A stretch of DNA of 23,039 nucleotides from the IMG/VR virus record IMGVR_UViG_3300033149_006550, positions 1 through 23,039 of that record, one strand, 5' to 3'. Numbering within the stretch: position 1 is the stretch's first letter; each line of letters begins with the position of its first letter. Below are positions 1 through 23,039 of the stretch, piece by piece. The notes under the pieces are model-generated. The model searched no databases, was not told where the DNA came from, and worked only from the letters and a program-made list of their open reading frames with translations. Source of the DNA: a virus. Position numbers and translations under genes: made by a program.

Positions 1-19
1 AAATGAAAGTAGGAAAAAA
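1..19 (+). repeat. 19-nt repeat upstream of the first gene (copy 1)
   Basis: AAATGAAAGTAGGAAAAAA lies at the window edge, just upstream of the first gene. The same 19 bases recur exactly at 21821-21839, in the only long intergenic region. Both copies are in leaders of + strand genes, so a shared regulatory or promoter-associated element is plausible. The sequence before position 1 is not visible, so a linked -10 element cannot be checked. Purine-rich tracts are common in this genome, which lowers the weight of the match. Confidence 0.55.
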
Positions 20-46
20 AGAAAAAAATAGAAAGGAGGAAAAAAT

Positions 47-1288
47 ATGAAAACTAAAGCATTGATTCCTGAAAATCCATTATTAGTTTTACCATCATTA
101 GCCGTCAAGATAGGACTCAAAGAAGCAATAATTTTGCAACAAATTCATTATTGGATATTAAAAAGCAAACATCTATATGATGGCAGATATTGGATATATA
201 ATACCTATTTAGATTGGCAAAAGCAATTTCCTTTTTGGGGAGAATCAACTATCAAAAAAACTATATTAAAAATGGAAAAAGATGGTTTATTAATATCAGG
301 AAATTTCAATAAATTAAAACAAGACAGAACAAAATGGTATAGTATTGACTACGAAAAAATCCCAGAAATCCTTCTTCCTACACAAGAGATAAGAGATAAC
401 CAATTAGGGAATAACTTACATTCAACCAAGGGGGATGGATTACCCCTTCAAGGGATGAGCTGTACCCATTCTAACCATAGAATATCTTCAGAGACTACTA
501 ACAATAATACTTCTTCTTTTTCTTTTATAAATAAAAGAAAAAAGAAGTATAGTCTTTCTCCTTTTGAAACTGTTGTTGATGATAAAAACATTGAAGAAAA
601 AAACATTCAAAATGTTTATAAACTGTTGTATATATGGAATAGTTTGCCTAATACTACTAAACATATAAAAGAAAATAAAACATATCAAAAATGTTTGTCT
701 ATTTTAAAAAAATATATACAAACTTATTCCTTTGAACTTATTAAAGATATTTTTATTAAATTTGGAGAGATAGAAATAAATAAGAAGATTGCACTTCCAG
801 ATTTCTTTGAACCTTATAATAAAAAAGAGAAGGAGAGTTATTTTTATCTTATGATAAATCTTGATAATTGTAGTATTACAAAAGAAATGAAAATTTTAAT
901 TGATATTTTTACTAAAGTAATATTGGGAGGAAAGACTACTAAATTTAATTTTAAACAAATACAACAATTTAAAGTTGCTTCTAATAGATTAAAAAAGGAT
1001 TTTAAAGAAGAATTAGAATACTTATCCTTTGAAAAACTTTGTTATTTGTTTGTAAATTCTTTGAAAGAATCTTTTATTGAAAATGTTTCAGCTGGAAATT
1101 TAGCAAGTAATTCTAATTACAATAACATTTTTTTACCTTTTATGGCTAAAAGAAAGGAGAGATTGCCTAAAATTATAAGATATAATCAACAAGGAGATCC
1201 TGTTTTTGATGAATGTAAAGCTTTGAATGATGCAGATAAAAGAAAATATTATAGTATTTTAAGAGGAGATGATATAGTTTGTTTATAA
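47..1288 (+). CDS. winged-helix phage replication initiator-like protein
   Basis: A 413-residue protein. Its N-terminal ~110 residues (PSLAVKIGLKEAIILQQIHYW, then a segment with STIKKTILKMEKDGLL) match the winged-helix domain common at the start of phage replisome-organiser or DnaD-like proteins, which bind the origin and help load the helicase. Residues ~110-180 are a low-complexity linker rich in Ser, Asn and Lys. The C-terminal ~230 residues are helical and I do not recognise them. The ATG at 47 follows AAAGGAGG with good spacing. The DnaB-like helicase three genes downstream supports a role in initiation. Family recognition of the N-terminus is fairly firm; the exact role is inferred. Confidence 0.75.
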   Translation: MKTKALIPENPLLVLPSLAVKIGLKEAIILQQIHYWILKSKHLYDGRYWIYNTYLDWQKQFPFWGESTIKKTILKMEKDGLLISGNFNKLKQDRTKWYSIDYEKIPEILLPTQEIRDNQLGNNLHSTKGDGLPLQGMSCTHSNHRISSETTNNNTSSFSFINKRKKKYSLSPFETVVDDKNIEEKNIQNVYKLLYIWNSLPNTTKHIKENKTYQKCLSILKKYIQTYSFELIKDIFIKFGEIEINKKIALPDFFEPYNKKEKESYFYLMINLDNCSITKEMKILIDIFTKVILGGKTTKFNFKQIQQFKVASNRLKKDFKEELEYLSFEKLCYLFVNSLKESFIENVSAGNLASNSNYNNIFLPFMAKRKERLPKIIRYNQQGDPVFDECKALNDADKRKYYSILRGDDIVCL

Positions 1289-1731
1289 ATACAATACCTA
1301 GTTTGGAATTTTTAAGAAATAAATATAATAAAGTTTGGGGATTTACAGAAAAAGAATTGTTAAATGAATTTTATAGTTTTTGTAAAAATAAAAATGTTAA
1401 AGTTATAGTTTTAAATAAACAACTTAGTAAAGAGGTTTTTAATATTCATTTGAATCATAGGATAAGTTTATTTGATAATGTACAATTATCAATAATAAAT
1501 TATATAGATGAAGTTCAATTAAAATTATGTTATGAAATACATTGTTTTTATAAAATAAATTCTCTAGAGGATATTTGCTTTTTTATTTATGATCGGTTTT
1601 TGTCTTTTAATTATATTATAGATAACAAAATCTTTTTTTACTATACTCCTTTTATTTTTGATTTTAATAATATAATAAAAAAATTAAAAATTAAGGTGTT
1701 ATTTTATAAACTTTTTTTAGAAGGAGTTTAA
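1279..1731 (+). CDS. unknown protein, TTG start
   Basis: A 150-residue protein that I do not recognise. It is very rich in Phe, Ile, Tyr, Asn and Lys, with no clear motif, signal peptide or transmembrane helix. The TTG at 1279 is chosen because GAGGAG lies at 1263-1268, ten bases upstream, and no ATG is suitably placed. It overlaps the end of the initiator-like gene by ten bases, so translation is probably coupled. Its place between an initiator-like gene and a DnaB-like helicase suggests a replication accessory role, but nothing in the residues proves it. Confidence 0.6.
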   Translation: MFINTIPSLEFLRNKYNKVWGFTEKELLNEFYSFCKNKNVKVIVLNKQLSKEVFNIHLNHRISLFDNVQLSIINYIDEVQLKLCYEIHCFYKINSLEDICFFIYDRFLSFNYIIDNKIFFYYTPFIFDFNNIIKKLKIKVLFYKLFLEGV

Positions 1732-1747
1732 TATTAAAACAGCAAAG

Positions 1748-2095
1748 GTGTCTGATATAATTTACAATTCTCTTTCTCAATTGATTTGTTCTTTTTGTCA
1801 AAAACCAATAGTATTATATAGAAAAGGAGCAAAAGGAGGCTTTTATATGTGTGAGTATGTAATAAACGAATTGAACAAACCACAAGAAAAGAGAGTAAGT
1901 GATAATGAATTAGATAAACATGATTATATTTTTATTCCATATCAAAATATTGAACTTATTTCATCTTCTCGTTTAAATGATGAATGGAAAAAAAGAGGCA
2001 AAATTTTTTATGAAATGAATTATCTATGTAAGGAATTTGGATTGGATATGGATAGTTTGTTGGAGGAGATGGATGAAAATAATCAAAATAAATAA
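1748..2095 (+). CDS. small CxxC protein upstream of the helicase; start uncertain
   Basis: 115 residues from GTG 1748. A CSFC motif near residue 14 and further Cys at about 35 and 95 hint at metal binding. The C-terminus is acidic and helical. The start is unresolved. GTG 1748 has no spaced ribosome site. An in-frame ATT at 1733 follows AAGGAG (1721-1726) by six bases. An ATG at 1847 has an excellent AAAGGAGG (1832-1839), but starting there would drop the CxxC. The 3' end overlaps the helicase start by 23 bases. It could be a helicase loader or another replication accessory protein by position; I do not recognise the family. Confidence 0.55.
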   Translation: MSDIIYNSLSQLICSFCQKPIVLYRKGAKGGFYMCEYVINELNKPQEKRVSDNELDKHDYIFIPYQNIELISSSRLNDEWKKRGKIFYEMNYLCKEFGLDMDSLLEEMDENNQNK

Positions 2096-3512
2096 TGTTA
2101 TAGAAAAAGATATTTTAATTGGTTGTATTGTTTCTGATCCTTTTATTAAAAAAATTTATCCAATTTTAGAATTAAATTTAATTGATATTCAGACTATTAA
2201 GATTGTAATGAAATGGGTATTATCTTATTTTGAAAGATATAAAGAAGCCCCAAAAAATAATATACAAAATATTTTTGAAGATAAAAAACCTATATTGAAA
2301 GATTCAGATGCAATATGGATTGAAGAATTTTTATGTAAATTATCAGATAAGTATGAACATTGGGATTATAATGAAGCATATTTATTTGATAGAGCAGTTA
2401 ATTATCTTAAATCACAAAAGATATCATTAGGATGTAAACAGACATTATCTCTTTTAGATGAAGGTAAAGTAGAAGAGGCTTCTTTGATATATCAAGATTC
2501 TTTTAAAACTGCTGTAAAATATGATTTAGATGTGGATGTTTTTGATTTAAATTTTGTTTTTGATTCTTTAAATAATGAAAGGAGGCCAGGAATAACATTA
2601 GGGATTGATTCTCTTGATGAACTAGTTGGAGAATTAAAAAGTGGATGGTTAGTAATTTATACAGGCCCGATGAAAAGAGGGAAAACAAAAGGATTAGTTT
2701 ACACTGCATTGAGAGGTTATTATTTAGGGAAAAAAGTAGTATTTATTTCTTTGGAATCTGAAAAAGAGGATGTAGGAACTTATTTTTGGCAAGGGTTAAG
2801 TTCTTTACCTTTGGATGAAAGGAGTTTGATTTATTATGGTTTTTTTAACGATGGTAATTTTTTAGAATTTGAAGAAATGATGAGAGAAAAAATTACTTAT
2901 AATAGAATAAGAAATAGTATAAATATAGCTAAAGGGGTTTCTGGAGGGTCTATAAGATTAAAAACATTTCCTGCATTTAGTGCTACTATTTCTGATATAG
3001 AAGATTATTTAAATTCACTAGAAGTATATGATAATTTTTGTCCAGATATAATTTGTATAGATTATATTGGGATATTAAGAGCAGAAAGAAATTATTCTCA
3101 GCGAAGAGATGAATTGAATTTTGTATCTACAAGAATGAAAGGATTAGCTCAAGAAAGAGATGCTATAATTTTTTCTGGATGGCAAGGACAAAGGAAAACT
3201 TTGGAAAAAGATGTTTTGTCTTTATCCGTTGTAAATGTTGCTGAAGATATTCGTATTCTAGCAAATACTGATGTTATGCTCTCTTTAAATCAAACCGAAG
3301 AAGAAAAAGATTTAGGATTATTGAGAATAGGTGTTTTAGCACATAGATGGAGAAGGTGTCCTTCATCTGTGCAAGTGGAAATTGCACAGAATTTAAATGT
3401 AGGACAATTTGCTTTAGATTCAAGATTGATTAGAAGGCCAGAAAAAATGGAAGATTTAGATTTTGGTCAGTATGATGGATTTGATATTTATCAGAAAAAA
3501 GAAGGGTTTTGA
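2073..3512 (+). CDS. DnaB-like replicative DNA helicase
   Basis: A 479-residue RecA-fold hexameric helicase that would unwind DNA at the fork. Residues ~1-130 form a DnaB-type helical N-terminal domain. The ATPase core opens with GITLGIDSLDELVG. Walker A is GPMKRGKT (198-205). Walker B is DIICID (325-330). A late HRWRRC segment fits the region carrying the arginine finger and DNA-binding loops. Upstream in-frame codons exist, but ATG 2073 follows GGAGGAG (2062-2068) and gives the expected N-terminus. It ends directly before the methyltransferase gene. Walker A reads MKRG where many DnaB proteins have a small-residue-rich loop, a variant seen in phage DnaB-like ATPases. Confidence 0.88.
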   Translation: MKIIKINNVIEKDILIGCIVSDPFIKKIYPILELNLIDIQTIKIVMKWVLSYFERYKEAPKNNIQNIFEDKKPILKDSDAIWIEEFLCKLSDKYEHWDYNEAYLFDRAVNYLKSQKISLGCKQTLSLLDEGKVEEASLIYQDSFKTAVKYDLDVDVFDLNFVFDSLNNERRPGITLGIDSLDELVGELKSGWLVIYTGPMKRGKTKGLVYTALRGYYLGKKVVFISLESEKEDVGTYFWQGLSSLPLDERSLIYYGFFNDGNFLEFEEMMREKITYNRIRNSINIAKGVSGGSIRLKTFPAFSATISDIEDYLNSLEVYDNFCPDIICIDYIGILRAERNYSQRRDELNFVSTRMKGLAQERDAIIFSGWQGQRKTLEKDVLSLSVVNVAEDIRILANTDVMLSLNQTEEEKDLGLLRIGVLAHRWRRCPSSVQVEIAQNLNVGQFALDSRLIRRPEKMEDLDFGQYDGFDIYQKKEGF

Positions 3513-5093
3513 ATGATAAATTTTACTTATTTACGACAGCCTCCAAAAAGATATACATTTGAAATGCCTAAATTAAGACAATGGATTGAATTTTGGTGTG
3601 AGGGAAAAGTATTGAATCTTTTTGCTGGGAAAACATTTTTAAATGTTGATGAGGTTAGAGTGGATATTAATGTAGAAATGAATGCAGATTATTATATGGA
3701 TGCTTATTCTTTTGTTAGTATGTGGATACAAGAAAGAAAAGCTAAATTTGGAACGATTATTATGGATCCGCCTTATTGTTATTCAGAAGATACTGATGTT
3801 TTTACTGATAAAGGATGGAAGGAAATAAAAGATATAGTAGATAATAGATTAGATTATAAAGTAGCTACTTTAAATCCGCTTACAAATGAATTAGAGTTTC
3901 ATAATATAATAAATTATTATAAATATAAATATGAAGGAGAAATGATTCATTTTAAACAGAGGAATGTGGAATTAAAGGTCACTCCAAATCATAAATTATG
4001 GTGTAGAAAACAATGGTATACACATAAGTTTAAGTTTACAGAAGCTTCAAGTGTGAGTCAAGGAATCACTTTTCAAAAAAATTGTGGGTGGAAAGGAATT
4101 AATAAAAGATTTTTTCTTTTGCCTAAAGTTGATTTTGTTAGAGCAAATAGATATGGAAAGAAATTTGCAGAAGAAAAAAAGATTGATATGAAAGATTGGT
4201 TGAGATTTTTTGGGATATGGATAGCAGAAGGGTCTTTAGGTAATAAAATCAAAAAGAATAGAAAAATGGCTTCTGAATTTAAAGTTACTATTACACAAAA
4301 AAAAATAGAGAATAGGAAAATAATAGAACGGTGGTTGGATAAACTTCCATTTCACTATTATAAAGATGGAATTGATTATCGTATATGGGATAAACAATTA
4401 TATACTTATTTATTTAAGTTTGGGAAAAGTAAACAAAGATATATTCCAGAAGATATTAAAAATTTAAGTTCTGATTTGTTGGGATATTTAATAGAAGGAT
4501 TAATGTTGGGAGATGGTTGTATATATAAAGAGGAAAAGTGTAAGAATGGTAAAATATATCGGTCTATACGTAAATCTTATTCTACTGCTTCAAAGAGATT
4601 GGCTAATGATTTTAATGAAATTATATTAAAAACTGGTAAATCTTGTACTATTTTTAAACAGGATAAAAATGGAGTATTTAATATTAGTATAATTGGTAGA
4701 AATAATTTTCCGACAATACCAACTATTAGAATGAATTATCAAAAAAAATTATATATGTATAAAGGATTTGTTTATTGTATTGAAGTTCCCAATAATATTT
4801 TATATGTTAGAACTAAAGGAAAAAATCAGAGTGTATGGTGTGGGAATTCAATAAGAAAATCCAGAGAAAAATATGAAGGGAAGTATGTAGGAAATTTAAC
4901 TAAAATTAAAAATGCTTTACCTTCTATATTGAGAGATAAAGGTAGAATTATTAGTTTGGGATATGATAGCGTTGGTATGTCCAAAAGCAGAGGGTTCACA
5001 AAAATAGCTATTTGTTTGATATGTCATGGAGGAGATCATAATGATACTATTGGACTTATAGAACAGAAAGATGAAAGAAGATTTTTTCTATGA
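3513..5093 (+). CDS. DNA methyltransferase with in-frame LAGLIDADG intein
   Basis: A 526-residue precursor. Exteins are residues 1-88 and 446-526, which would splice to about 169 residues. The N-extein carries a Rossmann motif I (VLNLFAGKT, 33-41) and ends in DPPY (85-88), the catalytic motif IV of amino-methyltransferases. The C-extein continues with SIRKSREKYEG and then ISLGYDSVGMSKSRGF, as in small phage DNA adenine methylase-like proteins. The likely reaction is S-adenosylmethionine-dependent methylation of adenine (or N4-cytosine) in DNA; specificity is not readable. The ATG abuts the helicase stop codon, and the 3' end overlaps the next gene by ATGA. Splicing is required for a working enzyme because the intein splits the active site. 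Confidence 0.85.
   Translation: MINFTYLRQPPKRYTFEMPKLRQWIEFWCEGKVLNLFAGKTFLNVDEVRVDINVEMNADYYMDAYSFVSMWIQERKAKFGTIIMDPPYCYSEDTDVFTDKGWKEIKDIVDNRLDYKVATLNPLTNELEFHNIINYYKYKYEGEMIHFKQRNVELKVTPNHKLWCRKQWYTHKFKFTEASSVSQGITFQKNCGWKGINKRFFLLPKVDFVRANRYGKKFAEEKKIDMKDWLRFFGIWIAEGSLGNKIKKNRKMASEFKVTITQKKIENRKIIERWLDKLPFHYYKDGIDYRIWDKQLYTYLFKFGKSKQRYIPEDIKNLSSDLLGYLIEGLMLGDGCIYKEEKCKNGKIYRSIRKSYSTASKRLANDFNEIILKTGKSCTIFKQDKNGVFNISIIGRNNFPTIPTIRMNYQKKLYMYKGFVYCIEVPNNILYVRTKGKNQSVWCGNSIRKSREKYEGKYVGNLTKIKNALPSILRDKGRIISLGYDSVGMSKSRGFTKIAICLICHGGDHNDTIGLIEQKDERRFFL
3777..4847 (+). mobile_element. LAGLIDADG intein inside the methyltransferase
   Basis: A 357-residue intein (precursor residues 89-445). Block A starts with Cys89 (CYSEDTDVFTDKGWKEI). 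Block B is VELKVTPNHKLW, with the usual TxxH. Two LAGLIDADG-type motifs are present, FFGIWIAEGSLG and YLIEGLMLGDGC, both keeping an acidic residue, so the homing endonuclease is probably active. Block F is VYCIEVPNNILYVR, and the end is WCGN followed by Ser446 as the +1 nucleophile. The penultimate residue is Gly rather than His, a form I recall from other phage inteins ending WCGN or WSGN. The insertion sits exactly after DPPY, a conserved active-site position typical of inteins. The element is about twice as long as its host protein. Confidence 0.9.
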
Positions 5094-6445
5094 AATTAAC
5101 TATAACTGAAGTAAATCCTGTATGGAGTCATATATCTGATAAAAATATTTTATATGGGTTACTCTATTATAAAATAAAATTTAAAAGAGTGAATAAAAGA
5201 GGATGGAAAGAATTAAAAGAAATAAAGAAAGAATTATATACATCAAAAGGATATTTTTATACTGGATTTATTCCAAAAGTAGAGAAATATTTAATTTCAA
5301 AAGGAATAGATTATTCTATTGATAGAAAACCTTTTGAAGATTTCCATTTTAAATTAAATAAAGAAATAGGAGGAAAAGTATTTAGAGATTATCAAATTGA
5401 AATAATTAATTCTGTTAATTTAAAAAGAAGAGGGATTTGGCAAGCTCCGACTGGGGCAGGGAAAACAATAATGGCTGCTGGAATTATATCTTCATTTCCT
5501 AAGTGTAAAACACTTTTTTTGGTTCATACTAAATCTCTTTTAGAACAGACAGTTAAAGTATTTAATGATCTTTTAGATTTTAAGATTGGCAAGGTTGGGG
5601 ATGGTATATGTGATATTCAATCTGTAACGGTGGCAACCAGACAATCAGCCGTGTCTCAATATCAACAACTTTTATCTTATTTTTGGAATATTATAATTGT
5701 AGATGAGGCTCATCATGTTAATACTGTTGGTGGGCAATATAATAAGCTTTTAGAAATAATAAAGGCTCCAATTAGGATTGGACTAACTGCTACACCACTT
5801 AAAGGAGAAAGAGGTATGCTTTGTGAAGGATTACTTGGCCCCATTGTTGAACTTATAGGAGAAAAGAAATTGCAAGAAAAAGAAATATTGGCAAAACCTA
5901 TAGTTAAAATATATAAAGTCCCAGATTCAAAGGTAATTACAAAATGGGATTCTTGGCGAGTAGCATATGAAAAAGGAATAATTTTGAATCGTACACGAAA
6001 TTTGTTAATTGTGGAAAAAGCAGTTGAATTTGTAAAGAAAAATAAAACTTTATTGATAATGGTTAAAAATTTGGAACATGGTGAAATATTAAACAAGATA
6101 TTTGATAGAAAATATTCGGATTTAGTTGTTTTTATTCAAGGAAATACACCAAATAAAATAAGAGAACAAGAGAAAAAAGATATAGAAGAAGGAAGACGTA
6201 AGATAATTATAGCAACATCTGTATGGTATGAAGGGGTTGATATTCCGAATTTATCTGGTATTATGATTGCTTCTGGTGGGAAAGAAGAACAGCTTGTTTT
6301 ACAAAGACCAGGGAGAGCAATGAGAGCTACGGAAAATAAAAAGGAATTTTATTTATTTGATTTTTATACTCCTCCTAATTTTTATTTGGTATCTCACTTT
6401 TGTGAAAGAATGTGGCTGTACATGAGGAAAGGTTGGATAAAATAA
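5090..6445 (+). CDS. UvsW-like superfamily 2 DNA helicase
   Basis: A 451-residue SF2 (DEAH) helicase. The N-terminal ~95 residues resemble the small DNA-binding domain of UvsW/XPB-type helicases. Motif Q/I is FRDYQ followed by APTGAGKT (Walker A at 119-126). Motif II is DEAH (205-208), motif III GLTATP (231-236), and motif VI QRPGRAMR (405-412). UvsW-type enzymes branch-migrate and unwind recombination intermediates and R-loops, which matches the RecA-like and gp46-like genes further on. The ATG overlaps the previous stop as ATGA. No nuclease domain is fused. Family assignment is firm; the UvsW label rests on size and context. Confidence 0.88.
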   Translation: MKLTITEVNPVWSHISDKNILYGLLYYKIKFKRVNKRGWKELKEIKKELYTSKGYFYTGFIPKVEKYLISKGIDYSIDRKPFEDFHFKLNKEIGGKVFRDYQIEIINSVNLKRRGIWQAPTGAGKTIMAAGIISSFPKCKTLFLVHTKSLLEQTVKVFNDLLDFKIGKVGDGICDIQSVTVATRQSAVSQYQQLLSYFWNIIIVDEAHHVNTVGGQYNKLLEIIKAPIRIGLTATPLKGERGMLCEGLLGPIVELIGEKKLQEKEILAKPIVKIYKVPDSKVITKWDSWRVAYEKGIILNRTRNLLIVEKAVEFVKKNKTLLIMVKNLEHGEILNKIFDRKYSDLVVFIQGNTPNKIREQEKKDIEEGRRKIIIATSVWYEGVDIPNLSGIMIASGGKEEQLVLQRPGRAMRATENKKEFYLFDFYTPPNFYLVSHFCERMWLYMRKGWIK

Positions 6446-6458
6446 TTTAAGAAAGTGC

Positions 6459-6487
6459 TTGACAGGAAGGCAAAATCTCCATATATT
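6459..6487 (+). promoter_or_regulatory. sigma-70-type promoter for the primase and modification cluster
   Basis: TTGACA at 6459-6464, a 17-base spacer, and TATATT at 6482-6487. A start about seven bases downstream gives a short leader to the primase ATG at 6512. It is one of three promoters in this window sharing CTTGACA-N17-TAT(A/T)(A/T)T, so the host housekeeping RNA polymerase is the likely reader. Because genes run without terminators from here to 13074, this promoter probably also feeds the deazaguanine cluster. Confidence 0.8.
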
Positions 6488-6511
6488 AAATACATGGAGA
6501 GAGAAAAAAAG

Positions 6512-7405
6512 ATGAGTATAAGAAATTTTGATGTTATTGCTTATTTAGAGGAGAGGAATATTTTTTATAAATTACGAGGTAGGAATGTAAGTGAAGGATG
6601 GGTTGGTATTCAATGTCCTTTTCCTTTTTGTAGTGATCCTTCAACTCATTTAGGAATTAATTTGGTTTCAAAAGCTGTTAATTGTTGGATTTGTGGGGGG
6701 CATTCTTTATACGATTTACTTTTTTTTCTTGAAGGTGAAAAAAAGTATTTTCCTTTTTGGAAGATAATATCTGAATTTTCTAGCAATGATTTTACGTTTA
6801 TAGATAATATTAAAAAATGTTCTGATTTTTGTACTTATCCAGTGGGGACTACAGAGATTGATTTTGATAATCCAATTGTAAAAGCATGGATGAAAAAAAG
6901 GAAGTTTGTAAAAGAAGATTTAAATGAATATGGGTTAAAGTATACTATTTATGGAAATTATAAATTTAGAATGATAATTCCAATTTCTATTGGTGGTGAT
7001 GTGGTTTGTTGGCAGGCAATGGATTTATTGGGAAAATCTAAATTAAAATATATTTCAAGTCCTTCAGAAAGTAGTGTAACAAAAATACATAATACACTTT
7101 ATAATTATGATAATGTTAGAGGAGATGAAATTATTATAACAGAAGGGGTTACTGATGTATGGAGATTAAAAGGTAATACGGTTGCTTTATTTACAAAGGT
7201 AATTTCTTCTTCTCAAAAAGAACTTTTATTGAAAAAAAATATAAAAAGAATAAAAGTATTGTTAGATTCAGATGCGGAAAAAGAATCAGAAAAAATGGCT
7301 AAAGAACTAAGTGCTGTTTTTGATGATGTGATTTTGATAAAATTAGATAAAGGAGACCCAGCAGATTTAGACGAGAAAGAAATTGAAGGAATAAAGAGAA
7401 TTTGA
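6512..7405 (+). CDS. zinc-finger/TOPRIM DNA primase, DnaG-like
   Basis: A 297-residue primase-like protein that would make RNA primers for lagging-strand synthesis. The N-terminal zinc-binding module has C35, C40, H46, C58 and C61, a CHC2-like arrangement. The TOPRIM fold has EGVTD (201-205) and LDSD (241-244) as metal-binding acidic residues, and GDPAD near 261-265, often seen in DnaG-type primases. It is much shorter than bacterial DnaG (~600) and lacks a clear helicase-interaction domain. ATG 6512 is chosen over an in-frame GTG at 6455 because the promoter -10 lies at 6482-6487, so the earlier codon would not be transcribed from it; GGAGAG lies at 6496-6501. Confidence 0.85.
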   Translation: MSIRNFDVIAYLEERNIFYKLRGRNVSEGWVGIQCPFPFCSDPSTHLGINLVSKAVNCWICGGHSLYDLLFFLEGEKKYFPFWKIISEFSSNDFTFIDNIKKCSDFCTYPVGTTEIDFDNPIVKAWMKKRKFVKEDLNEYGLKYTIYGNYKFRMIIPISIGGDVVCWQAMDLLGKSKLKYISSPSESSVTKIHNTLYNYDNVRGDEIIITEGVTDVWRLKGNTVALFTKVISSSQKELLLKKNIKRIKVLLDSDAEKESEKMAKELSAVFDDVILIKLDKGDPADLDEKEIEGIKRI

Positions 7406-7428
7406 TATATTTTTTATAAGGAGAAGAT

Positions 7429-7680
7429 ATGACAGAAAAGAAGAAATCGGGCAGACCTAAAAAACCAGTAGAAAAAAAGGCGAGGCCTATAACAATAGCT
7501 TTATATGAGGAAGATTTAGCAAGGATTAAATTTTTAAAAGGAGTTTGTGATTGTGATTGTACTTCTCTTTTGATAAGATATGCTTTAAGATTAGTTGAAG
7601 AAACTTTTGTAGAGACTGAAATGGAAAAAGCAAAAGAATTTCAAGAAGAAGGAGGGAGGAATTGTGCTTACGATAACTGA
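7429..7680 (+). CDS. ribbon-helix-helix DNA-binding protein with AT-hook-like tail
   Basis: An 83-residue protein. The basic N-terminus KKSGRPKKP looks like an AT-hook (GRP core in basic residues). Residues ~20-58 (ARPITIALYEEDLARIKFL, then TSLLIRYALRLVEE) fit a CopG/Arc-type ribbon-helix-helix domain: one beta strand followed by two helices. ATG 7429 has AAGGAGA just upstream. The gene overlaps the HNH-QueD gene by 17 bases, so the two are likely co-translated. A role as regulator of the modification operon, or as a DNA-architecture protein, is inferred from position. The fold call is moderate because the family is short and diverse. Confidence 0.65.
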   Translation: MTEKKKSGRPKKPVEKKARPITIALYEEDLARIKFLKGVCDCDCTSLLIRYALRLVEETFVETEMEKAKEFQEEGGRNCAYDN

Positions 7681-8749
7681 TGGTAAAACATGTCCTATAT
7701 GTAAGAAAATTTATAAAAATATTATTTTTCATATTAAGAGAAAACATCCTGAATATATGGACAAGATTTATTCTGATATTAATTCTTTTTATGATAGCAA
7801 TTTATATGTTAAAGAAATATATGTTAAATTGATAAAAGATAATCCTGTATATGAGAATATTATTTCTGAATATATGATAAGTAAAATTTATAAACGAAGA
7901 GGAAAATTTAATAGGGAACGAAGTAATAGAATTTTTTCTATTAGAAGAAAAGGGGAAAATAATACAGCAAAAAAGAAAGAAGTTAAGGAAAAAATAAAAA
8001 AAACTGTAACTAATTTATGGAAAGAAGGAAAATATAAAGATAGAATTAATGGTATGTTAGGAAGAAGTAAAGAATTATCTTTGAGATATAAACCAGAAAA
8101 GCATACTCCACTTTATCTTGCAGAACATGATTGTGTAAAATTTCTTTCTAATTTTCAAGATGTAAAGACGTGTAGTAGATGTGGAAGAAAAGATATAAAA
8201 ATGAATATACATCATATTGATGAGGATCATAGTAATTTTCTCATTTCTAATCTGGAGCCGTTATGTGTTCCATGTCATATGAGTTTTCATTATGGACATA
8301 GTAAAAGGGAATATTTGACTATAGTTAAATCTTTTAATCTTGATATTGCTCATTTTCTTCCTACTTCACATTATATAGGTAGATGTAATGCTTTTCATGG
8401 GCATCGACTAAAATGTGAAGTAGGGGTAAAGAAAAGAGTAGATAAAAATACTGGAATGGTATTGGATTTTAAGATTTTAAAAGAAATAATAAATGGGTTT
8501 ATTATAGATTCTTTAGATCATTCATTACTCAATGATTTTTTGGAGAATCCAACTTCTGAAAATCTTTGTGTATGGATGTGGGAAAAATTAATGTTTGATG
8601 CTCTTTTGAAAGGAATAGAATATATAAGAATATGGGAAACAGATTCTTCTTTTACTACTTTAGATAAAGGAGGAATGTTGTCTATGTTTAAAACTAATAT
8701 TGAAGATTATTTATTGAAATTTTCTGAGGATAAAAATGAAAATATCTAG
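7664..8749 (+). CDS. queD: HNH endonuclease fused to QueD (6-carboxytetrahydropterin synthase)
   Basis: A 361-residue multidomain protein, GTG start (GGAGGGAGG just upstream). It opens with a C2H2-like finger (C10, C13, H23, H28). Next comes a NUMOD3-like segment (~95-125, GENNTAKKKEV then LWKEGKY). An HNH domain follows: CSRC (170-173), NIHHID with H183/H184, N196, and CVPCH (201-205). From about 218 the protein is QueD: zinc ligands H230, H245 and H247, catalytic Cys241 in CNAFHGH, GMVLDF (264-269), LDH (284-286), PTSEN (296-300) and E325. QueD converts dihydroneopterin triphosphate to 6-carboxytetrahydropterin, step two of 7-deazaguanine synthesis. All QueD catalytic residues are present, so it should be active. 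The nuclease domains are typical of homing endonucleases, making this an unusual in-frame fusion. It overlaps queE by 14 bases. Confidence 0.87.
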   Translation: MLTITDGKTCPICKKIYKNIIFHIKRKHPEYMDKIYSDINSFYDSNLYVKEIYVKLIKDNPVYENIISEYMISKIYKRRGKFNRERSNRIFSIRRKGENNTAKKKEVKEKIKKTVTNLWKEGKYKDRINGMLGRSKELSLRYKPEKHTPLYLAEHDCVKFLSNFQDVKTCSRCGRKDIKMNIHHIDEDHSNFLISNLEPLCVPCHMSFHYGHSKREYLTIVKSFNLDIAHFLPTSHYIGRCNAFHGHRLKCEVGVKKRVDKNTGMVLDFKILKEIINGFIIDSLDHSLLNDFLENPTSENLCVWMWEKLMFDALLKGIEYIRIWETDSSFTTLDKGGMLSMFKTNIEDYLLKFSEDKNENI

Positions 8750-9395
8750 TATTTATAAAACAATTAGTGGAGAAGTTCCTTACCAAGGGTTTCCTTGTAT
8801 AATAGTAAGATTTTTTGGGTGTAAAAGAAAGTGTAATTATTGTGATTCTAAATTTGCATGGGAAGATTCTTCAAATTCTTGTTATTATGATCCTAGTGGT
8901 ATTTTAGAAGAGGTGCAGAATTTAGATAGAGATAAGAAATGTATTGTTCTGCTTACAGGTGGAGAACCTTTGGAGCAATCTAAAAAAGAGATGTTAAAGT
9001 TGTTTAGATATTTAAGAAAAAGGAAAGTTTTGCTTGAGACAAATGGTTTGGAAGATATTGAATGGGTTCCTGATTATGTTAAAATAGTTATGGATTTAAA
9101 ATTACCTTTTTCGGGATATGATTTTAGACGTACTCCAGTTACAGGTAAAAATTTTAAGAATTTAAAGAAGGAAGATTGGATAAAATTTGTGATTTCAGAT
9201 AGGGAAGAATATTTAATAGCAAAAAATTTCTGTTCTTTTTTGATAGGTAATATTGCTTTTAGTCCGTGTATTCCTTTATTAGAACCTTTTGTTTTGGCTG
9301 AATGGATGTTAGAAGATAATCTTTATGAAATTGTTTATAATTTACAGATTCATAAATTTATTTTTCCAGATTGGAAAGAAAATGAGGAAAGATAA
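8736..9395 (+). CDS. queE: QueE, 7-carboxy-7-deazaguanine synthase (radical SAM)
   Basis: A 219-residue radical S-adenosylmethionine enzyme that contracts 6-carboxytetrahydropterin to 7-carboxy-7-deazaguanine. The 4Fe-4S cluster cysteines are C29, C33 and C36 in GCKRKCNYCDS, a Cx3Cx2C pattern. SGEVPYQGFP precedes it, where QueE has SxQGEG...G, and TGGEP lies at 74-78. The end carries LQIHKF, matching the QueE tail QxHK. Length is normal for the family (~210-245). It starts 14 bases inside the end of the QueD gene with TGAGGA upstream, so the two consecutive pathway steps are translationally coupled. Confidence 0.9.
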   Translation: MKISSIYKTISGEVPYQGFPCIIVRFFGCKRKCNYCDSKFAWEDSSNSCYYDPSGILEEVQNLDRDKKCIVLLTGGEPLEQSKKEMLKLFRYLRKRKVLLETNGLEDIEWVPDYVKIVMDLKLPFSGYDFRRTPVTGKNFKNLKKEDWIKFVISDREEYLIAKNFCSFLIGNIAFSPCIPLLEPFVLAEWMLEDNLYEIVYNLQIHKFIFPDWKENEER

Positions 9396-9400
9396 GATAA

Positions 9401-10006
9401 ATGGCAGTTAGACCAACTATTTATAAATTGAAAAGATATGCAAAATTATTGAAAATTAGCTATGATGAAGATATAGAATATAAAGAATTGGAAAAAAAAG
9501 TATTAGATGCCATTGAAGATTGGGAAGATGTAACTACTTTATCTTATATTTTAATGGCTTATTATAATACTCATCCTTTAGTTTGTGGTGTTGAGTTTGA
9601 AGGTGATGAAGGAATAGGGGATTCACCAGAAGATGTAGAGAGAATTATAGAAAAAGAACAAGATATTGGGAAAGAAATGCTTTCTATAGATAGAAATCTT
9701 TTTATTTCTTTAAGAAAAGCTGAGAGATTAGAAAGAGAAGAAAAGATTAGGAAAAGATTGAAAGGAAAAACTATTTTTGGTCATGGTTTACTTTCTGAGG
9801 GAGGAAGAATAGATGAATTAATATATAAAAGGGGGGTTAGAAGAATTAGTGATTTGATGAGAATAACAGGACTTTCAAGGGAAAGAGTTATGAGACATCT
9901 TCGTCATTTAGCATATAAACATGAGTGTATTATTGAAATAGATAAGGAAGATTTTTTTCCTTACAAGAAGAAAGATAAAATTAAAAATATTAAATTTCCA
10001 TTTTAA
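9401..10006 (+). CDS. unknown protein with C-terminal winged-helix/HTH
   Basis: A 201-residue protein I cannot place in a family. The N-terminal half is helical and acidic, with a charged stretch at ~85-120. Residues ~145-180 (RRISDLMRITGLSRERVMRH followed by LRHLAYKHECIIEID) look like a winged-helix domain of the IclR/Rrf2 or DnaD-like sort, with the recognition helix at GLSRERVMRHL. The Lys-rich tail (KKKDKIKNIKF) could contact DNA. It sits between queE and folE, so it may regulate the modification operon, or guide a modification enzyme to DNA; neither is shown by the sequence. Confidence 0.6.
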   Translation: MAVRPTIYKLKRYAKLLKISYDEDIEYKELEKKVLDAIEDWEDVTTLSYILMAYYNTHPLVCGVEFEGDEGIGDSPEDVERIIEKEQDIGKEMLSIDRNLFISLRKAERLEREEKIRKRLKGKTIFGHGLLSEGGRIDELIYKRGVRRISDLMRITGLSRERVMRHLRHLAYKHECIIEIDKEDFFPYKKKDKIKNIKFPF

Positions 10007-10019
10007 AGGAGGGGATATT

Positions 10020-10565
10020 ATGAAAGAATATTTAAAAAAATGGTTGAGATTTATAGGGGAAGACCCAGAAAGAGAAGGTCTTAAAGATACCCCTCAACGA
10101 ATGATGGACTCATGGAAAGAATTATATGGGGGATATAAAGAGGATCCAAAAGATTTATTTGTAGTATGGGAAGAAGGGAAAGATAGTAGTTTAGTTTTAT
10201 TAAAAAACATTTCTTTTGCGAGTACTTGTGAACACCACTGTATGCCTTTTTTTGGGAAAGCTCATATAGCATATATTCCCAATGGAAGGGTGATTGGGAT
10301 AAGCAAATTAGCTAGGTTATTAAAAATTTATACACGTAGACTTCAGATTCAAGAGAGGATTGGAGAGCAAGTTGTGGGAGATTTAATGAAATATTTGAAA
10401 CCTAAAGGTGCTGCATGTATTCTGGAGGCTACACATTTATGTATGAAAGGAAGAGGAGTTAAAATAGAAAATGCTTCTATGATTACAAGTGCTTTGGGGG
10501 GGTGCTTCCTTGAAGATTTTGCCTGTAGACAGGAGCTAATGATTTTAATTAATGGAGGGAAATAA
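10020..10565 (+). CDS. folE: GTP cyclohydrolase I (FolE)
   Basis: A 181-residue enzyme converting GTP to dihydroneopterin triphosphate, the first step of pterin and 7-deazaguanine synthesis. Zinc ligands are C70 and H73 in TCEHHCMPF and C141 in HLCMKGRGV; catalytic H72 and H139 are also present. IGISKLARL and QIQERIGEQV, both hallmarks of the family, follow. It is a core-length FolE without the N-terminal extension of mammalian enzymes. The ATG has a strong AAAGGAGGGG site. In a phage carrying QueD, QueE and a DpdA homologue, its job is most likely to boost precursor supply for DNA modification rather than folate. Confidence 0.93.
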   Translation: MKEYLKKWLRFIGEDPEREGLKDTPQRMMDSWKELYGGYKEDPKDLFVVWEEGKDSSLVLLKNISFASTCEHHCMPFFGKAHIAYIPNGRVIGISKLARLLKIYTRRLQIQERIGEQVVGDLMKYLKPKGAACILEATHLCMKGRGVKIENASMITSALGGCFLEDFACRQELMILINGGK

Positions 10566-10918
10566 TGAATTTTTATATTAGTAAAAGATTATTAATTATT
10601 ACATCTTCTTTTGTGGCGACTCATTCATGGGACGATGCGGTTGATTTTTTAAAAAATGAGCACAGACATACATTTTATATAAGAGTTGAAATGTTAGTTA
10701 AGCATAATGATAGAGAAAAAGAATTCATAAAGGAAAAAAAGAAATTAGAGTATCATTTAAAGCGAAAATATGAAGGAAAATTTTTAAAAAATATATCATG
10801 TGAGATGATAGCAGAAGAGATTTTGGATCGTTTTTTTTATTATACCGCTGTAGAATGTTGGGAAGATAGAGAAAACGGAGCAAGATTAGAAAAAGAATTT
10901 ACAATGGGAGGGGATTAA
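10565..10918 (+). CDS. QueD-like T-fold protein lacking the catalytic cysteine
   Basis: A 117-residue protein whose pattern matches the PTPS/QueD T-fold. FVATH (H20) and EHRHTFYIRVE (H33, H35) line up with the three zinc histidines of QueD (FxAAH and HGH). ISCEMIAEEI (77-86) lines up with PTSExLAxWI, and ECWEDRENGA (97-106) with the KETxxxG region that holds the pterin-anchoring Glu. Three things are missing: the Cys four residues before HRH, the LDH motif, and the DF before the central helix. So zinc and base binding are plausible but the QueD reaction is not. It overlaps folE by one base and precedes the glycosyltransferase, inside the deazaguanine cluster. I infer a reshaped active site working on CDG or a related base. 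The fold call is by eye and needs a structure prediction. Confidence 0.6.
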   Translation: MNFYISKRLLIITSSFVATHSWDDAVDFLKNEHRHTFYIRVEMLVKHNDREKEFIKEKKKLEYHLKRKYEGKFLKNISCEMIAEEILDRFFYYTAVECWEDRENGARLEKEFTMGGD

Positions 10919-10919
10919 A

Positions 10920-11927
10920 ATGATTATTTGGGGTTTGGAATTGGAACCACTTGAAATGAGGTATACAACACAACATGCAAAATGGATAAAAGAAGGGATG
11001 TGTAATAGTTTTATGCAATATTTTCCTATAAAAGGGGAAATATTAACAGAAAGTATAGAAGTAGGAGAATTTTTAGATGTTTTAGGAACTAATTATTGGA
11101 AAGCGAGTCAGCTTCAAAGAGTTATATCTTATATTGAAAATAAGACAATAATAAAAGGAGATATTTTATTTTTATTTGATATTTGGAATCCTGCTGTTAT
11201 TTCATTGGCTTATATACGAGATGCAATGGGAATTGATTTGAAATTTGTAGGTATGTGTCATGATGGGACATATGATGAATGGGATTTTACTACTCGTTGT
11301 GGGATGGAAGCATGGGGGGAAGCATTTGAAAATTCTATATTTTGGATTATGGATAAGATTTTTGTTGGAAGCCATTATCATAAAGAGTTGATTTGTAAAA
11401 AAAGATGTGTAAATCCAGATAAAATTATCGTAACTAGTTGGCCTTTTTTTCAAGAAGATCCTTTGGGAACACCAACAAAAAAGGAAAATATAGTTATATT
11501 TCCACATAGGTTGAATCCAGATAAAGCCCCAGAGAAATTTGATGAATTGGAAAGAAAATATAAAAAATCTAATTGGAAATTTATAAAAACACAAAATTTA
11601 GGATTAAGTAAGAAAGATTATTATGAATTATTAAATAAATCTAAAATAGCTGTTTCTTTTTCAAAGTTGGAATGCTTTGGTATAAGTATGAGAGAAGCTG
11701 TTTTAGCTGGATGTCTTCCTTTAGTTCCTAATAGATTGGCTTATTCTGAAACTTTCCCAACTTTATTTCAATATAAGGGAATAGATGATTTTTATGAGAA
11801 GATAGATCTCTTTATGAATAGTGATGGTTTTTATCAAACTGTTTTAGAGAATTTAAAAAAGAAGATATTGGAAAAAGGAAAGAAAGCTATTCCTTATATG
11901 ATTAAGGAGATTTTAAATATTGAATAA
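10920..11927 (+). CDS. GT4-type glycosyltransferase, queuosine-mannosyltransferase-like
   Basis: A 335-residue GT-B glycosyltransferase. The C-terminal half carries the GT4 EX7E signature ECFGISMRE (E251 and E259), which contacts the nucleotide-sugar donor. Around it, IFPHR (193-197), DKAPEKF (201-207), SKKDYYELL (230-238) and CLPLVPNRLAYSETFP resemble what I recall of tRNA-queuosine mannosyltransferase (QTMAN/GTDC1): PHRxxxDKxPExF, a DYFxxL segment and GCxPLxPxxLxYPExFP. The N-terminal half (MIIWGLELEPLE, then DILFLFDIWNP) fits an acceptor domain. There is no signal peptide or membrane helix, so it acts in the cytoplasm. It lies between the T-fold gene and the dpdA-like gene, suggesting the acceptor is a modified base or DNA; that is inference. 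A generic GT4 enzyme for a virion or host sugar is the alternative. Confidence 0.72.
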   Translation: MIIWGLELEPLEMRYTTQHAKWIKEGMCNSFMQYFPIKGEILTESIEVGEFLDVLGTNYWKASQLQRVISYIENKTIIKGDILFLFDIWNPAVISLAYIRDAMGIDLKFVGMCHDGTYDEWDFTTRCGMEAWGEAFENSIFWIMDKIFVGSHYHKELICKKRCVNPDKIIVTSWPFFQEDPLGTPTKKENIVIFPHRLNPDKAPEKFDELERKYKKSNWKFIKTQNLGLSKKDYYELLNKSKIAVSFSKLECFGISMREAVLAGCLPLVPNRLAYSETFPTLFQYKGIDDFYEKIDLFMNSDGFYQTVLENLKKKILEKGKKAIPYMIKEILNIE

Positions 11928-13074
11928 AGTTAATATAATGCTCGATAGTGGGGCACATTCTTATAGTAAACGTTTTTTTACCGTAGGAGCTTCGGATAAA
12001 TCACAATATGAATCATATGGGGTTGATATTCCTAAAGATTGGTCTTATGTTGATTCTGATGAATTTAAACACTATTTAAATGATTATATAGAATTTTGTA
12101 ATATTTTTAAAAATAAATTAGATTCTTATGTTTCTCTGGATATAATATATAATCCACAAAAGAGCTATGAAATTCAAAAGTATATGGAATCTTGTGGGTT
12201 AAATCCTCTACCAGTTTTTCATTATGGAGAGGATATTTCATGGCTAATAAAATATATGGAAGAAGGATATGCCTATATAGGAATATCTGGAGTGGGGCAA
12301 GGTATTTCTAAAACAGCGTACATAAAAAATTATGGAGATGAACTTTTTCAGATTGTATGCCCCCCTCCTCTTTATTTACCTTTGATTAAAACTCATGCTT
12401 TTTCAATTAATAATTGGGATGTAATAAATCGTTATCCTCTTTATAGTTGTGATGCAGTAACATCAGCAAGAACGAGTGGATTTGGTACTATTTTTTTTCC
12501 TAAATATGAAAAAGGTAATTGGAATTATTTAAAGTCCAAGAGGATTATGGTTTCTCTTTTGGCATTAAAAAGAGGGGGTATTCATTTTAAGAGATTGTCT
12601 GAAAAGGAACAAGGATTAATGAAGGAATTATTAACGAAAGAGGGATTTGAAATAGGAGAAAGTAAAATAGAAAATGGTAAAGAGATTTGTGTTAAAGAAG
12701 GGATTTGTAGTAGCTGTTATCAAAGGGATAGATGGAATGCTTTGGTATTCAATCGTGTAAGTAAGGTTCTTCCTTTTTGGAATCGTCAATGTGTTATAAA
12801 AAATAAACAATTTTTCTTTAAAGAAAACTTGACAAATATAAAGAATTTCTCTATATTAGAGAACAATAGGACTAAGTTGTACCTTTCACATTGGGCTGCA
12901 AATTATTTTAGTACTATATTTTATGAAATGGGAATTGAGAATAGACTTGTTTCTTATTTTTATATGAGATTTCAAGAAAAGTTAAATCAAGAAGAATGTA
13001 TATGTTTTATGAAGGAGTATTTAGAAAAAGGATATGTATCTTCTAAAAAAGAAAGGAGAAAAGATGATAAATAG
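11920..13074 (+). CDS. dpdA: DpdA-family DNA 7-deazaguanine transglycosylase
   Basis: A 384-residue member of the tRNA-guanine transglycosylase superfamily, DpdA-like. MLDSGAHS (D9) fits the TGT DSGGFQ acid/base Asp, YIGISGVG (119-126) the base-binding GG loop, and HAFSINN (from H159) with CDAVTSAR (177-184) the second-half HxxG and nucleophile region, D178 being the likely nucleophile. GICSSC (C263, C266) with C257 may be a reduced zinc site. DpdA enzymes replace guanine in DNA by a 7-deazaguanine base. The TTG at 11920 is chosen because AAGGAG lies at 11904-11909; the next ATG (11938) has no spaced site and would begin right at the active-site loop. It overlaps the glycosyltransferase by 8 bases and the clamp by 11. 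A tRNA substrate is possible but less likely given the operon. Confidence 0.78.
   Translation: MNKVNIMLDSGAHSYSKRFFTVGASDKSQYESYGVDIPKDWSYVDSDEFKHYLNDYIEFCNIFKNKLDSYVSLDIIYNPQKSYEIQKYMESCGLNPLPVFHYGEDISWLIKYMEEGYAYIGISGVGQGISKTAYIKNYGDELFQIVCPPPLYLPLIKTHAFSINNWDVINRYPLYSCDAVTSARTSGFGTIFFPKYEKGNWNYLKSKRIMVSLLALKRGGIHFKRLSEKEQGLMKELLTKEGFEIGESKIENGKEICVKEGICSSCYQRDRWNALVFNRVSKVLPFWNRQCVIKNKQFFFKENLTNIKNFSILENNRTKLYLSHWAANYFSTIFYEMGIENRLVSYFYMRFQEKLNQEECICFMKEYLEKGYVSSKKERRKDDK
12829..12857 (+). promoter_or_regulatory. internal promoter inside dpdA reading into the clamp gene
   Basis: TTGACA at 12829-12834, a 17-base spacer, then TATATT at 12852-12857. It lies within the dpdA-like coding region, about 205 bases before the clamp ATG. 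The fit to the housekeeping consensus equals the other two promoters here. It would let clamp and polymerase be expressed apart from the modification genes. Chance occurrence in A+T-rich DNA is possible, but the full -35, exact spacing and near-perfect -10 argue for use. Confidence 0.65.
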
Positions 13075-14086
13075 AGAACAATTATTGAATGTTTTATCAG
13101 AATTAAAGCCAGGGTTATCATCTAATGAAATAATTTCACAAATGGGGCATTTTATCTTTGATAAAAATACTATAACTACTTATAATGATTGTGTTTCTGT
13201 AACTCGTAATTTTGATACAGGATTACAATGTTCTATAGATGCCTCCGATTTTATGAGTTTAATTGAGCGTTTAAAAGGAGATGAATTAGAGTTAAAACAA
13301 GATAAAGATAATTTAATTTTAACTTCTGGAAAAACAAAGGCTATTTTTAAAACAAGTACAGAGAATTTTATTGAGGATAGAATTGATATTCTTAAAAGTT
13401 ATTGTGAAGAAATTGTTTATAAAGAAATATCTCCTTTTTTTATAGAAGGTATTGAATTGTGTTATTTTTCTACTGCTTCAAGAGCAGGAAAGGAATATTT
13501 GACTACAATATTAATAGATGGAAAGTCTATAATTGCTACTGATGATTATAGAGTTTCTTGGTATGAAATGCCTGATTTTATATGGGAAGGGAAAATAATT
13601 ATACCTTCTTCTTATGTTAAAGATATTTTAAAAGGAAACTATCATTTTTATGGTATAAATAATGGATGGTTAATTTTAAATAAAGATGAAGGAAGTTTTT
13701 TTTGCAGATTAAAAGAAGTTGATTGGCCTGATACTAAACAAATAAAAGAATGGTTTAATGGTGAAAATGGGATTCAGATTACTTTACCTAAAGAATTAAA
13801 AGAAGTCATAGGTAGGGCAGAAATTTTTTCAGAAGGGTTTATTGATTTAGATAGAGAATTGCACTTGATTTTTTCGCAAGAAGGTTTAGTAGTTGAAAGT
13901 GAAAAGAAAGGATATGGGAAATTTTATGAGAAGGTTACTGAGGAAATATTATGTGATAAAGAGTTAGATGTTATATTTAGTCCAAAAATATTAAGAGATA
14001 TTTTGAATGTTACTTTTGATGTAATTATAACTGAAAATTTGGCTATTTTTTATAAAGATAAATTTAAATATGTTGTTTTAATTTAA
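13064..14086 (+). CDS. DNA polymerase sliding clamp, beta (DnaN)-like
   Basis: A 340-residue protein with the layout of a bacterial-type beta clamp: repeated strand-helix units, CSIDASDFMSLIERLKGDEL and ILTSGKTKAIFKT in the first domain, and IIATDDYRVSWYEMP, equivalent to the DnaN segment VATDGHRLA. It would ring DNA and tether the polymerase. It is a little shorter than DnaN (~366). ATG 13064 follows AAAGGAGA with six-base spacing and overlaps the dpdA-like gene by 11 bases. The clamp loader ATPase at 17186 is its partner. Identification rests on overall pattern and the TDDYR motif, so divergence is substantial. Confidence 0.8.
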   Translation: MINREQLLNVLSELKPGLSSNEIISQMGHFIFDKNTITTYNDCVSVTRNFDTGLQCSIDASDFMSLIERLKGDELELKQDKDNLILTSGKTKAIFKTSTENFIEDRIDILKSYCEEIVYKEISPFFIEGIELCYFSTASRAGKEYLTTILIDGKSIIATDDYRVSWYEMPDFIWEGKIIIPSSYVKDILKGNYHFYGINNGWLILNKDEGSFFCRLKEVDWPDTKQIKEWFNGENGIQITLPKELKEVIGRAEIFSEGFIDLDRELHLIFSQEGLVVESEKKGYGKFYEKVTEEILCDKELDVIFSPKILRDILNVTFDVIITENLAIFYKDKFKYVVLI

Positions 14087-14095
14087 GAGGGGCAT

Positions 14096-14443
14096 ATGTT
14101 TACTCAAACTCATGGGGCATGGGGAGAAAGGTTAAGAACATTTAGTTGGGATGGGGGAATTGTAACTCTTTTATTTTTAAAAGCTAATACTAGATGTTCT
14201 TGGCATTCTCATTCTAAAACTTGGAATAGATTTATTTGTGTAGCGGGGAGAATAGGTATTAAAACCGATAAAGGTTATTTAACTGAATTGCTTCCTAAGC
14301 AAATGTTTGAGGTAGAACCAGGAATTATACATGAATTTCAAGTTTATGAAGATAGTATTGTAGAAGAAATTGCATATACAAAATATTGTGAAGAAGATAT
14401 TTTTAGATTTAATAAAGGAGGGGTTTTGAATGTTATTGATTAA
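14096..14443 (+). CDS. cupin protein, phosphomannose-isomerase-like
   Basis: A 115-residue single-domain cupin. Motif 1 is SWHSHSKTWNRFICVAGRIG (metal ligands H37 and H39), motif 2 PGIIHEFQV (His 81). The end, EEIAYTKYCEEDIFRF, resembles the EVQxGxxxxEDDIVRF end of type II phosphomannose isomerase cupins, but no nucleotidyltransferase domain is present. A sugar-phosphate isomerase or metal-binding role is possible; substrate is unknown. Its ribosome site GAGGGG is only three bases from the ATG. It sits between clamp and polymerase genes, where metabolic genes are unexpected. Confidence 0.72.
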   Translation: MFTQTHGAWGERLRTFSWDGGIVTLLFLKANTRCSWHSHSKTWNRFICVAGRIGIKTDKGYLTELLPKQMFEVEPGIIHEFQVYEDSIVEEIAYTKYCEEDIFRFNKGGVLNVID

Positions 14444-14648
14444 ATTTGTAAATGATAAGACTGGAACACGGGAAATTGGTAATTATGATTATACAGTATA
14501 TGTAAATAAAGAAATAATAGCTAAAGGTAGAGTAGAAAATCATGATCGTAAAAAAGGTTGGGAAGGACTTGTGTTTGATCTTGGGGAAGAAATTATTTCA
14601 AAAAAAAATAAAAAAAGAGAATATATATATATAAAACAAAGGATATAA
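14430..14648 (+). CDS. small unknown protein
   Basis: A 72-residue basic protein I do not recognise. It has alternating hydrophobic and charged residues suggestive of beta strands (LLIKFVN, YTVYVNKEIIAKG), and a Lys-rich end. AAAGGAGG precedes ATG 14430, which lies 14 bases inside the cupin gene, so it is translated with it. No motif suggests a function. Confidence 0.65.
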   Translation: MLLIKFVNDKTGTREIGNYDYTVYVNKEIIAKGRVENHDRKKGWEGLVFDLGEEIISKKNKKREYIYIKQRI

Positions 14649-14652
14649 TAAT

Positions 14653-15891
14653 TTGGAAAGAAAGAGGGGGTTTTTTCATAAAAGAGAGGAAGTTATTGTT
14701 CGTAAGAAAAAAGGAATTGGGTGTGAATTTTGTCCTTTAAATGGAAAATCAAATAGACTTGAACCATATGGATTGGGAAAGAAAAAAGTTCTTATTTGGG
14801 GGGAGTGTCCTGGAAAAACGGAGGATATGAAAAAAACCCCTTTTTGTGGGGAATGTGGTTCTTATTTTCGTAGTCTTTTTCATGATTTAGATTTTTATGA
14901 GGATTGTATTGTGGTAAATACTGTGGATTGTAGACCTTGGGAAGGAACTATATATAAAAAAAGGAATAGAAAACCTACTAATAAAGAAATAGAATGTTGT
15001 TTTAAAAGGAAAAAAGATATTCTTAAAAAGGAAAAACCTAAATTTATTTTATTAGTAGGGGGGGTTGCTTTAAGTACTTTTTTAAAATATAAATTTAAGG
15101 AAAGAGGAGGATTAAATACTAATATATCTTCATGGAGAGGTAAATTAATTCCAGACCAAGAATTAAGAGCGTGGGTAATTCCTATATATCATCCAAGTTT
15201 TATTTTTCCTAGAGGAACAATTGGAGCAGAGCCATTTTTAAAAGATGATTTACGAAAGTTTGAATATATAGTTAATATGGAGAGACCTCCTAAGCCTATA
15301 GCAAAATGGAATATTAATTGGAGTACTAATATTGATGTAATAATAAATGAGATTGAAAAAATAGATAGCTCTTTTTGTTTTGATTATGAAACTTCTTGTC
15401 TTTCCCCAAAAAGGAAAGAGGATATAATATACGTTGTTTCTTTTTCAATAGATGGAAAATATGCTTTTGTTTTTCCTCTTGATAAAACAGATAAGGGAAA
15501 ACCATATTTTAATGAAAGGCAAAAAAGACAAATCAAAGAAGTATGGAAAAATAAATTGGAAGATAGTAATCTTCCAAAAGAAGCATGGAATATGAAATTT
15601 GAGAATAAATGGTCGAATCATATTGGAATTAAAGTTAATAATTGGGATTGGGATGGAATGATAGGGGCTCATATTTTGGATTCTTCTCATGGGACTAAAT
15701 CATTGAAAATTCAGGCATATATTAATTATGGAATAATATATGGGGAAGATATTTCTTCATATATGGGAATGTCCAGAGGAAAAAATAGAATGGATAACCT
15801 TTCTTTAGAAAAAATATGTACTTATTGTGGAATGGATAGTATTTTTACTAAAAGAATAAATAATAAACAAAAAAGGATTTTTTGTGTATGA
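14653..15891 (+). CDS. UDG-like plus 3'-5' exonuclease part of family A DNA polymerase
   Basis: A 412-residue protein with two domains. Residues ~20-215 are a uracil-DNA-glycosylase-superfamily domain (family 4-like): CEFC (24-27), GECPGKTEDMKKTPFCG (50-66), DCRPWEG (C93), C115/C116 and HPS (180-182). The cysteines could hold a 4Fe-4S cluster. Residues ~235-412 are a DEDDy proofreading exonuclease: Exo I DYET (244-247), Exo II NMKFE (323-327) where Asp is usual, and Exo III YCGMD (401-405). SPO1-type phage polymerases carry a similar UDG-like domain fused to exo and pol. Here the protein stops at the exo/pol boundary and the pol domain is the next gene, overlapping by ATGA. TTG 14653 follows AAAGGA by about nine bases. 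Confidence 0.85.
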   Translation: MERKRGFFHKREEVIVRKKKGIGCEFCPLNGKSNRLEPYGLGKKKVLIWGECPGKTEDMKKTPFCGECGSYFRSLFHDLDFYEDCIVVNTVDCRPWEGTIYKKRNRKPTNKEIECCFKRKKDILKKEKPKFILLVGGVALSTFLKYKFKERGGLNTNISSWRGKLIPDQELRAWVIPIYHPSFIFPRGTIGAEPFLKDDLRKFEYIVNMERPPKPIAKWNINWSTNIDVIINEIEKIDSSFCFDYETSCLSPKRKEDIIYVVSFSIDGKYAFVFPLDKTDKGKPYFNERQKRQIKEVWKNKLEDSNLPKEAWNMKFENKWSNHIGIKVNNWDWDGMIGAHILDSSHGTKSLKIQAYINYGIIYGEDISSYMGMSRGKNRMDNLSLEKICTYCGMDSIFTKRINNKQKRIFCV

Positions 15892-17135
15892 ATTCTTTAA
15901 AGGATGCATATCAATTATTTCATGATGGGGTTCTTGCTCTTTCTACTATGGAAGATAGGGGTATTTGTATAGATGTTCCATTGTTGTATCAAATGGAGAA
16001 AGAATGTAATGAAGGGATAATAAGATTAAATAGAGAAATCCGAGATACAAAAGAAGCTAAATTATTTGAAAAAATTAATAGAAAAAGAATAGATGTAAAT
16101 TCAGATAAGGATTTATATTCTCTTTTATATGATGTTCTTAAAATGCCTGTTATTAAAACAACAGATAAGGGAAATTATTCTATTGATGCTTATGTATTAG
16201 GAGAATATTCTAAAGATGGGGTGGAAATTGCTGAAAAGATTATGGAATTAAGAAAGATAGAAAAAACTAAAAATACTTATCTTGCTCAAATAAAAAGGTA
16301 TATATATAAGGGAAAGGTTCATCCAGAATTTCATTTACATTTTGTTGTTACCTACAGATCATCCTCTTCCTCGCCAAATCTGCAAAATATTCCCAAGAGA
16401 GATGAAGAGATGGGAAAAATTAGAAGATTATTTATACCAACTGAAGGAAATATTTTGGGATCTGTAGATTATGGGGGGATAGAAGTTAGAGTAATAGCTT
16501 GCTTATCAAAAGATTCAGTTTTATGTGAAGAATTATGGAATGGGGATGATATTCATGGGGTATGGGCTAATATGTTATTCAATGTTGATGATTCCCATCC
16601 AGATTGGAAATCTAAATTTAGATACAATGCAAAAAATAAATTTGTATTTCCTTTATTTTATGGAAGTTATTATAAATCTTGTGCATTAAATCTTAATTTA
16701 CCAATTAGGCATGTCCAAAAGTGTGAAAAGGAATTTTGGAATAAATATAAGGGAGTGAAGAAATGGATAGATAATTCTTTGTCTAATTATCAACAAAATG
16801 GTTATGTTAATTATCCATTTGGGTTTTGTAGAAGAGGGTATATTGACAGAAATCAAATAATAAATACGCCAGTTCAAGGGACTGCTTTTCATATGCTTTT
16901 ATGGTCAATTGTTCAAGAATATAAAACTTGTAAATGGGAAAATAGTTGGGCTATAGGAGAGATTCATGATGAAATTATATTTGATATTAATCCAAAAGAA
17001 AAAAATAAATTAGAAAAGGAAGTTTCTTCTATCATGTGTGATAAAATTAGAGAGGAAAATCCTTGGATTATAGTGCCATTAATTGTTGAATGGGAGTTTG
17101 GAAAAAATTTAGGAGAAATGAAAGAAAACACTTGA
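15888..17135 (+). CDS. family A DNA polymerase, polymerase domain
   Basis: 415 residues holding thumb, fingers and palm. Motif A is DYGGIEVR (184-191), in place of DYSQIELR. Motif B is RYNAKNKFVFPLFYG (245-259), with R245, K249 and Y258-G259 but one residue longer than the E. coli Pol I O-helix spacing. Motif C is HDE (360-362). SSSSPNLQNIP precedes motif A, as in Pol I. With the upstream UDG/exo gene it forms a complete replicative polymerase in two chains. ATG 15888 overlaps the previous stop; AGGA lies at 15874-15877. The reading frame is open a little further upstream, in the -1 frame relative to the first gene. Confidence 0.92.
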   Translation: MNSLKDAYQLFHDGVLALSTMEDRGICIDVPLLYQMEKECNEGIIRLNREIRDTKEAKLFEKINRKRIDVNSDKDLYSLLYDVLKMPVIKTTDKGNYSIDAYVLGEYSKDGVEIAEKIMELRKIEKTKNTYLAQIKRYIYKGKVHPEFHLHFVVTYRSSSSSPNLQNIPKRDEEMGKIRRLFIPTEGNILGSVDYGGIEVRVIACLSKDSVLCEELWNGDDIHGVWANMLFNVDDSHPDWKSKFRYNAKNKFVFPLFYGSYYKSCALNLNLPIRHVQKCEKEFWNKYKGVKKWIDNSLSNYQQNGYVNYPFGFCRRGYIDRNQIINTPVQGTAFHMLLWSIVQEYKTCKWENSWAIGEIHDEIIFDINPKEKNKLEKEVSSIMCDKIREENPWIIVPLIVEWEFGKNLGEMKENT

Positions 17136-17160
17136 CAAATAGACAGGAATATCTTATTAT
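17132..17160 (+). promoter_or_regulatory. promoter for the clamp loader and recombination genes
   Basis: TTGACA at 17132-17137, a 17-base spacer, and TATTAT at 17155-17160. The -35 overlaps the polymerase stop codon. The expected start near 17167 gives a leader of about 20 bases holding AAGGAGGAG (17172-17180) before the clamp loader ATG. With a perfect -35, exact spacing and intergenic position it is the best supported promoter in the window. Confidence 0.85.
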
Positions 17161-17185
17161 TAAAGTAGATTAAGGAGGAGATTTA

Positions 17186-18106
17186 ATGGAAAATTTTTTG
17201 ATTAAACATAGACCTACTTGTTTTAGAGATTATATAGGAAATGCTTCTGTAGTTGCTTCTTTGGAAAAAGCAATTAAAAGGCATCATGTTTTTCTTTTAT
17301 GTGGAGAGAAAGGAGTGGGAAAAACAACATTAGCATTAACAATTGCTAATGAATTAGGTGTTAGAAAGGAAGATATTTATTTGTATAATGCGGCAAATAC
17401 AAGAGGGATAGATACAACTAGAAGTATTGAAGAAAATGTAAAATACAAACCTTTTGGGAAATTGAAATTCTACATTTTAGATGAATCTCATCAATTGACT
17501 TCTCAAGCTTCCGAATGTTTGTTGAAACCGACTGAAAATCCTCCAGATTATGCGTATTTTATATTTTGTACTACTATGCCAGAAAACATTTTGCCTACAC
17601 TTAGAGATAGATGTACGGAATATGAAATAAAACCTTTATTTATTAGGGAAACAAAAAAGCTTGTAAGAATAATTTTATCTAAAGAAAAAAAAGAATTTGA
17701 TAATGAAATTGTTTTATCTATAGCGGAAAAAAGTAAAGGAGTACCAAGAAAGGCTTTAAAACTTTTAATGAAAGTGATTGATTTAGAAGATAAAGATTTA
17801 ATTCTTGATATAATTGATAAAGAAGATGTTTGTGAAGGAGAAATGATAGATATTTGTAGATTGATTATGGGGACTTCTCCAAGTATAGAGAGATGGGAAA
17901 AAGCTAGAAAGATATTAAAAGATATGAAAATTTCAAATGTGGATACAGTGAGGATGATGGTTTTAAATTATTTTGGATCTATTATGTTAAATAAAAGAAA
18001 TCCAGAATTTTTTATGTATGTTATTGATGAATTTGCTGATTCTTTTCAAGGAGGAAAGGCTTCTTTATATTATGCAATTTGCAACACTATTTTTAAGGGG
18101 AAATAG
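17186..18106 (+). CDS. sliding-clamp loader ATPase, DnaX/RFC-like
   Basis: A 306-residue AAA+ ATPase that would open and load the sliding clamp. Walker A is GEKGVGKTT (40-48), Walker B ILDESH (97-102), sensor 1 around CTTMPENILPT, and DRC near 141-143 stands for the SRC arginine-finger motif. C-terminal helices form a collar-like domain. No zinc module, as found in bacterial DnaX, is seen, so it is closer to RFC small subunits or T4 gp44 in build. No second loader gene (gp62-like) is obvious in the window; the subunit set could be homomeric or completed elsewhere. Confidence 0.87.
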   Translation: MENFLIKHRPTCFRDYIGNASVVASLEKAIKRHHVFLLCGEKGVGKTTLALTIANELGVRKEDIYLYNAANTRGIDTTRSIEENVKYKPFGKLKFYILDESHQLTSQASECLLKPTENPPDYAYFIFCTTMPENILPTLRDRCTEYEIKPLFIRETKKLVRIILSKEKKEFDNEIVLSIAEKSKGVPRKALKLLMKVIDLEDKDLILDIIDKEDVCEGEMIDICRLIMGTSPSIERWEKARKILKDMKISNVDTVRMMVLNYFGSIMLNKRNPEFFMYVIDEFADSFQGGKASLYYAICNTIFKGK

Positions 18107-18108
18107 AT

Positions 18109-18609
18109 ATGGGAAAAGATAAATTTGAGGGAGTAAATGAAATAAATAAATATCAACTTGATATTGCTGCTGTAGATCAACCTCGATTGTATGAAGAAGT
18201 TTGTAAGGAAATAGCAGAAGTTTTAAAAGAGAAAATGGAATTAGATGTAGAGATAAAAGAAATGGAAAAAGAATTTAAACGAAGGAAGGCTGTAAAAGAA
18301 ATAGAAATACGGGCTCTTTCTGTTGCAGAGATGAAGGATATTTATCATGTAGAGAAGGTAACAGAAAGTACTATAGCAGCGGCGGTTACTGGAAATGCTC
18401 TTTTGATTGAGTATGAAAAGGAAATTTATGAAAAGAAGAAAAAGTTGATAGAGGTAGAATATATATATGAAAAGCTTGAAGGTAAAAGGAGTGCTCTTCG
18501 ACAGAAAAAAGATATGATTGCTATTTTGTGGGAAATGCATAAAAGTCAATATTTTGCTGATATAGAAGTTAAAGAAGTTGATGAAGAACTTAATAAGAGT
18601 TTTAAATAA
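18109..18609 (+). CDS. coiled-coil protein next to the ssDNA-binding protein
   Basis: A 166-residue, highly charged helical protein. Residues ~25-80 and ~100-150 look like two antiparallel coiled-coil arms, joined by a segment containing VTESTIAAAVTGN. It ends with YFADIEV and an acidic tail. I recall similar small coiled-coil proteins of unknown function beside SSB and recombinase genes in many phages. ATG 18109 lies two bases after the clamp loader stop. A recombination mediator or SSB partner is a reasonable guess, supported by place only. Confidence 0.7.
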   Translation: MGKDKFEGVNEINKYQLDIAAVDQPRLYEEVCKEIAEVLKEKMELDVEIKEMEKEFKRRKAVKEIEIRALSVAEMKDIYHVEKVTESTIAAAVTGNALLIEYEKEIYEKKKKLIEVEYIYEKLEGKRSALRQKKDMIAILWEMHKSQYFADIEVKEVDEELNKSFK

Positions 18610-18642
18610 TGATTTTGTTAATTTTAATTAGAGGAGGCAATT

Positions 18643-19611
18643 ATGCCAAGAAATAGACCCAATTTCCAAGGACTTAATGATTCAATAGAAACAACATCAA
18701 AATTGGCGGATTTAGGTGATTATAAATCTATATATAATAGGAGAGATATAAAGAAATATAAAATTCCAGAAGGTCCTACTGAGATGGTATTATTCCCTTT
18801 TAATCTTAAAGAACCTACTCTTATCGTAGGACATAGAGAGCAAGATATTGATTGGGCAAAATATAAAGGGAATTTTTGGGCACATACTACAATTGTATAT
18901 TATCATAGTAATGTAGGACCTAATGATAGAGATAATTTTATTTGTTTAAATAAAACAATTGGAGCAAGATGTCCTTTATGTGAAGCAAGGTTAAAAATGC
19001 AAAAAGAGGAGGGGGTAGAATATAGTGATTTGCCTTCGGAAGTAAAATATATAACAAAGGCTTTATATAATGCTTTGATTATATCTGAAAAAGAAAAAGG
19101 GTTACAACTTGTTGAGGCTCCATATGTTTCCGTTGAGAAGGTGTTGCCAGGAAGGGCAAGGAATAGAAGAACAGGAGCAATTGAAAAGGATTATTGTAAT
19201 CCATATTCTAAATGGAATGTTTATTTTGAGAGAGAAGGGACAACTGTAACTACTACAAAATATAAGGAAGTTGATATAATAGAAAGAGAACCAGGAACAT
19301 TGACAGATAGTGAAATAGATAAGCTAATGGAACAAGTTATAATATGGGATGATGTATTATATATTCCGACATATGAAGAAGTTTTGAAGGCTAAAGAAGG
19401 GATTTTAGTTGTAGATCATGCAGAAGAAACTTCTGCAAAGGAAGTTTTAGATGATCAAAATGATGTTCGAGTTGATGTTGAAAAACCAAAGGAAGAATTT
19501 CCTCCTTGTTTTGCTAAAGAATATGAAAGAATAGATGATTGTGAAATTTGTCCTCAATCTATTTATGATCAATGTAGAGAGATGTATAATAAAGAAGTAG
19601 GAAGAAGGTAA
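18643..19611 (+). CDS. gp32-like single-stranded DNA-binding protein
   Basis: 322 residues. The zinc-binding pattern H88-x12-C101-x8-C110-x2-C113 is very close to that of T4 gp32 (His-x12-Cys-x9-Cys-x2-Cys). Aromatic and basic residues around it (FWAHTTIVYYHSN) suit an OB-fold ssDNA cleft. The N-terminus is basic, as needed for cooperative binding. The C-terminal ~55 residues are acidic, then carry a second Cys cluster (PPCF, DCEICPQ, QC), which may bind another metal and recruit partners. ATG 18643 follows GAGGAGG. It would coat ssDNA during replication and recombination, working with the RecA-like protein directly downstream. Confidence 0.85.
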   Translation: MPRNRPNFQGLNDSIETTSKLADLGDYKSIYNRRDIKKYKIPEGPTEMVLFPFNLKEPTLIVGHREQDIDWAKYKGNFWAHTTIVYYHSNVGPNDRDNFICLNKTIGARCPLCEARLKMQKEEGVEYSDLPSEVKYITKALYNALIISEKEKGLQLVEAPYVSVEKVLPGRARNRRTGAIEKDYCNPYSKWNVYFEREGTTVTTTKYKEVDIIEREPGTLTDSEIDKLMEQVIIWDDVLYIPTYEEVLKAKEGILVVDHAEETSAKEVLDDQNDVRVDVEKPKEEFPPCFAKEYERIDDCEICPQSIYDQCREMYNKEVGRR

Positions 19612-19612
19612 T

Positions 19613-20617
19613 ATGAAAAATGAAAAATTAGTATTACTTCCCACAGGTTCAACATTATTAAATCTTGCCTTGTCTCAAACCCCCGATGGTGGGTGGCCTG
19701 TGGGAAGAATTGTGAATATAGTGGGGGATCAAGCAACAGGGAAAACTTTCTTGGCTCTTGAATTGATTGGAGCCCTTTTTAATTCTAAAAAATACAAAGA
19801 TTATAAAATTTTTTATGATGAAACAGAATGTGCAATGAGTATTGATACTAATCATTTATATAATTATGAAATTAAAGATTTTCTCCTTGATCCCCCATCT
19901 AAAACAATAGAAGATTTTTATAAATCTGTTCTTGATAAATTAAATACTCATAGTAAATTTGTATATATTTTAGATTCTTTGGATGCCCTTTCTGATGAGG
20001 ATAGTATTAAAAGAGATATTTGTGAAGGGGCTTATAGAGTTAGAGTAGCTACAGTAATGAATCAATTCTTTAAGGATTTTTGTGATTCTTTTAAAGAAAA
20101 GGAGGTATTATTAGTTATCATTTCTCAATTAAGAGACAATATTGGAGTTATGTTTGGGAGTAAGCAAAGAAGGGCGGGAGGGAAGGCTTTGAATTTTTTT
20201 GCTTCTCATATTATATGGTTATATAGTGGAAAGGAAATAGAAGATAGAAATAGGGTGATAGGAACAAATGTTAGAGTTAAAGTTAAAAAAAATAAGATTG
20301 CTCCAGATAAAAGAGAAATTTCCTTTCCCTTATATCATGATTATGGTCTTGATGATATAGAAAGTATGGTAGATTTTTTAATTGATGAAAATATTTGGAA
20401 GAAACCAAAAGGGAAAAGGATAATTGATACAGATGGTTTTATGAAAGACATGATGAAAAATAAAATAATTGATGAAATAGAAAAAGGGAAGAGACAACAG
20501 GAATTAAGAGATTTAGTAGCTAAAGAATGGTATAAAATAGAAGAATCAATTAAAATAAATAGAAGGAAATATGGAGATTTTTGTAAAGTGGAGAAAGTTA
20601 ATGGGAAGAAAAAGTAA
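19613..20617 (+). CDS. RecA/UvsX-like recombinase
   Basis: A 334-residue RecA-fold ATPase. Walker A is GDQATGKT (38-45). FYDETECAM places the catalytic Glu near residue 70. Walker B is FVYILDSLDAL (116-126). LLVIISQLRDNIG matches the RecA motif ending in Gln that senses ATP, and AGGKALNFFASHIIWL matches the RecA GGxALxFYAS element, followed by a basic stretch. It would form the strand-exchange filament on ssDNA. ATG 19613 starts just after the SSB stop; AGGAAGAAGG lies upstream. The 3' end overlaps the nuclease gene by 17 bases. Confidence 0.9.
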   Translation: MKNEKLVLLPTGSTLLNLALSQTPDGGWPVGRIVNIVGDQATGKTFLALELIGALFNSKKYKDYKIFYDETECAMSIDTNHLYNYEIKDFLLDPPSKTIEDFYKSVLDKLNTHSKFVYILDSLDALSDEDSIKRDICEGAYRVRVATVMNQFFKDFCDSFKEKEVLLVIISQLRDNIGVMFGSKQRRAGGKALNFFASHIIWLYSGKEIEDRNRVIGTNVRVKVKKNKIAPDKREISFPLYHDYGLDDIESMVDFLIDENIWKKPKGKRIIDTDGFMKDMMKNKIIDEIEKGKRQQELRDLVAKEWYKIEESIKINRRKYGDFCKVEKVNGKKK

Positions 20618-21167
20618 AGCTAAAGGGGCAAAATATGAACACGAAATAGCGAAAGAACTATCTTTATGGTGGAGTGAGGAGGAAAGAGATGATATATTTT
20701 GGTCTACTCATAGTTCTGGAGCGAGGGCTACTCAAAGAAGTAAACAAGGGAAAAATACAGCATATCAAATAGGGGATTTAACTTGTGCAGATCCTTTGGG
20801 GAAGCCATTATTGGATGTTTTTGTAATTGAATGTAAAAGAGGTTATAATAAGTGGGATATATTAGAATTGGTTGATTCTCCTTCTAATAAATGGGGAGAG
20901 GGTTCCATTGTATTTGAATGGAATAAAATAGCTATGGTAGCAAAAGAAAATGGTAAGGAACCTCTGTTGATTTTTAGAAGGGATTATAAAGAATCTACTG
21001 TGATGATACGATTTGAAATGATGGAAAGATTAGAATGTTTTTGTGGTAAAGTTGAATTTGAAAGGATAATTTATAATAATCAAATTGCAATTTTTCGTTT
21101 TTCAGATTTTTTATTATGGCTTCCCCCAATTATGATTTTTGAATATATTAAATATGTAAATTCCTGA
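20601..21167 (+). CDS. PD-(D/E)XK nuclease, Holliday-junction-resolvase-like
   Basis: 188 residues. KGAKYEHEIAKEL gives the first helix with its conserved Glu. QIGDL (D59) and VIECKRG (E77, K79) form the PD-(D/E)XK core: GD, a short spacer, ExK. The basic N-terminus MGRKSKAKGA could touch DNA. It could act as a junction resolvase or a repair/recombination nuclease. An earlier in-frame ATG (20571) exists, but ATG 20601 has GGAG at 20590-20593 and starts at the family-like N-terminus. Coupled to the recombinase upstream, it fits recombination-dependent replication. Confidence 0.78.
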   Translation: MGRKSKAKGAKYEHEIAKELSLWWSEEERDDIFWSTHSSGARATQRSKQGKNTAYQIGDLTCADPLGKPLLDVFVIECKRGYNKWDILELVDSPSNKWGEGSIVFEWNKIAMVAKENGKEPLLIFRRDYKESTVMIRFEMMERLECFCGKVEFERIIYNNQIAIFRFSDFLLWLPPIMIFEYIKYVNS

Positions 21168-21228
21168 ATTTTGAAATTTTTTTTGGAAAGAAAAGGGTTA
21201 TTTTAATTAATAAGGGAGGAAAAAAGAA

Positions 21229-21654
21229 ATGATAAAAAAATGTAGTCATATAGATACATGTTGTGCCCCTTTTTGTCCTTTAGTGAAAGATTTATCAAAT
21301 GTAATTTGGTATGCTGATGAAGAAATTTGTAAATTAAGGAAATATGCTAATTTACAGTATATTAAAACTCAGAGAAAAATAAGTAAAAAAGATAAGAAGG
21401 CAAAAACTTATTATACATTTGAAATGATAAATAGAAATTTTATTGTAAAAACAGGAATAACTGGATTAGATCCAGAAAAAGTAAAATTGGGAAAAGAAGA
21501 GGCAAATGTAAAAAAATGGATAGAAGGACATAGAGAAAGGGATCTTCATAAAAATAGTTTAAATCAGGATTTATATTTAGAAAAAGCAAGGGCCATTAAG
21601 AAAGACAAAAAAATAAAAAAGAAGAAAAAGAAAAGAAAGATTTGTAAATTATAA
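21229..21654 (+). CDS. Cys-rich N-terminus, Lys-rich C-terminus protein of unknown function
   Basis: 141 residues. The start CSHIDTCCAPFCPL (C5, C11, C12, C16) plus C34 in YADEEIC may bind zinc. The middle is basic. The C-terminus is an unusual lysine run near 121-139, likely disordered and able to bind nucleic acid. I recall similar small CPL-motif proteins in other phages but no function. GGGAGGA precedes ATG 21229. It is the last gene before the regulatory region. Confidence 0.68.
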   Translation: MIKKCSHIDTCCAPFCPLVKDLSNVIWYADEEICKLRKYANLQYIKTQRKISKKDKKAKTYYTFEMINRNFIVKTGITGLDPEKVKLGKEEANVKKWIEGHRERDLHKNSLNQDLYLEKARAIKKDKKIKKKKKKRKICKL

Positions 21655-21657
21655 AAA

Positions 21658-21719
21658 CAGCATCCGTGATAGGAAATTTTCTAGCTTGATTCACAGGTTT
21701 TATGAAAAAAAGGATGCTG
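21658..21719 (+). other. branched stem-loop, possible structured RNA
   Basis: CAGCATCC (21658-21665) pairs with GGATGCTG (21712-21719), eight perfect base pairs closing 62 nt. Inside, GTGA (21666-21669) pairs with TCAC (21691-21694) around TAGGA-AATT-TTCTA, and TTTT-ATG-AAAA forms another small arm. The result is a three-way junction, right after the last codon of the gene at 21229. No T-run follows on the + strand, so it is not a standard terminator. It is too short and lacks T-arm and D-arm features for a tRNA. Confidence 0.4.
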
Positions 21720-21723
21720 ATTA

Positions 21724-21796
21724 ACAGTGTTTTAAGGATATCAAAAGAAATAATGTATAATCATACGTCCTAAACTTGAAGGAATTAAAACACTGT
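21724..21796 (+). repeat. 12-bp perfect inverted repeat enclosing a TATAAT
   Basis: ACAGTGTTTTAA (21724-21735) and TTAAAACACTGT (21785-21796) are exact reverse complements, 49 bases apart. TATAAT at 21756-21761 lies between them. The repeat could be a pair of operator half-sites flanking a promoter, or the stem of a leader hairpin. The arms fall in non-coding DNA, so coding constraint does not explain them. Confidence 0.6.
21742..21790 (+). repeat. duplicated promoter-like element, copy 1
   Basis: A 49-base unit matched at 21857-21905 with 40 identities and nine differences, all of them transitions. It contains AATGTATAATCAT, with TATAAT at 21756-21761. No TTGACA-like -35 sits 17 bases upstream. 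Copy 1 ends where copy 2 has a ribosome site and start codon, but lacks the ATG itself. Confidence 0.65.
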
Positions 21797-21820
21797 GTCT
21801 GAGCATATTTTTTATTGCTA

Positions 21821-21839
21821 AAATGAAAGTAGGAAAAAA
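21821..21839 (+). repeat. 19-nt repeat (copy 2)
   Basis: AAATGAAAGTAGGAAAAAA, identical to bases 1-19 of the window. It lies 31 bases before the TATAAT of the second promoter-like element (21871-21876). It may be an upstream element for activator- or phage-factor-dependent transcription. Confidence 0.55.
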
Positions 21840-21856
21840 TGGGAAAAAAGAAGTAG

Positions 21857-21905
21857 CAAAAGAGATAATGTATAATCATGCGTTTTAAATTTAAAGGGGC
21901 TAAAA
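21857..21905 (+). promoter_or_regulatory. duplicated promoter-like element, copy 2, with start of next gene
   Basis: The second copy of the 49-base unit. TATAAT at 21871-21876 is preceded by AATG and followed by CATGCG. The likely transcript start near 21883 leaves a short leader with AAAGGGG and the ATG at 21905. The usual -35 is missing, so a phage-specific factor or activator may be needed. The 250 bases from 21655 to 21904 hold no other supported gene. Confidence 0.55.
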
Positions 21906-22228
21906 TGAAGGTAATTTTTATATCTGGTCCTTATCGTGGTTATGGTATATGGCCTTTATCATGGGTACGAAGACAAACCAATATTAGACGTGCTAGAAAA
22001 GTTGCCTTAAAATATTGGGAAAAAGGTTATGTTGTAATATGTCCTCATTTAAATACAATGAATTTTGATGGAATTTGTGAGGATGAAATATGGCTTAGGG
22101 GAGATATAGAAATATTGAATCGTTGCGATGAAATTGTAATGATGAAAAATTGGAAAAAATCTGTAGGAGCAATTCAGGAATATAAAACCGCAATTCAACA
22201 AGGAATATTTATACGGATGGATAGATGA
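21905..22228 (+). CDS. DUF4406 / nucleoside 2-deoxyribosyltransferase-like protein
   Basis: 107 residues. FISGPYRG (5-12) is the phosphate/ribose loop signature, VICPHLNTMNFDG (44-56) the middle motif, D67 and D75 conserved acidic sites, and WKKSVGAIQEYKTA (83-96) the segment bearing the catalytic-type Glu (E92). Relatives cleave or exchange the base of deoxynucleosides or nucleotides. ATG 21905 is preferred over ATG 21878: the latter lies inside the promoter element, directly after TATAAT, and AAAGGGG sits before 21905. Stop overlaps the next start by ATGA. The fold call is good; the substrate is unknown. Confidence 0.75.
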   Translation: MKVIFISGPYRGYGIWPLSWVRRQTNIRRARKVALKYWEKGYVVICPHLNTMNFDGICEDEIWLRGDIEILNRCDEIVMMKNWKKSVGAIQEYKTAIQQGIFIRMDR

Positions 22229-23039
22229 TAAAAAAAATAACAGTAAAAAATTTTCAATCTCATAAAAATACAGTTTTAAATTTATCAGAAGGAGTTAATA
22301 TTATAACTGGTATTTCTGATTCTGGAAAAACTGCTATAGTGAGGAGTTTAAGATGGCTTTTATTTAATAGACCTATAGGTTTTGGTTTTCGTTCTCATTG
22401 GGCAAAGGGAAAAGATATAACTTCAATTAATGTGGATGGAATTGAAAGAAGAAGAAATGATTTTGAAGATGAATATTATATAGATGGACAAATATTTAAA
22501 GCTATGAAAGGGGAAGTCCCACAAGAAATAAAAAATAAATTGGGATTAGAAGAGATAAATGTTCAATATCAGATTAATCTTCCTTTTCTATTATGTGAAT
22601 CTTCAGGAAAAGTTGCAAGAATTTTAAATGATATTGTGGGGTTAGATGATATTGGAAGAATTTTGGGAAATATTAATTCAATAATAAAAGAAACTTCTAT
22701 GGATATTAAAGTAATTAATAAGGAGATAGAAAAAATAGACGAGGATATTCAATTACATATTTATGTTGAGGATTTAAAAAATGATGTGGGATTCCTGGAG
22801 ACATATTTGGAAGAGTATGAAAAGATTTCCTATTTTTCTAAAGGACTTGAAGATAGCATTGAACATATTAAGGATATTCAAGAGCATATTTACTTCCTTG
22901 AAAAAAGAAATGTAATAGATGAATCCTGTTCTGAAATTGAAAGTCTTGGTTGGGATTGGAGGGAAATGGGAGAAGAAATTTCTATCCTACAATCCTGCAT
23001 ATCTAATTTAAAGCATATATCAAATCATATTTGTCAATT
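22225..23039 (+). CDS. SMC/Rad50-like recombination ATPase (gp46-like), 3' end outside the window
   Basis: At least 271 residues, open to the window edge. The start MIKKITVKNFQSHKNT, with the Q/SH signature, then GISDSGKT (Walker A, 29-36) and IVRSLRWLLFNRP, matches the N-terminal half-ATPase of Rad50/SbcC/T4 gp46. From about residue 150 it becomes a heptad-like coiled coil. The protein should end with a Walker B half beyond the window and pair with an Mre11/SbcD/gp47-like nuclease, not visible here. It would resect DNA ends to make ssDNA for the RecA-like recombinase. The ATG overlaps the previous gene by four bases. Confidence 0.85.
   Translation, partial: MIKKITVKNFQSHKNTVLNLSEGVNIITGISDSGKTAIVRSLRWLLFNRPIGFGFRSHWAKGKDITSINVDGIERRRNDFEDEYYIDGQIFKAMKGEVPQEIKNKLGLEEINVQYQINLPFLLCESSGKVARILNDIVGLDDIGRILGNINSIIKETSMDIKVINKEIEKIDEDIQLHIYVEDLKNDVGFLETYLEEYEKISYFSKGLEDSIEHIKDIQEHIYFLEKRNVIDESCSEIESLGWDWREMGEEISILQSCISNLKHISNHICQ

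Follow-up and report, generated by a model that had tools for sequence, protein, structure and literature searches.

The DNA analyzed here, a stretch of 23,039 bases from IMG/VR (the window), carries a 7-deazaguanine operon that lacks QueC and encodes a glycosyltransferase. The reading that we favor, and to which we assign a probability of roughly 60%, is that a T-fold protein in this phage operon acts on 7-carboxy-7-deazaguanine (CDG), that a DpdA-type transglycosylase inserts the modified base into DNA and that a GT4-type glycosyltransferase (GT) adds a sugar to it.

Operon layout and core enzymes

Eight close-packed or overlapping ORFs, all on the + strand, occupy positions 7429–13074, and a sliding clamp gene directly follows and overlaps the last of them:

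7429–7680, + strand: 83-residue basic protein, ribbon-helix-helix-like by eye (ORF)
7664–8308, + strand: HNH endonuclease domain, N-terminal part of the QueD ORF (HNH Pfam E 2.9e-4; PHROG HNH families)
8315–8749, + strand: QueD (6-carboxytetrahydropterin synthase) domain (PTPS Pfam E 2.7e-27; TIGR03367 E 2e-24)
8736–9395, + strand: QueE, radical SAM 7-carboxy-7-deazaguanine synthase (phrog_2076 E 1e-27; TIGR04349 E 6e-36)
9401–10006, + strand: 201-residue protein with a weak winged-helix C-terminus (HTH_5 E 0.006)
10020–10565, + strand: FolE, GTP cyclohydrolase I (Pfam E 1.9e-63)
10565–10918, + strand: T-fold protein (phrog_17812 E 2e-18)
10920–11927, + strand: GT4-type retaining glycosyltransferase (Pfam PF00534 E 2.5e-5, narrowly missing the cut-off)
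11920–13074, + strand: DpdA-type DNA guanine transglycosylase of the phrog_887 group, TTG start (phrog_887 E 1e-30)
13034–14086, + strand: sliding clamp (phrog_947 E 2e-30)

A sequence-only reading of this DNA had placed FolE, QueD, QueE and a DpdA-type transglycosylase in this interval and the first three on a complete route from GTP to CDG; profile matches and catalytic residues bear out both claims. FolE scores over the NCBIfam folE cut-off and matches solved homologues at E-values down to 1e-46. The CX3CX2C motif of QueE lies at residues 29–36, and the protein resembles solved QueE structures (PDB 5tgs and 6nhl). In an alignment with solved QueD (2oba and 4ntm), the catalytic residues of the window QueD correspond throughout: the His triad that binds Zn, the nucleophilic Cys and the Asp-His motif. 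The QueD PTPS domain spans residues 219–334 of a 361-residue ORF and is in frame with the HNH domain, which is probably a homing-type endonuclease; this fusion went unmentioned in the sequence-only reading. A strong GGAGG-type site precedes the GTG start of the ORF at 7664, and the sequence suggests a possible internal TTG start for QueD at 8315, after AAAAGGGA.

The transglycosylase retains the conserved residues Asp74, His101, His159 and Asp178 together with a DSGA motif. By tblastn it has matches in 167 phage records, including the dG+ phage 9g and CAjan relatives; a single-protein scan with the window DpdA gave no match, the sequence being too divergent. By gene content, with FolE, QueD and QueE alongside DpdA, the cluster is a phage DpdA-type 7-deazaguanine DNA-modification system. 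The sliding clamp gene adjoins that of DpdA in 9g as well and lies near it in GottfriedDienst and the related contig L018, a context for replication-linked modification.

QueC had been described as missing, and indeed a search of all 23,039 bases of the record, a linear fragment of a genome, gave no match to PF06508, which covers QueC and Gat-QueC; nor was QueC found in the relatives L018, L053 and L056 (contigs of 56–82 kb). With no QueC in the record, preQ0 is not the expected product, as had been anticipated, and the operon falls outside the preQ0/archaeosine subtype, in which QueC or Gat-QueC is encoded. The same absence bears on whether these genes instead raise tRNA queuosine, with the DpdA-like protein acting on tRNA and not on DNA. 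FolE, QueD and QueE are common to both pathways and DpdA is a distant relative of TGT, but the window protein falls into the same group (phrog_887) as the DpdA of phages whose DNA is proven to contain deazaguanines, its gene overlaps that of the sliding clamp and, besides the lack of QueC in the record, no QueF, QueA or QueG was recognized among the ORFs. Given the DpdA grouping and the missing QueC, we reject a tRNA function as having almost no chance of being correct.

Four further genes had been singled out as unexplained by the core pathway. Comparative genomics ties two of them, those for the T-fold protein and the GT, to the pathway; the other two, for the putative ribbon-helix-helix and winged-helix proteins, have no such tie to its chemistry. 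Searches of Pfam, PHROG and NCBIfam gave no significant match for the 83-residue protein, leaving the ribbon-helix-helix call without HMM support; tentatively, it is a probable small regulator or DNA-binding protein. The 201-residue protein is probably a regulator or DNA-binding accessory: its winged-helix assignment gains from an HTH-containing protein at the same site, between QueE and FolE, in the relative L018, but the HTH_5 match itself reaches only E 0.006. Promoter and terminator scans gave no matches above chance.

The T-fold protein and the QueC step

The AF2 model of the T-fold protein (pLDDT 91.8) has E. coli QueD as its best Foldseek match (TM 0.80). Across an alignment of 47 diverged sequences, 10 residues are strictly invariant. 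The protein has the modeled fold and the Zn His triad of QueD (H20/H33/H35, invariant) but not its catalytic machinery, as an invariant L29 stands in place of the nucleophile Cys and the Asp-His motif is missing. The description of the protein as Cys-less proved wrong: Cys79, within an SCE motif, is kept by 46 of the 47 sequences, and only the catalytic Cys of QueD is lost. Residues specific to the family are R50, E53, S78-C79-E80 and E100; Arg50 is invariant, and Arg34, a sequence neighbor of the Zn ligands, is nearly so. The kept triad, the lost Cys and Asp-His and the invariant Arg50 might fit a carboxylate-binding enzyme other than QueD.

Queries with T-fold sequences, taken from GT-less phages only, yielded 80 IMG/VR loci, 78 of which contain FolE/QueE/QueD/DpdA genes. 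DpdA is present in 75 and QueC in none (0/80). Among 93 phage loci queried with QueC, none has the T-fold gene, and a 70%-nonredundant comparison of T-fold with QueC gave 34/38 versus 0/57 (Fisher p = 1e-21). QueC was not found in the complete genomes of T-fold phages. A QueC-like match in phage X1 was set aside since it lies far from the cluster and looks like another PP-loop ATPase; weak PF06508 matches in six jumbo contigs (17–27 bits, all partial) are likewise distant from the cluster and resemble other PP-loop ATPases.

Because the two genes exclude each other, the T-fold protein most likely takes the place of QueC and would act, as a Zn protein, on CDG at the QueC step. Its likeliest reaction would remove the carboxylate, leaving 7-deazaguanine, and by analogy with the side-chain C–C cleavage of QueD the protein is probably a CDG decarboxylase. 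The family has a DpdL-like context, with QueC absent and DpdA present in the proportions given above. DpdL is reportedly a 7-carboxy-7-deazaguanine decarboxylase, described together with the base dDG, and the T-fold protein may be this published enzyme. In the loci examined the T-fold gene and QueC never occur together, which offers a genomic rule for predicting the deazaguanine that a phage uses.

Mutual exclusion with phage QueC would be unexpected of a dead paralogue, and it weighs, as do the 10 invariant residues, against a scheme in which host QueC completes preQ0, DpdA inserts it and the T-fold protein is a degenerate, catalytically unimportant relative of QueD. Many bacteria do encode QueC, and a phage DpdA can use host preQ0, as 9g DpdA alone yields dPreQ0 in E. 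coli (PMC6884629); we nevertheless hold this scheme to be very improbable.

The glycosyltransferase and the proposed product

The AF2 model of the GT (pLDDT 93.2) matches the GT-B/GT4 structures MshA and BshA, and this modeled fold, with an EX7E motif (E251/E259) and donor-binding residues R197 and K202, places the protein in GT4. Only generic GT models matched it, and no QTMAN/QTGAL-specific family did. When 80 contigs were retrieved with the GT as query, they contained the T-fold gene in 69 cases, FolE in 68, DpdA in 68, QueE in 64 and QueC in 0. The cluster is not singular: the order QueD-QueE-FolE-T-fold-GT-DpdA recurs in 8 plus 4 other IMG/VR loci. The GT lies within FolE/QueE/T-fold clusters in five isolated phage groups, and its pattern is seen, as a lower bound, in more than 360 IMG/VR stretches and in phage isolates of Acidovorax, Pseudomonas, Xanthomonas, Sinorhizobium and Synechococcus. 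Isolates with both GT and T-fold include Acidovorax ACP17, the Pseudomonas Paride/Deifobo/PA5oct group and Xanthomonas X1. About 40 of the 80 GT-queried contigs also have an NDP-sugar epimerase gene, which is within 2.5 kb of the GT in 39 of the 40 loci that have one and is usually directly after it; the epimerase of L058 is GalE-like.

Two other candidates were rejected as parts of the chemistry. Relatives of the cupin encoded at 14096–14443 occur in 11 GT loci, all of them similar jumbo-phage loci, at distances of 3.5–8.8 kb. A radical SAM gene, found between the T-fold gene and the GT in L056 and beside the GT in L110, has no counterpart in the window and is seen too seldom to be a required component.

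In the pathway that we propose, FolE, QueD and QueE would convert GTP to CDG by the established route, and the T-fold protein would act on CDG. DpdA, judging from its family, would exchange guanine in replicating phage DNA for 7-deazaguanine. The GT would then add a sugar from a host nucleotide-sugar, and the glycosylated 7-deazaguanine would shield the DNA from restriction; no sugar-nucleotide gene is present in the window. Since C7 of 7-deazaguanine presents no evident O or N to accept a sugar, decarboxylation followed by glycosylation would require that the sugar be C-linked, that some other atom accept it or that the T-fold protein make a different product. Against the proposal stand a few GT loci with no T-fold gene within reach (L057/L058 and L075), the co-occurrence of QueC and GT in one locus (L110) and the fragmentary nature of the window, which leaves room for a distant QueC.

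FolE-QueD-QueE, a DpdL-type T-fold protein and DpdA might instead yield simple dDG (or dCDG) as the final base, with the GT a passenger in the cluster whose target lies elsewhere, for instance a virion protein, a host glycan or another base. Many loci do have T-fold and DpdA as a complete module with no GT (37 of the 80 T-fold-queried loci, and phiST, Roos and MA9V-3), phage glycosyltransferases often have other targets and the L110 cluster pairs GT with QueC. Yet this GT subfamily is almost confined to such clusters, across differing DpdA subfamilies and a GC range that, for loci of the window type, is 31–71%. Its presence tracks the DpdA subfamily (0/20 for DpdA3-like, 21/21 and 59/59 for two others and 30/51 for the group of the window), and a DNA methyltransferase is the sole base-hypermodification gene recognized in the window outside the cluster. 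We regard an unglycosylated product as unlikely, though deserving of weight.

The loci L057/L058, which have GT but neither T-fold nor QueC, would suit a different role for the carboxylate, in which the T-fold protein, instead of decarboxylating CDG, prepares its carboxyl as a handle that the GT turns into a glycosyl ester (or a glycosylated derivative). The invariant Arg50 and near-invariant Arg34 beside the Zn ligands are in keeping with this, and the carboxylate of carboxymethylcytosine is a known hypermodification handle (PMC12783734). The many T-fold loci lacking GT imply, however, that the T-fold protein makes a usable base by itself, and acyl glycosides are rare among GT4 products, so that we consider such a product distinctly improbable.

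Returning to the favored pathway of T-fold action, DpdA insertion and glycosylation, we put somewhat better than even odds on its being widespread among phages, with a QueD-derived T-fold protein replacing QueC and a dedicated GT4, often with a GalE-like epimerase, adding a sugar, possibly galactose, to the inserted base; an acceptor at C7 would make this a C-glycosylated DNA base. To our knowledge, known phage 7-deazaguanine DNA bases carry small groups only (carboxyl, amide, nitrile, aminomethyl and the like), and we found no published report of a sugar-bearing guanine analogue of this kind. The suggestion of a base not yet described is plausible for the predicted glycosylated product, while the T-fold step may be that of the published DpdL. 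As many unrelated phages share the gene set, a glycosylated guanine analogue may be common in phage DNA. If so, it would be the guanine counterpart of T4 glucosyl-hydroxymethylcytosine, with a bearing on restriction, CRISPR and bias in virome sequencing.

Comparison with known systems

QTMAN and QTGAL are tRNA queuosine glycosyltransferases, QTMAN being a GT4 enzyme. Like the proposed GT, they place a sugar onto a 7-deazaguanine nucleoside in nucleic acid, but they act on the cyclopentenediol of Q, a group that the proposed base of the window does not have. The T4 alpha- and beta-glucosyltransferases resemble the proposed GT in putting a sugar on a modified phage DNA base as a shield; unlike it, they target 5-hydroxymethylcytosine, and none was among the best 50 Foldseek matches of the GT model. 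DpdL would catalyze the step proposed for the T-fold protein, and we know of no pairing of DpdL with a glycosyltransferase.

Among phage DpdA systems, Enterobacteria phage 9g contains dG+ and CAjan and Rosebush contain dPreQ0 (Hutinet 2019, PMC6884629). As in these phages, a single operon of the window encodes FolE, QueD, QueE and a phrog_887-type DpdA close to the sliding clamp, but it carries the T-fold protein and GT4 in place of their QueC or Gat-QueC. Mycobacterium phage Bipper, a QueC-less deazaguanine phage (PMC6884629), shares with the window a DpdA-QueD-QueE-FolE set without QueC and differs in having neither T-fold nor GT. The Cellulophaga phiST group has no GT and a DpdA of another subfamily, yet its QueD-QueE-FolE-T-fold genes with a DpdA-like gene are like those of the window.

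Gene content of the cluster and its surroundings

The window is a linear fragment and a complete IMG/VR record (23,039 bases, 28% GC) with essentially all of its genes on the + strand; its GC skew is ~ +0.4 on average, falling to 0.08 only in the first kilobase, and nearly all genes lie on one strand. Replication genes flank the cluster and include those for a DnaD-like loader, a DnaB-like helicase, a further helicase, primase, sliding clamp, a UDG-exonuclease, a family A polymerase, a clamp loader, a UvsX-like recombinase and RusA. The polymerase occupies two ORFs, a uracil-DNA-glycosylase/3'-5' exonuclease fusion (14653-15891) followed by the polymerase domain (15882-17135); similar UDG-exonuclease ORFs occur in two of the compared loci (L018 and L056). 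Elsewhere, an intein that contains a LAGLIDADG domain (PF14528, Intein_splicing) splits a DNA methyltransferase ORF (3513-5093) just past the DPPY catalytic motif, and 21878-22228 encodes a DUF4406/DUF7768 protein, whose family resembles nucleoside deoxyribosyltransferases.

Features of the deazaguanine cluster
within 7429-13074: FolE (Pfam, E 1.9e-63)
7664-8749: QueD, C-terminal part of a 361-aa ORF (E 2.7e-27)
within 7429-13074: QueE (phrog_2076, E 1e-27; CX3CX2C)
10565-10918: T-fold protein, 117 aa (phrog_17812, a family of unknown function)
10920-11927: glycosyltransferase (GT), 335 aa (GT-B model, GT4 matches)
within 7429-13074: DpdA-type protein (phrog_887, E 1e-30)

Family matches and alignment to solved homologues bear out the sequence-only reading of 7429-13074 as a cluster with FolE, QueD, QueE and a DpdA-type protein: the catalytic residues of the first three align, and DpdA keeps its DSGA motif and Asp178. 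The absence of QueC from the window also held, as no match was found anywhere in the record. The first 215 residues of the QueD ORF contain an HNH endonuclease fused in frame to the C-terminal QueD, for which the TTG at 8315, behind AAAAGGGA, could be a separate start. In Chryseobacterium phage MA9V-3 (L004, 7452-8333) the T-fold protein is itself fused to an endonuclease VII-like protein; these two fusions indicate that endonuclease genes joined deazaguanine genes at least twice.

The T-fold protein and its exclusion of QueC

No named Pfam or NCBIfam family matched the T-fold protein. AF2 models it confidently (pLDDT 91.8, pTM 0.84), and its best structural matches are to E. coli QueD (TM 0.80, E 3e-6). 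Ten residues are strictly invariant among 47 diverged sequences (H20, L29, H33, H35, F37, R50, E53, S78, E80 and E100), and C79 is kept in 46 of the 47, so the earlier description of the protein as Cys-less fails. By alignment, H20, H33 and H35 occupy the QueD Zn-ligand positions and E100 that of the pterin-anchoring Glu, while L29 stands at the nucleophile position and the Asp-His pair is absent. Since the Zn ligands are kept and the nucleophile and Asp-His pair lost, the protein is a Zn T-fold enzyme distinct from QueD.

The T-fold gene adjoins FolE, QueD, QueE or DpdA genes in isolated phages, namely Cellulophaga phiST, Rhizobium RHph_I1_18, Chryseobacterium MA9V-3, Vibrio Bakedbeans, Synechococcus BUCT-ZZ01 and Faecalibacterium Roos. 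In Roos (L003, 7989-9857) it is followed directly by DpdA and then a Vut_1/YhhQ-type transporter, with FolE, QueD and QueE not found nearby, possibly a salvage version of the system.

Scanning IMG/VR with T-folds taken only from GT-less phages yielded 80 loci, 78 of which hold at least one of FolE, QueE, QueD and DpdA (DpdA in 75/80) and none QueC. Conversely, T-fold was found in 0/93 QueC-queried loci (DpdA in 86/93), and DpdA-queried loci held QueC in 68/79 and T-fold in 0/79. The T-fold versus QueC contrast persists on 70%-nonredundant sets (34/38 versus 0/57, Fisher p = 1e-21). Whole-record searches with the Pfam QueC model gave no match in six isolated T-fold phages, two IMG/VR records, three of the four GT phages searched (X1 has a weak match far from its cluster) and 44 of 50 GT contigs, the remaining six having weak, partial matches only. 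T-fold and QueC are alternatives, and from this mutual exclusion the T-fold protein is assigned to the step that follows QueE.

The glycosyltransferase and its partners

The GT model is GT-B (pLDDT 93.2, pTM 0.91), matches the retaining GT4 enzymes MshA and BshA, and keeps the EX7E glutamates E251/E259 plus R197/K202. Among isolated phages, the GT relatives (in Acidovorax ACP17, the Pseudomonas PA5oct group, Sinorhizobium Phosso, Xanthomonas X1 and Synechococcus BUCT-ZZ01) all sit within FolE/QueE clusters that also hold the T-fold gene, annotated there merely as hypothetical; distant GT4 matches (PhiXhv-12 group, E 1e-8) lie outside such clusters. The GT alignment alone recovered at least 366 IMG/VR relatives, and the best 80 of these loci contain T-fold in 69, FolE in 68, DpdA of several subfamilies in 68, QueE in 64 and QueC in none. 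The window's order, QueD-QueE-FolE-Tfold-GT-DpdA, recurs in 8 + 4 loci, and window-type loci span 31 to 71% GC. By DpdA subfamily, GT is present in 0/20 of the DpdA3-like group, 21/21 and 59/59 of two others and 30/51 of the window's mixed group, a table drawn partly from GT-queried loci whose pattern is the same in the T-fold-queried set alone.

An NAD-dependent epimerase gene lies near GT in 40 loci (within 2.5 kb in 39, mostly immediately downstream; GalE-like in L058), and 13 loci carry UDP-glucose dehydrogenase genes, a pattern that fits a GT supplied with its own nucleotide sugar. Genes for phosphoribosyltransferase (44 loci) and for IMP dehydrogenase (15 loci) also accompany the GT modules, as in L048, L006 and L013, and may salvage guanine released by DpdA. 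A cupin-like, cysteine dioxygenase-like protein of the window (14096-14443, phrog_7851) has relatives in 11 GT-bearing jumbo-phage loci, and another cupin is encoded close to QueD in phiST.

T-fold was not found in the available DNA of the GT loci L057/L058 and L075, and in L110 a radical SAM gene and QueC accompany GT; thus, GT is not strictly tied to the T-fold product. Bipper lacks both T-fold and GT. Some clusters have an extra tailoring enzyme: L056 (8635-9558) and L110 (1819-3114) encode radical SAM-like proteins, related to each other, close to T-fold/GT/DpdA genes.

Proposed pathway and comparison with known systems

The analysis establishes which genes are present, their families and folds, which residues are conserved, and the statistics of co-occurrence and exclusion; the chemistry that follows is inferred. 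FolE, QueD and QueE would convert GTP to CDG, which the T-fold protein would turn into 7-deazaguanine or another QueC-independent base; DpdA would exchange this for guanine in DNA, and GT would transfer a sugar, most simply onto the inserted base. Decarboxylation to 7-deazaguanine is the simplest CDG reaction giving a DpdA substrate; Cui et al. 2023 reportedly described DpdL, a phage enzyme catalysing this reaction, together with the base dDG, and the T-fold family may correspond to DpdL. The acceptor is the chemical weak point of the scheme. As 7-deazaguanine has only carbon at C7, GT would be a C-glycosyltransferase or use another acceptor atom, the T-fold product would not be plain 7-deazaguanine, or GT would act elsewhere. 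Phages that lack QueC, and the DpdA framework itself, are already known (PMC6884629). We found no report of glycosylated deazaguanine in phage DNA in the open-access literature searched, which covered NAR and ASM papers in part.

Follow-up and report, generated by a model that had tools for sequence, protein, structure and literature searches.

How did an HNH nuclease come to share one reading frame with a complete QueD enzyme in a phage genome, and what keeps the two together? The question is raised by the window analyzed here, i.e., a whole 23,039-base virus record (IMGVR_UViG_3300033149_006550), in which an uninterrupted plus-strand frame (7664–8749; 361 aa, GTG start) reads through an HNH nuclease and then a complete QueD. 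A strong Shine-Dalgarno-like sequence precedes it (7650–7659, plus strand; duplex energy -12.2 with the 16S tail). The initial annotation had proposed that the nuclease captured, or was captured by, the enzyme, and had considered a domesticated nuclease or a passive fusion.

Domains of the fused protein

The in-frame fusion read by the initial annotation holds, as the frame is open throughout, both domains are matched in Pfam and 19 further fusions exist. The QueD domain (8315–8746) was matched to PF01242 with an E value of 2.7e-27 (residues 219–334, 95.6 bits against a cut-off of 22.4) and aligned to the structures 2oba of P. aeruginosa (E 5.8e-19) and 4ntm, a 6-carboxy-tetrahydropterin synthase (E 7e-14). 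Its NCBIfam QueD score of 85.7 is just below the cut-off of 89.25, which the fusion at locus L060 exceeds. The AlphaFold model (mean pLDDT 82) also matches QueD structures. All seven catalytic positions (His230, Cys241, His245, His247, Asp285, His286 and Glu325) are invariant in the 14 aligned fusions, in agreement with the earlier claim that every catalytic residue is present, and the enzyme is apparently functional. The codon of Cys241 lies at 8384–8386, and the homologous codon marks the region in which a resident queD is broken in five other loci (see below).

The HNH domain (residues 170–209, 8171–8290; CxxC, HH, N, CxxCH, H) was matched to PF01844 at residues 170–207 with 21.4 bits, exactly at the cut-off. 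HNH matches were weak overall, and a structure model of the HNH part only was of low confidence and gave no fold match. H183, H184, N196, H205 and H209 are invariant in 14 of 14 aligned fusions. The segment before it (residues 97–133, 7952–8062; GENN...KDRINGMLG) resembles NUMOD3 by eye, and G97, N100, I111, W119, G122, Y124 and R127 are invariant in the same 14 fusions; the conservation thus stands, although no Pfam NUMOD3 match was found in any of 13 family members. Similarly, the N-terminal CxxC...H finger-like module (residues 10–28, 7691–7747), presumed to serve DNA targeting, had been described as C2H2-like. C10, C13 and H28 are invariant among the first five fusions, and C10 and C13 are kept in at least 90% of 13 members, but the C2H2 match of the window is below the Pfam threshold.

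Recurrence of the fusion in viral contigs

Searching for database proteins with the same HNH-QueD order, as the initial annotation had advised, returned 20 distinct fusions in 21 IMG/VR contigs, the window included, all with the same order of domains. The FolE of the window as query gave 55 loci, among them L027, whose fusion is 60% identical to that of the window over 255 aligned residues, across the junction; the other genes of these two phages are 35% (QueE), 32% (primase) and 60% (FolE) identical. Scans with alignments of the fusions added 13 further contigs (one of them a near-copy) and then L097. A scan with the QueD part only gave 80 loci, 77 with new locus identifiers; 14 of these 77 have an HNH-derived N-terminus joined to QueD, and five of them were new (L108, L109, L112, L116 and L118). 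We left out as repeats L057, which is on the same contig as L027, and L064, which is 99.94% identical to L063 over 10,010 bases. HNH matches at L071 (vir524) and L100 were set aside as fusions because QueD is absent. No full-length fusion was found in phage or plasmid records or by two scans of bacterial genomes, queries with the HNH part alone or the QueD part alone found no close relatives, and no HNH-QueD fusion was found in the open-licence papers searched.

The fused QueD is the only PTPS match in 13 of 15 records, including that of the window; the exceptions are L067 and the record of L062, which has a weak second match. Comparison with stand-alone loci suggests that in several carriers, among the loci listed, the fusion stands where queD normally does, ahead of queE. 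At L058, L059 and L065, it adjoins a helicase-like gene instead of queE, pointing to stable residence or a different route; topoisomerase-like genes are also nearby (by eye) at L058 and L059. The fusion at L116 (4464–5783) carries a C-terminal extension of more than 100 residues beyond QueD, and L032 (2061–2519) has a C2H2-like finger in frame with a stand-alone QueD and no HNH.

Within the family, the N-terminal module differs among members while HNH and QueD stay. CxxC fingers are present in most, two members are ROS/MucR-like by Pfam, and the N-termini of L063, L116 and L118 are HTH-like by eye. The HNH part has a mean identity of 48% among the 14 fusions compared. Fused QueDs mostly read HGHEW, while the ordinary QueDs compared often read HGHS or HGHT (by eye), a variant that could make the fused QueDs resistant to cutting.

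Reading frame, destroyed HNH motifs and possible internal starts

The Cys and the HGH motif of QueD are intact in all 20 fusions, while 17 of them retain the HNH motif and L097, L108 and L112 have it destroyed. The last HNH His is missing in L109, and a His replaces a zinc Cys in L069. The three members with a destroyed HNH nevertheless have 174–204 codons open from the first Met into QueD. An in-frame start at the QueD boundary with a duplex energy of -5 or better is absent in 17 of the 20 and present only in the window, L027 and L062. In the window, the possible internal start consists of AAGGGA followed by TTG at 8315 (8305–8317, plus strand; duplex energy -5.3), a value which proves little, as 14.5% of the window's 165 internal in-frame start codons match it. 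Since most carriers have no good start for QueD only, interrupting the nuclease part by a shift of frame or a stop codon would deprive the phage of its QueD; the nuclease may therefore give up its catalytic residues, while its frame has to stay open. The passive fusion riding on QueD expression that the initial annotation had offered is a poor fit, given that all 20 fusions retain the junction and 17 of them have no such boundary start.

One QueD near the fused group, at L111 (4785–5408), has a 67-residue N-terminal extension without HNH, possibly a relic.

Remnants of a resident queD

Aligning the fusion with QueDs that lack the N-terminal part, a check proposed at the outset for finding the insertion point, was informative, as five loci are broken near the codon of the catalytic Cys. 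The N-termini of 44 stand-alone QueDs were made into a profile, with which we searched 15 fusion loci and six more in six frames. Pieces of a resident queD, different from the fused one, were found directly upstream of, or fused to, the ORF and on the same strand in five of 20 loci, i.e., L060, L063 (and its copy L064), L066, L067 and L116; a clear remnant is absent in the other 15. The scores are strong for L060 (E 3.1e-10), L063 (E 2.6e-5) and L067 (E 2.9e-5). The L066 fragment is weak (domain E 1.2) and is identical to the L044 QueD at 13 of its first 25 positions; its score is reached by 0.2% of 1004 ORF N-termini, and it is placed exactly at the break. The L116 fragment (E 0.039) is near noise, with other matches, the QueD domains themselves apart, at 0.09 to 1.2, and is also placed exactly at the break. 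The fragments end in HEGDC, HEGK, SYSEE, SYTE and YQGK, all breaking no more than about two codons away from that of the catalytic Cys and before the HGH motif. No C-terminal queD remnants were detected when a full-length QueD profile was run over the fusion loci.

The clearest scar, and a fresh-looking insertion, is that of L067. There, 62 identical nucleotides of queD stand before and after the putative cassette, ending at the break, and the repeated 62 nucleotides after it begin a complete second, resident queD (5186–5632). This resident QueD has Ala at the position of the catalytic Cys, which is Cys in the 44 stand-alone QueDs compared. Used as query, it found only itself and a 39% relative, and thus no close relative with an empty site; the synteny comparison with stand-alone loci likewise gave no close empty site among the loci listed.

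In the window itself, no clear scar is present. The first five codons (7664–7678, plus strand; M/V-L-T-I-T) could be a remnant of a resident queD start, and are suggestive only: among 1004 other ORF N-termini, three reach this score against the profile of the QueD start, which becomes about 4% once the scoring of 14 sequences is taken into account. If real, this remnant is broken at a different position from those of the other five loci. The N-terminus of L068 looked plausible by eye as a queD remnant and failed the score test. Insertion at a fixed site in the target gene, as expected of a homing endonuclease, was therefore found at the level of the family only, in five of 20 loci, two of them weak. 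The window is assigned to the proposed homing cassette because it belongs to the fusion family, not because of a scar of its own.

Inheritance of the fused QueD relative to QueE and FolE

In a tree of 56 QueDs, the 14 fused rows form one clade (support 97/91), and the resident QueD of L067 is far from it. With a larger sampling (loci L108–L149 minus copies and contigs already included; L150–L177 were left out), the 21 fused rows need three changes, against a shuffled mean of 19.1. In the QueE tree (52 rows), by contrast, 11 carriers need nine changes against a shuffled mean of 10.2, and 100 of 500 shuffles were as low. QueD and QueE identities are correlated in 39 stand-alone phages (r=0.82) and not in 10 carriers (r=0.03, p 0.37). 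The mean identity among these carriers is 50% for QueD and 29% for QueE, a gap of 21 points, whereas 2000 subsets of stand-alone phages gave at most 10.2 points. Near-copies (L041, L016, L022 and L020) were dropped before the tree and correlation counts, and L060 and L005, with a QueE that is mostly gaps, were omitted from the QueD-QueE correlation.

HNH identity follows that of QueD in 14 fusions (r 0.67, p 0.0012) and, in the subset of 10 carriers, gave r 0.50 (p 0.08); its relation to QueE in the 10 carriers (r 0.39, p 0.075) is not clearly uncorrelated. Carriers are less scattered in the FolE tree (five changes against 9.5 shuffled) in a set that was fetched by FolE similarity, and this tree is unreliable, having long branches and three rows that fill fewer than half of the columns. 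These data support that the proposed cassette spreads independently of QueE and are less clear for FolE.

A putative cassette that homes into queD and replaces it

Based on these observations, we consider it likely that the fused ORF is a splicing-free HNH homing cassette that targets queD and carries a replacement QueD as its C-terminal domain. The N-terminal DNA-binding module and the HNH domain would cut the resident queD near its active-site codons, and the break would be repaired from the carrier phage, by which the cassette is copied into queD. The resident queD would be left truncated after 22–24 codons, and the divergent, presumably cleavage-resistant QueD of the cassette would take over, expressed from the nuclease's own frame. 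Such a translational lock would make the invader not easily lost, since QueD shares the ORF of the nuclease. Among the three ideas put forward by the initial annotation, capture of QueD by the nuclease or the reverse fared best; the targeting of queD and its replacement are a mechanism that it did not contain. A splicing element was rejected: no group I or II intron was matched in Rfam at the gathering threshold in the window and 10 fusion loci, and no intein match was found in the fusion, while the methylase ORF at 3513–5093 does give one.

The fusion might instead serve genome discrimination, which we regard as unlikely: the HNH nuclease would cut host or rival DNA without 7-deazaguanine and be coupled to QueD so that the protection comes along with the nuclease. 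The HNH motif kept in 17 of 20 members, the QueE, FolE and DpdA-like enzyme encoded in the window, and weak matches to ZorE-type nucleases at L060 and L066 (PADLOC) would fit this, PADLOC giving no match in the window protein. It leaves unexplained, however, why queD fragments occur at one position and why the fusion is independent of QueE; moreover, QueD persists in L097, L108 and L112 although their HNH is dead, and the N-terminal modules vary as expected for retargeting to a sequence. The related earlier proposal of a domesticated nuclease sensing unmodified DNA is less likely: nothing supports it directly, and a selfish element is favored by the scattered QueE partners, by the scars in queD and by the relatives with a dead nuclease.

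Somewhat less probable again is an ordinary free-standing homing nuclease upstream of queD with chance read-through, in which QueD is made from an internal start. Phage nucleases that target neighboring genes are known (PMC2988022, in excerpt), and the AAGGGA and TTG of the window and comparable sites in L027 and L062 would allow it, but the remaining 17 fusions have no such start, the three dead-HNH members keep their frame open into QueD, and the cassette has its own distinct QueD lineage. That the N-terminal part no longer cuts and is a DNA- or partner-binding module for QueD seems improbable; it would agree with the three destroyed HNH motifs and with the same kind of helicase-like neighbor in L058, L059 and L065, and it is opposed by the motif kept in the other 17 members, with its 48% mean identity in 14 compared, and by the fresh-looking insertion in L067. 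Although every locus is a metagenome assembly, an assembly or sequencing artefact joining two genes is refuted by the recurrence of the same domain order in 20 distinct fusions and can practically be dismissed.

Comparison with known homing systems

The WHO elements of yeast, as described in the excerpted text of eLife 2020 (PMC7282813), are splicing-free and replace the 3' end of FBA1. They share with the proposed cassette splicing-free homing into a metabolic gene, replacement of part of the target by the element's own resistant version, old-gene fragments that remain, a chimeric gene history and a zinc-finger module in the nuclease; a target gene replaced in part, with fragments left, was observed here in L060, L063, L066, L067 and L116. 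WHO nucleases, however, are intein-derived, encoded as separate genes downstream of FBA1 and free to decay (PMC7282813, in excerpt), whereas in the cassette, which is found in phages, an HNH nuclease precedes a complete replacement enzyme in the same frame. No LAGLIDADG or intein match, as a nuclease of the WHO type would give, was found in the fusion.

SegF and MobE, phage nucleases that act on neighboring genes, are also intron-free and travel with the targeted neighbor gene by break repair (PMC2988022, in excerpt). They are separate genes, whereas the cassette combines nuclease and replacement enzyme in one ORF and breaks into the target gene. The HomeR drive likewise homes into an essential gene and brings a rescue for it (PMC7968924, in excerpt); it is engineered, based on Cas9 and used in flies, while the cassette would be natural and protein-targeted and would unite the nuclease and the rescue in a single polypeptide. 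The QueDs of 7-deazaguanine phages belong to the same enzyme family, with QueE, FolE and DpdA-like genes in the genome (PMC6884629, in excerpt). The stand-alone phage QueDs compared have no nuclease domain, and the main text of that paper does not use the words HNH or homing.

Residues 97–209 of the cassette match the HNH of an intein in the L060 QueE (E 2.2e-6) and an intein-like ORF of L099 (E 4e-8; intein read by eye). These two HNH domains sit inside protein-splicing elements, whereas the cassette has no intein match. By the tests made, the putative cassette falls outside the WHO, intron and intein classes. The L060 QueE with its apparent HNH-containing intein (6669–8390) stands directly after the fusion, and a helicase-like ORF of the same locus (1280–4030) apparently holds another intein (by eye).

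We lean, with less confidence than in the homing reading itself, towards regarding this natural one-polypeptide home-and-rescue cassette as a further structural class of homing element, which would target a gene of a DNA-modification pathway, involve no splicing and have its frame protected by a C-terminal enzyme; L097, L108, L112 and the relic of L111 would represent later stages of its cycle. If true, designed home-and-rescue drives would have a counterpart in nature, and a selfish gene would escape decay through a translational lock to an enzyme that the host needs. A selfish element, and not selection on DNA modification, would then have spread part of the diversity of phage QueDs, and where phage genomes contain nuclease-enzyme fusions, these could be read as homing scars. 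The insertion position, the differing targeting modules and the dead relatives make the idea directly testable.

Pathway genes next to the fusion

The queE gene (8736–9395, plus strand; phrog_2076, E 1.1e-27) overlaps the end of the fusion and is its pathway partner, used above as the comparator gene. On the same strand follow folE, the GTP cyclohydrolase I of the same pathway (10020–10565; PF01227, E 1.9e-63), and a gene for a TGT-like, DpdA-type base-exchange enzyme (11920–13074; phrog_887, E 1.1e-30), which points to modification of its DNA by the phage itself. Because QueE, FolE and the DpdA-like enzyme are encoded downstream of the fusion, the phage probably makes 7-deazaguanine DNA, judging from this gene set and PMC6884629 (in excerpt).

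A small phrog_17812 protein encoded at 10565–10918 has a weak likeness to the QueD profile (E 0.05), with its His residues kept and the catalytic Cys absent (by eye), and may be a second PTPS-fold protein. Farther upstream, the methylase ORF at 3513–5093 is DNA methyltransferase-like, its DPPY motif being split by an apparent intein that contains a LAGLIDADG domain.

Follow-up and report, generated by a model that had tools for sequence, protein, structure and literature searches.

A QTMAN-related glycosyltransferase is linked to 7-deazaguanine genes in many phages and is predicted to glycosylate a modified base in phage DNA

A glycosyltransferase gene within a run of deazaguanine genes

The window analysed here is an entire 23-kb virus record (23,039 nt), and all positions are counted along it. 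It contains a run of genes on the plus strand, in which a glycosyltransferase gene (hereafter GT) is enclosed by genes of 7-deazaguanine synthesis and insertion:

7664..8749, plus strand: QueD, with a PTPS domain at residues 219-334 (PF01242, E 2.7e-27) and an N-terminal HNH/zinc-finger region (PF01844, E 2.9e-4)
8736..9395, plus strand: QueE, 7-carboxy-7-deazaguanine synthase, radical SAM (phrog_2076, E 1.1e-27; TIGR04349, E 5.8e-36)
9401..10006, plus strand: HTH-type protein inside the cluster (family matches)
10020..10565, plus strand: FolE, GTP cyclohydrolase I, the first step of deazaguanine synthesis (PF01227, E 1.9e-63)
10565..10918, plus strand: QueD-like T-fold protein (family matches, model, conserved residues)
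10920..11927, plus strand: GT4-type GT-B glycosyltransferase of a QTMAN sister family, predicted 7-deazaguanine glycosyltransferase (Pfam, model, profile search, tree)
11920..13074 (start at TTG 11920 or ATG 11938), plus strand: DpdA-like DNA guanine transglycosylase with a DSGAHS motif (phrog_887, queuine tRNA-ribosyltransferase, E 1.1e-30)
14096..14443, plus strand: small cupin, a possible accessory gene (homologues near QueE in 10/80 GT loci)

The gene order QueD-QueE-HTH-FolE-Tfold-GT-DpdA is interrupted by gaps of only -14 to +13 bases, which is consistent with a single operon; a 350-aa ORF and then the cupin gene lie 3' of the DpdA-like gene on the same strand. By tblastn the DpdA-like ORF also corresponds to DpdA of the phage 9g type (168 phage records). 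The window thus contains the components of a Dpd system, namely the base-synthesis genes FolE, QueD and QueE together with a DpdA/TGT-like transglycosylase. The sequence-only reading had placed GT inside a dpd cluster, and this placement holds, with QueD, QueE, FolE and the T-fold gene upstream and DpdA downstream. The T-fold stop codon ends at 10918 and GT starts at 10920, one base further on, as had been claimed, while the proposed 8-base overlap with the DpdA-like gene is likely rather than certain: it exists if translation starts at TTG 11920, which has AAGGAG upstream, and is lost with ATG 11938. Among the fetched loci, the HTH-type gene is present in the window's own record only.

Several other ORFs of the window have unusual architectures. 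The HNH/zinc-finger region and QueD share a single ORF (7664-8749), representing either a fusion or a homing-type insertion. A DNA methyltransferase ORF at 3513-5093 consists of two phage-methyltransferase stretches flanking a match to a thymidylate synthase PHROG (866 positions), and looks intein-interrupted. By eye, the ORFs 14653-15891 and 15882-17135 resemble a split polymerase, with a uracil-DNA glycosylase/exonuclease part and a DNA polymerase I part.

GT is a GT4-type protein with invariant motif residues

The GT ORF encodes 335 aa, uninterrupted from ATG to stop, with a GGAGG ribosome site ~8 bases 5' of the ATG. Taken by itself, the window GT has only generic, weak library matches (Pfam Glycos_transf_1, E 2.5e-5, slightly below the curated cut-off; phrog_4356, E 1.1e-6); Glycos_transf_1 is matched by 38 of 57 members of the GT family, at best with an E of 8e-12. 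An AlphaFold model built from a 53-sequence alignment (pLDDT 93) has a two-domain GT-B fold over its full length, and its best matches among solved structures (Z ~27) are MshA, BshA and sucrose-phosphate synthase, all retaining GT4 enzymes; superposition on MshA (3c4q) gives a Z of 27.5 and an rmsd of 3.2 over 318 residues. This confirms the identity of the ORF as a GT4-type, GT-B protein, far beyond chance. BshA and MshA, retaining GT4 enzymes with the GT-B fold, are 12-16% identical to the phage GT, and their acceptors are malate and inositol phosphate.

All the motifs picked out in the sequence-only reading are present (FPHR 194, DKAPEKF 201, DYYELL 233, GCLPLVPNRLAY 264 and ETFP 277), as is the EX7E motif (E251...E259). 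Across the 57 family members E259, R197, K202, K231 and Y234 are invariant, and position 251 is E in 39 and D in 18.

Linkage to deazaguanine genes across phages

In a search of viral contigs the window GT protein alone found nothing related, whereas a profile of six sequences retrieved GT relatives from at least 366 contigs. Cultured phages of six lineages (ACP17, Paride/PA5oct, Phosso, X1, BUCT-ZZ01 and PhiXhv-12) have relatives that are found with the single window sequence as query. After removal of obvious duplicates, 80 GT loci were compared and partners were counted within about 8 kb. The T-fold gene led these counts (70 loci), followed by DpdA/TGT-like (68), FolE (65), QueE (56) and QueD (24); among the 53 loci with long flanks on both sides, the counts were 50 for T-fold, 49 for DpdA/TGT-like, 45 for FolE and 40 for QueE. 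Almost all of the counted partner genes (295/296) lie on the GT strand.

As the loci were sampled by GT homology they are not independent draws, and the six cultured lineages make the cleanest sample. In whole-record searches FolE and a TGT-like gene were both present in 16/16 phages, these six lineages included, against a FolE background of 392/50,697 phage records (0.8%) at the threshold used. Co-occurrence with DpdA, on which the original proposal had been made to depend, is therefore near-universal, and the linkage is seen directly in hundreds of phages. Full-length QueC is absent from 15/16 of the whole phage records, only PhiXhv-12 having one.

A second TGT-like family, with longer proteins (motifs DSGGFQ and ISFD; phrog_10773 in several), is present in most GT loci, and the only PDB matches to its profile were TGT chains (E 0.003). 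The hhalign probability between this family and the window-type DpdA is only 8%, so the identification of each rests on separate matches.

Phage DNA with deazaguanines has been described (PMC6884629), as has a deazaguanine system in PA5oct (PMC7824862). According to the outline in PMC6884629, phage and bacterial Dpd systems (DpdA, FolE, QueD, QueE) comprise the same base-synthesis genes and transglycosylase as the GT loci. Beyond these, GT loci add a glycosyltransferase and often sugar-nucleotide genes, and nearly all of those checked are without full-length QueC.

Two other families were noted at these loci. Proteins of ~177 aa with FxGxE and TLF motifs are encoded beside the T-fold, FolE or TGT-like gene in 46/80 (for example L001 7218-7700 and L089 6865-7404), with no Pfam match above cut-off. 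In Synechococcus phage BUCT-ZZ01 (L005 5992-7335) a second GT4-like ORF of 447 aa lies between FolE and the TGT-like gene.

The closest family in cells is QTMAN

QTMAN (GTDC1), the tRNA-queuosine alpha-mannosyltransferase, modifies the Q base of tRNA with mannose (PMC12518689); the sequence-only reading had likened GT to it. We searched the GT family profile in 249 proteobacterial genomes, this being the phylum of Devosia. The sole true family member there is from Devosia (E 1.6e-111), and the next 20 matches are exactly the 20 QTMAN proteins (E 2e-20 to 5e-12), all of them falling on the C-terminal part of the QTMAN_N-bearing protein. The best GT4 that is neither QTMAN nor a member reaches an E of 9e-10; GT4 domains number in the hundreds in the first 100 of these genomes. 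In agreement with this, hhalign of phage GT against QTMAN gives a probability of 99.2% (E 1.2e-19, 281 columns, both domains), and in a tree of the C-terminal part the phage GTs join QTMAN as its sister with a support of 0.94. A sequence search found no solved structure of QTMAN. At the same time, none of the Pfam matches of the 57 GT members at E <= 0.01 is to QTMAN_N (PF12038), and a search of 10 phage records with this domain (E <= 1) gave no match either. The likeness to QTMAN thus stands as one to the nearest cellular family, while membership does not, and we regard the phage GT as a sister of QTMAN, nearest by profile, hhalign and tree yet unmatched by QTMAN_N.

Being the closest GT4 family, QTMAN offers an acceptor that is itself a 7-deazaguanine in nucleic acid (PMC12518689). 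It could be argued that GT, too, modifies tRNA queuosine, of host or phage, and so tunes translation, its adjacency to DpdA reflecting a shared deazaguanine supply. We consider this quite improbable, as full-length QueC is missing from 15 of the 16 phage records and the window's transglycosylase is of a kind known to act on DNA. Unlike QTMAN, the phage GT lacks QTMAN_N and is linked to DpdA and DNA genes, and a queuosine cyclopentenediol would not be expected as its acceptor.

It is very unlikely that GT is a common glycosyltransferase of surface polysaccharides or superinfection exclusion that only happens to adjoin deazaguanine genes. Its fold is the one widespread among GT4 enzymes, and sugar/glycosyltransferase clusters of cyanophages have been interpreted as polysaccharide genes in the account given in PMC7824862. 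Against this, the same deazaguanine linkage recurs on bacterial chromosomes as well as among unrelated phages. Best matches to capsule or lipopolysaccharide GT4 enzymes had been named as the outcome that would speak against the proposal; instead the nearest cellular matches are QTMAN in 20/20 cases, ahead of all other GT4s, with non-QTMAN GT4s scoring far below, and the tree agrees.

The T-fold partner and the sugar donor

The T-fold protein is the most constant partner of GT. Its model matches QueD/PTPS (Z 13), and the zinc-site histidines H20/H33/H35, E100 and an SCE motif are invariant. The catalytic Cys of QueD sits four residues before the HxH motif; the T-fold protein has Leu there, i.e. 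no QueD catalytic Cys. Homologues are found beside FolE in Cellulophaga, Rhizobium and Vibrio phages that are not among the window-GT matches, so the protein probably acts on the base before GT does. One candidate function that we considered is that of the 7-carboxy-7-deazaguanine decarboxylase named DpdL.

A nucleotide-sugar epimerase with GalE-type motifs is encoded in 37/80 GT loci, in most of which it directly adjoins GT or overlaps it. It is present in the loci of 15/18 members with Asp251 and 2/39 with Glu251 (Fisher p 4e-9, the difference coming largely from one clade). Asp in place of E251 of the EX7E motif in 18 of 57 members counts against a catalytic role, and would suit an altered GT4 that has lost sugar transfer and binds the base or DNA as a partner to DpdA. 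We give little credence to such a partner, given that E259, R197 and K202 are invariant and that the Asp-type members are the very ones with the epimerase, which suggests active sugar use.

Other sugar genes occur in some loci: UDP-glucose/GDP-mannose dehydrogenase-like, heptose-type nucleotidyltransferase, and an ADH plus GFO/IDH pair. With a GalE-like UDP-sugar epimerase in many of the relatives, a sugar other than mannose could well be used, and the variety of sugar genes makes it likely that donor choice varies. The window has no recognised sugar-nucleotide gene and would rely on host donors or on genes outside the fragment.

In Xanthomonas phage PhiXhv-12 (L006 6618-10701) a GATase-QueC fusion, a PIG-L-type deacetylase, the GT homologue and a GFO/IDH oxidoreductase follow in series. 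This was considered as a surface-sugar locus, a candidate dropped in view of the GATase-QueC fusion, and because outside this locus the genome encodes FolE and gives a weaker TGT-like match; on the same grounds PhiXhv-12 is counted, with less confidence, as a deazaguanine phage.

A proposed hypermodification pathway

Conversion of GTP to 7-carboxy-7-deazaguanine is established for the FolE, QueD and QueE families, and we suggest that FolE, QueD and QueE would carry it out here. The QueD-like T-fold protein, to judge by its near-constant linkage, probably reshapes this product. DpdA, from a family for which insertion into DNA is established, would then exchange guanine in phage DNA for the modified base. 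The GT4 enzyme, predicted to be a retaining one, may next use a nucleotide-sugar to place a sugar residue, probably a hexose, on the base, most likely on DNA. We infer sugar transfer to the base from the relation to QTMAN, the gene linkage and the adjacent epimerase. Against this step, no obvious hydroxyl acceptor is at hand: with full-length QueC in only 1/16 phage records, the base substituent may be a carboxylate or a product of the T-fold protein. In our judgement the best explanation of these observations, and a probable one, is that GT glycosylates a 7-deazaguanine that DpdA has placed in phage DNA, as the last enzyme of a hypermodification pathway. The interpretation of GT as a deazaguanine glycosyltransferase is supported at the level of family and pathway.

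GT might instead glycosylate the free 7-deazaguanine base or nucleotide before DpdA acts, so that the sugar enters DNA with the base, but this seems unlikely to us. The T-fold and GT genes are close neighbours, which is compatible with base-level chemistry, and DpdA enzymes insert several different deazaguanines into DNA, as summarised in PMC6884629. On the other hand, the sister enzyme QTMAN mannosylates the Q base within tRNA (PMC12518689), and the alpha- and beta-glucosyltransferases of T4, likewise GT-B enzymes, are outlined in PMC13216743 as glycosylating a base of phage DNA that has already been replicated. The acceptor of the T4 enzymes is 5-hydroxymethylcytosine, and they are likened to the phage GT by fold and proposed reaction.

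If GT acts on DNA, the bulk of the sugar would protect the phage genome against restriction enzymes and similar defences, a role that we propose by analogy with T4 (as outlined in PMC13216743) and with unsugared deazaguanines (as outlined in PMC6884629). Sugars on T4-type phage bases and 7-deazaguanines in DNA are known separately; in the literature searched, which covered deazaguanine phage DNA, cyanophage glycosyltransferase clusters and the T4 glucosyltransferases, we found no report joining a glycosyltransferase or sugar to deazaguanine DNA. The pathway, if true, would add a class of DNA hypermodification in many phages, including the cultured Pseudomonas phages Paride and PA5oct, and would account for unassigned glycosyltransferases beside deazaguanine genes.

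The family in bacterial chromosomes

GT accompanied by a TGT-like gene is also present in Devosia, Aurantimonas, Azospirillum, one genome of the Rhizobiales and five contigs of Magnetospirillum; some of these chromosomal loci have T-fold and QueD genes as well. As phages with modified guanine carry a GT akin to a tRNA-deazaguanine mannosyltransferase, their DNA is probably sugar-decorated. We lean towards a broader reading, in which many phages and some bacterial chromosomes would have guanines replaced by glycosylated 7-deazaguanines through a QTMAN-related GT, with clade-specific sugars, some made by a phage GalE and some deacetylated by a PIG-L enzyme after transfer.

No QueC match was found in Devosia and Aurantimonas. 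A Vut_1 gene adjoins GT in Devosia, Azospirillum and a Rhizobiales genome, directly upstream of it (L091 7438-7995, L093 7484-7981, L095 7465-7998), and members of this YhhQ family also occur in 10 viral loci; Vut_1 is the family of the preQ0 transporter YhhQ (PMC5372724). The Magnetospirillum loci (L096-L100, about 7971-12053) carry GT, T-fold, TGT-like and QueD genes, and in one of them (L097) an ORF that by eye is integrase-like lies a few kb from the GT locus.
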